From contig NZ_SMGR01000003.1 of NCBI RefSeq assembly GCF_004346865.1, positions 62,001-126,000 on the forward strand: a stretch of 64,000 bases of DNA, given 5' to 3'. Position numbers and translations under genes: made by a program. Below, one piece after another: positions 1 through 64,000 of this stretch; positions within the stretch are counted from its first letter, which is position 1; each line of letters starts with the position of its first letter. This DNA is from Shimia isoporae. GTDB lineage: Bacteria > Pseudomonadota > Alphaproteobacteria > Rhodobacterales > Rhodobacteraceae. The notes under the pieces are model-generated. The model did not search any database, was not told the origin of the DNA, and saw nothing but the letters and a program-made list of their open reading frames with translations.

Positions 1-1004
1 CTCACCTCGACAAAGGTGGTGGCGTCATACGGCACGTCATATTGCAATCCTGCTGGGAAACTCTGAGAAACAGTCGCCATTGCATGGCGAACACCCTCGG
101 CCACATCCAGAGCATTTGCCCCCGGTTGCTGATAGATCGCCAGCACAGCCGCGGCCTGCCCGTTCACCTTACCGACAGAGCCCGCGAACTCGGCGCCAAG
201 CTCGAACCGCGCCACATCTGACAACATAAGGATTTTACCGTTGGGCTCAGCGCGCAGAACAATTTCAGAGAACTCGTCCGCATTGGCCATTCGGCCCTTT
301 GTCTGAAGCGTATAGGTAAAGTCTTGGTCGGGCGACGGCGCCGCACCGATTGAGCCTGCCGCTGCAACAAAGTTCTGTTCACTCACTGCCGCAATCACGT
401 CTTGTGCCACAACATCGTTGGCATGCATCGCAATCGGATCAAGCCAAATACGCGCGGCATAATCCTGAATGTTCATAATTTCTGCCTTGCCGACACCTGG
501 TACGCGCAGCAGAGCATCGACCACATTGAGGCTCGCGTAATTCGCCAGAAACAGTTCTTCGTGATCGGCTTCAGATGTCACAGTCACAACTTGCAGAATT
601 GTCGGGCTTTCCTTCTCAACGGAAATCCCCTGTCGCCGAACGTCTTCTGGCAGTTTTGGCAAAGCCTTGTTGACCCGGTTCTGTGTCAGGGTCTGGGCTT
701 TGTCAGGGTCTGCACCAACCTTAAAGGTCACCACCAGCTGATAACTTCCATCATTTGACGCTGTTGATTTCATGTAAATCATGTCCTCAACGCCGTTGAT
801 TTCGCGCTCCAGAACAACGCCAACGGTGTCCTGCATTGTTGTCGCGTTAGCCCCTGGAAAAGTTGCCGTAACCACCACGTTTGGGGGTACGATGTCAGGG
901 TACTGAGAAACCGGCATGATCGCCGCTGCCAACAACCCCGCGACAGTTACCACAATGGAAATGACGGCCGAGAACCGGGGGTGATCTGTGAAAAACTTGT
1001 ACAT
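1..1004 (-). CDS. RND efflux pump inner-membrane permease (N-terminal part, cut by window edge)
   Basis: This is the first 334 residues of an AcrB/MexB-type proton-driven drug exporter; the rest lies beyond position 1. It begins MYKFFTDHPRFSAVI, followed by the first membrane helix (about residues 9-29) and the hallmark stretch with SQYPDIVPP and TFPGA that starts the periplasmic porter domain. Later text (NRVNKALPKLP, QQPGANALD) also follows AcrB. The family is usually about 1,040 residues, so roughly a third is visible. It starts 5 bases after the adaptor gene stops, so the two form one transcript. The family assignment is firm; the substrate cannot be read from sequence. Confidence 0.93.
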   Translation of the reverse strand, partial: MYKFFTDHPRFSAVISIVVTVAGLLAAAIMPVSQYPDIVPPNVVVTATFPGANATTMQDTVGVVLEREINGVEDMIYMKSTASNDGSYQLVVTFKVGADPDKAQTLTQNRVNKALPKLPEDVRRQGISVEKESPTILQVVTVTSEADHEELFLANYASLNVVDALLRVPGVGKAEIMNIQDYAARIWLDPIAMHANDVVAQDVIAAVSEQNFVAAAGSIGAAPSPDQDFTYTLQTKGRMANADEFSEIVLRAEPNGKILMLSDVARFELGAEFAGSVGKVNGQAAAVLAIYQQPGANALDVAEGVRHAMATVSQSFPAGLQYDVPYDATTFVEV

Positions 1005-1009
1005 AATCC

Positions 1010-2113
1010 CTATTCCTCAATGGGGTCGACCTGAGAGCCGGCGCCGATACGTTGCAAATTGCTTGTTGCGATAATTTCACCGGGGGTGAGGCCAGAGCGG
1101 ACCAGCCACCAGCCATCGACCTGAGGTCCAAACTCAGCGTAACGCGGCTCCACAATGCCGTCCGTTGTTACGACCATCACGTATTGGCCTTGCTGGTCAG
1201 TTTGCACAGACTGCGCAGGCACAGCGAGGTGTTCCGCGCCGGCTTCCACAACTTGCACAACGCCAGCCTGACCATGCCAAAGCGTCTTGTCAGGATTATC
1301 AAAGATCACCTGAACTCCGACCGTGCCGGTCTTGGCGTCTATTTCGTTGGTCGAGGCCACTACCTCGCCTGGGAGGCCGTAGAGGGAGCCATCCGCCAAC
1401 GTGAGGCTGACTTCGAACTCCACACCTTGCTCGGCCTGTTGCGTAAGTTGACGGTCAAGTTTTTCGTCGATGTGCACCCAGGCCCGCATCTGATCAATGA
1501 CATTGAGCGTTCCCAACACAGTGCCCGGTGTTACCAGATCACCAATCGCGTTTCCGGCGCTTGCGACCACCCCGTTGTGTTGTGCTTTGACCACAGCACG
1601 AGACAGATCAAGCTCGGCCCGATCAAGCGTCGCTCTTGCGACGGCAGCATTGGCTTCGGCTTTGGCCAAATCAGCGCGGTATTGGTCGAGATCATGCTGG
1701 GCAATCCGTCCGGATTCCCCTAGGGTTTCTGCGCGTGCCGCACCAAGGCGCGCGAATTCCAAATCGGCTTCAGCAAGGGCCAAGGCCGCACTGGCCGCGT
1801 TTCTTGCGACCTCATAATCGATCGTGTCAATCTCGAAAAGCACGTCACCGGTCTTGGCAAATGTACCGGAATGCGCACGTTTGTTCAGGTGCCCTTGGAC
1901 GCGCGCGATCATCTTGATGTGCTCATAAGCCCGCAGCTTGGTCGGGAACGTCAGAACAGGCGCTACGTCTTCGATCGCAACAGTATGTGTTTTGACGGGG
2001 ATGCCCTCCGCGCTCGCGGACCCCAGGAAAACAGCCAAACATGACATCGTACCGGCAACCGTCGCCAGCACTTTGCGGTGTGCTCTGGGGGAAGTAGGGA
2101 TATGAAAATTCAT
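1010..2113 (-). CDS. RND efflux periplasmic adaptor (membrane fusion protein)
   Basis: Adaptor that links an RND permease to an outer-membrane channel. A signal peptide (hydrophobic core around residues 15-30, ending SASA) is followed by the half-barrel and lipoyl segments (GHLNKRAHSGTFAKTGDVLFEID), an Ala/Glu-rich coiled-coil hairpin at about residues 90-155, the second lipoyl half (VKAQHNGVVASAGNAIGDLV) and a C-terminal beta-barrel. I chose the ATG at 2113 because the open frame upstream reads into the neighbouring gene and the signal peptide starts here. It lies directly ahead of the permease gene. The family is firm; the substrate is unknown. Confidence 0.92.
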   Translation of the reverse strand: MNFHIPTSPRAHRKVLATVAGTMSCLAVFLGSASAEGIPVKTHTVAIEDVAPVLTFPTKLRAYEHIKMIARVQGHLNKRAHSGTFAKTGDVLFEIDTIDYEVARNAASAALALAEADLEFARLGAARAETLGESGRIAQHDLDQYRADLAKAEANAAVARATLDRAELDLSRAVVKAQHNGVVASAGNAIGDLVTPGTVLGTLNVIDQMRAWVHIDEKLDRQLTQQAEQGVEFEVSLTLADGSLYGLPGEVVASTNEIDAKTGTVGVQVIFDNPDKTLWHGQAGVVQVVEAGAEHLAVPAQSVQTDQQGQYVMVVTTDGIVEPRYAEFGPQVDGWWLVRSGLTPGEIIATSNLQRIGAGSQVDPIEE

Positions 2114-2187
2114 GGCGTTTCTCTTTTTGTGACAATGTGTTGGAGAAACCGAGGCCTTAGGCCTCGGCGCATAGCGCGTTCCGGAAA

Positions 2188-2937
2188 TCAGTTTCCGAAG
2201 AAGTAGTTGATCGAGAATTTGATTTGTCCGTCCCAATCGCCCAAGGCATCGCGATAAACGGCATAGGCGCCGATGGAAGCATCAACGGCGCCACCGTTGC
2301 CCTGCACCATCGTTTTGCCGATCGAGACCCCTACCGGGACATTCCAACCGTTGGTCGCTGCCGGTCCGTTGTCGGTGTAGGAAATCGTGTTGTTGTAACC
2401 AACGTAGACACCTTCAGCGCTTGGCAGGTTGTAGAAAACGATGGGTTGAAAGGAAGTAACGGAGGTATTCTGCTCGTTCACCATGTGCGAGACAATACCG
2501 CCATAGGACCAGTTTCCGGCAAAACCGAACCCGACCGCCGCCGCCCCGATCGCGTTGCCTAGCCCGGCGATGGACTCATGAGTGCGAGTTTTGAGCGAAA
2601 TCTGAGGGCCAAATCCGAACTTGAATCCGGTCTGGTTGCCCGGCACGTAGAAAGCTTGCAACACAACGTCGCCTACTCCGGCATCTTTGCCGAACTGCAG
2701 CGGCACAACCCCCCTCAGGATCAGGTTGCCGTTGTCGCCCTTGATTGTGTGCACAGGTTGCAGCTGAAACTGCGTACCGGACTCGGTCGCGGTGTTGTCT
2801 GTCATGATGGCCGTCACCGGTGCGAGCGGATCTTGCGCGTTGCGTGCTGCTTGGCATGCGTCGTCACAGCCATCGTCGGCAGAGGCCATAGATGCTGAAA
2901 GCAGTGCGGCAGTAAGAAGTGTGATTTTGCGTGTCAT
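2188..2937 (-). CDS. outer-membrane protein of the neuromedin-U-like / transporter family
   Basis: A 249-residue exported protein. The signal peptide MTRKITLLTAALLSASMASA precedes a mature start rich in Asp and Cys. The body is alternating beta-strand sequence with the family pattern: QDPLAPVTAIMTDNT, then LQPV, VPLQFG, GVGDVVLQAFYVPG, GFGPQIS, FQPIVFYNLP, VPVGVSIGK. These match proteins loosely named neuromedin U, which are predicted outer-membrane barrels. It sits 74 bases upstream of the efflux adaptor on the same strand and may be co-transcribed. It is not a TolC homologue, so it is unlikely to be the pump's exit duct. Function unknown. Confidence 0.75.
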   Translation of the reverse strand: MTRKITLLTAALLSASMASADDGCDDACQAARNAQDPLAPVTAIMTDNTATESGTQFQLQPVHTIKGDNGNLILRGVVPLQFGKDAGVGDVVLQAFYVPGNQTGFKFGFGPQISLKTRTHESIAGLGNAIGAAAVGFGFAGNWSYGGIVSHMVNEQNTSVTSFQPIVFYNLPSAEGVYVGYNNTISYTDNGPAATNGWNVPVGVSIGKTMVQGNGGAVDASIGAYAVYRDALGDWDGQIKFSINYFFGN

Positions 2938-3249
2938 TGGTCTGACCTTGGTAAAGATGTTACATAATTTCATTCATGAGATGTGATTTTTCATCCCTCG
3001 AGGCAGAAATGTCGCCACTACTTCATCATTTCAAGAACAATTCATCAAAAAATCTGCATGGCTCCCATGTCAAATCGACATAACAAATTATACCACTGAT
3101 TTTATTGACTTTTGTGAACTCGCTCACCCTTCTCTTCATTTTGAGGATGAACCCAGCCCCCTCTATTAACAGTAATTAACTGTATAATACCTACCACACC
3201 CGTTCCTCCTGACTATATCTTCATTCATACACATAGATGGAGAAATCAT
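2938..3249. promoter_or_regulatory. AT-rich divergent promoter region
   Basis: This 312-base stretch separates the minus-strand outer-membrane protein gene from the plus-strand unknown gene and is clearly more AT-rich than its flanks. A TATAAT hexamer lies at 3183-3188, about 65 bases before the plus-strand ATG; no convincing -35 box sits at the right distance. A GGAG motif just before 3250 serves as ribosome binding site. No small gene or RNA structure is apparent. Confidence 0.45.
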
Positions 3250-3657
3250 ATGGAGCATCTTTCCCTGCTAGCAAAAGTCAGAAAACTCTACCCCGCGACC
3301 ACCGCAGCCGGTCAGGACCTTGTCATGCGGGCAGCCGACCTTAGGTTGTGCCGAGGCTTGCCGTTGGCCGCGACGCCGCACCTCTTGACGGCGGCAAACC
3401 GTCGCTTCAACAGCGCATTGGAAGAAACCGCCCGTTGTGCTGCGAGAGAAACAAACGAGCACAATCCCGAAAACCTCATGAAATTTATTGCAGGTTTTCT
3501 GGCCAAAGTTGCCATGGTCAGCCCGCAATGGCACGAGGTGTTCCCCACAATCATCGACGCGATGTATCGCGCCAACTTCGCCACGCCTTCACTTTTTGAA
3601 AAAGCGATTGAAAGGGAAATTGGCATTGTCCCTGACGCCTACATCATCGCCGCATAA
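3250..3657 (+). CDS. protein of unknown function, 135 residues
   Basis: I do not recognise this protein. It is predicted to be mostly helical and soluble, with no signal peptide or membrane segment and no obvious motif. The first half is basic (many Arg); the second contains a hydrophobic helix around residues 75-95 (LMKFIAGFLAKVAMV). Support for it being real: an ATG preceded at good distance by GGAGA, a TATAAT box upstream, and a hairpin after the stop. It stands alone between an outer-membrane protein gene and a convergent TolB/TPR gene, so context gives no hint of its role. Confidence 0.6.
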   Translation: MEHLSLLAKVRKLYPATTAAGQDLVMRAADLRLCRGLPLAATPHLLTAANRRFNSALEETARCAARETNEHNPENLMKFIAGFLAKVAMVSPQWHEVFPTIIDAMYRANFATPSLFEKAIEREIGIVPDAYIIAA

Positions 3658-3664
3658 ATAGGAC

Positions 3665-3690
3665 AAAGCGCATCTCACCAGGTGCGCTTT
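3665..3690. terminator. hairpin between convergent genes
   Basis: An 8-base perfect inverted repeat, AAAGCGCA and TGCGCTTT with a 10-base loop, lies between the stop codons at 3657 and 3707. There is only a short T tract on either strand, so termination may be weak or partly Rho-dependent. Confidence 0.5.
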
Positions 3691-3706
3691 CAACGTCTGA
3701 AAGGCG

Positions 3707-5239
3707 CTAAACGACCTTCAATGCACCAATCAATTTATCTGCAAGCGTCTGGTTGATCGGGAGAGACAAAAGTTGCTCTTCGAAGTCGACACCGTGTTGC
3801 GAAACCTTGGACAAAGCCTCTTGAGCAAGCCCTTTTTCTCCGGCCAAAGCATGTGCTGCCGCAATCATCAGCCAGTCGTTCGCGCAGTCTCTTGCATCAA
3901 CGAACCGCAATTTGGTCGAGGCGTCTTCATACCGCTCGTTGGCAATATCCTCCAAAGCCAGAGTGATATTCGTCCAAACTGGCAAAATTGGGTTGTTTTC
4001 CGTTGCACGCCGGACCAGATCCGCCCCTTCTTCGGCCTTGCCTAAAATGGCGTACCAACCTCCTGCCATGGCGATCAACAAACTACCGTTGGGATTGACC
4101 GAAATCGCTGCATCGGACAGGCGATGAAACCGCGCCCGATCTTTTCTAAGCATTGCATAAACCGCTCCGGCAAACAGGGCTTCCTGCCCTTGTGGCGACA
4201 GTGACACAGCGCGTTCCGCGTGATCGCCGCCGGTCCGGAGAACTTCCTGCATTTTGAGGTCTCCGAACAAAAACCTGTCAAGGTACCCCAACGCCAGAAG
4301 CGCGTGGGCAAGCCCGCTTTTTGGATTTCCCTGCACCGCTTTGTCGGCGATGTCGACGAACTCTTTCAGGCTGTCCAGCCGGTTCCTCCGCAAGTGCCCA
4401 TGAAACGCCAGTAGCGCCTCATAAACGCTCGCATCCGACTTATCACGACCCGCATACCGCGCTGCCAGATCATCCCCGACAACGCCGTAAGCATCCACCA
4501 ATCGGGTGGCACATTGACGGGCGATGTCCTCTTGCACCGAAAAAGCGTCGTCACTGTCCACGGCGAGATCAAACCTCTCCGACCAGACCAGAAGGTTGTC
4601 ATCTGTGCGCTTCAACTGCACAGTAATGCGCATTCGGGAGCCGGAATCGCGCACGTTCCCGCTCAGAAGGTAGTCACACTGCTGCAAAGCGGAAGCAGTT
4701 GCTGGCTGACCGTCGATATCTGCACCCGCGTCCCATCCGGAGTAAACGCGCAAGTTATCAAAACGGGAAAGCTCCATGGCGATCTCTTCGGGCAAACCCT
4801 GACGGTACAGTCCAGCCCGAGGTGTCTCACCCCCCTCAAAGTCCCGCACTCCGATCGACGGCATGGCCGAGAGAGTTGCTGGCGCCAACGAGACCGGCTT
4901 GTGAGCGACCTTGGCAAACACAGGACGGTATTGCCCCTTGGGAACATCTATTCGCAGCGTGTCCTGAGCACCCGCCGTCAAATAGTAATGTTCAATGGCT
5001 TTGCGCAGCTTGGTCGCCTCGATGCGGACAACCGGATCGTTGTTGGAATCAAAATTCCCGCCACGACCGAAAACGTCCATCGCCAAGGCCGTTCCGCGCA
5101 ATTCCGCGCCTCGGCCTTCGAGCTCTTCGTTCACCAGATGCGAAAAAAACGTCTTCACACGCGGCCCCGCTGTAAAGTCCGGCGAGCCGACCATTCTTGA
5201 AAGCTGCGCCAGAATTTCCTCGGAAGCTATTTCCTGCAC
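3707..5239 (-). CDS. TolB/FlgO-type domain protein with TPR repeats
   Basis: A 510-residue soluble protein of the group often labelled adenylate cyclase-like, although no cyclase domain is present. Residues 1-110 form the N-terminal module typical of this group (VFGRGGNFDSNNDPVVRIEATKLRKAI, then LPKG-like VPKGQYRPVF). Residues 125-260 resemble the TolB/FlgO amino-terminal fold (DYLLSGNVRDSG, LVWSERFDL). The rest is helical, TPR-like repeat sequence. There is no signal peptide, so it should be cytoplasmic. It is divergent from the serine hydrolase gene at 5508. In this family the N-terminal part is thought to bind partners or DNA; the exact role is unknown. Confidence 0.72.
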   Translation of the reverse strand: MQEIASEEILAQLSRMVGSPDFTAGPRVKTFFSHLVNEELEGRGAELRGTALAMDVFGRGGNFDSNNDPVVRIEATKLRKAIEHYYLTAGAQDTLRIDVPKGQYRPVFAKVAHKPVSLAPATLSAMPSIGVRDFEGGETPRAGLYRQGLPEEIAMELSRFDNLRVYSGWDAGADIDGQPATASALQQCDYLLSGNVRDSGSRMRITVQLKRTDDNLLVWSERFDLAVDSDDAFSVQEDIARQCATRLVDAYGVVGDDLAARYAGRDKSDASVYEALLAFHGHLRRNRLDSLKEFVDIADKAVQGNPKSGLAHALLALGYLDRFLFGDLKMQEVLRTGGDHAERAVSLSPQGQEALFAGAVYAMLRKDRARFHRLSDAAISVNPNGSLLIAMAGGWYAILGKAEEGADLVRRATENNPILPVWTNITLALEDIANERYEDASTKLRFVDARDCANDWLMIAAAHALAGEKGLAQEALSKVSQHGVDFEEQLLSLPINQTLADKLIGALKVV

Positions 5240-5507
5240 GTAACCCCTCCAAATGGGTCTTTGGCCCTAAGCAAGCCTAGGACGGCACCAGTTCAAAAAC
5301 TATGCAACGAAACGCGCGACAAAGTCATCACGCAAGCGCGGCAAGTCGCCGTGCAACGATTTGGCGGTTAGAGCGCCATTTCCAACCCAGCGCAGCCTTA
5401 CGGCTGGATACTGTAACCTACCGTTGATTACATCCAAACTGGTCACCAAACAGCGCAAGTAATGATCATCGAAACCGGGCGCGCACGCCCAACACCGGAG
5501 ATCCATT

Positions 5508-6842
5508 ATGACAAACGCGATTAATCTCACCCGCGTAACTACTGCACTGGCGACGGGAGCCCTGACCGCAATGATCGCTCTCGCACCCGTCGCTCACGCA
5601 CAGGACCGCGACTATTCCACCCATCATGAACTCGGGTTGATGCAAGGCTTCCCACCGACCGCCGACAAGCAAGTGGACAAGAGCAATGCTCTGTTTGGCG
5701 TTCCGCACAACCGCTGGTCCTACCAGAATATGAATACCCTATTCCCGTCCGCTTCGATCTCCAACGCCCAGTACCCTGTCGATCTTGTGCGCGCCGTTGA
5801 CGGCGGCATTGAACGCCTGGATGTGGCTCGCGAAGACGGCAGCAAAGTTGAATTCGACACCTATCTGAAAGAAACCTTCACAGACAGCCTGGTGGTCATC
5901 CAGGGCGACAAGGTTGTCTTCGAACGTTACCTGAACGGGATGAACGCCAACCAACCACACCAGATGATGTCTGTGACAAAATCCTTTGCTGGTCTTTTCG
6001 GATTGATGGCGGCTCATGAGGGACTGGTGGACGAGAACGATCCCGTGACCAAATACGTACCTGAGCTTGCAGAATCCGGCGCGTTTGGTCAGGCAACATT
6101 CAAGCACGCACTGGACATGACCGCGTCCATGGATTTTTCAGAAGACTACGCAGATCCGAATTCCGGCATCTCGGCCTATGCGAAGGTTTTGGGCTTGGTT
6201 GAAGCAACTGAGGAAGAACGTGTCGCAGAAACAATCTACGAATTCCTGCCAATGATGCAGAAAGATTCCGCCCACGAAAACGGCGAAATCTTCCACTATC
6301 AGACACCAAAAACAGATGTGGTGAACTGGGTCACCAACAGGGCCACAGGCGAAAGCTTCCAGAACAACCTGCAAGACAAGCTTTGGTCCAAACTCGGCAC
6401 CGACGGAGAGACCTATGTCTTGCTCGACCGCAATGGCACTCTTTTTGCCGGTGGCGGCCTCAATGCGACACCAAATGACCTTGCCCGGTTCGCGACGATG
6501 ATGCTTAACGACGGCGAATTCAATGGCCAGCAAGTTGTCGCCCCCGAGGTCATTCAGGAGCTCGCGGACGGCGGCAGCATCGAAGCTTTCACCAACGGCA
6601 CCGAATCCAAAGGGGTTATGGGCGGCAATGACTGGAGCTACCGTGCGCAGTGGTGGGTACGCCACACCCCCGGTCACGAAGCTTTCTCGGCCATCGGTGT
6701 GAACGGGCAGTGGATCTACATTGATGTGGAACGTGACATCGCGATCGTCAAACAGTCATCCCAGCCGGAATCGTCCACAAACTACTTCGACGAATACAAC
6801 ATCAACGCCTTTGACCAGATCATCGGTCATCTGACGAAGTAA
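5508..6842 (+). CDS. exported serine hydrolase, class C beta-lactamase / NylB-like
   Basis: A 444-residue secreted or periplasmic hydrolase of the penicillin-recognising superfamily. A signal peptide (residues 1-32, ending AHAQ) is followed by the catalytic SxxK motif in MSVTKSFAG and a Tyr motif in FHYQTPKTD; GGGLNATPNDLARF is the usual third landmark. The ATG follows GGAG by 9 bases. Relatives include esterases, 6-aminohexanoate-dimer hydrolases and beta-lactamases; the substrate cannot be inferred and this should not be taken as an antibiotic resistance gene. A paralogue with the same landmarks lies at 53211-54485. A strong terminator follows. Confidence 0.85.
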   Translation: MTNAINLTRVTTALATGALTAMIALAPVAHAQDRDYSTHHELGLMQGFPPTADKQVDKSNALFGVPHNRWSYQNMNTLFPSASISNAQYPVDLVRAVDGGIERLDVAREDGSKVEFDTYLKETFTDSLVVIQGDKVVFERYLNGMNANQPHQMMSVTKSFAGLFGLMAAHEGLVDENDPVTKYVPELAESGAFGQATFKHALDMTASMDFSEDYADPNSGISAYAKVLGLVEATEEERVAETIYEFLPMMQKDSAHENGEIFHYQTPKTDVVNWVTNRATGESFQNNLQDKLWSKLGTDGETYVLLDRNGTLFAGGGLNATPNDLARFATMMLNDGEFNGQQVVAPEVIQELADGGSIEAFTNGTESKGVMGGNDWSYRAQWWVRHTPGHEAFSAIGVNGQWIYIDVERDIAIVKQSSQPESSTNYFDEYNINAFDQIIGHLTK

Positions 6843-6865
6843 TCGGCGAAAAAAGAGTTCGGTAT

Positions 6866-6898
6866 CCCGGTGCCTGTCACAGGCGCCGGGCTTTTTTG
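6866..6898 (+). terminator. Rho-independent terminator
   Basis: An 11-base stem (CCCGGTGCCTG with CAGGCGCCGGG, one G-U pair) with a 3-base loop is followed by six T residues, 24 bases after the serine hydrolase stop codon. Confidence 0.9.
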
Positions 6899-7060
6899 TT
6901 CAAAGAACGTCGCTGGGGTTTTGCATGATCAAAGCCCCGCTCACCCAGCCCCAAAAATCGTTCCTTCAGATACCGTATGCAACCGTTGCCTACATCCCGC
7001 CGCCGAACATCAGCCGCTAAATCAATTTCACGAACCACAACTTCTAGAAAAGGCAAAAAA

Positions 7061-7594
7061 ATGAACTACTCCTCCCTCAAATCCATGCGCGCCGCTGCGG
7101 TGGCCGCTTTGGTCGCGGCCAGCGCCGTGGTCGCTGGTTCGGCCCATGCCGACACTTGGGATGGTGCCTATTTCGGCTTCCAATTCGGTGCCGCAACAAC
7201 TGACCTCAAGGACAATGACGCCGCTGGCTTGGCTGGATTGCAGGTCGGTCGCGACTGGCAAGTCGGCGACTGGGTAATGGGTGTCGGCCTCGATGCTTCT
7301 GCCATGAACGGTAAAACACTGGGCGATGACTTCAAGGCGCTCGGCCGCCTCAAGGTCCGCGGCGGTTATGACTTCGGCCGGACGCTCCTCTATGCCACCA
7401 CTGGCGCAAGCTATGGCGATCACAACGTCCTGGGCCAAGACTTGGGTTACTTTGTCGGGATAGGAGTTGAACACAAGCTGACCGAAAATTGGAGCATCAG
7501 CGGCGAAATCGCCCAGCACAACTTTGGGAACTACAACGGGTCCGGCAAGTTGGAGCCAACCGTTGCCACCTTAGGAGTCAACTTCCGCTTCTAA
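7061..7594 (+). CDS. small outer-membrane beta-barrel protein
   Basis: A 177-residue protein with a clear signal peptide (MNYSSLKSMRAAAVAALVAAS..., cut after AHA) and a mature part of alternating beta strands (WDGAYFGFQFG, VRGGYDFGRTLLYATTGASYG). It ends in Arg-Phe, the C-terminal aromatic signal of outer-membrane barrels. It fits the Opa/porin-like small barrel family seen in many alphaproteobacteria. I chose the ATG at 7061, preceded by AAGGC, because the signal peptide begins there. The gene stands alone between two terminators. The role may be structural or adhesive; this is not demonstrable here. Confidence 0.75.
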   Translation: MNYSSLKSMRAAAVAALVAASAVVAGSAHADTWDGAYFGFQFGAATTDLKDNDAAGLAGLQVGRDWQVGDWVMGVGLDASAMNGKTLGDDFKALGRLKVRGGYDFGRTLLYATTGASYGDHNVLGQDLGYFVGIGVEHKLTENWSISGEIAQHNFGNYNGSGKLEPTVATLGVNFRF

Positions 7595-7600
7595 GCAAGT

Positions 7601-7640
7601 GTCCTGCGCAGATGGCGTTTCAACTGCGCAGGACCGCCAT
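7601..7640 (+). terminator. strong hairpin after the beta-barrel gene
   Basis: A perfect 11-base inverted repeat, GTCCTGCGCAG with CTGCGCAGGAC, starts 6 bases after the stop codon. The loop contains ATGGCG, which is complementary to the CGCCAT that immediately follows the stem (7635-7640), so a second, competing hairpin is possible. There is no T tract, so it may protect the mRNA end rather than terminate. Confidence 0.5.
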
Positions 7641-7772
7641 TGCCACAACTAATTTCTCACCGGTTTTCAAAAGGCATTTTTCAACGACGTTTCACTCCAA
7701 CAACGAAACGAACGCATTTTCATAATCATTTTTGGGGTCGCACTTTAGCGGGCATTCAAGACAGCCCCGCAC

Positions 7773-7812
7773 AAAAAAAGCCCGCCGTTTTGCAACGGCG
7801 GGCGATTTTTTT
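7773..7812. terminator. bidirectional Rho-independent terminator
   Basis: A 10-base perfect stem (GCCCGCCGTT with AACGGCGGGC, loop TTGC) is flanked by seven A on the left and seven T on the right, so it can end transcripts arriving from both strands. It lies just past the stop of nrdJ on the minus strand. Confidence 0.9.
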
Positions 7813-7827
7813 AAGTCATCAACGTGC

Positions 7828-10110
7828 TTACCCGCACTTGCTGAACCCACAGCTGGGACACGTCATGCAACCTTCCACCATCTGCAAGCCATATTCGCCA
7901 CAACTCGGGCACGGTTTGCCACGCGGAGCTTCTCCTACAGCCACGACTTCGGCCTGTGGATCGGACTTTAGCCCCATGCCTTCGCCTTCGATAAATCCGA
8001 TCGCAATCATGTGGCGCTCAAGTACACCGCCAATGGCTGCCAGAATAGACGGGATGTACTTGCCTTCCATCCATGCGCCACCACGCGGATCAAACACTGC
8101 TTTCAGCTCTTCAACAACAAACGACACGTCACCACCACGACGGAACACCGCCGAAATCATACGCGTCAACGCAAGCGTCCATGCATAGTGTTCCATGTTC
8201 TTGGAATTGATAAATACTTCGAAGGGTCGGCGGTGGCCGTTGATGATCACATCGTTCACGGTCAGATAGATCGCATGCTCACTGTCCGGCCATTTGAGTT
8301 TGTAAGTCGCACCCTCAAGGCTCTGCGGACGCTCCAGTGGTTCGGACATATAGATGACCTCACCGCTGTCTGCCACGTGATCCGCGGGCTTCTCGCCCGG
8401 CGCATCCTCAGAGCTTTCAGACACAGCCAAAACGGAGCCGGTAACGTCGTTTGGACGATAGGTTGTGCACCCTTTGCAGCCGGTGTCCCATGCCTGCATA
8501 TACACATCCTTGAAGTCATCAAAACTGATGTCTTCAGGGCAATTGATGGTTTTTGAAATAGAGCTGTCGATCCACTTCTGGGCTGCGGCCTGCATCCGAA
8601 CGTGCGCAGCAGGCGCCAGCGTTTGCGCGTTCACAAAATAGCTCGGCAACTCCTTGTCGCCAAACTTGTCGCGCCACATCTGCACGGCATAGTCGACAAC
8701 TTCTTCCTCGGTACGCGACCCGTCCTTTTGCAAAACTTTCCGCGTGTATGCGTAGGCAAACACCGGCTCGATACCGGAACTCACGTTGCCTGCATAAAGG
8801 CTGATCGTACCTGTCGGCGCAATCGAAGTCAGAAGCGCATTGCGAATACCGTGTTCGCCAATCGCCGCTCGCACATCTTCGTCCATGTCCTTGACCATAC
8901 CACCAGCAAGGTACTTGTCCTTGTCAAAGAGCGGGAACGGACCTTTCTCTTTGGCCAGATCGACAGACGCGAGATATGACGCCCGCGCAATCGCTTTCAT
9001 CCAGACCTCTGTCTGCTCTGCAGCTTCTTCGGTGCCGTACTCCAGACCCAGCATCAGGAGCGCATCTGCAAGGCCAGTCACACCAAGTCCAATGCGGCGT
9101 TTGGCCTGCGCTTCCTGTGCCTGAAGCTCAAGCGGGAACTTGGATGCATCCACGACGTTGTCCATCATGCGCACCGCTGTCGCGACCAGATCAGTCAAAG
9201 CATCCTGATTGAGTTCGGCATTGGCCTCAAATGGGTTGCTGACCAGACGCGCGAGGTTGATCGACCCCAGCAGACAGGCACCATATGGCGGCAGAGGCTG
9301 CTCGCCACAGGGGTTTGTTGCCGCGATCTCTTCAACGTAGTTCAGGTTGTTGCGCTGGTTGATACGGTCAATGAAAATCACACCAGGTTCAGCGTAATCA
9401 TAGGTGGATTGCATGATCTTGTTCCAGAGATCGCGCGCTTCAACCGTGTGGTAGACCTTGTCACCAAAGGACAGCTCCCAGGGTCCGTCTGCCTTTACAG
9501 CTTCCATGAATGCGTCCGTCACCAGAACCGACATGTTGAACATACGCAACCGCGCTGGATCGGACTTTGCTGTAATGAAGTGCTCAATATCCGGGTGATC
9601 ACACCGCATGGTTGCCATCATCGCACCGCGGCGGCTGCCTGCGGACATGATCGTGCGGCACATCGCGTCCCAAACGTCCATGAACGACAAAGGCCCAGAT
9701 GCGTCCGCAGCAACGCCCTTTACGTCGGCCCCTCGAGGACGGATCGTGGAAAAATCGTACCCGATCCCGCCGCCTTGTTGCATCGTCAGCGCCGCTTCCT
9801 TCAGCATATCGAAAATACCGGACATGCTGTCAGGCACCGTGCCCATGACAAAGCAGTTAAACAAAGTCACCTGACGCGCGGTACCTGCGCCAGCGGTGAT
9901 CCTTCCTGCGGGCAGGTATTTGAAATCTTCCAACGCCGCATAGAATTTGTCTTCCCATTTGGCCGGATCTTTCTCGACCTTCGCCAGATCGCGCGCAATC
10001 CTGCGCCAGCTGTCCTCCACGGTGATATCGATAGGAGTGCCATCGGCCTCCTTGAAACGATATTTCATGTCCCAGATCTGCTCGGCGATGGGGGCAGCGA
10101 AACGACTCAT
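7828..10110 (-). CDS. nrdJ: adenosylcobalamin-dependent (class II) ribonucleoside-diphosphate reductase
   Basis: Makes deoxynucleotides from ribonucleotides using a B12-derived radical, independent of oxygen. The 760-residue protein shows the RNR barrel landmarks: LFNCFVMGT with the first redox Cys, QQGGGIGYDFS, the active-site NPCGEQPLPPYG, and MDNVVDASKFPLE. The tail carries two CxxC pairs (CPSCGEYGLQ and CMTCPSCGFSKCG) that act as redox/zinc cysteines in this family. There is an AGGGAA ribosome binding site. It is divergent from the DUF1489 gene. I saw no B12 riboswitch and no convincing pair of NrdR boxes upstream. Class II RNR is common in Rhodobacterales. Confidence 0.95.
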   Translation of the reverse strand: MSRFAAPIAEQIWDMKYRFKEADGTPIDITVEDSWRRIARDLAKVEKDPAKWEDKFYAALEDFKYLPAGRITAGAGTARQVTLFNCFVMGTVPDSMSGIFDMLKEAALTMQQGGGIGYDFSTIRPRGADVKGVAADASGPLSFMDVWDAMCRTIMSAGSRRGAMMATMRCDHPDIEHFITAKSDPARLRMFNMSVLVTDAFMEAVKADGPWELSFGDKVYHTVEARDLWNKIMQSTYDYAEPGVIFIDRINQRNNLNYVEEIAATNPCGEQPLPPYGACLLGSINLARLVSNPFEANAELNQDALTDLVATAVRMMDNVVDASKFPLELQAQEAQAKRRIGLGVTGLADALLMLGLEYGTEEAAEQTEVWMKAIARASYLASVDLAKEKGPFPLFDKDKYLAGGMVKDMDEDVRAAIGEHGIRNALLTSIAPTGTISLYAGNVSSGIEPVFAYAYTRKVLQKDGSRTEEEVVDYAVQMWRDKFGDKELPSYFVNAQTLAPAAHVRMQAAAQKWIDSSISKTINCPEDISFDDFKDVYMQAWDTGCKGCTTYRPNDVTGSVLAVSESSEDAPGEKPADHVADSGEVIYMSEPLERPQSLEGATYKLKWPDSEHAIYLTVNDVIINGHRRPFEVFINSKNMEHYAWTLALTRMISAVFRRGGDVSFVVEELKAVFDPRGGAWMEGKYIPSILAAIGGVLERHMIAIGFIEGEGMGLKSDPQAEVVAVGEAPRGKPCPSCGEYGLQMVEGCMTCPSCGFSKCG

Positions 10111-10290
10111 TCTAGATTCCCTGTAGGTTCAGCGCGTTATTGTGAAGAGGCTCCAATCTATAATGAATCGTTACGGCGACACAACTGCGAACCTCGGGGA
10201 AGGCACAAAGAAAGCACACCACTGGTTGCGGTTAGGCGCCCATCGCATACTATATAAGGCCTCACCTTGGGACGAATCTGTGGGCAAACT

Positions 10291-10722
10291 GTGGATAACT
10301 ACATCAACCTCGTAAAACTCAGCGTCGGCACCGAAAGTGTCGAGAGCCTGACCGCATGGCAGCATATGCGTCGGCAGCAAATGCCAGACGTTTTGCCGCG
10401 CCACGTGACTCGGATGTGGCCCAAACGGGAACCGGAGATTCTCAACGGCGGATCGATTTATTGGGTGATCAAGGGCGTCATACAATGCCGCCAGAAAATC
10501 CTGCGTCTGGACGAGGTCCGAGGCGAAGATGGCATCCGCCGATGCGCCATCGTGTTGGATCCGGAAATCCACCGGACTGTGGCCGCGCCGAAGCGGGCGT
10601 TTCAGGGATGGCGGTATCTCAAGGTGGAAGACACTCCCGCCGACCTGCCAAAGTCTCGGGCCAACGATGACGCTCTACCGGATGAACTCAATCAGGCCCT
10701 GGCTGAAATTGGGGTTCTCTAA
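10291..10722 (+). CDS. DUF1489 family protein
   Basis: A small protein family of unknown function that is conserved in alphaproteobacteria. The characteristic text is all present: LVKLSVGTESVESLTAWQ, HVTRMWPKR, GGSIYWVIKGVIQCRQKIL, RCAIVLDPEIHRT, and KRAFQGWRYLK. I place the start at the GTG at 10291 because family members begin a few residues before the LVKL motif; an in-frame TTG at 10267 is the alternative. No clear ribosome binding site is visible. It is divergent from nrdJ with a 180-base gap; this neighbourhood says nothing firm about function. Confidence 0.85.
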   Translation: MDNYINLVKLSVGTESVESLTAWQHMRRQQMPDVLPRHVTRMWPKREPEILNGGSIYWVIKGVIQCRQKILRLDEVRGEDGIRRCAIVLDPEIHRTVAAPKRAFQGWRYLKVEDTPADLPKSRANDDALPDELNQALAEIGVL

Positions 10723-10848
10723 AGCGCCCCATAGCCCGTGACCTGAGCGAAAGACGCTCCTTACATTTTCGCACACAACCCTCTCTCGCATCGCAAATTT
10801 ACACAAAAATTCACAGATGGCACTTTGTCTCCAATAAAGGAGACATCT

Positions 10849-11304
10849 ATGCCCACCACCCACACAGCCTACAGCACAGCGGAAACCCTCGACTTTCCGG
10901 GGGCAATCACTCTGCGTATCCTTTTGACCGGAGATGACACCGGCGGCGCACAGGAGATTTTTGAGGACATCGTGCAACCGGGCGTGGGGCCGGGGCGCCA
11001 CATCCACCATGATCAGGATGAAACCTTCTTCTTCCTTGAAGGCGACTTTGTCGTCGAGATCGACGGCGTTCTGCACACCATGTCGCCCGGTGACGTCGCA
11101 TTCATTCCGCGTGGCTCGGTCCATGCCTTCAAGAACGTTGGAACAACCGAAGGACGCCTGCGCTACGTGTTTTCGCCTGCGCTGAAGATGGAAACAATGT
11201 TCCGTGCATTCCACGCAGCCGCTCAGAATGGCGAAATCGAGATGGACGAAATGGCACGCATCGCAGAGGAGAACGGACAGACCTTCGTCGGCCCGCCCCT
11301 CTGA
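10849..11304 (+). CDS. cupin-domain protein
   Basis: A 151-residue single-domain cupin. The metal-binding motif 1 is clear: GPGRHIHHDQDETFFFLEGDFVVEIDG (His-His, Glu). Motif 2 follows as PGDVAFIPRGSVHAFKNVG. A 35-residue helical tail ends in FVGPPL. The start at 10849 is supported by GGAG nine bases upstream. Cupins of this type may be metal-dependent dioxygenases, isomerases or simple binding proteins; nothing in the sequence distinguishes these. It is a single gene, convergent with hisG. Confidence 0.85.
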   Translation: MPTTHTAYSTAETLDFPGAITLRILLTGDDTGGAQEIFEDIVQPGVGPGRHIHHDQDETFFFLEGDFVVEIDGVLHTMSPGDVAFIPRGSVHAFKNVGTTEGRLRYVFSPALKMETMFRAFHAAAQNGEIEMDEMARIAEENGQTFVGPPL

Positions 11305-11331
11305 CACAAAGAGCGACAAAAGAACGCTGGG

Positions 11332-11365
11332 AAACGTTGGACTTGGACTTAAAGTTCCAACGTTT
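11332..11365. terminator. hairpin overlapping the 3' end of hisG
   Basis: A 10-base perfect stem (AAACGTTGGA with TCCAACGTTT) spans the end of hisG and follows the cupin gene by 27 bases. On the plus strand it is followed by T and C. It probably ends the cupin transcript and may also serve the his transcript. Confidence 0.5.
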
Positions 11366-12041
11366 TCAAAACAGCTTTCATCACGCTGCGCTCTTCGTCC
11401 GTCATTTCGGCCACCCGACTGCGGAAAAGGGTCGCCTGCGATTGCAGAACCAACGCGTCATCCAAGATCTTCAGGTGGTTTGCGCGCAACGTGTCACCGG
11501 TGGATGTGATATCGGCAATCGCTTCGGCGGTCAGATTTTTCACCGTGCCTTCCGTTGCCCCCTGGCTATCGACCAGTTGGTAGTCGGCAACGCCGGCATC
11601 CATCAGGAACTCGCGCACAAGCCGATGGTATTTTGTCGCAATTCGCATGCGGAAACCGTGACGCGCGCGAAAATCGGACGCAGCAGCATCCAGATCATCC
11701 AAAGTGTCCACGTCCGCCCAACAACCAGGTACCGCAATGATCAGGTCGGCGTGACCAAAGCCAAGCTCTGCCAATTCCTGAACCTGCTGCTCCCACTGGC
11801 CCAGCTTTTCGCGGATCAGGTCGGTACCTGTCACACCCAGGTGAATCCGTCCTGCCGCCAACTCACGTGGGATTTCTCCCGCCGACAACAGCACCAGCTC
11901 AACGCCGTCAACGCCTTCCACGGCGCCGGCATACTCGCGGTCGGACCCCGTCCGGCTCAACTGCACGCCGCGCGCGCCGAACCAGTCAAAGGTCTTCTCC
12001 ATCAGTCGCCCTTTCGAGGGAACACCCAGCTTGATACTCAT
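11349..12041 (-). CDS. hisG: ATP phosphoribosyltransferase catalytic subunit (short form)
   Basis: Catalyses the first step of histidine synthesis, joining ATP and PRPP. At 230 residues it is the short form, which lacks the C-terminal regulatory domain and needs HisZ; the gene for HisZ overlaps it by 4 bases upstream. Visible landmarks: LGVPSKGRLMEKT at the N-terminus, GEIPRELAAGRIHLGVTGTDLIRE, and the PRPP-binding region near DSQGATEGTVKNLTAEAIADITSTGDTLRANHLK. Last gene of a hisS-hisZ-hisG transcript. Family certain. Confidence 0.95.
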   Translation of the reverse strand: MSIKLGVPSKGRLMEKTFDWFGARGVQLSRTGSDREYAGAVEGVDGVELVLLSAGEIPRELAAGRIHLGVTGTDLIREKLGQWEQQVQELAELGFGHADLIIAVPGCWADVDTLDDLDAAASDFRARHGFRMRIATKYHRLVREFLMDAGVADYQLVDSQGATEGTVKNLTAEAIADITSTGDTLRANHLKILDDALVLQSQATLFRSRVAEMTDEERSVMKAVLKTLEL

Positions 12042-13123
12042 GCCGCGTCCTCCAGGTTGACCAGAATGCCTGGGCGGATGACACCCCCGACTGCCGGAAT
12101 TTCGCGACCTTGCCCCAAAACTTGGGTAAGGGCGTCGTACCGTCCTCCGGTGGCCACGGGCGGCAAGTCCGCCCGTCCCTCTGCATAAAACCCAAAGACA
12201 AAGCCGTCATAGTATTCCATCGAGGTCCGCCCATAGGATGCTTCGAAGTCGAGGTTCTCGACATCAACACCACGCGCGTCCATCGCCTCGATCCGGTCTC
12301 TCAGGCGATAGGCCGCTTCCGAGATCGCTGGCATATCCACGGCAAGATCACGAATGTGTTCCAACGCGTTGGGCACGGTCTCCCGCACATTCAGCAAGGT
12401 CTCGATCAAATCGACCTGCATCGCTGAAATCGGCTCTGCCTCGGCATCCGCCCGCAACCACTCGACGCGCGCCGAGACTTCAGCCTGCGTCCGAAGACCG
12501 ATTTCGGGGAAACCGTGTTGCAATGGTTCTTCTGCGGACAAAAGTCTGACGCGGCTAGCCGGTGTTTCTGCCCGTCCGGAAAACCGGTCAAGAAGGGCCT
12601 TGAAACGACGCGGTCGCCAGATATGGCGCGCAAGGGCCTTCTTCCGCCGCTCTGTGGTTTCCAATCCGGCCACAGCCGCCGCGAGAATACCGATGTCGCC
12701 CGTTGCGGCCCGCACCGGAACATCTCCAAGCGCGTCTTTCACAACTGCGAACACTTCAGCGTCCGAAGCCGCGGGATTTTCACGGTCAAAGACTTCATAG
12801 CCGACCTGCAAATATTCGTTCGCGCGCGCCGCGTCATCCTCCTGGCGACGGAAGACTTCGCCTGCATAAGTATAGCGCGCAGGTTCTGCCCCATGCGTCA
12901 TGTGCATCTGAACGACAGGCACCGTGAAATCCGGCCGCAACATCTGTTCGCCGCGAAGCGCATCAGAAGTCACATAGGCGCGCCCCCGAATGTCCTCACC
13001 ATAAAGGTCCAACAAGGCCTCGGCCGGCAACAAGACCGGTGTCTCCACCGGAACCGCACCTGCAGCCTGAAACCGCGCGCTCAGCTCCGCCGCCCGCGCC
13101 TTGATCTTGGCTTTCTGGGTCAT
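12038..13123 (-). CDS. hisZ: ATP phosphoribosyltransferase regulatory subunit
   Basis: HisZ is a catalytically dead relative of class II histidyl-tRNA synthetase that forms a complex with short HisG and provides histidine feedback. The 361-residue protein shows class II synthetase-like text: [19 protein letters not shown], motif 2-like [26 protein letters not shown], and the C-terminal [13 protein letters not shown]. It overlaps hisS by 4 bases upstream and hisG by 4 bases downstream, so the three genes are translationally coupled. It lacks the anticodon-binding domain of HisS, as expected. Confidence 0.95.
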
Positions 13124-14625
13124 CCGTCCGCAGACCCCTCGACTTGCGACGCCAAAATTTCACGCACCTTGGCAACAAGCTCACCACGGCCAACTTCAAA
13201 CTGGCTCGGCCGTTCTTTCCATTCCTCCAGAGTGGCGCTTTCCGCAATCTTGGCGCCAAGGATCAAGTCCTTGATCTGCACCACGCCGCGCTCTTTCTCG
13301 TCGCCACCCTCGATGACCGCCACAGGAGAATTGCGCTTGTCCGCGTATTTCAGCTGGTTGCCGAAGTTCTTCGGATTGCCGAGGTAGACTTCGGCGCGAA
13401 TGCCTGCATTGCGCAGCTCCGCCACCATCGCCTGATAGTCTGCCATCCGGTCGCGATCCATCACTGTTACCACAACGGGACCAACGGATGTTCCGCCCAT
13501 TCTGCCTTTTTCGCGCAGCGCAGCCAAAAGGCGATCAACGCCAATCGAAAGACCTGTAGCCGGCACAGACTGGCCTGTAAACCGCTTGACCAGATCATCG
13601 TACCGGCCACCACCAGAGACCGATCCGAACTGCCGTTTCCGGCCCTTTTCGTCGAAGATCTCGAACGTCAGCTCCGCTTCGAACACGGGTCCCGTGTAAT
13701 ACCCAAGCCCCCGCACGATCGAGGGGTCGATCTCGATCCGGTCACTGCCATAACCACCGGCAGCCAAAAGGTCACCGATCTGCTCCAGCTCGGCGATACC
13801 TTCTGCACCGACAGTCGAAGCGCCCACGGCCCCCCGCAGGTTCTCAAACGTCTTCGCGACATCGTCAGCCTTCGATGTCAAAAATGCGATCACCGGTTCG
13901 ATCTGATCGTCGGACAGGCCCACACCGTCGATATAGGCGCCCGAGGCATCCAAACGGCCCTTACCGAGCAGCTCTCGAACGCCGCTCTCGCCAACCTTGT
14001 CGAATTTGTCGATGGTGCGCAGTACGTTGTCCTTGGCCGCTTGGTCCTCGCCAAGCCCCATAACCTCCAGCACGCCGTTCATGACCTTGCGGTTGTTTAC
14101 CCGCACAAGGTAATCGCCACGCGGAATGCCTACGGTCTCCAACGTGTCCGACAGCATCGCGCAAATCTCTGCATCCGCCGCCATGGACGCCGTGCCAACG
14201 GTGTCCGCATCGCACTGGTAAAACTGGCGATATCGTCCCGGTCCCGGCTTTTCATTCCGCCAGACCGGCCCCATCGCGTAGCGGCGATAAGGATTGGGCA
14301 GATCGTTGCGGTGCTGGGCATAGACCCGCGCCAACGGCGCCGTCAGGTCATAACGCAACGCCATCCAGTCGCCCTGATCCTTCTCGTCAAATTCCTGCCA
14401 GGCGAACACACCTTCGTTCGGGCGGTCCACATCCGGAAGGAACTTGCCCAGCGCTTCAACTGTCTCGACCGCGCTGCTCTCAAGGGCTTCAAAACCGTAG
14501 CGATGATAAACCCCGGCGATCTGATGCAGCATTTCGGTGCGCTCAGTCACCTCAACACCGAAATAGTCGCGGAAGCCCTTTGGCGTGATCGCCTTGGGGC
14601 GTGGGGCTTTCTTCTGCTTGGCCAT
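13120..14625 (-). CDS. hisS: histidyl-tRNA synthetase, alphaproteobacterial type
   Basis: Charges tRNA-His. The 501-residue protein carries class II motifs: motif 1 region [13 protein letters not shown], motif 2 in [29 protein letters not shown], the histidine-binding [10 protein letters not shown], and motif 3 [15 protein letters not shown] plus [13 protein letters not shown]. An anticodon-binding domain follows. The motif 2 loop and the length fit the distinct HisRS known from Caulobacter and other alphaproteobacteria, whose tRNA-His lacks the usual extra G at position -1. It is the first gene of the hisS-hisZ-hisG unit. Confidence 0.96.
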
Positions 14626-14729
14626 CGCTATGGTCCCTGTGAATTAATTACGCCTGTGCCTTTACCCAATGGGCGGCAGAGGGGCAAGGAAAGGGTTTGT
14701 AACACGCCTTGGATGCACCAGAAGCGGGG

Positions 14730-15533
14730 CTAGATATCCTTGAAATCTCCTCCGCGGCCCTTGCCAGAGGCAAACCGCGCGGCTCCCGCAGCGCCTTCCG
14801 CTGCGAAGGCCGCAAACGAAGCCCACTCTCGTCGCAATTCACGCGCCAGATTTTCCCCACTCATCCGCCCCGAAAGAAAGTCGGCCCGCATACAAGCCTG
14901 CGGGAACTGGACCAACGATTGAGCCAACTCCAAGGCGCCGGACAAAGCGAACCCTTTCGGACAAACGCGATCGGCCAAGCCCATTTGCGCGGCCTCGGCC
15001 GCATCAATGCCCCGTCCTGTCAGGATCAGGTCGTTGGCACGTCCCTGACCAATGATCCGAGGCAGCCGCACAGTTCCGCCATCAATCAACGGCACGCCCC
15101 ACCTTCGGCAAAACACGCCCAGCGTGGATCCTTCCGCGACAACGCGCATGTCACACCACGCCGCAAGCTCGATACCTCCGGCGACCGCCGGACCTTCAAT
15201 GGCCGCAATTACTGGCTTGGACAGCATCAATCTGGATGGGCCCATAGGCCCGACGATCTGTTCCGATTGTGCGTCTTGCCAGTTTTCGGGGATCTGGACC
15301 TTTGCAATCCAGTCACCGCCGTCTGCCACCGCTGCCGCCTTCAGATCAAAACCTGCACAAAAGTAGCCATCGGCACCGGTCAGGATCGCCACGTCCACGG
15401 CGTCATCCGCGTCAAACGCCTTGAAAGCATCGAACAGAGCCTGCGCCGTTACTGGATCCACCGCATTTCTTGCCTCGGGCCGGTTTATCTCCACAACCCG
15501 CACACGCCCTTCGTCCCGAATGTTCACAGTCAT
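14730..15533 (-). CDS. enoyl-CoA hydratase/isomerase family protein
   Basis: Crotonase-fold protein, 267 residues, probably acting on an acyl-CoA thioester. It shows NRPEARNAVDPVTAQALFDAF, the oxyanion-hole region DGYFCAGFDLKAAA, and KPVIAAIEGPAVAGGIELAAWCDMRV. The second family Glu that activates water in hydratases is not obvious in SRRWGVPLIDGG, where the region reads LGVFCRRWGVPLIDG, so isomerase or another activity is possible. The start at 15533 follows a strong GGGAGGAT ribosome binding site; an upstream ATG at 15551 is less likely. Divergent from slyX. Confidence 0.88.
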   Translation of the reverse strand: MTVNIRDEGRVRVVEINRPEARNAVDPVTAQALFDAFKAFDADDAVDVAILTGADGYFCAGFDLKAAAVADGGDWIAKVQIPENWQDAQSEQIVGPMGPSRLMLSKPVIAAIEGPAVAGGIELAAWCDMRVVAEGSTLGVFCRRWGVPLIDGGTVRLPRIIGQGRANDLILTGRGIDAAEAAQMGLADRVCPKGFALSGALELAQSLVQFPQACMRADFLSGRMSGENLARELRREWASFAAFAAEGAAGAARFASGKGRGGDFKDI

Positions 15534-15635
15534 CACTGATCCTCCCTGCAACGATCACATAAGCCCGGCGCCAACTTCACAAGAAAAACCCCACGTCGCT
15601 TGACGCGCAGCGGCCTGACGACCTATCTGGACACC

Positions 15636-15830
15636 ATGGAAAAACTCGAAGAACAGATCGCCCACCTGACACGCACCGTCGAGGAACTCAGCGACGTTAT
15701 CGCCCGTCAGGACGGCGAAATCGCCTTGCTGACCCGCCGTGTGCAAATGCTGCTGGAACGCGAAGCCAGCCGCGAGTCCGATGGCGGCGGCGGTGTGGTC
15801 ATGGGCGACGAACGCCCGCCGCATTACTGA
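15636..15830 (+). CDS. slyX: SlyX family protein
   Basis: A 64-residue coiled-coil protein. Text MEKLEEQIAHLTRTVEELSDVIARQDGEIALLTRRVQMLLERE is a continuous heptad pattern matching SlyX; the tail ends in RPPHY, the usual SlyX ending. The function is unknown despite wide distribution. The start at 15636 is chosen because family members begin at this point; upstream in-frame sequence does not match. It is convergent with dnaE, 45 bases away. Confidence 0.85.
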   Translation: MEKLEEQIAHLTRTVEELSDVIARQDGEIALLTRRVQMLLEREASRESDGGGGVVMGDERPPHY

Positions 15831-15875
15831 GGCTGCGTCCAAGCTTAAATCGGAAGTGTGGCGCTCTTACCTGCC

Positions 15876-18800
15876 TCAGAACTCCTCCACCGCCATCACA
15901 CCTTCAACAGATTTCAAAGCACCTTTGATCTGCGGATTGACAGGGAATCCGGCACCCGCATCGATTTCCACCTCGCCGGGCAACTCCATGTTGTTGAGGC
16001 AGAACATCACGGGTCCCTTTGGGGCTTTCGGGTTGGCTTCCTTGGCGCCTCGCAGGATGTTGGCCACCGGCACCACCGCAGAACTGTCATCAAGATAAAT
16101 CTTGAGCCCCGAATTGCCTGCATCCGCCGCGATCACGTCCACCGGCGTCATGGACTGCGCCAGCAGCTTGAGCTGGTCGCTCTCCATCTCGGCTTTGACT
16201 GTGACCACCACTTTTGAGCCGGTTTCCAGATGCTCCCGACACTTTTCCAGCGTGTCCGAGAATATTGTGACCTCGTAAGCACCGGTCGGATCTGACAGTT
16301 GCGCAAAGGCAAACCGATTGCCCTTTGCGGACTTCCTCTCCTGCCGCCCGGAAACCCGACCGGCCAGCTTCGCGACCAACGGTCCGCCTCGTGCCTTTTC
16401 GGTCAATTCGTCAAGCGTGAGCACCTGCTTGCGCTTGAGGGCCGGCATATAATCTTCCAACGGGTGCCCCGACAGGAAGAAGCCAATCGCGCGGGCTTCC
16501 TCATCAAGTTTCTCTGCGGGCAGCCAGTCGCCCGCAGGCGACAAGCGCGGCTCGGGCAGGTCATCGCCTGCCTCGCCAAACAGGGACACCTGATCGCTGG
16601 CTTTCTGATCGTGGATCGCCGCGGAGTAGTTCACCAAGCCATCCAGGCTTTCCAGCACCCGCCGCCGGTTGTTGTCCAGTTGATCAAACGCGCCTGATCG
16701 GGCCAGCATTTCCAGTGGACGCTTGCCCACCTTTTTGAGATCAACCCGGCGGGCAAAATCAAACAGCGTCGCAAAGGGTTTGTCGACGCCATCCACCTTA
16801 CGCCCTTCGGTGACCAGCTTCATCGCTTCGATACCGACGTTCTTCAGCGCACCGAGCGCATAGACCAGAGCTCCGTCGACCACCTTGAACGTCGCATCCG
16901 AGCGGTTCACGCAGGGCGGCACATAAGGCAACTTCAGCGCCTTCTTCACTTCTTCAAAGTAAACCGCAAGCTTGTCGGTAAGGTGAATATCGCAGTTCAT
17001 GACACCGGCCATGAACTCGACCGGATGGTTGGCCTTGAGCCACGCGGTCTGGTAACTCACCACGGCATAGGCCGCCGCGTGCGATTTGTTAAAGCCGTAG
17101 TTGGCGAACTTCTCCAGAAGGTCGAAAACCTCACTGGCTTTCTTCGCCGGAACCCCGTTTTCGGCCGCGCCCTTCTCGAACTTCGGACGCTCGGCGTCCA
17201 TCGCCTCCTTGATCTTTTTACCCATCGCACGACGCAACAGGTCAGCGCCGCCAAGTGAGTAGCCCGCCATAACCTGCGCGATCTGCATCACCTGTTCCTG
17301 ATAAACGATGATCCCCTGCGTCTCTTCGAGGATATGGTCGATCAGCGGGTGGACGGACTCGATCTCCCTCAAGCCATTTTTGACCTCGCAGTAAACCGGA
17401 ATGTTCTCCATGGGACCCGGACGATAAAGCGCAACAAGCGCAACAATGTCTTCGATACAGGTCGGTTTCATGCGCTTAAGCGCATCCATCATCCCTGTGG
17501 ATTCCACCTGAAACACGGCCACGGTTTTGGCTGCAGAATATAGTTTGTACGTCGGATCATCATCCAGCGGGATCGCGTTGATCTCATTCACCGCACCTTC
17601 TGGCGGCTCGTAAAGTTGGGTGCCATCCGCGGCAATGTGAATATCGCGTCCGGAACTGAGGATCTGTTCAATGGCATTCTGGATGACTGTCAGTGTTTTC
17701 AAACCCAGAAAGTCAAACTTAACAAGCCCGGCCTGTTCCACCCATTTCATGTTGAACTGGGTCGCAGGCATGTCCGAGCGCGGGTCTTGGTAAAGCGGCA
17801 CCAGCGCATCCAGCGGTCTGTCACCAATCACCACGCCAGCTGCGTGTGTGGACGCGTTCCGAAGCAACCCCTCGACCTGCATCCCGTATTTCAGCAACCG
17901 GTCCACAACCTCTTCGTTGCGGGCCTCTTCGCGCAACCGCGGCTCCTCTTTCAGCGAGTCCGCAATTGACATTGGTTTCACGCCCTCGACGGGGATCAGC
18001 TTGCTCAGCCGATCCACCTGCCCATAAGGCATCTGCAAAACCCGCCCGATGTCGCGCACAGCGGCTTTGGACAACAGCGCACCAAAGGTGATGATCTGCC
18101 CCACCTTGTCGCGGCCGTATTTCTCCTGCACGTAGCGGATCACCTCTTCTCGGCGATCCATGCAAAAGTCGATGTCGAAATCCGGCATCGAAACACGTTC
18201 CGGGTTGAGGAAACGTTCGAAGAGCAACGAATATCGCAGTGGGTCAAGGTCGGTGATCGTCAACGCATAGGCCACCAGCGAGCCCGCACCCGAGCCCCGC
18301 CCGGGGCCCACCGGAATGCCCTGATCCTTGCCCCACTGGATAAAGTCGGCAACGATCAGGAAGTAGCCTGGGAACCCCATTCCTTCGATAATACCAAGCT
18401 CGAAATCCAGCCGTTCCTGATACTCCTCTACAGACACCGCGTGCGGGATCACCGCCAAACGGGCCTGCAGACCTTCGTTTGCAATCCGGCGAAGCTCCGC
18501 GACCTCGTCATCCGCAAACTTCGGCAGGATCGGGTCCCGGCGATAGGTTGCAAAGGCACAGCGCTTGGCGATTTCTACTGTGTTCTCAATCGCTTCCGGC
18601 AAATCCGCAAACAGGGCAACCATCTCTTCCTGAGACTTGAAATAATGCTGCGCCGTCAGGCGCCGGCGGCCGTCCTGTTGATCGACATATGCCCCCTCGG
18701 CGATACAGATCAGCGCATCATGGGCTTCGTACATTTCCGTGTTCGGAAAATACACGTCATTGGTGGCCACGAGCGGAATATCCATGCCGTAGGCCATCTC

Positions 18801-19397
18801 GACAAACCCACGTTCCGTCAGCCTCTCAGCCTCGGGCTGACCGGTCTCTCCCGGGTGTCGCTGCAACTCGACGTAAAGCCGGTCCCTGTAAATCTCTTGG
18901 AAGCGCACCATCATGGCTTCCGCATCGGCCCGATGCCCCTGCTGAAGAAGGCGCCCTATGGGTCCGTCTGGTCCGCCCGTCAAACAAATCAGCCCAGCGC
19001 TGTGCGCGGCCAATTGCTCTATTGTCACCTGCGGTGCCTCGCCCCCGTCCTTGTCCACATACAGGCACGAACTCAGCTTCATCAGGTTTTCATACCCTTC
19101 TTCGCGCTGGCTCAACAAAACCACCGGCGCCGGTGCAGGCGGCTGCGTGCGTCCTGACGGATCATCGTGCGGCATTTTCACTGACACCTGACAGCCAACG
19201 ATCGGCTGCACTCCGGCGCCCTGCGCGCCGACTGAAAACTCCAGCGCCGCGAAAAGGCTGTTCGTGTCGGTGATCGCCACCGCAGGCATGCCCATATCGG
19301 CGCACATGCCCGGCAGTTTCTTGGTCCGAACGGCACCCTCCAAAAGCGAGTATTCGGTATGGACGCGGAGATGAATGAATCGGGGTTGGCTGCTCAT
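15876..19397 (-). CDS. dnaE: DNA polymerase III alpha subunit
   Basis: Replicative polymerase catalytic subunit, 1,173 residues, close to the usual length. Order of domains: an N-terminal PHP domain ([15 protein letters not shown]), the polymerase palm with the catalytic acidic motif in [16 protein letters not shown] near residue 405, fingers with [16 protein letters not shown] and [24 protein letters not shown], the helix-hairpin-helix region, and an OB-fold near residues 980-1080 ([24 protein letters not shown]). It is a single gene facing slyX and divergent from the decarboxylase operon. Confidence 0.97.
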   Translation of the reverse strand: [1173 protein letters not shown]

Positions 19398-19647
19398 GCG
19401 CCCAAGCTATCCCAGCCCATCAGCCGAGGAAACGCCCGTTTCGCCACAAAGCGTCAAGTCACTGAATTAATGACAACAAAACGTCCAATTGATCCGGAAA
19501 GCCCAAAATTATGCACCGCAGTGCTTTTTGTGTTAACTTCTTCGCAATACCGGACAGGTTGCGCGCTTTTTACCAACCCGTTCTCCCCCGCACCGCGGTG
19601 GGAAAAAATTGCTTGCTTTATACATATTTGAACAGGGCGGACCGGAC

Positions 19648-21903
19648 ATGGACGACAGCCAGCATTCCTCGCATATCAAAACTATTCTTGAGAAGTTTCA
19701 CCAGTACGCCAAAGACAACAACGATCTCGATCTGGCCAATTGCAAAGGCACCCAATCGCTTGCCGGATGGTTCATCGGTCCCATGGGAGAGAACGAAGAC
19801 CTGATGACCCGTATGGCGCTCAAGGCGGTCCAAGCCAACAGCAACGCGCGCCGTGAATACGGCGACCAATGGGATGATCCGGTTTATGTCACCGACAGGA
19901 TCAAGGCCGAGAAGGACTACAACGACACAGTTGCCGAGATCGAAAACCAGATGGACAAGATGCTCGGCTATCTGCACGGCTCGATCCCTCTGAGTAGCTA
20001 CCGCAACCAATCTCACATGTATTGGGACTGCACCCTGCCCGGCTTCGCCGGCTACTTCGCCGCGATGCTGTATAATCAGAACAACGTCGCAGCCGAAGCC
20101 TCCCCCGTCACGACCCTGATGGAAATCGAAGTCGGGCGTGATCTGTGCCGAATGCTTGGATATGAAGTGCCCGAAGGCAACGAAAACCCCGACGGCACCC
20201 CGGTTCCGTGGGGACATATCACCTGCGACGGTTCCGTCGCAAACGCCGAAAGCATCTGGGCCGCCCGCAACCTGAAGTATCTTCCGGTCTCCTTGTCACA
20301 GGCGATCAAGGTTGACCCGTCCATGGCCGCGGCCAAGGACCTTGAGGTTCCTCTCCTGCAAGGTGGTTCCGCGAAGTTGACCGAACTCGACAACTGGAGC
20401 CTGCTAAATCTTGGTGTCGACACGGTCATCGGCCTGTCGCCCAAGCTGCAAGCAGACTTTGGCATCTCCTCTGACACCATCCAGGCCGTTCTCGAAAAAT
20501 ACTCGGTCCAAAGCATCGGCCTCGCGGACATGCACAGGACCTATCTGCGCGATGTCTCCGAACTGCCAATCATTCTGGCGCCTTCAACGGCACACTACAG
20601 CTGGCCAAAAGGCGCAGCACTAATCGGACTTGGCGCCAATCAGCTTCACAGGGTCCATGTCGATCTGGATGGCCGCATGGAAATGCAGGCCCTCCGCCAA
20701 AAACTGGATGACTGTCTCGAAGACAGGCGGCCGGTACTTGAAGTTGTCGCCGTCATTGGCACAACCGAGGAAAGCTCCGTCGACCCACTCGATGAAATGG
20801 TCAAAATCCGCGACGAGTACCGCAAAAAAGGCCTCGAGTTCACGTTGCATGTCGATGGGGCGTGGGGAGGCTACTTCGCGTCCATGATCCGCGAAGCCAA
20901 AGGCAAAGTGCTCGAAACCGAACCAGGCGCGACCCAGATTACCCCTGCCATGCACATGAGCAGCTACGTCAAACGCCAATACGAGGCCTTCCCGCACGCC
21001 GACACACAAACGGTAGATCCGCACAAGGCAGGGTTCATCCCCTATCCTGCGGGCTCGCTCTGTTATCGCAACGGGGCCATGCGCGACCTCATCGCCTTCA
21101 CCGCCCCCGTGGTTTATCACGGCGGCGTTGATCCGACCGTCGGAGTCTACGGCATCGAGGGGTCCAAACCTGGGGCCGCTGCCGCAGGGGTCTATCTCTC
21201 GCACGCCGTCATCCGTCCCGACAAATCTGGCTACGGTAAACTGCTCGGCAAGTGCATCTTCAACTCCAAACGCCTCTATGCACAGCTGCTGGCTCTGAAT
21301 GCGGATGAACAGCGTGTACGCGTTACACCGTTCCAACGCCTCCCGGCCGAAAAAGAAGGGAAGTCTCCAGAAGAGATCGAGGCGCAGGCGAACTTCATCC
21401 GCGAGCAATTCGTGCCGCGCCAGAACAATGACCTGCTGGCCTATCTTGCCGAAAACCGCAAAGCCAACGCACTTTTCCACGAACTGGGCTCTGATCAGAA
21501 TATCGTCACCTATTCGCTGAACTTCCGCACAGCGGACGGTTGGAATACCGACGTGGATCTGATGAACGAATTCAACACGCTCATCTATCGCGCCCTGAGT
21601 ATCAGCGAATTTGACGGTGGCGTTGTCCCCTCGGAAGGGATGTTTGTCACGTCCTCCAGCTTTGACGTGCCGACTTATGGTCAAACCTTTGTGGATCATT
21701 TCGGCGGCCGCGCCGGACTGACATCAACCAATGGCAAACCGATCAGCTTCCTTGTTTCAACAACACAGGACCCATGGGTTTCGGCCACGGCAGAAGACAA
21801 CTATTTGCCCAAAGTCATTGCCAAGTTGGAGGAACAAGCGCTTAAGGCCGCCGCCGCTGTGATCCATAAACACGGTTTGACACCGCCGGAGCCCAGCGTA
21901 TGA
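19648..21903 (+). CDS. group II PLP-dependent amino acid decarboxylase (tyrosine decarboxylase-like)
   Basis: Predicted to remove CO2 from an L-amino acid, giving an amine. The 751-residue protein has the group II decarboxylase core: GHITCDGSVANAESIWAARN, HYSWPKGAALIGLG, HVDGAWGG with Asp403 that pairs with the PLP ring, and VDPHKAGFIPY with Lys460 as the PLP Schiff-base residue. The wording is closest to bacterial tyrosine decarboxylases, but it is longer than the roughly 620-residue enzymes known. I chose the ATG at 19648; the frame is open a little upstream. It overlaps the peptidase gene by 4 bases and heads a four-gene operon. Aromatic substrate is an inference. Confidence 0.85.
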   Translation: MDDSQHSSHIKTILEKFHQYAKDNNDLDLANCKGTQSLAGWFIGPMGENEDLMTRMALKAVQANSNARREYGDQWDDPVYVTDRIKAEKDYNDTVAEIENQMDKMLGYLHGSIPLSSYRNQSHMYWDCTLPGFAGYFAAMLYNQNNVAAEASPVTTLMEIEVGRDLCRMLGYEVPEGNENPDGTPVPWGHITCDGSVANAESIWAARNLKYLPVSLSQAIKVDPSMAAAKDLEVPLLQGGSAKLTELDNWSLLNLGVDTVIGLSPKLQADFGISSDTIQAVLEKYSVQSIGLADMHRTYLRDVSELPIILAPSTAHYSWPKGAALIGLGANQLHRVHVDLDGRMEMQALRQKLDDCLEDRRPVLEVVAVIGTTEESSVDPLDEMVKIRDEYRKKGLEFTLHVDGAWGGYFASMIREAKGKVLETEPGATQITPAMHMSSYVKRQYEAFPHADTQTVDPHKAGFIPYPAGSLCYRNGAMRDLIAFTAPVVYHGGVDPTVGVYGIEGSKPGAAAAGVYLSHAVIRPDKSGYGKLLGKCIFNSKRLYAQLLALNADEQRVRVTPFQRLPAEKEGKSPEEIEAQANFIREQFVPRQNNDLLAYLAENRKANALFHELGSDQNIVTYSLNFRTADGWNTDVDLMNEFNTLIYRALSISEFDGGVVPSEGMFVTSSSFDVPTYGQTFVDHFGGRAGLTSTNGKPISFLVSTTQDPWVSATAEDNYLPKVIAKLEEQALKAAAAVIHKHGLTPPEPSV

Positions 21904-23972
21904 CCGACAAGACGACGGAAAAATACGGCGCATGGGCGTCACCTATCGCGCCGCAAGCTTTGGTGGCAGGCGTCAAGAAATTCGAGCAAATTCAGCTAGA
22001 TGACCTTGACATCTATTGGGTTGAGGGACGCCCGGACGAAGGCGGACGGTCGGTGGTAGTCCGCGCTGCGCAGGGTGAGATCGTCAGCGATGTTACCCCC
22101 CTCGGATACAACGCTCGCAGCCTCGTCAATTCGTACGGCGGTGGCGCCATGTCGGTCCAGGCCGGAACCGTTTGGTTCACCAATTTTGCCTCCAAGGATT
22201 TCCCTGACACCCACGATCAACGCATCTACGCGCTGCGCGACGGTCAGTTTCCGCAACCCGTCACCCCCAGACAGGACGCCCGTTTCTCAGACATGGTGCC
22301 AGACCACGATCGTGGCTTGATATATGCAGTGCAGGAACGCGGAGACACCAAACTGCACGGGCAGGCTCAACAGACTCTGGTCGCGCTTGACATGAACGGC
22401 AAAGCGCTCCCGCTGACAATCGCGGAAGGCAGCGACTTTTACGCTGCGCCCGCACTTTCGCCAGATGGCCGCCAGTTGGCTTGGATCACATGGGACTATC
22501 CTTCCATGCCTTGGGATGGCACACGTCTTCAGCTCGCCGATATTGATGAAGCCGGCAACGCCAGAAATATCCGCACAATCGGCGGCGCTCCTGCCAAACA
22601 TGTCGACCCCGCCCTCAATCCGGTGCTGCAAAACGCCTTGCGGTATTCCGATGAAGCCATAGCTGAACCACGTTGGGGACCGGACGGAACGCTATATTGC
22701 GTGTCCGACAGATTGGAAATTGACGGCACCCGATGGTCAAACCTGCATCGCGTTGACGGCGAGAGCCTCACCGCCATCACCCGTGTCGCCGGTGATTTCA
22801 CCAGCCCGCTCTGGCGATTGGGTGTATCGTCCTATGGATTCATCTCAGATCAGAAAGCGCTCTGCGCCTTCACCAGTGACGGTGTCTGGTCGCTGGCAGT
22901 CGTCGATCTGACCAGCGGAAACATGACCTCGGTGGATCTGCCTTATACGGCGATCTCACAGCTCAAGGTCGGCGACGGGTTCGCCGCTTTCGTTGGCGGC
23001 CGGTTTGATGGCCCCTCGGCCATCGTGCGTCTGGACACCGGCGACTTCAGCTTCCACGAGCTTCAAAGCGCCAGCCCCGACATGGACGCCAAGGTAAGAG
23101 CCTGTCTGGTGGCGCCTGAAACCATCAGTTTCGACGTAGAAAACCCCGACGGTTCCACCGCGCGCTCGCACGCATTTTATCACGCCCCCAGCAATCCGGG
23201 CTTCGAAGGTCCAGCCGACGAACGCCCCCCGCTGGTCATCGTAATTCACGGCGGACCATCCGCATCGGCCAGCGCCGCAGCCTCGCTGGACATAGCGTTT
23301 TTCACGTCGCGAGGCTTTGCAGTTCTGGACACCAACTATCGCGGCAGCACCGGCTTCGGGCGCGCCTACCGCCAAAGCCTCTACGGAGAGTGGGGTGTCG
23401 TCGATGTGGCCGATTGTGTTGCAGGCGCCAACTACCTCGTTGCCCAAGACAAGGTGGATCGCTACAGGATCGTGTCCCGCGGAGGATCCGCAGGCGGCTA
23501 TACAACTCTTGCGCTGGCCACATTCGCCAACCTGCTCAGCGCCGGTGCCAGCTACTATGGCATTTCCGATTTGCAAATGATTGCTCAAGACACCGACAAG
23601 CTCGAGGCGTACTACGCACCCTTGCTCGTTGGACCTTGGCCCGAAGCGCAAAAAATCTACAAAGCCCGATCGCCGCTTTTCCATGCCGACGAGATTTCTT
23701 GCCCTCTCATCATCTTTCAGGGGCTGGATGATCCGGTCGTGCCACCGCCGCAAGCCCACGTGCTGATCGACACGATGGTCAAACGCAAGCTGCCTGTCGC
23801 CTGGGAGTTCTACAAAGGCGAAGGCCACGGCTTTAGGCAAAGCGCACATATCACGGGATCGCTCGAGGAAGAGCTTTCGTTTTACGGATCCGTTCTAGGG
23901 TTCACACCAGCCGGGCATCTCAAGCAGCCCGACATCAAGAACTGGCCTTTGGGGGACGAAGGCAACGATTAG
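21900..23972 (+). CDS. S9 family prolyl oligopeptidase-like peptidase
   Basis: Serine peptidase of the acylaminoacyl/dipeptidyl peptidase type, 690 residues. An N-terminal beta-propeller (about residues 30-400, with repeated blades such as PALSPDGRQLAWITWD) is followed by an alpha/beta hydrolase domain. The catalytic triad is complete: Ser530 in SRGGSAGGY, Asp611 in GLDDPVVPP, His643 in GEGHGF. There is no signal peptide, so it should act in the cytoplasm on short peptides. Its start overlaps the decarboxylase stop (ATGA), indicating coupled translation. It could supply amino acids to that enzyme, which is inference. Confidence 0.9.
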   Translation: MTDKTTEKYGAWASPIAPQALVAGVKKFEQIQLDDLDIYWVEGRPDEGGRSVVVRAAQGEIVSDVTPLGYNARSLVNSYGGGAMSVQAGTVWFTNFASKDFPDTHDQRIYALRDGQFPQPVTPRQDARFSDMVPDHDRGLIYAVQERGDTKLHGQAQQTLVALDMNGKALPLTIAEGSDFYAAPALSPDGRQLAWITWDYPSMPWDGTRLQLADIDEAGNARNIRTIGGAPAKHVDPALNPVLQNALRYSDEAIAEPRWGPDGTLYCVSDRLEIDGTRWSNLHRVDGESLTAITRVAGDFTSPLWRLGVSSYGFISDQKALCAFTSDGVWSLAVVDLTSGNMTSVDLPYTAISQLKVGDGFAAFVGGRFDGPSAIVRLDTGDFSFHELQSASPDMDAKVRACLVAPETISFDVENPDGSTARSHAFYHAPSNPGFEGPADERPPLVIVIHGGPSASASAAASLDIAFFTSRGFAVLDTNYRGSTGFGRAYRQSLYGEWGVVDVADCVAGANYLVAQDKVDRYRIVSRGGSAGGYTTLALATFANLLSAGASYYGISDLQMIAQDTDKLEAYYAPLLVGPWPEAQKIYKARSPLFHADEISCPLIIFQGLDDPVVPPPQAHVLIDTMVKRKLPVAWEFYKGEGHGFRQSAHITGSLEEELSFYGSVLGFTPAGHLKQPDIKNWPLGDEGND

Positions 23973-24002
23973 GAAACTGCAAAATCATCGGGAGGGAAGG
24001 CC

Positions 24003-25160
24003 ATGTTGAAAGTAGCGACAGGTTCAAGCGAAGAAACGGACAGCGTCGAAGCTTTTGAAGAAGCATATGAAATCGCAATGGAGGACCTCGGAGGCATGCA
24101 ACCCAAGGCGGCGCTTGTCTTCGCCGGCATTGATCTCGACCTTTCGGTGGTCGCAGACGAGCTGCGAAAACAGCAGCCCGACATCGTGATTGCCGGATGC
24201 ACCACAGACGGCGAGGTCGCAACGCCTGAAGGGTTCCTCGAGGACAGCCTCGTCATCACATTGTTTGCGTCCGATGACGTTTCCATTTCAGTCGGCATGG
24301 GCGCCAACGCCTCGTCCGCGCCGGAACAGGCGACTGCTGACGCGGTGGCTATGGCAAAAGCAGCGACCAGCGGAACGCCCGCACTTTGTATTGCAATGCC
24401 CGAAGGCATCGGCACCAACATCAACAGCATCGTCGAAGGGCTTCGCGATGCGCTCGGGCAGGATTTTCCGATTGTCGGTGGTGCCGCAGGTGACCAACTC
24501 CGCTTTCAGGGAACGCACCAGCTTTGTAATGATCAAATGGTTTCCGACGCTGTGGTGGTCATGTTGCTCTCAGGCGACATCACTGTCTCCTGCGGTGTAT
24601 CAACGGGCTATACGCCGCTCGGATCGGTTCACAAAGTCACCAAGTCCGAAGGATCGGTTATCCAGGAAATCGACGGCCGTCCCGCGGTCGATCTCTACAA
24701 GGACTATGTGCAAGCGCAGTCGATCTTTTTCCCTCTCGCAGTGCATGTGCCCGGACGCGAGGGTTTCCTGCTGAGTTCACCGCAGCACTTTGACGAAGAG
24801 ACCGGCGCAATTCACTTTGTAAATCCCGTTGCCGCCGACCGGGAGGTTCAGATCGCAACCGCGTCTCGCGACGAAATCGTCAGCGCCTCCAGAGCGGCGG
24901 TGCAACAGGCCTTCGACAGTTTTCCGGATGACCTTGTGCCAGACGCCGCGCTGGTGTTCTCCTGCGCCGGAAGACGGGCTGCTCTGGGCACGCGCACGGG
25001 TGAGGAATACGAAAGCTTCGAGGACATCATCGGAGGCGCGTTCCCCACGGCTGGGTTTTACACCTATGGCGAAATCAGCCCCGTTGGAAAGTCGGGAAAA
25101 TCCCTGCCCCACACGAATGCATTCGTCGCAGTCTTGCTGGGATCCCCTTCCGCAAGCTAA
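24003..25160 (+). CDS. FIST domain sensory protein
   Basis: A 385-residue protein made of FIST_N (about residues 25-220, with ALVFAGIDLDLSVVADELRK and IAGCTTDGEV) and FIST_C (about residues 225-375, with QEIDGRPAVDLYKDYV and ending in GAFPTAGFYTYGEISPVGKS...NAFVAVLL). FIST domains are predicted sensors of small molecules, possibly amino acids, found next to or fused with kinases, cyclases and chemoreceptors. It has no output domain of its own. GGGAGG lies just upstream of the ATG. It follows the peptidase by 30 bases and precedes the cyclase by 12, so the cyclase is its likely output partner. Confidence 0.9.
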   Translation: MLKVATGSSEETDSVEAFEEAYEIAMEDLGGMQPKAALVFAGIDLDLSVVADELRKQQPDIVIAGCTTDGEVATPEGFLEDSLVITLFASDDVSISVGMGANASSAPEQATADAVAMAKAATSGTPALCIAMPEGIGTNINSIVEGLRDALGQDFPIVGGAAGDQLRFQGTHQLCNDQMVSDAVVVMLLSGDITVSCGVSTGYTPLGSVHKVTKSEGSVIQEIDGRPAVDLYKDYVQAQSIFFPLAVHVPGREGFLLSSPQHFDEETGAIHFVNPVAADREVQIATASRDEIVSASRAAVQQAFDSFPDDLVPDAALVFSCAGRRAALGTRTGEEYESFEDIIGGAFPTAGFYTYGEISPVGKSGKSLPHTNAFVAVLLGSPSAS

Positions 25161-25172
25161 GCTGGGGTCCGG

Positions 25173-26006
25173 ATGGATCACTCAGACCGGACACGCCGCG
25201 CCGGTGACCCCGAACGCCGGTTGCGAAGACTTGAGAAACGCCTGAACAAATCCGAGATGCGCAGGGCCGAGCTCGAACATCTCATGGATGGCGGTCAGGC
25301 GTTCCAGCGTCGTGTCATTCAGGAAGTCGAAGACGCCAAGGCCGAAATCGAACGCCTCTATGAGTCTCTGTCGCTGGAGCAGGCCCGCACAAACCAGCTT
25401 CTGCGTTCCATTATGCCCGAGGCCGTAGCCGAAGAACTCAAGGAGCGCGGACGTGTCCGCCCCCGCCGAACAAAATCCGCGACCGTAATGTTTGCTGACT
25501 TTGTCAACTTCACATTACACACCGAAAACATGGATCCCGTCGCCTTGGTGCGCACTCTTGACCGCTATTACTCCGCTTTTGACGCGATCGCCGCGTCCCA
25601 CGGGGTGGAGAAGGTCAAGACTATTGGCGATGCCTATATGTGCGTTGCGGGCAATCTGGCCGACGTCCAATCGTCGGAACACGCGGCACAGATGTGCCGC
25701 GCGGCAGTGGACATCATGAAAGCCGTCGCCGACTTGCGCAGCGAGGAAACCAACTGGTCAATCCGGATCGGTCTACATTCAGGCCCGATCTCCAGCGGCG
25801 TCGTCGGCTCTGAAAGGCTCAGCTATGACATCTGGGGAGATACGGTGAACACGGCGGCGCGCGTCGCAGATGCCACAGGCATCAACGAGATCTTTCTCTC
25901 CGAAAGCACACACGCGCTTCTGTCAGATGATCAAGGCACCACCTACCACGGTGAGGTCGAGGCCAAGGGCAAAGGCCTCGTGCGCCTCTATCAACTCATC
26001 ACCTGA
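25173..26006 (+). CDS. soluble class III adenylate cyclase with coiled-coil N-terminus
   Basis: A 277-residue cyclase making cyclic nucleotide. Residues 15-77 are a charged coiled coil; residues 100-277 are the catalytic domain. Both metal-binding aspartates are present (Asp109 in MFADFVNFT, Asp153 in TIGDAYM), as are the transition-state pair Asn226 and Arg230 in DTVNTAAR. The purine-selecting residues are Lys149 (EKVKTIGD) and Asp219 (SYDIWGD), the pattern of adenylate rather than guanylate cyclases. There is no sensor or membrane domain, so the upstream FIST protein probably controls it. Last gene of the four-gene operon. Confidence 0.9.
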   Translation: MDHSDRTRRAGDPERRLRRLEKRLNKSEMRRAELEHLMDGGQAFQRRVIQEVEDAKAEIERLYESLSLEQARTNQLLRSIMPEAVAEELKERGRVRPRRTKSATVMFADFVNFTLHTENMDPVALVRTLDRYYSAFDAIAASHGVEKVKTIGDAYMCVAGNLADVQSSEHAAQMCRAAVDIMKAVADLRSEETNWSIRIGLHSGPISSGVVGSERLSYDIWGDTVNTAARVADATGINEIFLSESTHALLSDDQGTTYHGEVEAKGKGLVRLYQLIT

Positions 26007-26011
26007 CAGCA

Positions 26012-27226
26012 CTAGTCCATGTAGATGGGGAACACAGGCTCCAGAAGGCTGCCCGGCTTGAACGCCTGCTCAATTGAAGGCGCCACATACGGGAAATTCG
26101 GGGAAAGACGTTGTGTACTGACGTGCGGCAGGTTCACCCCGTCGGCCGCCACTAGGAACGGGTTCACATCCTGAATGATCCAGTAGATAGCATCTTCGCG
26201 CAGGTTTCGCCCGTTGGGGTATCCCGGTGCACTGTTCGGGCTCCAATGGATCACATCCGGCAAATAAGAATCGACCATACCCGCGATATCAGCCGCGCTG
26301 ACTTCAAGCTGTTCGAAGCGATAGCTGAGCTGAGTGCCATAGTTTTTGCGGTCGTCCTTCGGCGCCGTCGCGTTATAGGCATCGTTGAAATCGCCCACGG
26401 TCTTATACTTTGCGCGGTTGCGCGGCAGATAGTATTCGGGGTTATAACCGACAGGCGGATCAACAAAGAAAATGCCCTGCGTGCCAGCGCGCCCCATCCG
26501 GTCAACACCCTTGCCACTCTCGTCCGCAACGACAACCCAATACCGCAAATCCGTTTCCGCCAACTCCGGGACCTCCAGCACCACGAGTGTCATATCGGTA
26601 CGCCCAAACGTCAGTTCAGCCGAGCCTTTCGCCGGCAACCTGTCGCCGCCCGCCAAAGCTTGCTTGATAGCCATGGCCGTCGGTGCATCGACTGTCAGAA
26701 AATCAAAAAAGAACGGGTCGCGGCGCGGTCCGACAAACAGCAACTCACCTTTGTCACCTTTGACGATCTCCAACTCACGATTGAGTTTGTTGCTCAGCCC
26801 TCCGCCCAGCACATCTCCGTTCCACATATTTGAAACCGCATCGGCGCCCGTGGCCCGACGCAACTCCAGTTTCTGTTGCTGGTTCTCGTTGGGAATATCT
26901 GTCGCGCGGACCTTGTAAGCGACATCCGCAACAAGATCGCCATCCAGATCGAGTTTGTAGATGTAGGTCAGCGACGCATCCAGCTTGATGTCGGCGGGCG
27001 CGTTGGTACCTTCCGCCCCGCTGCCTGACAGCGGGTTGACCGTAAAGGCCATCGTCAGCCCACCAGTCTGGGGCCCCTTGAAGATAAAAATATCGCCAAT
27101 ATCCGCTTCTGGATGCGCCTGAGTATAGGGGGAATCCTTATGATCGGATGCCAGCGCAGGCAGCACAGCCATCCCTCCAAATCCACCAAGAACAATCGCA
27201 ACTTTAGAAATCAGTTTCAGTATCAT
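26012..27226 (-). CDS. DUF4331 family exported protein
   Basis: A 404-residue exported protein of unknown function. The signal peptide (residues 1-33, ending LPALA) is followed by the family's typical opening SDHKDSPYTQAHPEADIGDIFIFKGP. The rest looks like beta-rich sequence with TGLTMAFTVNPLSG and PDVIHWSPNSAPGYPNGRNLREDAIYW near the end. The start at 27226 is supported by GGGAG eleven bases upstream; an earlier ATG at 27247 lacks one. It converges on the cyclase gene with only 5 bases between stops and no visible terminator. Confidence 0.85.
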   Translation of the reverse strand: MILKLISKVAIVLGGFGGMAVLPALASDHKDSPYTQAHPEADIGDIFIFKGPQTGGLTMAFTVNPLSGSGAEGTNAPADIKLDASLTYIYKLDLDGDLVADVAYKVRATDIPNENQQQKLELRRATGADAVSNMWNGDVLGGGLSNKLNRELEIVKGDKGELLFVGPRRDPFFFDFLTVDAPTAMAIKQALAGGDRLPAKGSAELTFGRTDMTLVVLEVPELAETDLRYWVVVADESGKGVDRMGRAGTQGIFFVDPPVGYNPEYYLPRNRAKYKTVGDFNDAYNATAPKDDRKNYGTQLSYRFEQLEVSAADIAGMVDSYLPDVIHWSPNSAPGYPNGRNLREDAIYWIIQDVNPFLVAADGVNLPHVSTQRLSPNFPYVAPSIEQAFKPGSLLEPVFPIYMD

Positions 27227-27508
27227 TTCGTTCACTCCCAAGAACAAAAGCCGGTCCGGAACTCACTTAACCTAAGGGCACCCTATCAGACGAACACCCG
27301 CTTGAGGATTCAATTCGCATCCGCCTGAATTGCAGCGCCTGCCCTCGCCAGTGGCACATCCGTCTCAAGGCACAAACGGATTCGATAGAAGCAACCGGTC
27401 CCGCCGCAACCATCGGTCTGACAGCCTCCCCCCGACTCTTGGAGAGAGCATTGCCCGATGCCAGCTTCACGCACAAAAATTACGCACAAACTCACCGCTA
27501 AACTCTGC

Positions 27509-27537
27509 AAGACTTTCAACAATCCCTTGAAAGTCTT
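27509..27537. repeat. 11-base inverted repeat
   Basis: AAGACTTTCAA and TTGAAAGTCTT are exact reverse complements separated by 7 bases. There is no T tract after it, so it is more likely an operator or an mRNA leader hairpin than a terminator. It lies 206 bases before the transporter start codon. Confidence 0.5.
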
Positions 27538-27666
27538 AAGGATGCGACCCTACCCAACCCCTTGTTTTGCATACCTCGGCACACAGCGCACGCCGCACAC
27601 AAACGTCTCTGGCCCCCTTCCCCTCCCCAAGTTTATCTTGCAGTAACGCCCTGCCGCTCCCTAGGG

Positions 27667-27678
27667 TGAGCGCGCTCA
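27667..27678. promoter_or_regulatory. candidate operator palindrome
   Basis: TGAGCGCGCTCA is a perfect 12-base palindrome with a central CG, the general shape bound by LacI- or GntR-type repressors. It lies 65 bases upstream of the nucleoside transporter ATG. No such regulator gene is in the window, so the binder is unknown. Confidence 0.35.
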
Positions 27679-27742
27679 AAGAACAGGCAAAACGCCTACA
27701 GGGCACCAACGCCGCCACACCAAGGGCTTGCAGGGGGACCAC

Positions 27743-29290
27743 ATGACCACACCGCTCTTGTCGATCAAGGGACTGACCAAAGCCTACCCGGGCGTGGTCG
27801 CCAATGACGACGTCTCTTTCGACATCGGTCAATCCGAAGTTCACGCGCTTCTTGGCGAAAACGGTGCGGGCAAATCCACGCTCGTGAAAATGATCTACGG
27901 TTTGGTAAAACCCGACAGCGGTACGATGACATGGCAAGGCCAGCCTTTCACGCCGACCGACCCCAAAACCGCGCGCGCATCAGGCGTCGCAATGGTTTTT
28001 CAGCACTTCAGTCTGTTCGATGCCTTGAAGGTGTCTGAGAACGTCGCACTTGGCATGGAAAACCCGCCGCCCATGCGCGACCTCGCCCGCCAGATTCGCC
28101 GCGTCAGCGAAACCTACGGCCTGCCTCTTGATCCGAACCGCATCGTAGGGGACCTGTCCGCCGGAGAACGCCAGCGCGTGGAAATCATCCGCTGCCTTCT
28201 GCAGGACCCTAAACTTCTGATTATGGACGAACCAACGTCGGTTCTGACCCCGCAAGAAGTTGATATCCTCTTTCAGACACTCAACAAGCTGCGCGACGAG
28301 GGCACATCCATCCTCTACATCTCTCATAAACTCGAAGAGATCCGCAAACTCTGCGACCACGCCACGATCCTGCGCCTTGGCAAGAACGTCGGCGAATGTG
28401 TCCCGGCAGAGACATCCGCCCGCGACATGGCGGAAATGATGGTTGGCGACACGCTGCAGACCCCGACCCGCACCACCGAAAAGACCGGCGATGTGGTTCT
28501 GGATGTTTCCGGCCTGACACTGGAACCTACAAATCCATTTGGCACCACCCTGAAGAACATCCATTTCACCGTCCGGTCCGGTGAAATCCTCGGCATAGGC
28601 GGGGTCGCTGGTAATGGTCAGGACGAACTGCTCGCCGCCTTGTCCGGTGAGGCCCTGACATGGCCCGACGCCGTCAAAGTCAAAGGAAAGGATGTCGCCA
28701 ACCTCGGTCCGAACGCGCGCCGCGAGCGCGGTATTCTCTGTGCCCCCGAGGAACGCCTCGGCCATGCCGCAGCTCCGGACATGAGCCTCACCGAGAACGC
28801 GCTTCTGACGGGCGCGATCCGCGAAGGCCTCACCAACAGGGGGTTTGTGAACTGGTCCGCAGCCAACGATTTCGCCAAATCCATCATCAAACGCTTTGAC
28901 GTCCGCACGCCTGGTACCCACGTCGCTGCCCGCGCCTTGTCGGGTGGCAACCTGCAAAAATTCGTCATTGGCCGCGAAGTAATGCAACGCCCCGAGGTGC
29001 TCGTGGTGAACCAGCCCACATGGGGCGTGGATGCGGCTGCCGCCGCCGCCATTCGCCAAGCTCTGCTTGATTTGGCCGCCGAAGGCGCCGCCATCGTGGT
29101 GATCTCGCAGGACCTCGACGAGCTTATGGAAATCTCTGACCGCTTTGGTGCTCTGAACGAAGGCCGCCTGTCCGATATCCGCCCGGCCGCAGGCCTGACC
29201 GTCGAGGAAATCGGCCTCATGATGGGCGGCGCACATGGCATGGAAGTCGCCCACGTGGGCGCGGAAGAACAAGAAGGAGCAGGCGCATGA
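27743..29290 (+). CDS. nucleoside ABC transporter ATP-binding protein (two-domain)
   Basis: Energises import of purine nucleosides or related compounds by a BmpA-type system. The 515-residue protein has two ATPase halves. Half one: Walker A GENGAGKST (residues 38-46), signature LSAGERQRVEI, Walker B LLIMDEPTSVL. Half two: degenerate Walker A GVAGNGQDEL, signature LSGGNLQKFVI, and a Walker B in which the usual Asp-Glu reads Asn-Gln (VVNQPTWGVD), a substitution typical of this transporter class. The ATG at 27743 follows AGGGGG. It overlaps the next gene by 4 bases. Confidence 0.93.
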   Translation: MTTPLLSIKGLTKAYPGVVANDDVSFDIGQSEVHALLGENGAGKSTLVKMIYGLVKPDSGTMTWQGQPFTPTDPKTARASGVAMVFQHFSLFDALKVSENVALGMENPPPMRDLARQIRRVSETYGLPLDPNRIVGDLSAGERQRVEIIRCLLQDPKLLIMDEPTSVLTPQEVDILFQTLNKLRDEGTSILYISHKLEEIRKLCDHATILRLGKNVGECVPAETSARDMAEMMVGDTLQTPTRTTEKTGDVVLDVSGLTLEPTNPFGTTLKNIHFTVRSGEILGIGGVAGNGQDELLAALSGEALTWPDAVKVKGKDVANLGPNARRERGILCAPEERLGHAAAPDMSLTENALLTGAIREGLTNRGFVNWSAANDFAKSIIKRFDVRTPGTHVAARALSGGNLQKFVIGREVMQRPEVLVVNQPTWGVDAAAAAAIRQALLDLAAEGAAIVVISQDLDELMEISDRFGALNEGRLSDIRPAAGLTVEEIGLMMGGAHGMEVAHVGAEEQEGAGA

Positions 29291-30366
29291 TCGCGCTTCA
29301 AAAACGCCCCACCCCGTCGCGCACCCTTTCGCTGGCAACGCCGGTGATCGCCGTGGTTATCACGATGATCGCGGGCGGCCTGCTTTTCACCGTTTTGGGA
29401 AAAAACCCGTTTGAAGCGATACGGACGATCTTCTGGGATCCTGTCTTTGGCGAGTTCGCCTTTTACTATCGCCCGCAGCTTCTGGTGAAAGCCGCCCCGC
29501 TGATCCTCATCGCCATCGGGCTGAGCCTCGGCTTCAAGGCGGGTATCTGGAACATCGGCGCCGAAGGCCAATACATCATGGGCGCAATTGTCGGCGCTGG
29601 TGTCGGCCTTGCATTCTACCCTACAGAAAGCCGTCTGATTTTCCCGTTGATGATCGTCGCGGGCGCACTTGGCGGCTGGATCTGGGCGATGATCCCCGCC
29701 TTGCTCAAGGTTCGCTTTGGCACCAATGAAATCCTCGTTTCGCTGATGCTGGTTTATGTGGCCGAGCAACTCTTGGCTTCCATGTCGCTTGGCCTTCTGA
29801 GAAACCCCGAAGGCATGGGCTTCCCCGGCTCGCGCAACTTCTCCGACTTCCCCGCCGCGTCCAGCTGGATCAACGAAGCCGCAGGCCTGCACTGGGGCAT
29901 GGCCTTTGCCTTCATTGCGGTGATCTTCGCTTACGTTCTGCTGAACCGCCACATTCTCGGTTTCAACATCCAGCTGACTGGCGACGCCCCCCGCGCCGCC
30001 CGCTTTGCTGGCGTTAACCCCACCCGCCTTATCCTCTTCTGCCTCGGCACCTCCGGCGCGCTGGCGGGCATGGCGGGCCTGTTCGAGGTCTCCGGCCCCT
30101 CCGGCCAGATCAACATCGACTTCGCATCCGGTTACGGCTTCACCGCCATCATCGTCGCCTTCTTGGGTCGCCTGCACCCCGTGGGCATCCTGCTCGCGGC
30201 GCTCCTGATGGCGCTCACCTACGTCGGCGGCGACCTCGCCCAAGGCAACTTGGGGCTGCCTTCAGCCGCCATTCAGGTCTTCCAGGGCATGCTCCTGTTC
30301 TTCCTGCTCGCACTGGACCTGCTCACCAATTACCGCGTGGTGCTGAAAAAGAAGGGAGCGGCGTGA
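29287..30366 (+). CDS. nucleoside ABC transporter permease 1
   Basis: A 359-residue integral membrane protein of the BPD_transp_2 (RbsC/LivHM-like) family with about 8-10 membrane segments. Recognisable text includes GLSLGFKAGIWNIGAEGQYIMGAIVGAGV near residue 80-105, which is the family signature, and GFTAIIVAFLGRLHPVGILLAALLMALTYVGG near the end. It begins inside the ATPase gene (ATGA overlap). Its stop TGA overlaps the start of an unexpected small membrane gene rather than its partner permease. Confidence 0.93.
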   Translation: MIALQKRPTPSRTLSLATPVIAVVITMIAGGLLFTVLGKNPFEAIRTIFWDPVFGEFAFYYRPQLLVKAAPLILIAIGLSLGFKAGIWNIGAEGQYIMGAIVGAGVGLAFYPTESRLIFPLMIVAGALGGWIWAMIPALLKVRFGTNEILVSLMLVYVAEQLLASMSLGLLRNPEGMGFPGSRNFSDFPAASSWINEAAGLHWGMAFAFIAVIFAYVLLNRHILGFNIQLTGDAPRAARFAGVNPTRLILFCLGTSGALAGMAGLFEVSGPSGQINIDFASGYGFTAIIVAFLGRLHPVGILLAALLMALTYVGGDLAQGNLGLPSAAIQVFQGMLLFFLLALDLLTNYRVVLKKKGAA

Positions 30367-30761
30367 TGCTCGAGCAGGAAGTGAAATTCAGCCCAAGGGA
30401 CATCCTTGTCTGCGGCAGCTCGTATTGCTTTTGGCTTTTGGTGGGGTGGTTCTGGACGTGGCTCTTTCTTGGAGCAAACAGCTTCAACGCGTTACTCTTC
30501 CTCGTTTGTCTTGCAATCGTTTTTGGCCTGTCGGCCATCCCTCCAGCATTTCTCGGTTCATACCTGCGTCGGCTGTCTGAGCAACGCAAACGGGAGGAGA
30601 CCTCCAACTCCGAAAACGCGGCGCTTTGTGAAAGCCATCGAGTCTTTGAAAAATCCAAGAAAAGGCTGGTCGCTGAGTTCTCAAAGCTCGGTTTCGCTAT
30701 CGGTATGATTGGGGCAACAGCCCGCGCCTTCTATACAAATTTCTTCGGAGGAGCCGCATAA
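30366..30761 (+). CDS. small membrane protein of unknown function inside the transporter operon
   Basis: A 131-residue protein I do not recognise. Two membrane helices (about residues 14-35 and 39-62, very Trp- and Phe-rich at first) are followed by a charged, basic segment with three Cys in the whole protein and a final hydrophobic stretch. It sits exactly between the two permease genes, sharing bases with both (TGATG before, TAATG after), so translation is coupled. Its base and codon use is visibly less GC-rich than its neighbours, suggesting later arrival. It could be an accessory subunit or a passenger; neither is shown. Confidence 0.75.
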   Translation: MLEQEVKFSPRDILVCGSSYCFWLLVGWFWTWLFLGANSFNALLFLVCLAIVFGLSAIPPAFLGSYLRRLSEQRKREETSNSENAALCESHRVFEKSKKRLVAEFSKLGFAIGMIGATARAFYTNFFGGAA

Positions 30762-31681
30762 TGGACCTTTCCGCAATCAACCCCGTCCTGCTGATCGCCT
30801 CCCTCATGGTCGCGGCCACGCCGCTCCTGCTGGCCGCCATCGGTGAACTCGTCGTCGAACGCGCGGGCGTGCTGAATCTCGGCGTGGAAGGCATGATGAT
30901 CATCGGCGCCATCGCGGGCTTCGCGATCTCTGTCGAGAGCACGTCTCCAATGCTCGGCCTGCTTGCCGCCATGGTCGCAGGTGCCGTCCTGTCCCTGCTG
31001 TTTGCCTTCCTCACGCAGTTTGCGCTGGCCAACCAAGTCGCGTCGGGCCTTGCCCTGACCCTCTTCGGCCTCGGCCTCTCAGCGCTCATGGGCCAGTCCT
31101 ACGTGGGTATCAAGCCGCCCTCCATGGCGAAACTCGACATTCCGGTGCTCTCGGATATCCCAGTCCTCGGCCCGATCTTCTTTTCCCACGATCCCGTGCT
31201 CTACTTCGGCATCGCGCTCACCGCCGCTGTCTGGTGGTTCCTCAAGAAATCCCGCGCCGGTCTCATCCTGCGCGCCGTAGGTGAAAGCCACGACGCCGCC
31301 CACGCGCTGGGATACAACGTGATCCGTGTGCGCGTGCTCGCCATCATGTTCGGCGGCGCCTGCGCCGGCCTCGGCGGCGCCTACATCAGCCTGATCCGCG
31401 TGCCGCAATGGACCGAAGGCATGACCGCCGGTGTCGGCTGGATTGCCCTCGCGCTGGTGGTTTTTGCCAGCTGGAAGCCCTGGCGCGTCCTGCTTGGTGC
31501 CTATCTTTTTGGCGGTATTAACGTTTTGCAGCTCAATCTACAGGCAGCAGGTATTGCGATTCCTGTGGAATACTTGGCAATGTCGCCGTATCTCATAACC
31601 ATCCTCGTGCTGGTCATCATGTCTGCTGACAAAAGCGGCGCCCCCGCTTCGCTTGGCCGCACGTTCCACGCCTCGCAATGA
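30761..31681 (+). CDS. nucleoside ABC transporter permease 2
   Basis: A 306-residue permease, the partner of the one at 29287. It carries the family signature LLLAAIGELVVERAGVLNLGVEGMMIIGAIAGF near residues 22-55 and YNVIRVRVLAIMFGGACAGLGGAYISL later, with about 8 membrane segments. In similar operons the two permease genes are adjacent; here the 131-residue gene separates them. Its ATG overlaps the TAA of that gene. The binding protein gene follows after 43 bases. Confidence 0.93.
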   Translation: MDLSAINPVLLIASLMVAATPLLLAAIGELVVERAGVLNLGVEGMMIIGAIAGFAISVESTSPMLGLLAAMVAGAVLSLLFAFLTQFALANQVASGLALTLFGLGLSALMGQSYVGIKPPSMAKLDIPVLSDIPVLGPIFFSHDPVLYFGIALTAAVWWFLKKSRAGLILRAVGESHDAAHALGYNVIRVRVLAIMFGGACAGLGGAYISLIRVPQWTEGMTAGVGWIALALVVFASWKPWRVLLGAYLFGGINVLQLNLQAAGIAIPVEYLAMSPYLITILVLVIMSADKSGAPASLGRTFHASQ

Positions 31682-31724
31682 GGCAAAACATAAAAAACTG
31701 CCACCAACAGGGGGATTACCCGAA

Positions 31725-32807
31725 ATGAAACTGACCAAACTTCTGACAAGCGCCGCCGTTGCGCTCGGTCTGGCGACCACTGCCATGGCCGACGACCCGA
31801 CCAAAGTGGGCTTCGTCTACGTTGGCCCCGTCGGCGACGGCGGCTGGACCTACGAGCACGACAAAGGCCGCAAGGCCGTTGAAGCCGCATTCGGCGACAA
31901 AGTCGAAACCACCTACGTCGAAAGCGTTCCGGAAGGCGCCGACGCCGTGCGCGTCATCACCCAGATGGCGCTGCAGGGTGCAGACCTGATCTTCACCACT
32001 TCGTTTGGTTACATGGACCCGACCATCGAAGTTGCGAAGAAATTCCCGAACGTAAAGTTCGAGCACGCCACCGGCTACAAGCAGGCTGACAACGTGTCCG
32101 TCTACTCCGCACGCTTTTACGAAGGCCGCGCGATTCAGGGCCACATCGCTGGTCACATGACCAAGACCAACAAAATCGGTTACATCGCATCCTTCCCGAT
32201 TCCGGAAGTGATCCGCGGCATCAACTCTGCCTACATCCACGCCAAGAAGGTGAACCCGGACGTCGAGTTCTCCATCATCTGGGCCTACACATGGTTTGAT
32301 CCGGCAAAAGAAGCCGACGCAGCCAAAGCTCTGATCGAGCAAGGCGCCGACGTGATCCTGCAGCACACCGACTCCACCGCACCGCAGGCCGCCGCTCAGG
32401 CAGCAGGCAACGTTGTGACCTTCGGTCAGGCATCTGACATGGGTGAATACGCACCGTTCCCGCGCGTCTCCTCCATCATTGACGATTGGGGCCCCTACTA
32501 CGTAGCGCGCACCAAAGCAGTCATGGACGGCACTTGGGAATCCGTCTCCACATGGGACGGCATCGGCGCAGGCATGGTTGGCATCGGCGAAATCACCGAC
32601 GCTGTACCGGCAGAAGTAAAAGCCTCCGCTCTGGAAATGGTCGCGGCACTGGCAGACGGCTCCTACCACGCCTTCACCGGCCCGCTGAACAAGCAGGACG
32701 GCACCCCGTGGCTGGCAGAAGGCGAAACTGCCTCTGACTACGGTGACGACGGTCTGGCAGGCATGAACTTCTATCTCGAAGGTCTGACCGCCGAGATCCC
32801 GAACTAA
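31725..32807 (+). CDS. BMP family nucleoside-binding protein
   Basis: The substrate-binding component of the transporter, 360 residues. The signal peptide (MKLTKLLTSAAVALGLATTAMA) has no lipobox Cys, so it should be a soluble periplasmic protein, as expected for Gram-negative systems. The mature part opens with the BMP landmark VGFVYVGPVGDGGWTYEHDKGRKAVE, followed by FTTSFGYMDPTIEVAKKFPNVKFEHATGYK and EEGADVILQHTDS-like text. BMP/PnrA proteins bind purine nucleosides; a specific ligand is not readable. A strong terminator follows. Confidence 0.93.
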   Translation: MKLTKLLTSAAVALGLATTAMADDPTKVGFVYVGPVGDGGWTYEHDKGRKAVEAAFGDKVETTYVESVPEGADAVRVITQMALQGADLIFTTSFGYMDPTIEVAKKFPNVKFEHATGYKQADNVSVYSARFYEGRAIQGHIAGHMTKTNKIGYIASFPIPEVIRGINSAYIHAKKVNPDVEFSIIWAYTWFDPAKEADAAKALIEQGADVILQHTDSTAPQAAAQAAGNVVTFGQASDMGEYAPFPRVSSIIDDWGPYYVARTKAVMDGTWESVSTWDGIGAGMVGIGEITDAVPAEVKASALEMVAALADGSYHAFTGPLNKQDGTPWLAEGETASDYGDDGLAGMNFYLEGLTAEIPN

Positions 32808-32828
32808 GTTCTGCTTCTGCAGAGATTG

Positions 32829-32860
32829 AAAGGCCCGCTCATTTGGCGGGCCTTTTTTTG
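32829..32860 (+). terminator. Rho-independent terminator of the transporter operon
   Basis: An 8-base perfect stem (AGGCCCGC with GCGGGCCT, 7-base loop) is followed by seven T residues, 23 bases after the binding protein stop. Confidence 0.92.
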
Positions 32861-32957
32861 TTGAGACGGCCAGCGGCCGGTCTTTCACACAAGCTTGCAT
32901 TGACTCGGCAAACTGGCCGCCAGCAAACTTGGCGCATAGTTTTTCAGGATTTTGCCG

Positions 32958-34757
32958 ATGACCCGATTTACCGCCGCACTCCTCAGCTTCGCCTTCCTGC
33001 CCGCCACGGCACTCTTTGCGCAAGAGGTCGCGGACACGATCTATTCCGGCGGGCCAATTCTGACCATGGACGACGCCACCCCACGCGCCGAAGCGGTCGC
33101 GGTTAAGGACGGGACAATCATTGCGGTCGGGTCGGCGGACGACGTTCTGGCGCACAAAGGCGAGACAACCGAACTGTTTGATCTGGACGGGCGTGCAATG
33201 ATCCCCGGTTTCGTCGACAGCCATGGCCACGTGGTTATGGGCGGCCTACAGGCCCTTTCTGCCAATCTTCTGGCCCCGCCAGACGGCGAAGTTGTCGATA
33301 TTTCGACGCTGCAGGACACCCTGCGCACATGGGTACGAGACAATCAGGCCACTGTAGACAGCGCGAACCTGATCGTGGGTTTCGGCTATGACCAGTCCCA
33401 ACTTGCGGAACTGCGCCACCCCACAAAAGAAGATCTCGATGCGGTATCCAGCGATGTGCCGATCATCATCGTGCACCAGTCCGGCCATTTCGGCGCAGCA
33501 AACTCCGCGGCGCTTGCGGCTGCGGACGTGACCAGAACCACCCCGACACCACCGGGTGGTGTGATCCGGCTTGGAGAGGATGGCGCACCAAATGGTGTGC
33601 TCGAAGAAAATGCGTTCTTCCTCGTTCTCGGCAAGCTACTGGGCGGCATCGGCGAAGAGGGTTTCAAGGATTTTGCCCGCGCGGGCGCCAAACTCTGGGC
33701 CAGTTACGGCTACACCACGGCGCAGGAAGGCCGCGCCACACCGCAAGTTGCCCAGATTGCACAGGCCGTTGGTGCAGAAGGCGATCTGCCGGTCGAGGTC
33801 GTTGTCTATCCCGACGTTCTCGTCGATCGGGATTTCATTCTCGCGAACCAATCCGGCGACTATGTGAATGGCGTGCGCATCGGCGGTGCAAAGCTCACGA
33901 TCGACGGTTCTCCTCAAGGGTTCACGGCCTTGCGGGACCGACCATATTACGACCCTGTCGGCGATTACCCACCGGGTTATGCCGGCTACGCAGCCGCCTC
34001 ACACGAACAGGTCATCGATGCAATCGACTGGGCCTTTCAAAACAGCATTCAGATCCTCACGCATTCCAACGGCGAAGGCGCTTCGGACATGCTGCTCGCC
34101 GCTATCGCCGCTGCCGAAGACAAACATGGCCTCGCCGACCGCCGACCGGTTTTGATCCATGGACAGTTTCTGCGCGAGGATCAGGTTGCCGAAGCCAAAC
34201 GCCTGAACGTTTTTCCCTCTCTTTTTCCCATGCACACGTTCTACTGGGGAGATTGGCACCGCGACCGCACCGTCGGCCCGATCAATGCAGAAAACATATC
34301 TCCCACAGGCTGGCTGCTGGAACGCGGCATGATGTTTGGCACCCACCACGACGCGCCCGTTGCCTTCCCTGACAGCATGCGCGTGCTTTCTGCGACCGTC
34401 ACCCGCCGCACCCGTTCCGGCGACATTCTCGGCCCGCACCACCGCGTCGACGTCATGACTGCGCTCAAGGCAATGACGCTCTGGCCGGCCTTTCAGCACT
34501 TTGAAGAAGACAAGAAAGGCTCTCTCGAAGTCGGCAAACAGGCGGATTTCGTGCTGCTGTCGCAAGACCCCACAGCCATTGATCCCGAAACACTCGCCAG
34601 CCTGAAAGTCATGGTGACCATCAAAAAGGACGTGGTCATTCACGAAGCCGGTGATGGAGTAAAGAAAACCGATCTACTGGCGCCTATGGGACATCATGCG
34701 CTCGACGTCGCAGTTGCTGCACTTGGCGGAGCCCCGTTGGTCAAACAGTCGCGCTAG
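32958..34757 (+). CDS. exported YtcJ-type amidohydrolase
   Basis: A 599-residue metal-dependent hydrolase of the amidohydrolase 3 family. A signal peptide (MTRFTAALLSFAFLPATALFA) is followed by the N-terminal beta sandwich (ADTIYSGGPILTMDD, AVAVKDGTIIAVGS) and the metal-binding HxH in MIPGFVDSHGHVVMGG. Further landmarks: VDRDFI...GGAKLTIDGSPQGFTALRDRPYY and LEVGKQADFVLLSQDP at the end. The ATG at 32958 is preferred over a TTG six bases earlier. It lies after the transporter terminator and thus has its own promoter. Substrate unknown. Its stop shares CTAG with the convergent TetR gene. Confidence 0.9.
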   Translation: MTRFTAALLSFAFLPATALFAQEVADTIYSGGPILTMDDATPRAEAVAVKDGTIIAVGSADDVLAHKGETTELFDLDGRAMIPGFVDSHGHVVMGGLQALSANLLAPPDGEVVDISTLQDTLRTWVRDNQATVDSANLIVGFGYDQSQLAELRHPTKEDLDAVSSDVPIIIVHQSGHFGAANSAALAAADVTRTTPTPPGGVIRLGEDGAPNGVLEENAFFLVLGKLLGGIGEEGFKDFARAGAKLWASYGYTTAQEGRATPQVAQIAQAVGAEGDLPVEVVVYPDVLVDRDFILANQSGDYVNGVRIGGAKLTIDGSPQGFTALRDRPYYDPVGDYPPGYAGYAAASHEQVIDAIDWAFQNSIQILTHSNGEGASDMLLAAIAAAEDKHGLADRRPVLIHGQFLREDQVAEAKRLNVFPSLFPMHTFYWGDWHRDRTVGPINAENISPTGWLLERGMMFGTHHDAPVAFPDSMRVLSATVTRRTRSGDILGPHHRVDVMTALKAMTLWPAFQHFEEDKKGSLEVGKQADFVLLSQDPTAIDPETLASLKVMVTIKKDVVIHEAGDGVKKTDLLAPMGHHALDVAVAALGGAPLVKQSR

Positions 34758-35254
34758 ATCGCGTCTTCCGCGGTTATCTTGCCGCCGCTCAACGCATCAA
34801 GCAGCAACGCTCCCATCAGCTGCACCAGAACATCGCGGGCGCGTTCTTCGCCAACAACACTGGCCACCATCGCCTCATAGGTCTGCAGAGCAACGCCCAT
34901 CGCAGCATCCGCCTGCACCTCTTCGCGCGACTTACCGCGCAAATAGTCAAACACCAGCGCCATCTCCGCCCCGAAGTCGACCTTCATCGCTTCGGCCAAC
35001 GCGCGCAATCGTTCGGGCTCGGTCCCTTCGGGCGCAAGCCGCACTTCGGGCTCTTGCGCCATCATCGCCTTTGTCGCGGCCAGAAACAGAGCCTCCTTGG
35101 TTGGGAAGTAGTGATAAAGGGCGCTTTTGCTGACCCCGAGTTCCGTAGCCATCGCCCGCATTCCAACCGCGCCGTAGCCTTTGGCCGAAAATACCGTTGC
35201 AGCCTTTGCCGCCAGCGCATGCCGGTGTGCTTCGTGATCCACTATCTTGGGCAT
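34754..35254 (-). CDS. TetR family transcriptional regulator
   Basis: A 166-residue repressor-type protein. The N-terminal helix-turn-helix is standard: AATVFSAKGYGAVGMRAMATELGVSKSALYHYFPTKEALF (residues 19-58). The ligand-binding helical domain follows. It is divergent from two membrane-protein genes across an 87-base gap that holds two copies of an operator-like sequence, one near each start codon, so it most likely represses itself and those genes. The inducer is unknown. Confidence 0.92.
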   Translation of the reverse strand: MPKIVDHEAHRHALAAKAATVFSAKGYGAVGMRAMATELGVSKSALYHYFPTKEALFLAATKAMMAQEPEVRLAPEGTEPERLRALAEAMKVDFGAEMALVFDYLRGKSREEVQADAAMGVALQTYEAMVASVVGEERARDVLVQLMGALLLDALSGGKITAEDAI

Positions 35255-35265
35255 AAATCTATTCC

Positions 35266-35282
35266 GTCCACTTGGTCGAAAA
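35266..35282. promoter_or_regulatory. TetR operator candidate, copy 1
   Basis: GTCCACTTGGTCGAAAA. The core GTCCA-CT-TGGTC is an imperfect palindrome of the GACCA-N2-TGGTC kind. It lies 11 bases from the TetR start codon, where binding would block its expression. Confidence 0.6.
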
Positions 35283-35323
35283 CCTTTGACACATCCACCC
35301 GACTCAGTCTAGAGCCGTTAATA

Positions 35324-35340
35324 GTCCAAGTGGTCGAAAA
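35324..35340. promoter_or_regulatory. TetR operator candidate, copy 2
   Basis: GTCCAAGTGGTCGAAAA, identical to copy 1 except that the central two bases are AG instead of CT. It ends one base before the ATG at 35342, replacing a normal ribosome binding site. The two copies are 58 bases apart, start to start. Confidence 0.6.
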
Positions 35341-35341
35341 A

Positions 35342-35812
35342 ATGATTGATACCTACTTCATCGCAAAATTCCTGCATTTACTTGCTATGACACTCATGCT
35401 CGGCGGCACGGTCATCAACGGGCTTCTGCACACACAAGCCCGCCGCGCTGCACCTGTTGCGGCGTCTCAGCTTCTTGTGGCGGTCATGCGGATCAACCGG
35501 CTTCTGATGTTACCAGCACTGCTCGCTCTGCCCTTGTCCGGTGTCTGGCTGATCCACCTCACCGGCAGCCAGGTCTCAGACCTTTGGATTCTTGCCGGGT
35601 TGATCTTCTCGGGTCTTCTTCTCCTGGCTTACGCTCTGGGACTGCGCATCGAAACGACGCTCCTGAACACAGCATTGGCCGCCCGCGCCACAAGCGCAGA
35701 AACGTTGCCAAAGCTTTACGCATCCCAATTTCGCTCCGCCGCGCCCATCGGTTTTTCCGCCCTTGCGGTCTCGCTCGCAGCGCTCACCGTCATGATCCTC
35801 AAACCGCTCTGA
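35342..35812 (+). CDS. DUF2269-like integral membrane protein
   Basis: A 156-residue protein with four predicted membrane helices (about residues 5-25, 50-72, 80-102 and 132-152). The opening TYFIAKFLHLLAMTLMLGGTVINGL, with a His in the first helix and a Gly-rich stretch, resembles the DUF2269/DUF2214-type membrane families, whose function is unknown. The ATG at 35342 begins immediately after an operator-like site, with no clear ribosome binding site. It is 11 bases upstream of the next membrane gene, so the pair is probably co-transcribed under TetR control. Confidence 0.7.
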   Translation: MIDTYFIAKFLHLLAMTLMLGGTVINGLLHTQARRAAPVAASQLLVAVMRINRLLMLPALLALPLSGVWLIHLTGSQVSDLWILAGLIFSGLLLLAYALGLRIETTLLNTALAARATSAETLPKLYASQFRSAAPIGFSALAVSLAALTVMILKPL

Positions 35813-35823
35813 AAGCCTTCGGA

Positions 35824-36507
35824 ATGCCTCACTCCCCAAAAAAGGGCGGCGTAGATCGCCGCCACGCGCCCTCCCTCGCGCCGAAACTCACTTTTGCCGG
35901 TCTGCACGCCGCAATCCTAGCGGCCTGCGCTTACCTGGCCTTTGCCGTCGATGTGCCTGATCCTACCCGCGCTGCCCTTCTTTTCGCTGCCACGGCGCTC
36001 TATTTCTCCCGACACCTGATCACACTCTTCGTGCTGCTCAAGCGGCGCGTGGACTACGCCGAGGCCATTGGCTTGTCCGCCTTCATGGCACTCTTTGAAA
36101 TCGGGTTTTTACTTCTTGGCGCGGGTGTCCTGTCCGGTCAGGCAACTCCGTTGGGGCCGCCTGATTTGCTCGGCGTTACGCTCATTCTTGTGGGCTCTTA
36201 CCTGAACACGGGCTCAGAGCTGCAACGCCATATCTGGAAAAAGGACCCAGCCCACAAAGGACAGTGCTACACCAATGGGCTATTTGGGCTGTCGATGCAT
36301 ATCAACTATTTCGGCGACACCGTGTTGTTCACCGGCTGGGCGCTTCTGGCCGCGTCATGGCTGGCGGCGTCGATCCCGCTGTTTGTCACCGCCGGCTTCG
36401 TCTTTTTCCACATACCGGCACTGGATGCCTATCTCGCGGATCGCTACGGGGACGCATTCAAGTCCTACGCCGCACGCACCTCGAAATTCGTGCCGTTTGT
36501 GTACTGA
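35824..36507 (+). CDS. isoprenylcysteine methyltransferase-like / DUF1295-type membrane protein
   Basis: A 227-residue membrane protein with about six helices. The C-terminal part carries the pattern shared by membrane methyltransferases and steroid reductase-like proteins: GSYLNTGSELQRHIWKKDPAHKGQCYTNGLFGLSMHINYFGDTVLFTGWALLA, then FFHIPALDAYLADRYGDAFKSYAARTSKFVPFVY. Such proteins modify lipophilic substrates; which reaction is not evident. The start is placed at the ATG at 35824, 11 bases after the previous stop; the long upstream open frame overlaps the neighbour and is not coding. Confidence 0.78.
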   Translation: MPHSPKKGGVDRRHAPSLAPKLTFAGLHAAILAACAYLAFAVDVPDPTRAALLFAATALYFSRHLITLFVLLKRRVDYAEAIGLSAFMALFEIGFLLLGAGVLSGQATPLGPPDLLGVTLILVGSYLNTGSELQRHIWKKDPAHKGQCYTNGLFGLSMHINYFGDTVLFTGWALLAASWLAASIPLFVTAGFVFFHIPALDAYLADRYGDAFKSYAARTSKFVPFVY

Positions 36508-36916
36508 CCAGTAAACCAAAGAGGGCACCACTTCGCGCGCGCCCGTTTCATCGACCCGTTCGGCAATGCATGTTGCGACCCCTCACCAGACCCTGCCTGA
36601 GGTAAATCGCCAAAGCAGGGGTTCAGCGGACAGCGGCCGTCAACAAACGCGAGTATTCTGCGTCACGTGTGTGATAGGCCGAAACTCTTTGGCAGCGCCA
36701 AAACAGACAGCAACCCCACCGCTGGCACCGCCCGCCCTCGGTCGCTTTTTACCGTTGAACCCGACGCCGACGTTTTGCAGACGCGATACCGACGTTTTGC
36801 AGACACCCATGTTTCTCAAAGCCCAACTCGGCACCAGCGCACAACACCTGCGCCCGCATCGCTGTTCGCGCAGGCGCAATTTAACGTTAGACTGGCTGCC
36901 AAAGAGGGAGACCACC
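36508..36916. other. 409-base intergenic region with a tandem repeat
   Basis: No supported gene lies between the membrane methyltransferase-like gene and the VOC gene. The region contains two exact 16-base direct repeats at 36767-36804 and ends in a GAGGGAG ribosome binding site for 36917. No terminator with a T tract is seen after 36507. Confidence 0.5.
36767..36804. repeat. two 16-base direct repeats, 22-base period
   Basis: CCGACGTTTTGCAGAC occurs at 36767-36782 and again at 36789-36804. The 22-base spacing is about two helical turns, placing both copies on the same face of DNA, as for cooperative regulator binding. It lies 113 bases before the VOC gene start. Confidence 0.6.
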
Positions 36917-37498
36917 ATGCGCAAGATTCAAGCTCAAGGCGTCCACCACATCACCTTGACCGGTGCAGATCGCCAAACTTCCATCGACTTCTGGGAAGGT
37001 GTGCTGGGCATGCCATTCATCTTTGACCAGCCCAATCTCGATGACCCCGACGAAGGTCACTTGTACTTCGACCCCGGCGACGGGCGGCTGATCACGATCT
37101 TCACCAACGAAACCCGCACGCCCGATCCCCGACGCACACCAACCGAACCCGGTTGTGTGCACCACCTCGCGTTCAACATCAGCCGTGCGTCTTTTTTGCA
37201 AACTGTCGAACGCCTCGATGAAAGGGGGATCAAACATTCCGGTCCCAAAGACCGCGGCTTCATGGATTCGATCTATTTCACGGACCCGATGGGGCTTTTG
37301 ATTGAACTGGCCTGCTACAAGTTCGAGCCTCCACTTGGCTGCTCACACGCCGACGTTATGATCCGCGCGCACCGCCTTCGCGTCGAGGCCGGCGACTACA
37401 ATATTCAGGAAAAGCACCTCGCGGATGCCATAGAGGATCTGGTCCTTGAGCGGCAGGGATCACTATCGTCCAACCGCGACCCGGCCAATCCGTACTAA
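36917..37498 (+). CDS. VOC family (glyoxalase/dioxygenase fold) protein
   Basis: A 193-residue protein with the paired beta-alpha-beta fold of glyoxalase I and extradiol dioxygenases. The first metal His is in GVHHITLTGADRQTSIDFW; a second is in CVHHLAFNI; the Glu ligand is in YFTDPMGLLIELACYKFEPP. All three are as expected for an active metal site. Text is similar to proteins named glyoxalase/bleomycin resistance or ring-cleaving dioxygenase, with no specific substrate. A GAGGGAG motif precedes the ATG. Its stop overlaps by 4 bases the end of the convergent small membrane gene. Confidence 0.85.
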   Translation: MRKIQAQGVHHITLTGADRQTSIDFWEGVLGMPFIFDQPNLDDPDEGHLYFDPGDGRLITIFTNETRTPDPRRTPTEPGCVHHLAFNISRASFLQTVERLDERGIKHSGPKDRGFMDSIYFTDPMGLLIELACYKFEPPLGCSHADVMIRAHRLRVEAGDYNIQEKHLADAIEDLVLERQGSLSSNRDPANPY

Positions 37499-37728
37499 GC
37501 CGCGGCCATACCAGCCATCATCGCCGCCAATGCGATCGCGTGTATCAACATGATTGCGCGGTCGTTCCACATTACGCCTACGACAAACCAGCCCGTCAGA
37601 CCGATCACGAAAAACCCCACATTCCAATATGTAAGACCAAAAGCCGTCGCCCCGCACCCGAGGATCTGCGCCACCGAGGCAGTCCATTTGACCACCCCGG
37701 AAACGTCCAGTTTCCTGATCGCCCCCAT
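37495..37728 (-). CDS. small integral membrane protein, 77 residues
   Basis: A short protein with two to three hydrophobic segments (about residues 12-32, 34-52 and 56-76) and ending in AAA. The family is not one I can name with confidence. It starts 4 bases after the SDR gene ends on the same strand, so it is almost certainly co-transcribed and may anchor or accompany that enzyme. The stop TAG overlaps the end of the VOC gene. Confidence 0.65.
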   Translation of the reverse strand: MGAIRKLDVSGVVKWTASVAQILGCGATAFGLTYWNVGFFVIGLTGWFVVGVMWNDRAIMLIHAIALAAMMAGMAAA

Positions 37729-37732
37729 GATC

Positions 37733-38428
37733 TCAGAGGTGCCCTGTCAAACCGCCGTCGATGCGCCAATTCTGCCCTGTAACATAGGTGCCTTCACCGG
37801 CCAGATAACTCACCAGAGAGGCCACCTCACCCGCGGTGCCATAGCGTCCCATCGGGATACGCGCCTTGCGGTCGTCGGTCTCCGGCAAGCTATCTATGAA
37901 ACCCGGCAAGATGTTGTTCATTCGTACATTCTCACCCGCAAATTTATCCGCGAACAATTTGGTGAAACTCGCCAATCCGGCGCGGAACACGCCACTTGTC
38001 GGAAAGAGCGGATCAGGCTCGAAAACGGCAAATGTGGAGATATTGACAATCGAACCGCCCCCTTGCTTGACCATAATCGGCGCAACCAACCGAGCAGGCC
38101 GAATGACATTCATCAGGTAGTATTCCATACCTAGGTGCCAATCCTCGTCGCTAATCTCCATGATGTCCCCTTTGGGGCCATGTCCCGCCGAGTTGACCAA
38201 GACATCGATGCGTCCCCATTTCTCCATGGCCTTGTCCACCAGGCCTTCCAAGTCTGCAGCGACGAGGTTTGAACCTGTGACGCCCACGCCACCCAGTTCT
38301 TCTGCCAGAGCCTTGCCTTTGCCCGAAGACGACAGGATCGCAATTTCGAAACCATCCTCGCGCAACCTTCGAGCTGCATCGGCTCCCATGCCAGACCCGC
38401 CAGCGGTGATCATTGCGACTTTGACCAT
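37733..38428 (-). CDS. short-chain dehydrogenase/reductase
   Basis: A 231-residue NAD(P)-dependent oxidoreductase of the classical SDR type. The nucleotide-binding motif is ITAGGSGMGADAA (TGxxxGxG form), followed by NSAG in LVNSAGHGP, and a C-terminal GQNWRIDGGLTGHL of the enoyl reductase-like ending. The catalytic Tyr-x3-Lys is not standard: the usual place reads FPTSGVFRAGLASFTKLFA, with Phe in place of Tyr, so activity may be altered. Good ribosome binding site AAGGAG. Divergent from the LysR gene, which may control it. Confidence 0.85.
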   Translation of the reverse strand: MVKVAMITAGGSGMGADAARRLREDGFEIAILSSSGKGKALAEELGGVGVTGSNLVAADLEGLVDKAMEKWGRIDVLVNSAGHGPKGDIMEISDEDWHLGMEYYLMNVIRPARLVAPIMVKQGGGSIVNISTFAVFEPDPLFPTSGVFRAGLASFTKLFADKFAGENVRMNNILPGFIDSLPETDDRKARIPMGRYGTAGEVASLVSYLAGEGTYVTGQNWRIDGGLTGHL

Positions 38429-38524
38429 GATTATCTCCTTTGATTTTGTGTGATCATGCCCAACCAACGGGTGCTTGACCAATCATGCTTTCTCGCCAAG
38501 ACTGTAGAAAAACTACTGGCTTGT

Positions 38525-39382
38525 ATGATGTTACCACCTAACCTCAACGCTCTCAGGATGTTCGATGCAGCAGCGCGGCACCTAAATTTTCGCCTTGCTT
38601 CAGAGGAGCTTAACCTCACCCAGGGGGCGGTCGCGCAACAGGTTCGCAACCTCGAAGAAAGCCTGAGAGTAAAACTTTTCTCTCGCCTTGCCCGCGGCCT
38701 TTCCCTGACAGACGCCGGAGCAACCTATCATGTTGAAGTCCGCAAAGCCTTGGACATCATAGATATTGCGACTGCCGACTTGCACCCGGCGCCGCGCGCT
38801 GTGACGCTCTCGCTACCGCCGTCACTGGCTGCCAAATGGCTCGTACCCCGCCTGACCGCGTTCACCGATGCATGCCCTGACATCACTTTGCGCACCCATG
38901 CCAGTGCCGAAGTCAGCGATTTGCGCCGCGACGGAATTGATCTCGCAATCCGCCAGGGCCCGATACCGAAAGATCCAGGAATGGTAATACGCAGGCTCGC
39001 AGACCTGAACCTGATCGCGGTTGCAAGCCCGGCCTACCTCGCGCCGCATTCCCGACCACAGCATTTGCCCGATTTCTCGGCTCACAAACTGATCGAGGAC
39101 AGCCACGCTCACTGGCGAGCGCTTATGTCCGCAAACAGCCTGCCGAATCCGGCCTCCTTGCTCAGCTTTAATCAGACCGCCCTCGCCATTGACGCCGCCA
39201 CCAACGGACAAGGGATCACCATTGCGCCGAAATTGCTGGTACAAGAAGCGTTGGAAACCGGCCTTCTCGAAACTGTCTGGACGCCACCTGCGAGCTTTGA
39301 GGCCTTTCACATACTGCATCCGAAATCCCGCCATCCCGCGCGGGATCAAGTCATTGACTGGCTGCTGCAAAACGTGTCCTGA
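38525..39382 (+). CDS. LysR family transcriptional regulator, GcvA-like
   Basis: A 285-residue DNA-binding regulator. The N-terminal winged helix is in LNALRMFDAAARHLNFRLASEELNLTQGAVAQQVRNLEESLRVKLFSRLARGLSLTDAG, matching the GcvA subgroup; the rest is the ligand-binding domain (DGIDLAIRQG, GQGITIAPKLLVQEAL). I chose the ATG at 38525 because homologues start just before LNALR. It is divergent from the SDR operon with a 96-base gap, the usual arrangement for LysR control of the neighbour. Ligand unknown. Confidence 0.9.
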   Translation: MMLPPNLNALRMFDAAARHLNFRLASEELNLTQGAVAQQVRNLEESLRVKLFSRLARGLSLTDAGATYHVEVRKALDIIDIATADLHPAPRAVTLSLPPSLAAKWLVPRLTAFTDACPDITLRTHASAEVSDLRRDGIDLAIRQGPIPKDPGMVIRRLADLNLIAVASPAYLAPHSRPQHLPDFSAHKLIEDSHAHWRALMSANSLPNPASLLSFNQTALAIDAATNGQGITIAPKLLVQEALETGLLETVWTPPASFEAFHILHPKSRHPARDQVIDWLLQNVS

Positions 39383-39412
39383 AAACAAAACCGAATGCCT
39401 CAAGACGCAATC

Positions 39413-39424
39413 GAACGATCGTTC
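39413..39424. promoter_or_regulatory. candidate operator palindrome
   Basis: GAACGATCGTTC is a perfect 12-base palindrome, followed by six A residues, in the 215-base gap before the binding protein gene. It resembles sites for TetR-type dimers; the binder is unknown. Confidence 0.4.
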
Positions 39425-39597
39425 AAAAAAGAATCACTGGCCTCAATTCTCTTGGTTGATGTAGGAAAAAATCGCGTTTCTTTTCTGCAAAAACAATGCG
39501 CTACCGTCATGCGAGCAAAAAGCGACCGCGCAAGAAAACCTTTTCTTTAGGAGTTCAAAATAAGCCTCCCTTCATGACATTTAGAAGGAACGCTCAA

Positions 39598-40302
39598 ATG
39601 ATGAAAACACTCGCAGTTTGCGCCGCTCTCGCTCCAGCAGCAGTATTCGCGCAAGACGCTTCCCTGGACCTGTTCACGGAATCCTACGCGCCTTACTCCT
39701 ACATGGAAGGCGACAAACTGACTGGCCACGCGGTCGATATCGTGACAGAAGCGCTGTCGCGCTCTGGCGTCGAAGCCTCCATGGAACTGACCAAATGGAC
39801 ACGCGCGATCTCTCTCGCCGAGAAAAAGCCGAACACCTGTGTTTTCACCACTGCTCGCACCGAAGAGCGTGAAGACAAATTCCAGTGGGTTGGTCCTATG
39901 TACACCTCCAGCGTATTCCTGGTGCAGCAGAAGGGCGCCAACGCCGACGTAACCGGCCTCGAGCAGGCTCTGACCAAAACCATCGGTTCCCAGTCCGGCG
40001 ACTATACCGTTGGCCTGCTGGAAAAAATGGGCGCGACCAACATCGACCTCGCGGCCGACCAGGTGATGACCCTCAAGAAGCTGGAAGCAGGTCGTCTTGA
40101 CTATGCAATCGTTCTGCAGGCAGCCGCCGAAGCAGCGACCGCAAGCGGCAAGCTGGAAATCGCGATGGAAGCCGAGCGCAGCGAGTTCTACCTCGCATGC
40201 TCCAAGACCACGGACGCTGGTCTGGTTACCAAAATGAACGACGCAATCGGCTCCATCGTAGCAGACGGCAGCCGCGACAAATTTGTGGCTGCGTACGAAT
40301 AA
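39598..40302 (+). CDS. periplasmic substrate-binding protein, family 3 (orphan)
   Basis: A 234-residue exported protein of the SBP_bac_3 family. A signal peptide (MMKTLAVCAALAPAAVFA) is followed by LDLFTESYAPYSYMEGDKLTGHAVDIVTEAL, the standard opening that binds amino acids or similar polar ligands, and WTRAISLAEKKPNTCVFTTART. The two-lobe structure is complete. There is no permease or ATPase gene nearby; instead a chemoreceptor gene follows 180 bases later. AAGGAA lies upstream of the ATG. It may deliver ligand to the receptor rather than to a transporter, which is inference. Confidence 0.85.
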   Translation: MMKTLAVCAALAPAAVFAQDASLDLFTESYAPYSYMEGDKLTGHAVDIVTEALSRSGVEASMELTKWTRAISLAEKKPNTCVFTTARTEEREDKFQWVGPMYTSSVFLVQQKGANADVTGLEQALTKTIGSQSGDYTVGLLEKMGATNIDLAADQVMTLKKLEAGRLDYAIVLQAAAEAATASGKLEIAMEAERSEFYLACSKTTDAGLVTKMNDAIGSIVADGSRDKFVAAYE

Positions 40303-40323
40303 TCGCGCCAGTCGCATGACTTA

Positions 40324-40354
40324 GCCGCACCCTGCCAAAGCGCAGCGGTGCGGC
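40324..40354 (+). terminator. hairpin between binding protein and chemoreceptor genes
   Basis: GCCGCACC and GGTGCGGC form an 8-base perfect stem with a 15-base loop, 22 bases after the binding protein stop. No T tract follows, so it may stabilise the upstream mRNA or attenuate rather than fully terminate, leaving room for read-through. Confidence 0.45.
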
Positions 40355-40482
40355 CTCCCCAAATTTCGATCACCGCCCAGCCAAAAGCCACGGCAGGTTG
40401 TCAGACGGACAGGATTGTCCCCTCCAACCTCAGGCGACCTGGGAAAGACCGAGACCACGGGGTCTGCCTCAAGGAGGGCAAA

Positions 40483-42207
40483 ATGAACGGTGAAAAGAAG
40501 CGGTTTTTGGGAAAATCGATCATGGGGCGCCTTTTGCTCCCGATCATCGCGTGCATCGCGATCTCCAACGCTGCCTACACAACGTTTTGGGTGAACAAAC
40601 AAAGCTCGACGTTGGTAGACGCTTTTGAAAACGAACTTCAGCTGGCGCAGACATTTGTCGCACCGCCCATCGCGGCCGCCGTTTGGGATTTCAACTCCGA
40701 CGCGGCAAACGGTGCCATTCAGGGCATCACACAGATGGACGACGCTCTGTTTGCTCAGGTGATCGTAGACGGCGACATCTTCGCAGAAGTTGCGGCCGAA
40801 GGCGCCGAAAACGAAAACTGGGCCGAAGGTATCGCCCAGATCCTGGAACTCGAGGACGCCAGTGCGCGCCTCGGCATCGGTTCCGTGGATTACATCAAAT
40901 TTCCGATCGTGCACTCTGACGGCAGCACCGTTGCCCAGATGGTGCTCGGTTTCAACAACGGCACAATCGATGCAGTTGTTCAAAATCTCTATGTTCAGTC
41001 CATCATCACCGGACTTTTGATCGTACTGATCGTAGGTGCCATTGTGTACTTCTCTGCAGCCTCGGTAACCAAGCCTCTGGCGCGGATCGTGGAACGCATC
41101 GCAGCCCTGCGCGAAGGCGATCTGGACAGCGAAGTTCCTGGCGCGGACCGTCACGATGAACTCGGCCGTCTTTCCGGCGCTGTTAGCGAGTTTGTGGAAA
41201 CCATGCGTGCCAACGCAGAACTGGAAAAAAACTCCAAAGCCGCCTCCAAAGAACAGGCCGAAGTTGTGGGTGAACTCGCCAAAGGCCTGAACCAGTTGGC
41301 CAAAGGCATGCTCAGCCACCGCATCACTGCGGAGATGAGCGATGACTACGTCATGCTACGCTCGGACTTCAACGAAACCGCGTCCGCACTGGATGATGTG
41401 ATCGGTCGCGTCTTGTCCACGATCGACCAGATCGAACAACAGACGCACCAGATGGCAGACGGCACTCGCGACCTCGCAAAGCGCACGGAAAACCAGGCGG
41501 CGACGCTCGAAGAAACCGCTGCGGCCATCGGTCAAATCACATCCAGCGTGCAAACTGCGTCTGATCAGGCCAAGGAAGTGGAGACCACAGTTTCAGCCAC
41601 CAAGGCAGAAGCAGAGCGTGGCGGCGACGTTGTCAAACGGGCTGTGGACGCGATGCGTGAAATCAAGGACTCCGCAGACCAGATTTCCGCAATCAACAGC
41701 GTCATCGAAGACATCTCTTTCCAGACCAACCTTCTTGCGCTTAACGCGGGCGTCGAAGCCGCCCGTGCAGGCGATGCCGGTCGCGGGTTCGCGGTTGTGG
41801 CCTCCGAAGTTCGGTCGCTGGCGCTGCGCGCTTCCACATCCGCCAGCGAAATCGGCGAGTTGATCGATACTTCCTCCGACAAGGTTGCCATTGGTGTGGA
41901 ACTTGTGGACGAGGCCGGTCAAGCGATCGAAGCCATCGTGGACAAGATCCAAGATGTTTCTGCACTGGTCGTAAAGATCGCGGAATCCTCCAACGATCAG
42001 GCCACATCGATCACCGAGATCAACTCTGGCGTTTCTGATCTGGACCGCGTGACGCAGCAAAACGCCAGCTTGGTCGAACATTCCTCCGAGCAAGGTCGTG
42101 CGTTGCAAATCGCCGCCTCGGAACTGGCTGAACAAGTGGCAGCCTTCCGACCCTCCAAAAAGGCTCCCAAGAAGGTCCAAGAGGTCGAATTCCGCCGCTC
42201 GGCTTAA
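40483..42207 (+). CDS. methyl-accepting chemotaxis protein
   Basis: A 574-residue chemoreceptor. Membrane helix 1 (residues 15-35) and helix 2 (about 173-195) enclose a 137-residue periplasmic ligand domain of no family I can name. A HAMP linker (about 196-250) with a second HAMP-like segment leads to the cytoplasmic signalling coiled coil, whose tip is the highly conserved [34 protein letters not shown]. The tail lacks the NWETF-type CheR-docking pentapeptide. AAGGAGG precedes the ATG at 40483. No other che genes are in the window. It probably partners with the binding protein upstream. Confidence 0.93.
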
Positions 42208-42382
42208 TGCCTCGAAACACTCGTACGGTCGCGTCTTCTCCACCGGAGAGCAGACCATCGATCACATAATTCGGATTTGCCCGCCAGCCAATTGCTGCGC
42301 GGGCATTTCCTTTTCGAGCCTGATTACGTCGAAGCGAAAAGCGCCTCTTCCCACCTGCGCACAACCATGGCAACGTCTTGCC

Positions 42383-43321
42383 ATGACACATCAAATCACC
42401 AGCCCCGATGGCACCCAAATCAGCCGCTTTGCCTTTGGTTGCATGCAGTTCGGGGGCACGGCCGATACACTGGCTTCCCAACGCATGTTCGAAGACTGTC
42501 TCGCAGCTGGCATTACACATTTTGACACCGCCTACGCCTATACAGGCGGTCAAAGCGAAGAGATTCTGGGGAAGCTGATCGTTCCGCATCGCGACCGCCT
42601 CGTCGTTGCAACCAAAGTTGGTTACGTCGGTGGTGCCAGTGCGCGGAATATGCGGACACAATTCGATGAGTCGCGCCGCCGTCTCGATATGGATCACGTG
42701 GATATTCTGTATCTGCACCGCTTCGATCCGGAAACAGAGCTGAGCGAGACGCTGGAGTGTTTTGCGGCCTTGAAGTCCGAGGGCAAAATCTCGCACGTCG
42801 GGCTCTCGAATTTTGCCGCATGGCAGGTGGTCAAGGCATCCTTCATGGCGCAATCCCTTGATATGACAATCGACGTGCTGCAGCCAATGTACAGTCTGGT
42901 GAAACGTCAGGCAGAGGTCGAAATCCTGCCCATGTGCTCCGACCTCGGCATTCTTCCTGCAACCTATTCACCACTCGGCGGAGGTCTGCTGACAGGAAAA
43001 TACAGCAGCAAACAGGTGGATGGACGTCTTGCCACTGACGAGCGCTACGCCGCTCGATATGGTCAGGAATGGATGCACGACGCGGCGAGTCAACTGGCCG
43101 AGATCGCCGCCGAACTTGGAACCCATCCCGCAACCCTTGCCGTTGCCTGGGCTGCTCAGCACGACAGTGCGCCCAGCCCGATCCTTTCCGCAAGAAACAC
43201 CGATCAGCTTGCTCCGTCACTGGCAGCGCTTTCTTTAGAAATGGACCGCGACCTCTATAACCGGCTGACTGAGCTCACCCCGACACCGCCTCCCGCCACA
43301 GACCGACTGGAAGAAGCATGA
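42383..43321 (+). CDS. aldo/keto reductase
   Basis: A 312-residue NADPH-dependent oxidoreductase with a TIM barrel. The catalytic Asp and Tyr fall in ITHFDTAYAYTGGQSEEILGK, the catalytic Lys in LVVATKVGY, and the His in VDILYLHRFDPE. The cofactor region near the end (SPILSARNTDQLAPSLAAL) is standard. The ATG at 42383 is chosen where homology begins; the longer open frame runs back into the chemoreceptor gene. It overlaps the next gene by 4 bases as the first member of a three-gene operon. Substrate unknown. Confidence 0.9.
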   Translation: MTHQITSPDGTQISRFAFGCMQFGGTADTLASQRMFEDCLAAGITHFDTAYAYTGGQSEEILGKLIVPHRDRLVVATKVGYVGGASARNMRTQFDESRRRLDMDHVDILYLHRFDPETELSETLECFAALKSEGKISHVGLSNFAAWQVVKASFMAQSLDMTIDVLQPMYSLVKRQAEVEILPMCSDLGILPATYSPLGGGLLTGKYSSKQVDGRLATDERYAARYGQEWMHDAASQLAEIAAELGTHPATLAVAWAAQHDSAPSPILSARNTDQLAPSLAALSLEMDRDLYNRLTELTPTPPPATDRLEEA

Positions 43322-44394
43322 TCGACTTTCTCGTTATCGGCGGCGGTATCGCCGGCACGTCCGCAGCAGCGCGTCTTTCCGAACTCGGCCAGACCCTCCT
43401 GCTCGAACGCGAGTCCTCACTTGGGTACCATGCAAGCGGTCGCTCGGCGGCTCTTTATGAATCCAATTACGGCCTCGCAAGCACAGTCGCGCTTTCAAAA
43501 GCCAGTTCCGATTTCTTCCACAACGCCCACGGCGGTTTCCTAAGCCCACGCGGCCTTATGTTCATTGCCGCACACGGACAGAAAGACGCGTTCGCCAAAG
43601 CCTGCGAAGAATTCCATGTAGACCCGATTTCCATCGATGCGGCTGTCGCCAAGGTTCCAATCCTGAACCCTGAAACCGTTGGTCAGGTGGCTTTTCACGA
43701 GGCAGCCTTTGACATCGACACCGACCGGATGATCCAGACTTTCGCAAAACAGGTGCGTGACAATGCCGGAACTGTTCTGACCGGTCAGGAAGTCACCGCG
43801 ATCGCCCGCACCAAACGGGGATGGGACGTCACATCAAACGACGAAACCTACAGCGCAAAGATCGTTTTCAACGCGGCCGGTGCATGGGTCGACAGCATCG
43901 CAAGATTGGCAGGCGTCGAACCTCTCGGCTTCACCCCGATGCGCCGCTCAATGGCCCGAATCCCCGCGCCCGGCGGTCACGACCTGTCTGGATGGCCAAT
44001 GATTCTGGATATCCACGAAACATGGTATGCCAAGCCCGACGCGGGAAGCCTGCTTGTGTCACCGGCCGAAGAGGACCCAATGCAACCCTTCGATGCCTGG
44101 CCGGACGACATGGTGCTCGCCGAAGGTATTGCGCGATATCAGGAATATGTAACCGAGGAAGTCACTCAGCTGACAGCCAGCTGGGCCGGTTTACGGACAT
44201 TCTCACCCGATCGAAACTTGGTGCTCGGACCGTCAACCGAAGATTCAACCTTCTTCTGGGTCGCCGGTCAGGGCGGCTATGGCTTTCAGTCCGCACCCGC
44301 CGCCAGCCAATATGTCGCCGATCAGATCGCAGGTCGGGCGTCCGAACTCGACCAAAAAACTTGTGACGCCCTCAGCCCAGAAAGGTTCGCCTGA
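43318..44394 (+). CDS. FAD-dependent D-amino acid dehydrogenase, DauA-like
   Basis: A 358-residue flavoenzyme of the DAO family. The N-terminus binds FAD through IGGGIAGTSAAARL (residues 7-20). GYHASGRSAALYESNYG, NAAGAWVDSIARLAGVEPLGFTPMRRSMA, and FFWVAGQGGYGFQSAPA closely match the text of Pseudomonas D-arginine dehydrogenase DauA, which oxidises D-amino acids to keto acids and ammonia. Substrate remains an inference. Its start overlaps the aldo/keto reductase stop; its stop overlaps the ATG of the next gene. Confidence 0.87.
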   Translation: MIDFLVIGGGIAGTSAAARLSELGQTLLLERESSLGYHASGRSAALYESNYGLASTVALSKASSDFFHNAHGGFLSPRGLMFIAAHGQKDAFAKACEEFHVDPISIDAAVAKVPILNPETVGQVAFHEAAFDIDTDRMIQTFAKQVRDNAGTVLTGQEVTAIARTKRGWDVTSNDETYSAKIVFNAAGAWVDSIARLAGVEPLGFTPMRRSMARIPAPGGHDLSGWPMILDIHETWYAKPDAGSLLVSPAEEDPMQPFDAWPDDMVLAEGIARYQEYVTEEVTQLTASWAGLRTFSPDRNLVLGPSTEDSTFFWVAGQGGYGFQSAPAASQYVADQIAGRASELDQKTCDALSPERFA

Positions 44395-45053
44395 TGCCAC
44401 GCCGCCTCAACCTGCCCGACAGCGCTTCCGTTGCGACACCCGAAGAAGACGGAAAGCTGTTTGCACCGTCGGCCGCGCGCAACGTCGACGCAATCACAGC
44501 CTTGCTCAGCGAAATCGCACCGGCTCAAGGCAATGCGCTGGAGATCGCCAGCGGAACCGGACAGCACGTCGTACATTTCGCCAAGACCTTGCCCGATATT
44601 GATTGGCAACCCACAGAGGTTGATCCGTCCCGTCGTGCAAGCATCTCCGCTTATTTGGCTGAGGCCAACCTTCCAAATGTGTCGGCACCGATTGAATTGG
44701 ATGCGACTGCGTCGGATTGGGGTATCAAACACGCCGGTCAGGACCTGATCACGCTCTGCAACCTGCTGCATCTGGTCAGCGAGACAGAAGCCAAAACCCT
44801 CGTGGCCGAAGCAGCCAGCGCGCTGGCACCCGGCGGGCTCTTGATGATCTACGGTCCCTTCAAGCGCGGAGACACTCTGACCAGTGATGGTGACCTGTCA
44901 TTTGACGAAAGTTTACGCGCACAGGACCCCGAGATTGGCTACAAGTCGGATGAAACGGTACAAAGGTGGGGGGAAACTGCGGGGCTAACACGCCTTCCTC
45001 CGCGCGAAATGCCCGCCAACAATCTGGCTCTGCTGTGGCGAAAGCCGGTTTAA
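44394..45053 (+). CDS. DUF938 family, SAM-dependent methyltransferase-like
   Basis: A 219-residue protein of the DUF938 family. The opening LFAPSAARNVDAITALLSEIAP is typical, followed by the SAM-binding glycine-rich segment ALEIASGTGQHVVHFAKTLPDIDWQPTEVDP and the later GGLLMIYGPFKRGDTLTSDGDLSFDESLRAQDPEIGYK. The fold is that of class I methyltransferases, but no substrate is known. It begins in the stop codon of the DauA-like gene (TGATG), so it is translationally coupled in that operon. Confidence 0.85.
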   Translation: MPRRLNLPDSASVATPEEDGKLFAPSAARNVDAITALLSEIAPAQGNALEIASGTGQHVVHFAKTLPDIDWQPTEVDPSRRASISAYLAEANLPNVSAPIELDATASDWGIKHAGQDLITLCNLLHLVSETEAKTLVAEAASALAPGGLLMIYGPFKRGDTLTSDGDLSFDESLRAQDPEIGYKSDETVQRWGETAGLTRLPPREMPANNLALLWRKPV

Positions 45054-45182
45054 GGCTGCCAGTTTCCAGCGCTTTCCCGCCAAGTTAAATTTTCTCGGCC
45101 CACGCACCTTGATCTGATCTGCATCAAATACACATTCAGCAAATAGAATGTAATTCAGGTCAAAATCTTCAAGGAGCCTCTG

Positions 45183-45521
45183 ATGAGCTGGACCGACAAA
45201 ATCTCCGAAACACGTACCCAATTGCGCGGTTTGAACAAAGCCATCCCAGACACCGCCCGCGCCTTCGGCGCGCTTGGAAAATCCGTTAAGGAAGGCGGTG
45301 TTCTGGATCTGAAAACCAAAGAATTCGTCGCCCTTGGCATGGCCGTGGTCAGCCGCTGCGAACCCTGCATTTCGTTGCATTGCGATGCGCTGGTCAAAGC
45401 CGGCGCAACCAAAGAAGAAGTCTCGGATGTCTTGGCGATGTCCATCCAGATGGGCGGCGGCCCTTCTATGATGTACGCCGCCAAAGCGATGGAATGTTTT
45501 GAAGAACTGTCTGCGGGCTGA
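45183..45521 (+). CDS. carboxymuconolactone decarboxylase / AhpD-like protein
   Basis: A 112-residue all-helical protein. It holds the redox motif RCEPCISLHCDAL, with two Cys spaced as CxxC and a nearby His, the signature of AhpD-type peroxidase partners, and the DLKTKEFVALGMAVV and DVLAMSIQMGGGPSMMYA segments typical of the family. It may be a thiol-dependent antioxidant enzyme. AAGGAG lies upstream of the ATG. It stands 129 bases after the DUF938 gene and 56 before the EF-hand gene. Confidence 0.88.
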   Translation: MSWTDKISETRTQLRGLNKAIPDTARAFGALGKSVKEGGVLDLKTKEFVALGMAVVSRCEPCISLHCDALVKAGATKEEVSDVLAMSIQMGGGPSMMYAAKAMECFEELSAG

Positions 45522-45577
45522 CAAGCGAGCATTCCCAACATAAGGTTGGTCCGACTGAAGTTTTTTGGACTAGCCTT

Positions 45578-45976
45578 ATGAAACCAACTCTGATTGCCGC
45601 CAGCATCATCGCCGGCGTCCTTGCCTTGCCCGCACACGCCGAAGATCTGTCCAAATGGGAATTCGGAATAAACGGCAATTTGACATGGGACGACGTTCAA
45701 TCGCTGCGCATCAAAATCTTCGAAACCTTCGATGCCGACGGCGACGGGGCGCTAAACTCGGAAGAATACACCACTTTCGACAAAGCCCGCCGCGAAGCTG
45801 CGAACAACACTGACAGCTCGTTCCTTCTGCGCTCTGTTGACGGCATGAGCCGCCAATACATGGATGCAAATCTCGATGGCAAAGTCACCCGCGCAGAGAT
45901 GGACCAAGCGCTCAATACGTGGTTTGCCTCTGTGGACAAAGACGCCGACGGTATCATCACCAAGGGCAACTTCTGA
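45578..45976 (+). CDS. exported EF-hand calcium-binding protein
   Basis: A 132-residue protein with a signal peptide (MKPTLIAASIIAGVLALPAHA) and three EF-hand loops: DADGDGALNSEE, DANLDGKVTRAE and DKDADGIITKGN. The loops have the Asp ligands at positions 1, 3 and 5; the last lacks the usual terminal Glu and is probably weak. It may act as a periplasmic calcium buffer or sensor. There is no clear ribosome binding site. A strong hairpin terminator follows. Confidence 0.88.
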   Translation: MKPTLIAASIIAGVLALPAHAEDLSKWEFGINGNLTWDDVQSLRIKIFETFDADGDGALNSEEYTTFDKARREAANNTDSSFLLRSVDGMSRQYMDANLDGKVTRAEMDQALNTWFASVDKDADGIITKGNF

Positions 45977-46000
45977 CGAACGCCAACAACGCTTAAACAC

Positions 46001-46038
46001 AAAAAGGCGGCCAATTGGGCCGCCTTTTTCTTTTTCTA
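46001..46038. terminator. bidirectional Rho-independent terminator
   Basis: AGGCGGCCCA and TGGGCCGCCT style perfect stem (46005-46026), flanked by A on the left and T on the right, lies between the EF-hand gene and the minus-strand FAD/GcvT gene and can serve both. Confidence 0.88.
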
Positions 46039-46045
46039 TGCAAAT

Positions 46046-48553
46046 TTACCCGTCTTTGCGGATCGTCTCGTTTTTCGGATCATACGGGCTGTCGCAGGTC
46101 ACGACTGCATCCCAAAGCTTGTCCTGAATTTTTACCCTCAGCTTGGTGCCTTCAACTGCCAAATCCGGCGTGACATATCCCATGCCGATGGATTTGCCGA
46201 AAGCCACTGAATAGCCTCCCGACGTCAGACGCCCGACACGCGTACCGTCTTCGGTATAAAGCGCCTCGCGGCCCCACGGATCCGCATCCTCCGGTCCGTC
46301 GATCAGCATCGTACAGCATTTCACACGCACGCCCTTGGCTTCCATTTCTGCTTTGCCGTGGAACTCCTTGGAAAGATCGATAAAGCGCGGAAGATCAGCT
46401 TCTGCGGGTGTCGCATCACGCCCCAGTTCGGTACCAAAGGCGCGATAGGATTTCTCCTGACGCAACCAGTTCTGCGCCCGAGCACCCACAAGCTTCATGT
46501 CAAACTCTGCACCCGCTTGGGTCAGCAGGTCCCAGAGATAGTTCTGCATCTCGATCGGGTGGTGCAACTCCCAGCCGAGTTCGCCGGTGTAGGCCACACG
46601 GATGGCATTGACCGGGCACATGCCCAGCTCGATCTGCCGCGCCGACAACCACGGAAAGCGCTTGTTGGACAAAGCGGTCGCTGGATCTGCATCCACGATC
46701 ACCTTGCTCAACACATCACGGGATTTCGGTCCGGCGATGGCAAAAACACCCCATTGTGTGGTGACGTCCTGAATCTCGATGTAGCCGAACTCCTCCATCT
46801 TGTCCTCGGCGGCCTTGCGCAGGAAATCGGCGTCATACTCTGTCCACGCGCCAGCAGATACGAGGTAGTAGTTGTTCTCCCCGTTACGTACAATTGTGTA
46901 TTCCGTGCGGGTCGTACCGTGGCTTGTCAGTGCATAAGTCAGGTTGATGCGTCCAACCTTGGGCAGCTTGTTGCAAGTGAACCAGTCAAGGAAAGCTGTC
47001 GCGCCGGGGCCTTTGACCACGTGTTTTGTAAAGGCTGTTGCATCGATAAGGCCAACGTTCTCACGGATCGCCTTAGCCTCCTCCACCGCGTATTCCCACC
47101 ACTTGCCACGTCGGAACGAACGGCTGTCATGGTCGAAATTCTCGGGGGCATCAAGCGGACCATAATAGTTGGGACGCTCCCATCCGTTCACGAACCCGAA
47201 CTGCGCGCCCAGCGCCTTCTGCCTGTCATAGGCCGGTGCTGTCCGCAGCGGGCGACAAGCTTCGCGCTCTTCATCCGGATGATGCAGAATGTAAACGTGC
47301 TCATAGCACTCTTCGTTCTTGCGCGCCGCGAACTCGGTGGTCATCCAGTTCTGGCTGTAGCGCTTGGGGTCAAGGCTCGCCATATCGATTTCGGCCTCAC
47401 CATCGACCATCATCTGCGCAAGATAATAACCGGTGCCGCCTGCCGCCGTGATCCCGAAGGAGAAGCCTTCCGCCAACCACATGTTCCGCAGACCTGGTGC
47501 GGGTCCAACCAGAGGGTTACCGTCAGGCGTGTAGCAGATTGGCCCGTTGAAATCGTCCTTCAGGCCGCTCTCAGCGCAAGAGGGCACGCGCTCGGCCATT
47601 GCCATATACTGGTCTGCGATCCGGTCCAGATCGAGCGGGAACAGATCCGCACGGAAACTGTCCGGCACCCCGTGCTCAAAGCGCGCCGGCGCGCCACGCT
47701 CGTAAATACCGAGAATCCATCCGCCGCGCTCCTCACGGGCATAGGACTCGTTGTCGGCATCCCGCACAACCGGATGCTCGGGGTTGCCTGCCTCGCGCCA
47801 TTTTACAAGCTCGGGGTCCTGGTCCATTACGATAAACGTATGTTCCACAGGGATCGCAGGCATCTTGATACCCAGCATCTTTGCAGTGCGCTGCGCGTGA
47901 TTGCCGGATGCGGTCACCACGTGCTCGGCAGTTACAACCACCTGCTCGTCGCTCTCGATCAGGTTGCCGCCCTTCTCGACCATCTTGGTCAGCGTCACTT
48001 CCCACGCTTCGCCATTCCAATGGAACGCATCCGCCTGCCACTTGCGCTCGATCGCTACGCCGCGCTGCCGCGCACCTTTGGCCATCGCTTGAGTCACATC
48101 AGCGGGGTTAATGTAACCATCTTCAGTGTGATAGATCGCCCCCTTCAGATCGCCGGTCTCAATCAGCGGCCAACGCTGCTTGATGTCGTCCGGTGTCAGC
48201 CACTCATAAGCAACACCACAAGTCTCGGCGGTGGACGCATAGAGCATGTACTCGTCCATCCGGTCCTGCGTCTGAGCCATCCGCAGGTTGCCCACTACGG
48301 CGAAACCCGCGTTCAGCCCGGTTTCCTCTTCCAGTGTCTTGTAGAAATCTACCGAGTACTGGTGAATGTGGGTCGTCGCATAAGACATGTTGAACAGGGG
48401 CAGCAGCCCCGCGGCATGCCATGTCGAACCTGACGTCAGTTCGTCGCGTTCCACCAGCATCACATCGTCCCAGCCTGCCTTGGCAAGGTGATAGGCAATC
48501 GACGTGCCAACGGCACCGCCGCCAACAACAAGGGCTTTTACATTGGTTTTCAT
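46046..48553 (-). CDS. FAD-dependent dehydrogenase with GcvT domain (dimethylglycine/sarcosine dehydrogenase-like)
   Basis: Oxidatively removes a methyl group from a methylated glycine-type substrate and passes it to folate. The 835-residue protein has an N-terminal DAO flavin domain (VGGGAVGTSIAYHLAKAGWDDVMLVERDELTSGSTWHAAG) with the His that binds FAD covalently in relatives, and a C-terminal GcvT folate-binding domain (GPGATAFLDWFTCNKLP, RVAYTGELGWELHHPIEMQ, GRLTSGGYSVAFGKSIGMGYV). Relatives include dimethylglycine and sarcosine dehydrogenases; which one is unknown. The start at 48553 follows GGAG. Divergent from panC. Confidence 0.9.
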   Translation of the reverse strand: MKTNVKALVVGGGAVGTSIAYHLAKAGWDDVMLVERDELTSGSTWHAAGLLPLFNMSYATTHIHQYSVDFYKTLEEETGLNAGFAVVGNLRMAQTQDRMDEYMLYASTAETCGVAYEWLTPDDIKQRWPLIETGDLKGAIYHTEDGYINPADVTQAMAKGARQRGVAIERKWQADAFHWNGEAWEVTLTKMVEKGGNLIESDEQVVVTAEHVVTASGNHAQRTAKMLGIKMPAIPVEHTFIVMDQDPELVKWREAGNPEHPVVRDADNESYAREERGGWILGIYERGAPARFEHGVPDSFRADLFPLDLDRIADQYMAMAERVPSCAESGLKDDFNGPICYTPDGNPLVGPAPGLRNMWLAEGFSFGITAAGGTGYYLAQMMVDGEAEIDMASLDPKRYSQNWMTTEFAARKNEECYEHVYILHHPDEEREACRPLRTAPAYDRQKALGAQFGFVNGWERPNYYGPLDAPENFDHDSRSFRRGKWWEYAVEEAKAIRENVGLIDATAFTKHVVKGPGATAFLDWFTCNKLPKVGRINLTYALTSHGTTRTEYTIVRNGENNYYLVSAGAWTEYDADFLRKAAEDKMEEFGYIEIQDVTTQWGVFAIAGPKSRDVLSKVIVDADPATALSNKRFPWLSARQIELGMCPVNAIRVAYTGELGWELHHPIEMQNYLWDLLTQAGAEFDMKLVGARAQNWLRQEKSYRAFGTELGRDATPAEADLPRFIDLSKEFHGKAEMEAKGVRVKCCTMLIDGPEDADPWGREALYTEDGTRVGRLTSGGYSVAFGKSIGMGYVTPDLAVEGTKLRVKIQDKLWDAVVTCDSPYDPKNETIRKDG

Positions 48554-48731
48554 CGCTCCGGCGACTCCCCGCAAATTGGTCTTTGAGGGGACTCTAGCGA
48601 ATTGGCACGAAATCGCACGGTCCAGCCGACGCTTGATATCGCAATTGCGACGTGACGTTGCCGCGAAAAGCCTTGCTGCACCGCAGCGGCCCCGCTACAC
48701 ACCGATGCACTTTATGGGGAGACGGGCGAAA

Positions 48732-49574
48732 ATGCAGATTTGCCGCTCTGTTGCAGACTGCCGCGCCGCAATTGCCGCGCTGCGCGCCAAAGGCAAAACC
48801 ATCGGCATGGTGCCCACCATGGGGTTCCTGCACGACGGGCACATGAGCCTTGTCGAAACGGCGCAAACCCACACTGATGCAGTGGCCGTCTCCATTTTTG
48901 TGAACCCGAGCCAGTTTGGCGAAACCGCCGATTTGGATGCCTATCCAAGGGACGAAAACCGCGACCTTGAAATGCTCGAAAACGCGGGTGTCGCTGTCGT
49001 TTTCATTCCCGAAGTAGAAACGATGTATCCGTCAGGGGACGAAACCATCGTCGAAACAACCCGTATGGCGAACATGCTGCACGGCCTCGTACGTCCCGGG
49101 CATTTCCGGGGTGTGACCACCGTCGTCGCGCGTCTCTTCAATATTGTTCAGCCCGATGTGGCCGTGTTCGGAGAGAAAGACTACCAGCAGCTTCAGGTCA
49201 TCAAGCGTATGGTCGCTGACCTGCACATGCCTTTGACGATCATCGGCGCGCCAACCGTGCGCGAGGCCGATGGGCTCGCCATGTCTTCGCGAAACGTGCG
49301 GTTGACACCGGAAGACCGAACCGCCGCGCTGATCCTGTCACAGTCTCTGACCGCCGCTGAAGCCACCGCGACCGGCGCCACTGTTGCCGATCTACACAAA
49401 GTCATCGCGGACACAGTTGCCACCGAACCGCGCGCCACGCTCAAGGGTCTGGACATTGTCGAGGCCGAAACACTGAATACCATCGACGGACCACTACACG
49501 GTCCGACCGCCATTATGATCTCCGTTGCCTTCGGCGACATTCTCCTGATTGACCAAAGGGTTGTCACACCATGA
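48732..49574 (+). CDS. panC: pantothenate synthetase
   Basis: Joins pantoate and beta-alanine to make vitamin B5. The 280-residue protein shows [17 protein letters not shown] with the HxGH nucleotidyl-transfer motif (residues 34-37 region), [37 protein letters not shown] and [20 protein letters not shown] (the KMSKS-like site). The ATG at 48732 is chosen because PanC begins at the MQICRSV position; the longer frame is not conserved. It overlaps panB by 4 bases. Confidence 0.96.
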
Positions 49575-50380
49575 GCAAACAAGTCCCCATCCGCCGCACC
49601 ACGGTCCCGCAGATCGCAGCCCGCAAGGGCGGAGAACCAATTGTCTCGCTGACCTCCTATCACGCGCACACCGCCGCCATCGTCGACAAATACGCAGACT
49701 TCATTCTCGTGGGTGACAGCCTCGGTATGGTCATGCACGGCATGGAAAGCACCGTGGGCGTCCCTCTCGATTTGATGATCATGCATGGCAAGGCAGTGGT
49801 GCGCGGCACCCAAAAAGCACTCGTTGTCGTCGATATGCCCTTTGGCACCTACGAGGAAAGCCCTGCCGTAGCCTTCCGCAACGCCGCCAAAATCATGAAA
49901 GAAACCGGCTGTGGCGCGGTGAAACTTGAGGGCGGCAAACGCATGGCGGAAACCATCCGTTTCCTGACTGAACGCGGCATTCCCGTGATGGCCCACATCG
50001 GCCTGACCCCCCAATCCAGCCACGTCATGGGCGGTTTCAAAACCCAAGGCCGAGACGAAGACTCATGGGCGATCCACGAAGAAGACGCACAGGCCGTGTC
50101 GGATGCAGGCGCCTTTGCCATTGTGCTCGAAGGCATGGTCGAACCTCTGGCCGCCAAGATCACCAAACAAATCCCGATCCCCACCATCGGTATTGGCGCA
50201 TCGGCGGATTGTGACGGTCAAATCCTCGTGCTCGAAGACATGCTGGGCCTCAACGAATGGACGCCGAAGTTTGTGAAAGTCTACGGAGACCTCGGCCCCG
50301 CCATCGAACTCGCCGTAGATCAATACGCCAAAGAGGTAAAAGACCGCTCCTTCCCCGGCGAGGACGAAGTCTACCGCTAA
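49571..50380 (+). CDS. panB: 3-methyl-2-oxobutanoate hydroxymethyltransferase
   Basis: Transfers a hydroxymethyl group from methylene-tetrahydrofolate to ketoisovalerate, the first step to pantoate. The 269-residue protein is complete: [35 protein letters not shown] with the metal-binding Asp, [57 protein letters not shown], and [22 protein letters not shown]. It starts inside the panC stop. A terminator follows 22 bases later. Confidence 0.97.
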
Positions 50381-50402
50381 AGGGCTTTGGGTACTGGAGA
50401 GC

Positions 50403-50438
50403 CGAAAAAAGCCCGCCATTCGGCGGGCTTTTTCTATT
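50403..50438. terminator. bidirectional Rho-independent terminator
   Basis: AAAAAGCCCGCC and GGCGGGCTTTTT form a 12-base stem with a 4-base loop between panB and the convergent epimerase gene; A and T tracts on both sides let it work in both directions. Confidence 0.92.
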
Positions 50439-51498
50439 TAAACGCTCCATCGGCGACCATCTTCGCCATCATGTCTTCCATGCTTTCCTTGAGGGGGCGA
50501 TAACTCAGCCCCAGAGCAAGCTTGCCTTTGGTATTATCCGCCTTCCACGCCACATTCACATTGCGCGTAACCGTCTTCCGGCTAATCCCTTGCGATGGCC
50601 CTGCCAGCCAGACCAACCACTTCGGCATCGCCCGTTTCGGCAGCGGGTAATCTGCACCAAAGCGCCCTTCCAAAGCCTCCGCCATAGACAGGAAATCGGT
50701 GTTGTGAGCGGACACGATGTGGCGCCCTTCCGCATCCTCAACATACGCCGCAGCGAGATGCGCCTGCGCCAAATCGCGCACGTCGACCGCGCCAATCCCG
50801 AACCGCGGTGCTCCCATTTTCATGGAGCCACCTGCCAGCATCTTCACCAAAGCAAAGCTCTCTGAGGTCGGGCTCTTCTGAAGACTTGGCCCAACAACAA
50901 GCGACGGGTTCACAACAACCAGCTTCCATTGATCCTGCGCACCTGCGATCTCCCATGCGGCTTGCTCGGCAAGCGTTTTGGACAGGCTGTAGGGTTGATG
51001 TTCAAGCGACGCCGTCGTGTTCCAAACATCTTCGGTCAAAACGCCGTTCGGCGCATCCCGACAATCCGCAGCATCCGTGTATATCGCAGCACAACTGCTG
51101 GTAAGAACCACTCGTGAAACACTGGGAGTCGCCCGCGCCGTTTCCAACACGTTTCGCGTTCCTTCAACGGCCGGATCAATCAACTCTTTCTGCGGGTCCT
51201 TCACGCTGGTTGTGAATGGGGAAGCGGTGTGAAACACCACCCCGCATCCGTCCATCGCCTGTGCGTAGGATCCAGTCTCCAGCAGGTCCGCCGCAAAGAG
51301 TTTCAGCGTGCCCGCGCTCGCATCAGCAATTTCAGTCAGATGGGCGGTCTTGCCGCTATTTGATGGATCGCGCACCGCGGCGTGTACGGTCACGCCAGCT
51401 TCCAGCAAATCTTTGACGATCCAACCGGCCACATATCCGGTCGCGCCAGTGACCAGAACCGGTTTGCTTGTATCCACTTTGAATTCAGTGCCTGACAT
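50434..51498 (-). CDS. NAD-dependent epimerase/dehydratase, dihydroflavonol reductase-like
   Basis: A 354-residue extended SDR. The cofactor motif is VTGATGYVAGWIVKDLLEAG, with VHAAVRDPSN next. SRVVLTSSCAAIY supplies the catalytic Ser, and YSLSKTLAEQAAW the Tyr-x3-Lys pair. The text resembles dihydroflavonol 4-reductase and cinnamoyl-CoA reductase-like bacterial aldehyde or ketone reductases. The start at 51498 follows GGAGAT; an upstream ATG at 51531 is less supported. It shares its end region with the terminator after panB. Substrate unknown. Confidence 0.85.
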   Translation of the reverse strand: MSGTEFKVDTSKPVLVTGATGYVAGWIVKDLLEAGVTVHAAVRDPSNSGKTAHLTEIADASAGTLKLFAADLLETGSYAQAMDGCGVVFHTASPFTTSVKDPQKELIDPAVEGTRNVLETARATPSVSRVVLTSSCAAIYTDAADCRDAPNGVLTEDVWNTTASLEHQPYSLSKTLAEQAAWEIAGAQDQWKLVVVNPSLVVGPSLQKSPTSESFALVKMLAGGSMKMGAPRFGIGAVDVRDLAQAHLAAAYVEDAEGRHIVSAHNTDFLSMAEALEGRFGADYPLPKRAMPKWLVWLAGPSQGISRKTVTRNVNVAWKADNTKGKLALGLSYRPLKESMEDMMAKMVADGAFK

Positions 51499-51603
51499 GT
51501 CGCCATCTCCGATTGTCGTTACGAGACACATTTCATATGTCCCGCACGAAAATCAAATGCAGATCGCGCCACTAGGCTTGCCGATTGCGCCAAGTGCACA
51601 GTC

Positions 51604-52695
51604 TTATTTAGCCCGTGCCGACATACCGAAAGCCTTGCGGTACTTCGGGATGAAAAGCTCCTTGCCTTTCATCATGCGGGTGATCCGATCTCCTACAGTC
51701 GTGAACAACCAGCTGTTGCCGACAATTGGCCCCAAGGGAACCAGGATGGGCGCTTTCTTCCAAGGGCTATAAGGCTTCAGCTTTTCAACCGTCTCACCAG
51801 CCACAAGCGCTTTCAATGTTTTTACCAGCCAAGGGTTTTGCCGAGCGGTTGCAACAATCGTCATACCGTCTCCGACATCCGCAATGTCGCCGGCAACAAA
51901 TACGTTGGCATAGTCCGACGGCCGCAGCCAACCGTCGGTCCTGACCCGCCCCAAAGTGCCTTCTTGCACCCCGGGAAGGCTTTTTATCAGCGTGGCCTGC
52001 GGTCTGGACCCAATCACCGGAAAAATCATATCCCCCGCAATCTCAGACCCGTCCGCAAGGGTAACTGACCCTTCATACGGCTGATCCAAGCGCTGCAAAT
52101 CCTGCACCCGCTGACCGAGAACAACTGTCACGCCAAGCTTTTTGAGCTTTCGTTCCAAATTTGCGCCCAACTTGGCGGGATACATCGGGAAAAGGGTATC
52201 GTCTGACGAAATCAGTGTGATTTTCTTCCCAGGCTGTGCCGAAGCGATCTCGCCGGCAAGTTCGGTGCCCACCGCACCCGCGCCCACAATCACCACGGTC
52301 TCCGCAGTCTTCAAACGCGCCGCAACATCGGCGCTGGTCTGCCTGAAATCCTCAATGCTGTCGCCCGCTGGTTTAAACGGCGCCGCATAAGTCGATCCCG
52401 TGGCAATAACGATGTAATCAGCAACATACCTGTCTCCATTTTCGACAGTGACCGCGTCCTCGGCAACCGAGACGGCGCGACCGCGCACAACCCGACCCGA
52501 CTTAAGAAGGCCGTCATATGGCAGTATGATCTGCTCCAGAAGCTCCGGTTGAACCAGCGACCGGATCGCGGCGGGAGGCTGAACAAAGGCTTCGCGCTGT
52601 TCAATCAGAGTCACATCCGCGACTGCATCCAGTTTCTGCGCCACTTCAAACCCGACATAGCCCCCACCAACGATCACGATTTTCTTCTTGCCCAT
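51604..52695 (-). CDS. FAD-dependent NAD(P)H oxidoreductase, FSP1/NDH-2-like
   Basis: A 363-residue two-dinucleotide-fold flavoprotein. The first fold is KIVIVGGGYVGFEVAQKL (FAD), the second VVIVGAGAVGTELAGEIA (NAD(P)H), and the FAD-binding tail VFVAGDIADVGDGMTIVATARQN is typical. Text recalls the AIFM2/FSP1 and type II NADH dehydrogenase group, which reduce quinones. There is no clear membrane anchor, but the C-terminus is basic. The ATG at 52695, following GGGGGA, is preferred over 52707. Divergent from an HxlR regulator, as often seen for quinone- or electrophile-responsive reductases. Confidence 0.87.
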   Translation of the reverse strand: MGKKKIVIVGGGYVGFEVAQKLDAVADVTLIEQREAFVQPPAAIRSLVQPELLEQIILPYDGLLKSGRVVRGRAVSVAEDAVTVENGDRYVADYIVIATGSTYAAPFKPAGDSIEDFRQTSADVAARLKTAETVVIVGAGAVGTELAGEIASAQPGKKITLISSDDTLFPMYPAKLGANLERKLKKLGVTVVLGQRVQDLQRLDQPYEGSVTLADGSEIAGDMIFPVIGSRPQATLIKSLPGVQEGTLGRVRTDGWLRPSDYANVFVAGDIADVGDGMTIVATARQNPWLVKTLKALVAGETVEKLKPYSPWKKAPILVPLGPIVGNSWLFTTVGDRITRMMKGKELFIPKYRKAFGMSARAK

Positions 52696-52781
52696 GCGGT
52701 CCCCCATTGCAGCAGTGTGTTGTCTTGGGTAGGTAACGCTGCACGATCACTGCAACAAGTACGGTCATTTAGGATACCGCG

Positions 52782-53132
52782 ATGGAAATGCATCCGCCTG
52801 AGGAAAACTGCCGCATCGAAGCGCTCATTGGCGCTATTTCAGGCCGATGGAAATTGCTGATCATTTTCTGGTTGGCCCAAGGGGCCTGCCGTTTCAACCA
52901 GCTTCAACGCAATCTGGGGCGCATCACTCACCGGACGCTGACGCGCCAGTTGCAGGAGCTTCAGGAGGCCGGCTTTGTGTACCGAAAGGATTTCAAGACG
53001 ATCCCGCCGCATGTGGAATACAGTCTCACACCTCTCGGCCAAAGCCTGATCCCGCTTCTTCAAGAAATGCACGATTGGGCTGCGGCCAACGCACACAAGC
53101 TTCCGGAAGAGCCACCCGCCAAGGCGAGCTAG
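52782..53132 (+). CDS. HxlR family transcriptional regulator
   Basis: A 116-residue winged-helix regulator. Cys10 in ENCRIEALIGAISGRWKLLIIFWLAQGACRFNQLQRNL sits where redox-sensing members of the family have their reactive Cys. RTLTRQLQELQEAGFVYRKDFKTIPPHVEYSLTPLGQSL completes the DNA-binding wing. It is divergent from the FSP1-like gene with an 86-base gap, so it probably controls that gene, possibly in response to quinones or oxidants. Confidence 0.9.
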   Translation: MEMHPPEENCRIEALIGAISGRWKLLIIFWLAQGACRFNQLQRNLGRITHRTLTRQLQELQEAGFVYRKDFKTIPPHVEYSLTPLGQSLIPLLQEMHDWAAANAHKLPEEPPAKAS

Positions 53133-53160
53133 ACCGCATCAGCGCTCATTCTCAAATACA

Positions 53161-53192
53161 AAGACGCCCCGAACCTTGGCTCGGGGCGTCTT
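53161..53192. terminator. strong hairpin between convergent genes
   Basis: AAGACGCCCCGA and TCGGGGCGTCTT form a perfect 12-base stem with an 8-base loop, between the HxlR gene stop and the serine hydrolase stop. The T tracts are weak, but the stem itself is very stable. Confidence 0.7.
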
Positions 53193-53210
53193 GAGATGAC
53201 GAGTTTTCGC

Positions 53211-54485
53211 CTACAGCTTGGCTGCTGCGTCCAATATTGCCGGAACAATTTCGAGGAACAGCATGATGTTCATGCGCTCTGTTTCCGTCTGGGGATACCC
53301 GCCGTTCATGGCAATCACGACACCGGTTTCCGGTTCCACGACAAGAGTCTGGCCATGGATACCCACAAAGGTGAGGAACTTGTGACCTTTGATTTCGAGG
53401 ACGCGAATCTGATCCTTGTACCAACCATCCGGCGCAATCGCGGCTTCCTTGCCCACTTTCCACGCTGCCTTGACCCGATCGTTTCCGTCCCAAAGCGCTT
53501 CAAGGAATTCAGCGGGAATGATCTGGTCACCTTGGTGGTTTTTGCCGCCATTGACGATCACCCGCCCCATTTTCGCAAGGTCGCGGGTCCGCATGTTCAG
53601 ACCGCCTGACGCAACCGTCGCGCCGGTAGGGTCAGCCTGAAAATAAGCCTCGCCTTCCGCGCCAAGCTTTGTCCAGATTTTGTCTTGCATGTATTGCGCC
53701 AGACCCACGCCGGTCGATTTCTCGACAATCAGGCCAAGTATCTCTGTATTCGGATCTTGATACTGATAATGGGTACCCGGCTCGTACTTGCGGTCCTTGA
53801 TGGTCACCAGATAGTCCTTGATCCCGACCAGACCGCTATCATTTGGACCGTTCCATTCCTGCGACTCGGTAAAGGCAGGGTCCCAACTCAGGAAAGGTGG
53901 CGTTTTGATATCCAGACCGGAGTTCATATCCGCCACGTCCTGAATAGACACTCCCTCAAAGGCCGTACCCGCAAACTCCGGCAACACGCTTTCAACCGGC
54001 GCCGACATATCAAGCTTGCCTTCGCTGGCAGCAATTCCCGCCAGAATTGCCGTGAAGGACTTGGTGACGGACATATCCAGATGGGTCGATTCAGGTGTCA
54101 TACCTGTCCAGAAATGCTGATGCAGCAGGCGATCATCTTTCAGCACCACCATCGCGTGGTTTTTCAGCCGATACCGCAGCAAGGTTTCCAGATCATGCTC
54201 ACCGTCCGCATCAAGCCCCCGCAGCGCCGTCAGATCCAACGTGCCCTGCTCGTCTTTCCACGCTTCAGGCGCCACCGCATCTCCGGGCGACACAACATAG
54301 TGGCGGGTGAAATGATAGGCATTCGGGAAAGTCACAGAGGCATGCTCCGCCGAGTCCCAGTTCTGCTGCGTCACGCCAAAATGCTCCATCTGATCCAGCA
54401 GCGCATCATTGACAGGTTTGAGATCGGAGGCGTTGACCACAGTTGCCGCAACAAGACAGCCGGTGATCGCGAGAGTTCTGAACAT
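53211..54485 (-). CDS. exported serine hydrolase, class C beta-lactamase-like (second copy)
   Basis: A 424-residue hydrolase related to the gene at 5508. A signal peptide (MFRTLAITGCLVAATVVNA) is followed by the SxxK motif in DMSVTKSFTA and a Tyr motif in HYQYQDPNTEIL, then GATVASGGLNMRTRDLAKMG. The catalytic residues appear intact. Compared with the first copy, the N-terminal third is different, while the SVTKSF region and IWTKLGAEGEAYF are close. The start at 54485 follows GGAGC. Substrate unknown. Confidence 0.85.
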   Translation of the reverse strand: MFRTLAITGCLVAATVVNASDLKPVNDALLDQMEHFGVTQQNWDSAEHASVTFPNAYHFTRHYVVSPGDAVAPEAWKDEQGTLDLTALRGLDADGEHDLETLLRYRLKNHAMVVLKDDRLLHQHFWTGMTPESTHLDMSVTKSFTAILAGIAASEGKLDMSAPVESVLPEFAGTAFEGVSIQDVADMNSGLDIKTPPFLSWDPAFTESQEWNGPNDSGLVGIKDYLVTIKDRKYEPGTHYQYQDPNTEILGLIVEKSTGVGLAQYMQDKIWTKLGAEGEAYFQADPTGATVASGGLNMRTRDLAKMGRVIVNGGKNHQGDQIIPAEFLEALWDGNDRVKAAWKVGKEAAIAPDGWYKDQIRVLEIKGHKFLTFVGIHGQTLVVEPETGVVIAMNGGYPQTETERMNIMLFLEIVPAILDAAAKL

Positions 54486-54671
54486 GAAAATGCTCCAATG
54501 GTTTACAATACTATGAAGTTGGTCAGGCCCACTCGCCGGGCGAGTGCAGCCGCCGTTGACGTCCAACAGATATGCGAACTTTGCCAAACGGCAAGAGCAA
54601 AAAGAAAATTTTTTTGTATTTTTTAGGGCCTCATTCGAAAATCTCGGATCAAAACCCGATTTAATACGAAT

Positions 54672-56072
54672 TTATTCAAATATTTTTCCGGGATTCATGA
54701 TACCATCCGGGTCCAATGCAGCTTTCACAGCTGCCATGACATCCACCGCGCCGCCAAGTTCCTTGCGCAGATAGGGTTTCTTGCCCTGTCCGATGCCATG
54801 TTCGCCGGTACAAGTTCCGCCCATGGAAATCGCCAATTCATTCAGCCAGCTGACATACCCTTGTCCCCTGGCGACTTCGTCCGCGTCATCCATGTCGATC
54901 AAGGGAAGCATGTGGAAATTGCCGTCGCCGACGTGTCCGACCACAGTTGAGATTAGCCCTAGTTCGTCGGCCTTCTCCTTCGCCGCGGTCACACATTCCG
55001 CCAGCCGGGAGATCGGCACGCAAACATCGGTGGACACCCCTTTCGCCCCCGGTCGCAACGCCAGCGCCGCCCAATACATGTCATGCCGCGCCTGCCAGAG
55101 TTTCGAGCGGTCTTCCGCCTTTTGAGTCCATTCGAACCCGCTTCCACCAAACTCTTCAGCGATATGGCCGAACATCTCTGCCTGCTCTGCCACACCGGTT
55201 TCCGAACCATGGAACTCAAGCAGCAACAGATGCTGTTCCGGCAAGGAAAGTTTGGAGTAGGCATTCGCCGCCTGCACAGCCAGACTGTCCAGCAGTTCGA
55301 TCCGCGCCACCGGAATGCCGTACTGGATGGTTGCCATCACAGCCTGACAGGCAGCATCGATTGTTTCAAAAGAACACCGCGCCGAAGACATGGCCTCTGG
55401 AATACCCTGCAACTTGAGCGTGATTTCAGTGATGATCCCAAGTGTTCCTTCCGACCCGATCATTAACCGGGTGAGGTCATAGCCCGCGCTGGATTTCTTT
55501 GCGCGGGTTCCGGTGCGGATAACTTCTCCGGACGGCATCACCACTTCCAGAGCGAGAATGTTGTCTTTCATCGTGCCATACCGCACGGCGTTTGTGCCGC
55601 TCGCGCGCGTTGACGCCATCCCTCCCAGGGACGCGTTCGCGCCCGGATCAATCGGAAAAAACAGCCCCTGATCGCGCAGATGCGTGTTGAGTTGCTCGCG
55701 GGTGACGCCCGGCTGAATCACGCAGTCCAGATCCTCGGCGTGCACTTCCTTGATCGCATTCATATCTGTCAGATCGATACAGACGCCGCCGGCGGGCGCG
55801 TTTACGTGACCTTCCAGCGATGTCCCCGTGCCATAGGCAATCACGGGAACCTTGTGGGTCGCGCACACCGAAACGATATCGGAAACCTCTTGGGTCGATT
55901 TGGCAAAAATCACCGCATCCGGCGCCTGCGTTTCAATCCAGGTTGTCGTATGCCCATGCTGTTGGCGCATCGACTGCCCTGTGTGAAACGCTTCGCCAAA
56001 CTGCTGCTTCAACACGCCCAGCGCTGCCGAAATTCCTTCTTCGTTGCGCGGCAGGTTCTCAGCAGTTTCCAT
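54672..56072 (-). CDS. FAD-linked D-lactate/glycolate-type dehydrogenase
   Basis: A 466-residue flavoprotein of the GlcD/DLD type. An FAD-binding domain of the PCMH family (VIAYGTGTSLEGHVNAPAGGVCIDLTDMN, PGANASLGGMASTRASGTNAVRYGTMKDNILALEVVMPSGEV) is followed by the substrate cap and the C-terminal metal-ligand stretch VVGHVGDGNFHMLPLID and GGTCTGEHGIGQGKKPYL. Enzymes of this form oxidise D-2-hydroxy acids with electrons passing to the respiratory chain. The start at 56072 follows GGGGAGT. It lies downstream of ggt and a D-hydroxyacid dehydrogenase gene on the same strand. Confidence 0.9.
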   Translation of the reverse strand: METAENLPRNEEGISAALGVLKQQFGEAFHTGQSMRQQHGHTTTWIETQAPDAVIFAKSTQEVSDIVSVCATHKVPVIAYGTGTSLEGHVNAPAGGVCIDLTDMNAIKEVHAEDLDCVIQPGVTREQLNTHLRDQGLFFPIDPGANASLGGMASTRASGTNAVRYGTMKDNILALEVVMPSGEVIRTGTRAKKSSAGYDLTRLMIGSEGTLGIITEITLKLQGIPEAMSSARCSFETIDAACQAVMATIQYGIPVARIELLDSLAVQAANAYSKLSLPEQHLLLLEFHGSETGVAEQAEMFGHIAEEFGGSGFEWTQKAEDRSKLWQARHDMYWAALALRPGAKGVSTDVCVPISRLAECVTAAKEKADELGLISTVVGHVGDGNFHMLPLIDMDDADEVARGQGYVSWLNELAISMGGTCTGEHGIGQGKKPYLRKELGGAVDVMAAVKAALDPDGIMNPGKIFE

Positions 56073-56139
56073 ATCGATCACTCCCCTCTCGATGCTCCGT
56101 CGAAAGGGGTAAGCCTCCACTCACGCAGGGTCAAGCAAC

Positions 56140-57915
56140 CTACTGCCCGTAGGCAAGACCCTCGCGCCTGTTGTCCGCTCCGCCTTGCAATGTTTCGCCG
56201 ATGGAAATCGCATGAACGCCACTGTTCAGATCTCGCACCTTGACTTCAAATCCGATCTCTTCGAGCGGATCTTTCATGCTGTCTTCCTCGACATCGAAAG
56301 TTCCGAACCGGTTCACCATATTTGGCAAATCGATCGCAGCCTGCACATCCAGCCCCCAATCGATGTGGGCGATGATGGTTTTGGCGACGTACCCGATGAT
56401 GCGGCTTCCCCCGGGGCTGCCAACCACCAAAACCGGCTTGCCATCTCGCAGGACAATTGTCGGGGCCATCGATGAGCGCGGGCGCTTCCCCGGTTCCACT
56501 CGGTTCGCAACCGGTACTCCCTTGACGTGGGAACGGAACGAAAAGTCTGTCAGTTCGTTATTCAGAAGAAACCCGCGCGCCATTACGCGGCTGCCAAATC
56601 CATTTTCAATGGTCGTCGTCATCGACAGGGCGTTGCCATAGCTGTCGACAATCGAAATATGCGAGGTCGAAGGCTGCTCGAACGTTTCGCCATCCGCATA
56701 GTTCATTGCATGATCAAACTTTGGCTCGCCCGATACGACCTGCTCCTTCGTAAGTGCGGTGTCACTTTCCATCAGACGGGACCGCGACTTCAGGTATGGC
56801 CGCGCCAGCAGCCCCTCCACAGGCACCGGCACATAGTCACTGTCCGCCATGTACCGGCCGCGGTCTGCAAAAGCCAAACGTGACGCCTCTCCGATCACAC
56901 GCATGGCCTCGACGCTATCCGGTCCCATACCTGCCAAATCAAAGTGGCGAGCCATTCCCAGGATTTGCCCTACGGTCAGTCCGCCAGAAGATGGCGGCCC
57001 CATGCCGCACACATCATGCTTCCGATAAACGACACAAACAGCGGGGCGTTCCTTCACCTGATAAAGCGCCATATCAACGTTGCTCAGAACACCCGGATTA
57101 TCAGCCTTCCGCACTGCATCAACAATGTCGCCAGCTATCTCGCCCGTGTAAAACGGATCAGCGCCCTCTCGCGCCAATAGTCGCAGGCTGTTGGCGTACT
57201 CGAGGTTGAACAAAATTTCCCCTTCCGGAAGCGGCACACCGCCAGGCAGGAAATAGGCAGCCGTGGTGGGGTGCGAGGCCAGACGCTCAGAATCCCGCGC
57301 GACGGACGCAGCCATTCGGCGCGACACGGGAAAACCTTTCTCCGCATGACGGATCGCCGGTAGGAACAGTTCCGGCCAAGTGCTGCGTCCCCATTTGCGA
57401 TGCGCGACTTCCATCAACATTGGCGTACCGGGAACGCCGACACTGCGCCCGCCAACCACGGCCTCGAAAAACTTCAACCGTTCGCCGTTTTCGTCCTGAA
57501 ACAGTCGCGGGGTCGCAGCCATGGGTGCTGTCTCGCGCCCATCCAGAGTTGTGACCTTCCCGCTGGCCGCATCGTACCAGACCAGAAATGCCCCGCCACC
57601 TAAGCCGGAACTCTGCGGCTCAACCAACCCCAACACCGCCTGTGCCGCCACCATTGCATCTGCCGCGCTGCCGCCCTTCGCCAGAACATCAGCCCCTGCC
57701 TGAACAGCCAACGGGTGCGCCGCAGCAATCATCCAGTCCTGTGCTTCTGTGGGCTTGCCCGCCGCCTTGGCATCGGCTGCAACCTGCAGAGCCGTGGGAA
57801 CCTGCACTCCAAGTCCGGTTTCGACCTCTGGCGCCACCCCGTCGGCCACGTCCTGCGCCCAACCCGCGGATCCAATGGCCAACGACATTACTAGTGCTGA
57901 AATCCTAAAATACAT
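56140..57915 (-). CDS. ggt: gamma-glutamyltransferase
   Basis: Cleaves gamma-glutamyl bonds of glutathione and related peptides in the periplasm. The 591-residue precursor has a signal peptide (residues 1-20, ending AGWA). The large subunit includes AMVAAQAVLGLVEPQSSGLGGGAFLVWYD. Autoprocessing would occur before Thr417, the nucleophile, in PSTSHISIVDSYGNALSMTTTIENGFGS, and PGKRPRSSMAPTIVLRDGKPVLVVGSPGGSRII closes the small subunit. All the key residues are in place. It follows thpR by 41 bases. Confidence 0.94.
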   Translation of the reverse strand: MYFRISALVMSLAIGSAGWAQDVADGVAPEVETGLGVQVPTALQVAADAKAAGKPTEAQDWMIAAAHPLAVQAGADVLAKGGSAADAMVAAQAVLGLVEPQSSGLGGGAFLVWYDAASGKVTTLDGRETAPMAATPRLFQDENGERLKFFEAVVGGRSVGVPGTPMLMEVAHRKWGRSTWPELFLPAIRHAEKGFPVSRRMAASVARDSERLASHPTTAAYFLPGGVPLPEGEILFNLEYANSLRLLAREGADPFYTGEIAGDIVDAVRKADNPGVLSNVDMALYQVKERPAVCVVYRKHDVCGMGPPSSGGLTVGQILGMARHFDLAGMGPDSVEAMRVIGEASRLAFADRGRYMADSDYVPVPVEGLLARPYLKSRSRLMESDTALTKEQVVSGEPKFDHAMNYADGETFEQPSTSHISIVDSYGNALSMTTTIENGFGSRVMARGFLLNNELTDFSFRSHVKGVPVANRVEPGKRPRSSMAPTIVLRDGKPVLVVGSPGGSRIIGYVAKTIIAHIDWGLDVQAAIDLPNMVNRFGTFDVEEDSMKDPLEEIGFEVKVRDLNSGVHAISIGETLQGGADNRREGLAYGQ

Positions 57916-57956
57916 GGCAACGCTCCTGAAATACCCGAGTGCAGCTTAGTGCAGGA

Positions 57957-58523
57957 TCAGAAGCCGTCAAACTCTCCGTCACCGAACACTTGCAGCGGAT
58001 AATCGCACAGCACTTCGTGAATCGCTCCCGCGCTGGTTAAAGTCGATTGGAAAAGCGAAAAATGCGTGACCAGCAACGGGCCGATTTCCGACGTGCCCCC
58101 TCGAGAGATCGCCGCTTGGAGTCTTTCCGGGTTTTGACCACCATCCTTGAACCGCGCCAAAGTAACATGGGGCCTATACCGACGCGTTGCCGACGAAATA
58201 CCGACGCGATGCAGACAGCGTTTTATGGCCTGTTGCAGATCCAGCAGCGCAGGTTCCTGTTCTGCCAGTACCGCCAGCGCGCGGCTGCGCACACCTCCAA
58301 AAAGGTCAACCCCCCTGAACCGCAGCTCGAAGGCCGGATGGCGCACCTCTTCCAGTTCTTCGTGAAGCGCTTCCAAGGCGCTTTCTGGCTGCTCATCCAG
58401 AAAGGCCAGAGTCAGATGCAGGTTGCCAGCTGGCACAGAGCGCCCCACCGCCAAACGTTCCTGCAGATCCAGAAAGCCATCCGCTTCCGACCCGCTCAGA
58501 TCAATGGCAACAAAGGCGCGCAA
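57957..58523 (-). CDS. thpR: RNA 2',3'-cyclic phosphodiesterase
   Basis: Opens 2',3'-cyclic phosphates on RNA ends (older name LigT). The 188-residue protein is a two-lobed 2H phosphoesterase with both catalytic motifs: HLTLAFLDE near residue 36 and HVTLARFKD near residue 119. The N-terminus MRAFVAIDLS is typical. It follows the hydroxyacid dehydrogenase by 3 bases, so it is in the same transcript, although their functions are not obviously connected. Confidence 0.92.
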   Translation of the reverse strand: MRAFVAIDLSGSEADGFLDLQERLAVGRSVPAGNLHLTLAFLDEQPESALEALHEELEEVRHPAFELRFRGVDLFGGVRSRALAVLAEQEPALLDLQQAIKRCLHRVGISSATRRYRPHVTLARFKDGGQNPERLQAAISRGGTSEIGPLLVTHFSLFQSTLTSAGAIHEVLCDYPLQVFGDGEFDGF

Positions 58524-58526
58524 GTG

Positions 58527-59513
58527 TCAGAGCATGGCCGGAACAACAAGATCCGGCGGACGGTGGCCATCGTCGAAAGTCTTGATATTAATGAGAACTT
58601 TCTCACCCATTTCAATCCGACCCTCTACGGTGGCCGAGCCCATGTGTGGCATGAGCACCACGTTTGGCAGACCGCGAAGGTCCGGATGGATTTCGGCACC
58701 ATGCTCATAGACGTCGAGGCCTGCGCCAGCAATCTCGCCACTCTTAAGCATACGCACCATTGCATTCTCGTCGATCACTTCGCCCCGGGACGTGTTGACG
58801 ATAACCGCACCCGGTTTCATCAGTTTGAGCCGCCGTGCATTCAGCAGATGAAAGGTTGACGGCGTGTGTGGGCAATTGACCGAAATCACATCCATACGCG
58901 CCAGCATCTGATCAAGGCTTTCCCAATAGGTGGCCTCAAATTGTTCTTCGATTTCAGGGCGCAATCGCTTTCTGTTGTGATAATGAATCTGCATGCCACA
59001 AGCCTGCGCACGACGCGCGACCGCAGTGCCGATACGCCCCATGCCAAGAATGCCAAGCCGCTTTCCACTGACCCGACCGCCAAGCAACGCAGTTGGCGCC
59101 CAGCCATCCCACTCACCGGATTGCATACGCATCAGGCCTTCGCCAATGCGTCGCGTCACGCCTAGTATCAAGGCAAGCGCCATGTCGGCGGTATCATCCG
59201 CAGAAACACCAGGCGTGTTGGACACAAGAACACCCCGTTGACGTGCAGACGCCACATCAATGTGATCAACACCCGCCCCGTAATTGGCAATCAGTTTCAA
59301 CCGTTCCCCGGCCTGCGCGATAAGGTTGGCGTCGATCTTGTCGCTCAACGTCGGCACCAAAACATCTGCTTCCCGCATGGCTTCAGCCAACTGTTCACGG
59401 GGCATTGGCGTATCATCGTCACGCAGCCGCACGTCAAAGAGTTCGCTAAGCCGCGTTTCGACCGCTTCGGGCAAGCGTCGCGTCACGACAACACTCAGAC
59501 GTTGCTTGGGCAT
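58527..59513 (-). CDS. D-2-hydroxyacid dehydrogenase (glyoxylate/hydroxypyruvate reductase-like)
   Basis: A 328-residue NAD(P)-dependent enzyme of the D-isomer-specific 2-hydroxyacid dehydrogenase family. The cofactor motif is GKRLGILGMGRIGTAVARRAQACGM; the catalytic Arg, Glu and His are in NTSRGEVIDENAMVRML, AGAGLDVYEHG and VVLMPHMGSAT. Homologues reduce glyoxylate or similar keto acids. It is first in a minus-strand run: this gene, thpR, ggt and an FAD-linked D-hydroxyacid dehydrogenase. Confidence 0.9.
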   Translation of the reverse strand: MPKQRLSVVVTRRLPEAVETRLSELFDVRLRDDDTPMPREQLAEAMREADVLVPTLSDKIDANLIAQAGERLKLIANYGAGVDHIDVASARQRGVLVSNTPGVSADDTADMALALILGVTRRIGEGLMRMQSGEWDGWAPTALLGGRVSGKRLGILGMGRIGTAVARRAQACGMQIHYHNRKRLRPEIEEQFEATYWESLDQMLARMDVISVNCPHTPSTFHLLNARRLKLMKPGAVIVNTSRGEVIDENAMVRMLKSGEIAGAGLDVYEHGAEIHPDLRGLPNVVLMPHMGSATVEGRIEMGEKVLINIKTFDDGHRPPDLVVPAML

Positions 59514-59609
59514 AGATTGGCCTCCGGTCTTTCCAAATCAGCGCGTTGGTGTCACAGTGCCCCACACAATGACGGGGCACAAGAACCCCCGCGAGTTCCA
59601 GAGCAGAAA

Positions 59610-60134
59610 ATGTCAGGCAAGATGTTTATCTTGGGTCGAAAATCGCTTGTTTTCATGGGCGCCGTGCTGATCGCAGCACTTACATCTGCCGTGGCGGCAG
59701 AGGAAAAACGCGGGCCGGTCACCAACTTGCCGCTGCCGCGTTATGTGTCGCTGAAGGCATCCAAGGCCAACGTACGGCGCGGCCCGTCCCGTACGCACCG
59801 GATAGATTGGGTGTTTACGCGCCGAAACATGCCACTTCAGATTACAGCCGAATACGAACACTGGCGACGCGTAAGAGATATAGAAGGCGCCGGAGGTTGG
59901 GTGCACTATTCCTTGTTATCCGGTGTGCGCACTGTGATCATCGAAGCCGATATGTTACCGCTCAAGGCACGACCTGCCGATAACACCCCTGTCACCGCAC
60001 ACCTCGAACTCGGGGTGATAGCCAGACTCGAAGAGTGCAACATTGATTGGTGCAAGCTCAATGCCAGCGGCTACAAGGGCTGGACGCTCAAGGAAAACCT
60101 GTGGGGTGTCACCCCCGACGAGATCCGCGACTGA
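59610..60134 (+). CDS. exported SH3-domain protein
   Basis: A 174-residue exported protein. A signal peptide (residues 1-30, ending SAVAA) is followed by a bacterial SH3-like domain in two copies: YVSLKASKANVRRGPSRTHRIDWVFTRRNMPLQITAEYEHWRRVRDIEGAGGWVHYSLLSG and a degenerate second unit with WCKLNASGYKGWTLKENLWGV. Such proteins probably bind peptidoglycan. The start at 59610 is where the signal peptide begins. It converges on rpe with 2 bases between the stops. Confidence 0.82.
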   Translation: MSGKMFILGRKSLVFMGAVLIAALTSAVAAEEKRGPVTNLPLPRYVSLKASKANVRRGPSRTHRIDWVFTRRNMPLQITAEYEHWRRVRDIEGAGGWVHYSLLSGVRTVIIEADMLPLKARPADNTPVTAHLELGVIARLEECNIDWCKLNASGYKGWTLKENLWGVTPDEIRD

Positions 60135-60136
60135 CC

Positions 60137-60820
60137 CTAGCCTGAGATGCTGTCTCGGATGGCTTTCATGTTCGCGCCATAGACTTCCGGATTGTCAACA
60201 GAACCGCCTTTGAAAACTGCAGATCCAGCAACCAGAACGTCTGCTCCGGCCTCAGCCACCAAAGGTGCAGTCTCCGGCGTAACACCGCCATCAATCTGGA
60301 TATGAATCTCGCGATCGCCGATCATCTCCCGCACCCGACGCGTTTTCTCTACGCCAGAATGAATGAATTTCTGACCGCCAAAACCCGGGTTCACGGTCAT
60401 CACCAGAACCATATCCGCCAGATCCATAACATGTTCGATGGCTTCAACGGGCGTTCCGGGATTCAGGGCAACACCAGCCTTCACGCCCTGTGCTTTGATA
60501 GCCTGCAAAGTCCGGTGGATGTGCGGCCCTGCCTCAACATGCGCTGTGATCATATCCGCGCCGGCCTCGGCATAAGCCTCGATGTAAGGATCCACCGGAG
60601 CAATCATGAGGTGCACGTCCATGAAGGTTTTCACGTGCGGGCGAAAAGCCTTAACAGCAGGCGGACCAAAAGTAAGGTTGGGCACAAAGTGCCCATCCAT
60701 CACATCGACATGCACCCAGTCCGCCCCCTGATCCTCAATCGCCCTGATTTCCTGCCCAAAATTGGCGAAATCAGCCGAAAGAATGGACGGGGCGATTTTG
60801 ATGGAGCGGTCAAAGGACAT
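60137..60820 (-). CDS. rpe: ribulose-phosphate 3-epimerase
   Basis: Interconverts ribulose 5-phosphate and xylulose 5-phosphate in the pentose phosphate pathway. The 227-residue TIM-barrel protein carries [17 protein letters not shown], the metal-binding [29 protein letters not shown] and [13 protein letters not shown], and the phosphate-binding [16 protein letters not shown] take the ATG at 60820, which follows AGGGGAA; the longer upstream frame is not conserved. It is a single gene. Confidence 0.96.
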
Positions 60821-61060
60821 TGGGAGTTCCCCTATTTGAGGCAGGCGCGCGCGCCGATTCGACGTTGCGGGGAAAATGCGCCGCACCGCTTCAAAGTGCA
60901 ACGGTCTTTCCCGGCGGCGCCCGTTTGCCGCGCGCCCAATTTTTAGGCGACTCCTCGAGGTAAACTCAGAAAACTGCCGATTTTTTCGTCTGTTAACTCA
61001 AAAACGCAGCGACCTGCCTGTTCATTAGGCAACAGCCCATCCACGATCTCGCAAGACCGA

Positions 61061-61900
61061 GTGGAGGGGACCATACCGGCCGTAGCGAACATATCAACAC
61101 AGTCGCAACCGCGCGCCATTGGGCGCGCCCTTGTGCGTTCCAAGTTTCGGGATCAACAAAGCGTTCTGGATGATTTCCGCTTATCGGGATCGTCTCGCGT
61201 TTTGTTCCCGCATGGCCGTCGGGATTCTCTCGAAGCTGTCTTGCTCAACACGTCAGGCGGGCTTACCGGAGGAGATGATTTCCATACCGAAATAACCGCC
61301 GGCAAGGGCAGCCACCTGACGGTGACAACACAAGCCGCTGAGAGGGCCTATCGCAGCATCGACGAAAATGCGGCCAAGGTTCGCTCATCCATTTCGGTGG
61401 CTCCCGACGCGCGCTTGAACTGGCTTCCTCAGGAAACCATCATATTTGATGGCGCAAACGTTGACCGGACTTTGGATGTAGGTCTGTCAAAGGACAGCTG
61501 TTTTTTGATGGTGGAACCGATGATCTTCGGTCGCACCGCCATGGGCGAAACGGTTCATCAGGCGTCGATCAAAGACAAGATAAATATCCGTCGTGACGGG
61601 CGCATACAGTTTGCCGACAGGGTGAATCTGTCAGGCGACATCCAATCCCATCTGGACCGCCCCGCAATCGCCAATGGCAATCGTGCAATGGCCGCCCTCT
61701 TGTTCGCCGCCAATGAAGCTGAACGACATGTTGACCCGCTGCGCGCACTTCTGCCGCCTAACTGCGGAGTCAGCTTGATCCGTGAGGGCCTGATCTTTGC
61801 TCGCCTACTTGCCGAGGATGGACACTCTCTTCGCCAAATTCTCATTCCCGCGTTGCGTCACTTGCGCGGCGCTGAACTACCTCGAACCTGGATGCTCTGA
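61061..61900 (+). CDS. ureD: urease accessory protein UreD
   Basis: A chaperone that, with UreF and UreG, delivers nickel to urease. The 279-residue protein shows [66 protein letters not shown] and FGRTAMGE, all typical of UreD. No ATG lies near the expected start; I use GTG at 61061. A GGAGGGG motif lies just inside it, so the real start may be a little downstream and non-canonical. It leads the ureD-ureA-x-ureB-x-ureC operon. The 240 bases before it hold its promoter, with nothing else recognisable. Confidence 0.92.
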
Positions 61901-61904
61901 ACAC

Positions 61905-62207
61905 ATGCAACTGACGCCTAGAGAAAAAGACAAACTGCTGATCGCCATGGCGGCGGAAGTCGCCCGTAAGCGCCTCTCGCGGGGAGTTAAGCTTAACCAT
62001 CCGGAGGCAATCGCGCTCATCACGGACGCCGTCGTAGAAGGCGCACGGGACGGCAAATCTGTAGCCGACCTCATGCAATCCGGCGCTCATGTGATCACGC
62101 GTGACCAATGTATGGAGGGCATCCCGGAGATGATCCACGAAGTACAGGTCGAGGCCACTTTCCCAGACGGCACGAAACTCGTGACCGTTCACAACCCCAT
62201 TCGCTGA
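61905..62207 (+). CDS. ureA: urease gamma subunit
   Basis: One of the three urease structural subunits; the enzyme splits urea to ammonia and carbamate. The 100-residue length and the text [57 protein letters not shown] are standard for UreA, ending [10 protein letters not shown]-like. The ATG at 61905 is 4 bases past the ureD stop. The longer frame reaching into ureD is not coding. Confidence 0.97.
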
Positions 62208-62224
62208 CTGTTCAGGAGAACCCT

Positions 62225-62392
62225 ATGCAACGTTTCGCTGTTTCCGCATTCGCAATCACCGCCGCAGCACCGGCGGCCGCCCACGAAGGCCTACACTTGC
62301 ACCCCCACGCAACAAGTCCTGTCTGGCTTGGCCTAATGATTGGCGGACTCATTCTGGGCTGTGTTGCTCTCTGGGCGGGCTCCGGCAAATGA
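62225..62392 (+). CDS. 55-residue His-rich membrane protein in the urease operon
   Basis: I do not recognise a named family. A short hydrophobic start ([19 protein letters not shown]) resembles a signal peptide and is followed by a His cluster (HEGLHLHPH) and a single membrane helix (about residues 32-50, ending LWAGSGK). AGGAGA precedes the ATG and the stop overlaps the ureB start by 4 bases, so it is translated with the urease genes. The His cluster could bind nickel, which the operon needs; that is inference. Confidence 0.7.
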
Positions 62393-62697
62393 TCCCCGGC
62401 GAGCTCTTCGCCGCCGACGGCGACCTTACGCTGAACGATGGTGCCGAGGTGACTACTCTCATGGTGGCCAATACCGGGGACCGACCTATCCAGGTGGGCA
62501 GCCATTATCATTTTGCGGAAACCAATCCGGCACTGGACTTCGATCGCGCTGCTGCCCACGGATTGCGCTTGGACATCGCCGCCGGCACGGCCGTGCGGTT
62601 CGAACCCGGGCAACGGCGGGAAGTGCCACTCATACCCATTTCTGGCGCGCGCCGCATTTTCGGCTTCAACCAAAAGGTTATGGGGCCTCTCTCATGA
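62389..62697 (+). CDS. ureB: urease beta subunit
   Basis: Structural urease subunit, 102 residues. The text [99 protein letters not shown] is a standard UreB from end to end. Its ATG lies inside the stop of the His-rich gene. Confidence 0.97.
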
Positions 62698-62725
62698 CCT
62701 GATTTTCAAAAAGGAGACTTCAATT

Positions 62726-63220
62726 ATGACCCCTGTCACGACCCCGTTTACGGCCTCGCTCAGCAGCTTCCTTCTGATGTCGCGTATGGTTGAGCGACAA
62801 ATGCGCACCAACCACGCGATGACCCGTGCAGCGCTCGCCTTTCTTACGCCGTATGCTCCCTCCGAGCCGACCGCGGTTGCGTCCGTCGGGAAATCCAAGT
62901 CTCCGAAGAAAACGGTCTCGAAAGCAGCGCCAAAAGCGGCCGTGGGAAAGAACAAGTCAAAACCGACAGTGAAGCCCGAAGAACTGGTATTCAAATCTGT
63001 TGCCCCAAAGACTACCGGGCGGAATCCAGAGGAAAAGCCAAAATCCGTGGCGCGCAAAGCGCCTCCTGCGAAGTCGGCACCAGAAATTGTCGCCAAAACA
63101 ACCGACGCGCCAAAAGTAACAACAGTCGAACCAGTGACTCGCAAACGCACGCGGCAGCCATCCAAGCCGCCTGCGATGCCCAAAGCAAAAAAGACAACCA
63201 AGGCCAAAAAGCCCAGCTGA
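62726..63220 (+). CDS. Lys/Ala/Pro-rich protein between ureB and ureC
   Basis: A 164-residue protein in two parts. Residues 1-45 are a helical, partly hydrophobic stretch ([18 protein letters not shown]) that looks phasin-like. Residues 50-164 are low complexity, very rich in Lys, Ala, Pro, Thr and Ser, and end [10 protein letters not shown], recalling histone-like tails. AAGGAG sits at good distance from the ATG at 62726. Its place between ureB and ureC, where no gene is usually found, suggests co-expression with urease, but no role is evident. Confidence 0.65.
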
Positions 63221-63248
63221 TCTGCTCCCACTCAAGAGAAACCACACG

Positions 63249-64000
63249 ATGCCTGCAAAAATAACCCGCTCCGACTACGCTGCCATGTTCGGCCCAACCG
63301 TTGGCGACAAGCTGCGCCTTGCCGACACTGAACTGGTCATCGAGGTCGAACGTGACCTTACCGCAGAAAGAGCGGGAGCAGGCGACTCTCTGGCTTACGG
63401 CGAAGAGGTCAAATTCGGCGGTGGGAAAGTGGTCCGGGACGGCATGGGCCAAGCCCAGACCACACGTGCTGAGGGTGCCGTAGACACGGTCATCACCAAC
63501 GCGTTGATCGTAGATCACTCGGGCATCTACAAGGCAGACGTAGGTCTCAAGGATGGTCGTATTGCAAAAATCGGTAAGGCGGGTAACCCGGATACGCAAC
63601 CGGGTGTCGACATCATTGTCGGGCCCGGCACAGAGGCCATCGCTGGCGAAGGCAAGATATTGACCGCAGGCGGATTTGACAGCCACATCCACTACATTTG
63701 CCCGCAACAGATCGAGGACGCCTTGCATTCGGGGCTAACCACCATGTTGGGCGGCGGAACCGGCCCGGCACACGGAACGCTCGCAACCACCTGCACACCC
63801 GGTCCTTGGCACATCGGGCGCATGCTGCAATCTGCGGATGCTTTTCCGATGAACCTCGCTTTTGCAGGCAAGGGCAACGCGTCGCTTCCGGCCGCTCTGG
63901 AAGAACAGGTCAAAGGCGGGGCCTGCGCACTGAAACTGCACGAAGATTGGGGTACAACGCCTGCCGCAATCGATTGCTGCCTATCGGTCGCGGACGACAT
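63249..64000 (+). CDS. ureC: urease alpha subunit (N-terminal part, cut by window edge)
   Basis: The catalytic subunit; the first 250 residues are visible. It opens [29 protein letters not shown], the nickel-binding HxH is His146 and His148 in [14 protein letters not shown], and the bridging carbamylated lysine is Lys229 in LKLHEDWG. Compared with Klebsiella UreC these are 12 residues later. Most of the shift is an insert ([11 protein letters not shown]) between DLT and [12 protein letters not shown], near residues 39-49. The full protein is normally about 570 residues, so over half lies beyond the window. Confidence 0.97.

Follow-up and report, generated by a model that had tools for sequence, protein, structure and literature searches.

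Results

Gene content and layout of the locus

The window analyzed here is a 64,000-nucleotide stretch of the Shimia isoporae genome (contig NZ_SMGR01000003.1, positions 62,001 to 126,000). In window coordinates, the locus comprises the following features:

19648..21903, + strand: group II PLP decarboxylase, 751 aa (ORF call from ATG; Pfam)
21900..23972, + strand: S9 peptidase, prolyl oligopeptidase family, 690 aa; optional member
24003..25160, + strand: FIST sensor protein (FIST N + FIST C, stand-alone), 385 aa
25173..26006, + strand: predicted class III adenylate cyclase, 277 aa, without a match to any membrane domain
25185..25370, + strand: coiled-coil adaptor at the cyclase N-terminus (aligned residues 5-66), common to partners of related FIST proteins
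26012..27247, - strand: DUF4331 protein, convergent with the cyclase gene; in-frame ATG at about 27226
19454..27469, no strand: ~8.0 kb stretch of the window, absent by alignment between dnaE and an ABC gene in two congeners

ORF analysis gives a 4-base overlap between the decarboxylase and S9 genes, a 30-base gap between the S9 and FIST genes, and a 12-base gap between the FIST and cyclase genes, in agreement with the initial annotation of four same-strand genes with spacings of -4, 30, and 12. The accompanying claim that the operon has no internal terminator is qualified by three plus-strand terminator-like sites inside it (22970, 23284, and 24267) and favored by the count for the region, which is at shuffle level (10 sites vs. 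9.2 +/- 3.0 in shuffles). An in-frame TTG at 19609 is a possible alternative start for the decarboxylase gene. Domain searches returned the claimed families (Pyridoxal_deC, 3.8e-15; Peptidase_S9, 5.2e-43; FIST, 4.1e-45; FIST_C, 1.2e-29; Guanylate_cyc, 9.6e-46). The four genes of the original inventory are thus present; the inventory omits the DUF4331 gene and counts as a member an S9 gene that is dispensable.

The genes recur as a unit in relatives

The order decarboxylase-(S9)-FIST-cyclase recurs in 18 other Rhodobacteraceae records (family as given in record titles), a lower bound, since 84,980 genomes were scanned with two peptide patterns, and a set that is not fully independent (L070 is close to L071, and L073 to L074). 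The FIST, cyclase, and DUF4331 genes are present in all 18 records, with DUF4331 adjoining the cyclase gene in 15, and the decarboxylase gene is present in all 17 records that reach that far (L062 starts inside the S9 gene, which leaves its decarboxylase outside the record). The S9 gene is present in 6 of the 18 and absent from 12. In two congeners (L193 and L194), dnaE is followed by the ABC gene within about 200 bases, at the site where the window carries ~8 kb; their alignment to the window breaks off at 19453 and, past 198 (L193) and 185 (L194) bases of their own, picks up again at 27475 and 27470, respectively. Of 25 congeneric genomes, only the window's own has decarboxylase and FIST of the cassette type; the whole set, searched by decarboxylase, occurs in 3 of 394 family genomes; and copies on plasmids exist. 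Because of the recurrence in relatives and the near-empty site in two congeners, we conclude that the locus is, to judge from gene order, a discrete five-gene cassette with an optional peptidase, that the DUF4331 gene belongs to it, and that the gene set is evidently patchily distributed and mobile between marine bacteria.

Chance adjacency is rejected by the same conserved order and near-empty site. The proposed unit of decarboxylase, FIST, and cyclase is therefore upheld (together in 17/17 informative relatives), and the concern raised with it, that the genes might rarely co-occur in relatives, is not borne out, rare as the set itself is. The S9 peptidase, proposed as a core member, is rejected as such by its absence from 12/18 relatives, and for the same reason conversion of peptides to an amino acid is unsupported as an essential input. 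The catalytic-triad positions of S9 are identical in 7/7 copies, including the window copy. The DUF4331 protein has an N-terminus that by eye looks secreted; no paper on DUF4331 was found among the open-access papers searched.

The decarboxylase is tied to class III cyclases through two unrelated partners

The decarboxylase Pfam domain scores 56 bits vs. a cut-off of 27, placing the protein among group II PLP decarboxylases, and the PLP Lys, His, and Asp positions are identical in 18/18 copies, including the window copy. The closest solved relative is PcncAAAD (6ebn), which belongs to the noncanonical aromatic amino acid decarboxylases. The window protein is like bacterial tyrosine decarboxylases and PcncAAAD (PMC13062060) over most of its length and in PLP-site residues, and differs from PcncAAAD (1013 residues) in being shorter and without the C-terminal appendage. 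Assignment as a tyrosine decarboxylase (TIGR03811) is rejected (292.9 bits vs. a curated cut-off of 905.3).

All 10 decarboxylase copies found in 394 family genomes (E <= 1e-30) adjoin a class III cyclase gene, three together with FIST and seven together with an unrelated His-rich protein. The His-rich protein of these sister clusters has invariant HxH, HM, and further His residues, and the sister-cluster cyclases have Cys pairs at the N-terminus; the two would suit metal or redox chemistry. One such cluster (L173) combines decarboxylase, His-rich protein, cyclase, and CRP, and another (L175) also contains S9. In a phylum-wide search of 398 genomes, only six besides the own genome had a decarboxylase match at E <= 1e-30 (32-37%). 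For a Rhizobium plasmid decarboxylase (L167, 44%), the fetched stretch contained no FIST, His-rich protein, or cyclase at E <= 1e-12.

The cyclase has adenylate-type residues and the FIST protein is distinct from NosP

The cyclase catalytic domain scores 156.1 bits vs. a cut-off of 21.9, and six catalytic positions, presumably metal, base, and transition-state residues, are identical in 19/19 copies, including the window copy. The base residues, K and D, which we take to be adenylate-type, are present in all 19. Domain score and catalytic residues together point to a class III adenylate cyclase. In soluble guanylate cyclase, a class III cyclase is driven by a sensor module, H-NOX, by way of helices. 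The window cyclase is like this system in a weak resemblance of residues 44-89 to HNOBA (22.6 bits vs. a cut-off of 23.4; the pSC52_1 cyclase exceeds the cut-off, at 33.5 bits), and differs in having FIST in place of H-NOX and adenylate-type residues; the domain search gave no HNOB (H-NOX) match in the window cyclase, which does not classify with soluble guanylate cyclases. Counting the cassette cyclase, the own genome contains 10 matches to class III cyclases, and therefore the cAMP of the cassette may not be exclusive to it.

The sensor protein scores 154.4 bits for FIST N (cut-off 23.2) and 103.5 bits for FIST_C (cut-off 28.5), placing it in the FIST family; its AlphaFold model has a mean pLDDT of 91.5, and the best fold match is FBXO22. 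His370 is invariant in 34/34 FIST proteins of the same clade. A match to NCBIfam NosP (NF041558) spans residues 21-357 at 78.1 bits, and NosP identity is rejected by family score (curated cut-off 450). In the window and in 18/18 relatives, FIST is paired with a cyclase and not with the histidine kinase of NosP-type pairings. As far as the available portions of PMC12570481, PMC8846402, and PMC12997753 describe them, the NosP-NosK and NosP-NahK systems likewise have a stand-alone FIST protein encoded beside the output enzyme it controls, NosK has no recognized sensor domain of its own, and the output is a histidine kinase feeding c-di-GMP proteins, in contrast to the class III cyclase here. The window protein differs further in its score, in the distinct coiled coil of its partner, and in its tie to a decarboxylase. 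The FIST signal mechanism is described, in the available text of PMC8846402, as little known.

FIST partners of this clade share an N-terminal coiled coil

FIST proteins of this clade adjoin, or are fused to, a partner that opens with a distinctive coiled coil (consensus LEKxxRILxKKLERSExDRxxLE) and that carries a histidine kinase, SpoIIE phosphatase, or cyclase output. With a profile built from 57 non-Rhodobacteraceae partners and zero Rhodobacteraceae sequences, the window cyclase scores 30.9 bits, and a 75-residue fragment of it scores 35.9 bits, whereas 2000 heptad-preserving shuffles reach 17.8 at best. All 18 cassette cyclases match (17.1-47.6 bits; the lowest, L076, falls under that best shuffle of the window segment), as do five partners outside the training set (L042, L043, L045, L046, and L047; 34.8-54.7 bits), excluding L044, which has the same sequence as a training row, L137. 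Across 9,387 ORFs in the loci, FIST-clade partners score >= 17.1 bits and all others <= 10.5 bits. Of 80 FIST loci, 78 have a partner ORF that matches the profile, the remaining two being cut by a contig end; in L082 the start of the motif is visible. A reciprocal profile, from Rhodobacteraceae alone, finds 47 of the 57 other partners and misses 10. The adaptor was not seen within 1.5 kb of other-clade FIST loci, and in the own genome the next match after the cassette cyclase, itself a query row, has E 0.71.

Outputs among 64 partners scanned, of which L044 and L137 are one sequence, are HATPase_c (52), SpoIIE (5), and cyclase (4). Natural fusions join FIST to cyclase in one genome (G284) and FIST to SpoIIE in two (G389 and G280), and only in fusions does the adaptor sit between FIST and output. 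A structure model of the FIST-cyclase fusion has a poor cyclase part and is uninformative on FIST-helix contacts. Divergence is most closely matched between FIST and cyclase (rho 0.90 for 171 pairs that are not independent, vs. 0.57-0.80 for decarboxylase with the others). The S-helix is a helical connector preceding kinases, cyclases, and PP2C phosphatases; the adaptor differs in opening the partner protein, pairing with a separate FIST, and having its own consensus, and the available main text of the S-helix paper makes no mention of FIST (PMC1592074). The natural fusion and the shared partner coiled coil independently support FIST-cyclase coupling as predicted from sequence. FIST likely gates the cyclase via the coiled coil, and this FIST type seems to drive several other signalling enzymes through a shared helical plug.

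A CRP-like gene adjoins the cassette in half of the relatives

A CRP-like gene adjoins the cassette in 9 of 18 relatives and another cNMP-binding protein in three more, for a total of 12/18 (all but one of each identified by homology). The initial annotation lacked this neighbor of the relatives. A GTG-N8-CAC dyad lies upstream of the decarboxylase gene in all nine relatives with the CRP-like gene, a motif noticed first and counted afterwards, on related sequences, against mononucleotide shuffles. The window and five relatives (L061, L063, L065, L066, and L072) have neither CRP neighbor nor dyad; the dyad is also absent from L068 and was recovered in 0/5 sister-cluster promoters examined. By raw scan, the best matches to the textbook CRP consensus TGTGA-N6-TCACA have 2/10 mismatches, in the window (-117), L067, and L078. 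A cAMP receptor within the window is unsupported: the four cNMP-binding matches of the own genome all lie outside it, and two of these weakly resemble FIST-cassette CRPs (22-42%, partial stretches).

Discussion

We propose, with a probability of roughly 0.6, that the locus is a mobile cassette that places an aromatic-type decarboxylase under a dedicated cAMP signal, with FIST acting on the cyclase coiled coil. FIST would bind a small ligand and dock on the coiled coil that opens the cyclase, presumed homodimeric by family; docked FIST would turn cAMP synthesis up or down; and cAMP would, in relatives, target the adjacent CRP-family regulator, a possible binder of the conserved dyad before the decarboxylase gene. 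In the window strain, the cAMP receptor would be encoded elsewhere in the genome.

The ligand could be, about equally likely, the substrate or product of the decarboxylase, or NO/heme or another redox signal, and each choice yields a more specific version of the proposal that, taken singly, we consider doubtful. If FIST were a NosP-like heme/NO sensor, the cassette would mount a nitrosative or redox response in which NO/heme raises or lowers cAMP and thereby decarboxylase expression, the substrate going unsensed. The FIST ligands reported in the available literature are NO and heme (NosP and CdpA), the NosP match covers most of the window FIST, and the His-rich protein and Cys pairs of the sister clusters would fit such chemistry; against this stand the NosP score of 78 vs. 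450, the cyclase partner, and an adaptor unseen around other-clade FIST loci. If FIST instead sensed the amino acid or amine of the decarboxylase and reported it as cAMP, with the peptidase feeding the loop where present, the tie of the decarboxylase to a sensor-cyclase pair in 10/10 family genomes having one and the recurrence of S9 in a sister cluster would find a place. This version is opposed by the lack of S9 in most cassettes, by literature on FIST ligands that, in its available part, reports no amino acid or amine, and by 62 non-Rhodobacteraceae loci in which this FIST clade has other outputs and the flanks, up to 8 kb on each side, contain no match to the decarboxylase.

That the genes form a selfish operon, traveling together for reasons of transfer with no shared signal, accords with the patchy presence, plasmid copies, and near-empty site, yet we regard it as improbable in view of the association of the decarboxylase with cyclases via two unrelated sensors, the specificity of the adaptor, and the parallel divergence of FIST and cyclase.

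Returning to the proposed cAMP-controlled cassette, none of the open-access papers listed for the subject (for some queries 20 of 629, 20 of 26, or 20 of 469) was seen to combine FIST, cyclase, and decarboxylase. We suggest, tentatively and at somewhat under even odds, that the cassette is a self-contained mobile circuit (decarboxylase, sensor, cAMP cyclase, and often CRP, with a different sensor-cyclase pair acquired by the decarboxylase family at least twice), and that this FIST clade serves as a general plug-in sensor, one exchangeable coiled-coil socket connecting it to kinases, phosphatases, and cyclases. If so, FIST would gain a defined docking segment, testable in isolation and movable between outputs; cAMP would be added to the FIST outputs; and a second messenger would be linked to an amine-forming enzyme in a compact natural circuit. 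Given the second, unrelated sensor of the sister clusters, the need of the decarboxylase for cAMP would become a testable question.

Five genes beside dnaE form one heritable unit

The initial annotation described a four-gene operon of decarboxylase, peptidase, FIST sensor and adenylate cyclase. Reading of the window's ORFs reproduces the strand and spacing of the four genes, and domain searches uphold the family assignments of their products; the operon was also said to lack an internal terminator, and terminator-like sites within it are no more frequent than in shuffled sequence. A DUF4331 gene on the opposite strand ends 5 bases past the cyclase gene, and the resulting cassette comprises:

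19648-21903, + strand, decarboxylase
21900-23972, + strand, S9 peptidase
24003-25160, + strand, FIST
25173-26006, + strand, class III cyclase
26012-27247, - strand, DUF4331

Searches of 25 genus genomes found neither the decarboxylase nor a window-type FIST beyond the window's own genome: the decarboxylase gave 5 weak partial matches (32-35%), and the remaining FIST matches (24-35%) were comparable to the genome's own second FIST. That second FIST (L002, C1:2319587) belongs to another clade and adjoins, by eye, a LuxR-type response regulator. Among 248 family genomes, the top FIST match outside the window's was 29%. When a six-sequence FIST alignment was run against 84,980 species genomes, 391 loci were confirmed; the best 80 of these were taken, and they include 18 Rhodobacteraceae records with 58-69% identity. 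FIST, cyclase and DUF4331 occur together in 18/18 of these records, which are non-independent (close pairs L070/L071 and L073/L074), and the decarboxylase occurs in 17/17 that reach far enough upstream. The claimed linkage of four genes is thus borne out among relatives for the decarboxylase, FIST and cyclase, but not for the S9 peptidase, present in 6/18, at the same position as in the window. DUF4331 adjoins the cyclase in 15/18 records and lies elsewhere in the stretch in L067, L076 and L077. Decarboxylase matches also place the cassette on five Aliiroseovarius crassostreae plasmids, one of which was inspected, and on pSC52_1, where the FIST is annotated as two pieces and the sequence is near-identical to L069. 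A phage tail collar domain protein (scanned at L076:14250-15122) and a 1449-aa PKD/Ig-like protein (scanned at L077:10086-14432) have homologues that adjoin 8/18 cassettes.

The dnaE loci of 11/24 congeners were compared with the window. In two genomes, G256 and G268, alignment with the window runs to 19453, in front of dnaE, and is regained at an ABC gene, from 27475 in the first and 27470 in the second; the interval between the aligned parts is 198 and 185 bases in these genomes and ~8 kb in the window, where it holds the cassette's five genes and no further recognised gene. Of the remaining nine congeners, L195 shows another ORF by dnaE and then the ABC gene ~1.1 kb away, and the neighbour of dnaE in the other eight is a different gene. 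In these eight (L192, L196-L202) the gene found at window 14465-15834, downstream of dnaE there, is upstream of it, indicating that the surroundings of dnaE have been rearranged. From the joint recurrence in relatives and the near-empty dnaE-ABC site in G256 and G268, we conclude that the cassette is inherited as a single unit, of which the S9 peptidase is the least constant member.

The decarboxylase also pairs with a cyclase in sister clusters that carry a His-rich protein

The decarboxylase is present at E <= 1e-30 in 10/394 family genomes, three of which have FIST cassettes (the window's own, G704, which is the sequence of L070, and G744, which is the sequence of L068). The other seven (L170-L176) have, next to the decarboxylase, a gene for a His-rich protein and then one for a different type of class III cyclase, whose N-terminus carries Cys pairs. 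The His-rich protein, in which HxH, HM and additional His residues are invariant, has no Pfam or NCBIfam match (tested on L152) and was found in exactly the same 7/394 genomes, six of them query rows and one, G071, not. In 6/7 sister clusters the 17 kb stretch includes a CRP-like gene, at a distance of a few hundred bases to ~6 kb; L175 has no CRP-like gene and has a divergent S9. P47-family proteins (two in L174:1450-4776 by Pfam, with homologues in L170, L171 and L172) and a sub-threshold PEP-CTERM match were seen near sister clusters.

FISTs of the window's clade share an adaptor across different outputs

Among 398 phylum genomes, the nearest FISTs (37-40% identity) include the following, with individual outputs read by eye:

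L042, FIST-cyclase fusion
L044 and L046, FIST-SpoIIE fusions
L045, FIST then separate SpoIIE protein
L047 and L043, FIST then hybrid kinase

In the 62 non-Rhodobacteraceae loci of the FIST scan, the product of the gene after FIST opens with a coiled coil whose consensus is LEKxxRILxKKLERSExDRxxLE; it aligns with residues 5-66 of the window's cyclase, and we term it the adaptor. The outputs of 64 scanned partners are HATPase_c (52), SpoIIE (5, one sequence twice), cyclase (4, including the window's) and receiver (3); at the adaptor segment of these 64, no Pfam match was found at E <= 1e-5. The FISTs of the 62 loci (L079-L140) are mostly cyanobacterial by record title; in the non-cyanobacterial L085, L093, L115, L116, L129, L137 and L140 the coiled coil is carried by a kinase, a SpoIIE phosphatase or a cyclase, some of these outputs being assigned by eye.

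An adaptor profile was built with zero Rhodobacteraceae sequences: partners were extracted from 58/62 loci and 57 were used, L109 being excluded for having a second FIST as its next gene. The motif is visible on inspection in L101, L103, L109 (after the second FIST) and L082, which is truncated by the contig end; L108 stops at FIST. The profile detects the cassette cyclases of 18/18 relatives at 17.1-47.6 bits and the window's at 30.9; the window adaptor as a 75-residue fragment scores 35.9, vs. 17.8 for the best of 2000 heptad-preserving shuffles. Five partners outside training score 34.8-54.7; L044, having the same sequence as training row L137, is not counted as an independent test. Across 9,387 ORFs of all compared loci, no partner of the window's FIST clade scores below 17.1 and nothing else exceeds 10.5. 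An adaptor-bearing partner is present at 78/80 FIST-scan loci, the two lacking one being cut off, and none was found in the 1.5 kb flanks of other-clade FISTs. The reciprocal, Rhodobacteraceae-only profile finds 47/57 partners at E <= 0.01 and misses 10. In the window's own genome, the next match after the cyclase (a query row, matching by construction) has E 0.71. A structural model of the FIST-cyclase fusion predicts FIST confidently at 1-388, then a loose linker and, with moderate confidence, one helix (409-469) at the adaptor; its cyclase part is unreliable, and its output is silent on FIST-helix contacts.

CRP-like or other cyclic-nucleotide-binding proteins and a promoter dyad accompany many cassettes

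Nine of the 18 FIST cassettes have a CRP-like gene in front of the decarboxylase, and three further cassettes have another cyclic-nucleotide-binding protein past DUF4331 (assigned by domain scan in L067, L068 and L148, by homology in others). In L064, L068, L069 and L166, DUF4331 is followed by a protein that combines a CBU_0592-type membrane part with a cyclic-nucleotide-binding domain, the L068 copy being the one scanned. The dyad GTG-N8-CAC, a pattern chosen after viewing the sequences, lies no more than 200 bases from the start of the decarboxylase gene in all nine CRP-linked promoters and in L064 and L069: that is, in 11/17 relatives, 0/1 window, 0/5 sister clusters and one repeat (L177, identical to L070), for a total, among related loci, of 12/24 examined vs. 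1.2 expected from mononucleotide shuffles. The window has neither a CRP neighbour nor the dyad at its decarboxylase; its best fit to a textbook CRP site, at -117, has 2 mismatches of 10. The window's own genome (9 contigs, 4.2 Mb) has ten matches to class III cyclases, one of them the cassette's own.

A FIST-cyclase pair within a decarboxylase cassette

Catalytic residues are retained throughout: the cyclase positions that we take to be metal, adenine-specifying and transition-state residues in 19/19 copies, the decarboxylase PLP residues in 18/18, and the S9 peptidase triad in 7/7. The predicted FIST fold (pLDDT 91.5) has FBXO22 as its best solved match (E 1e-11, TM ~0.5, 13% identity), with weaker likeness to Toblerone-fold cyclic amide hydrolases.

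Two published studies already present FIST as a separate sensor of kinases (PMC12570481, PMC8846402); the window FIST is paired with a cyclase, inside a decarboxylase cassette. Among the matches listed in the open-access literature, we found no description of a FIST-cyclase pair with a decarboxylase or of the partner coiled coil of this FIST clade. In the mechanism that we propose, ligand-bound FIST would act on the cyclase via the adaptor. The ligand may be NO or heme, the FIST ligands reported in the literature consulted, or a pathway metabolite, which would fit the decarboxylase linkage; we regard the two as about equally likely.
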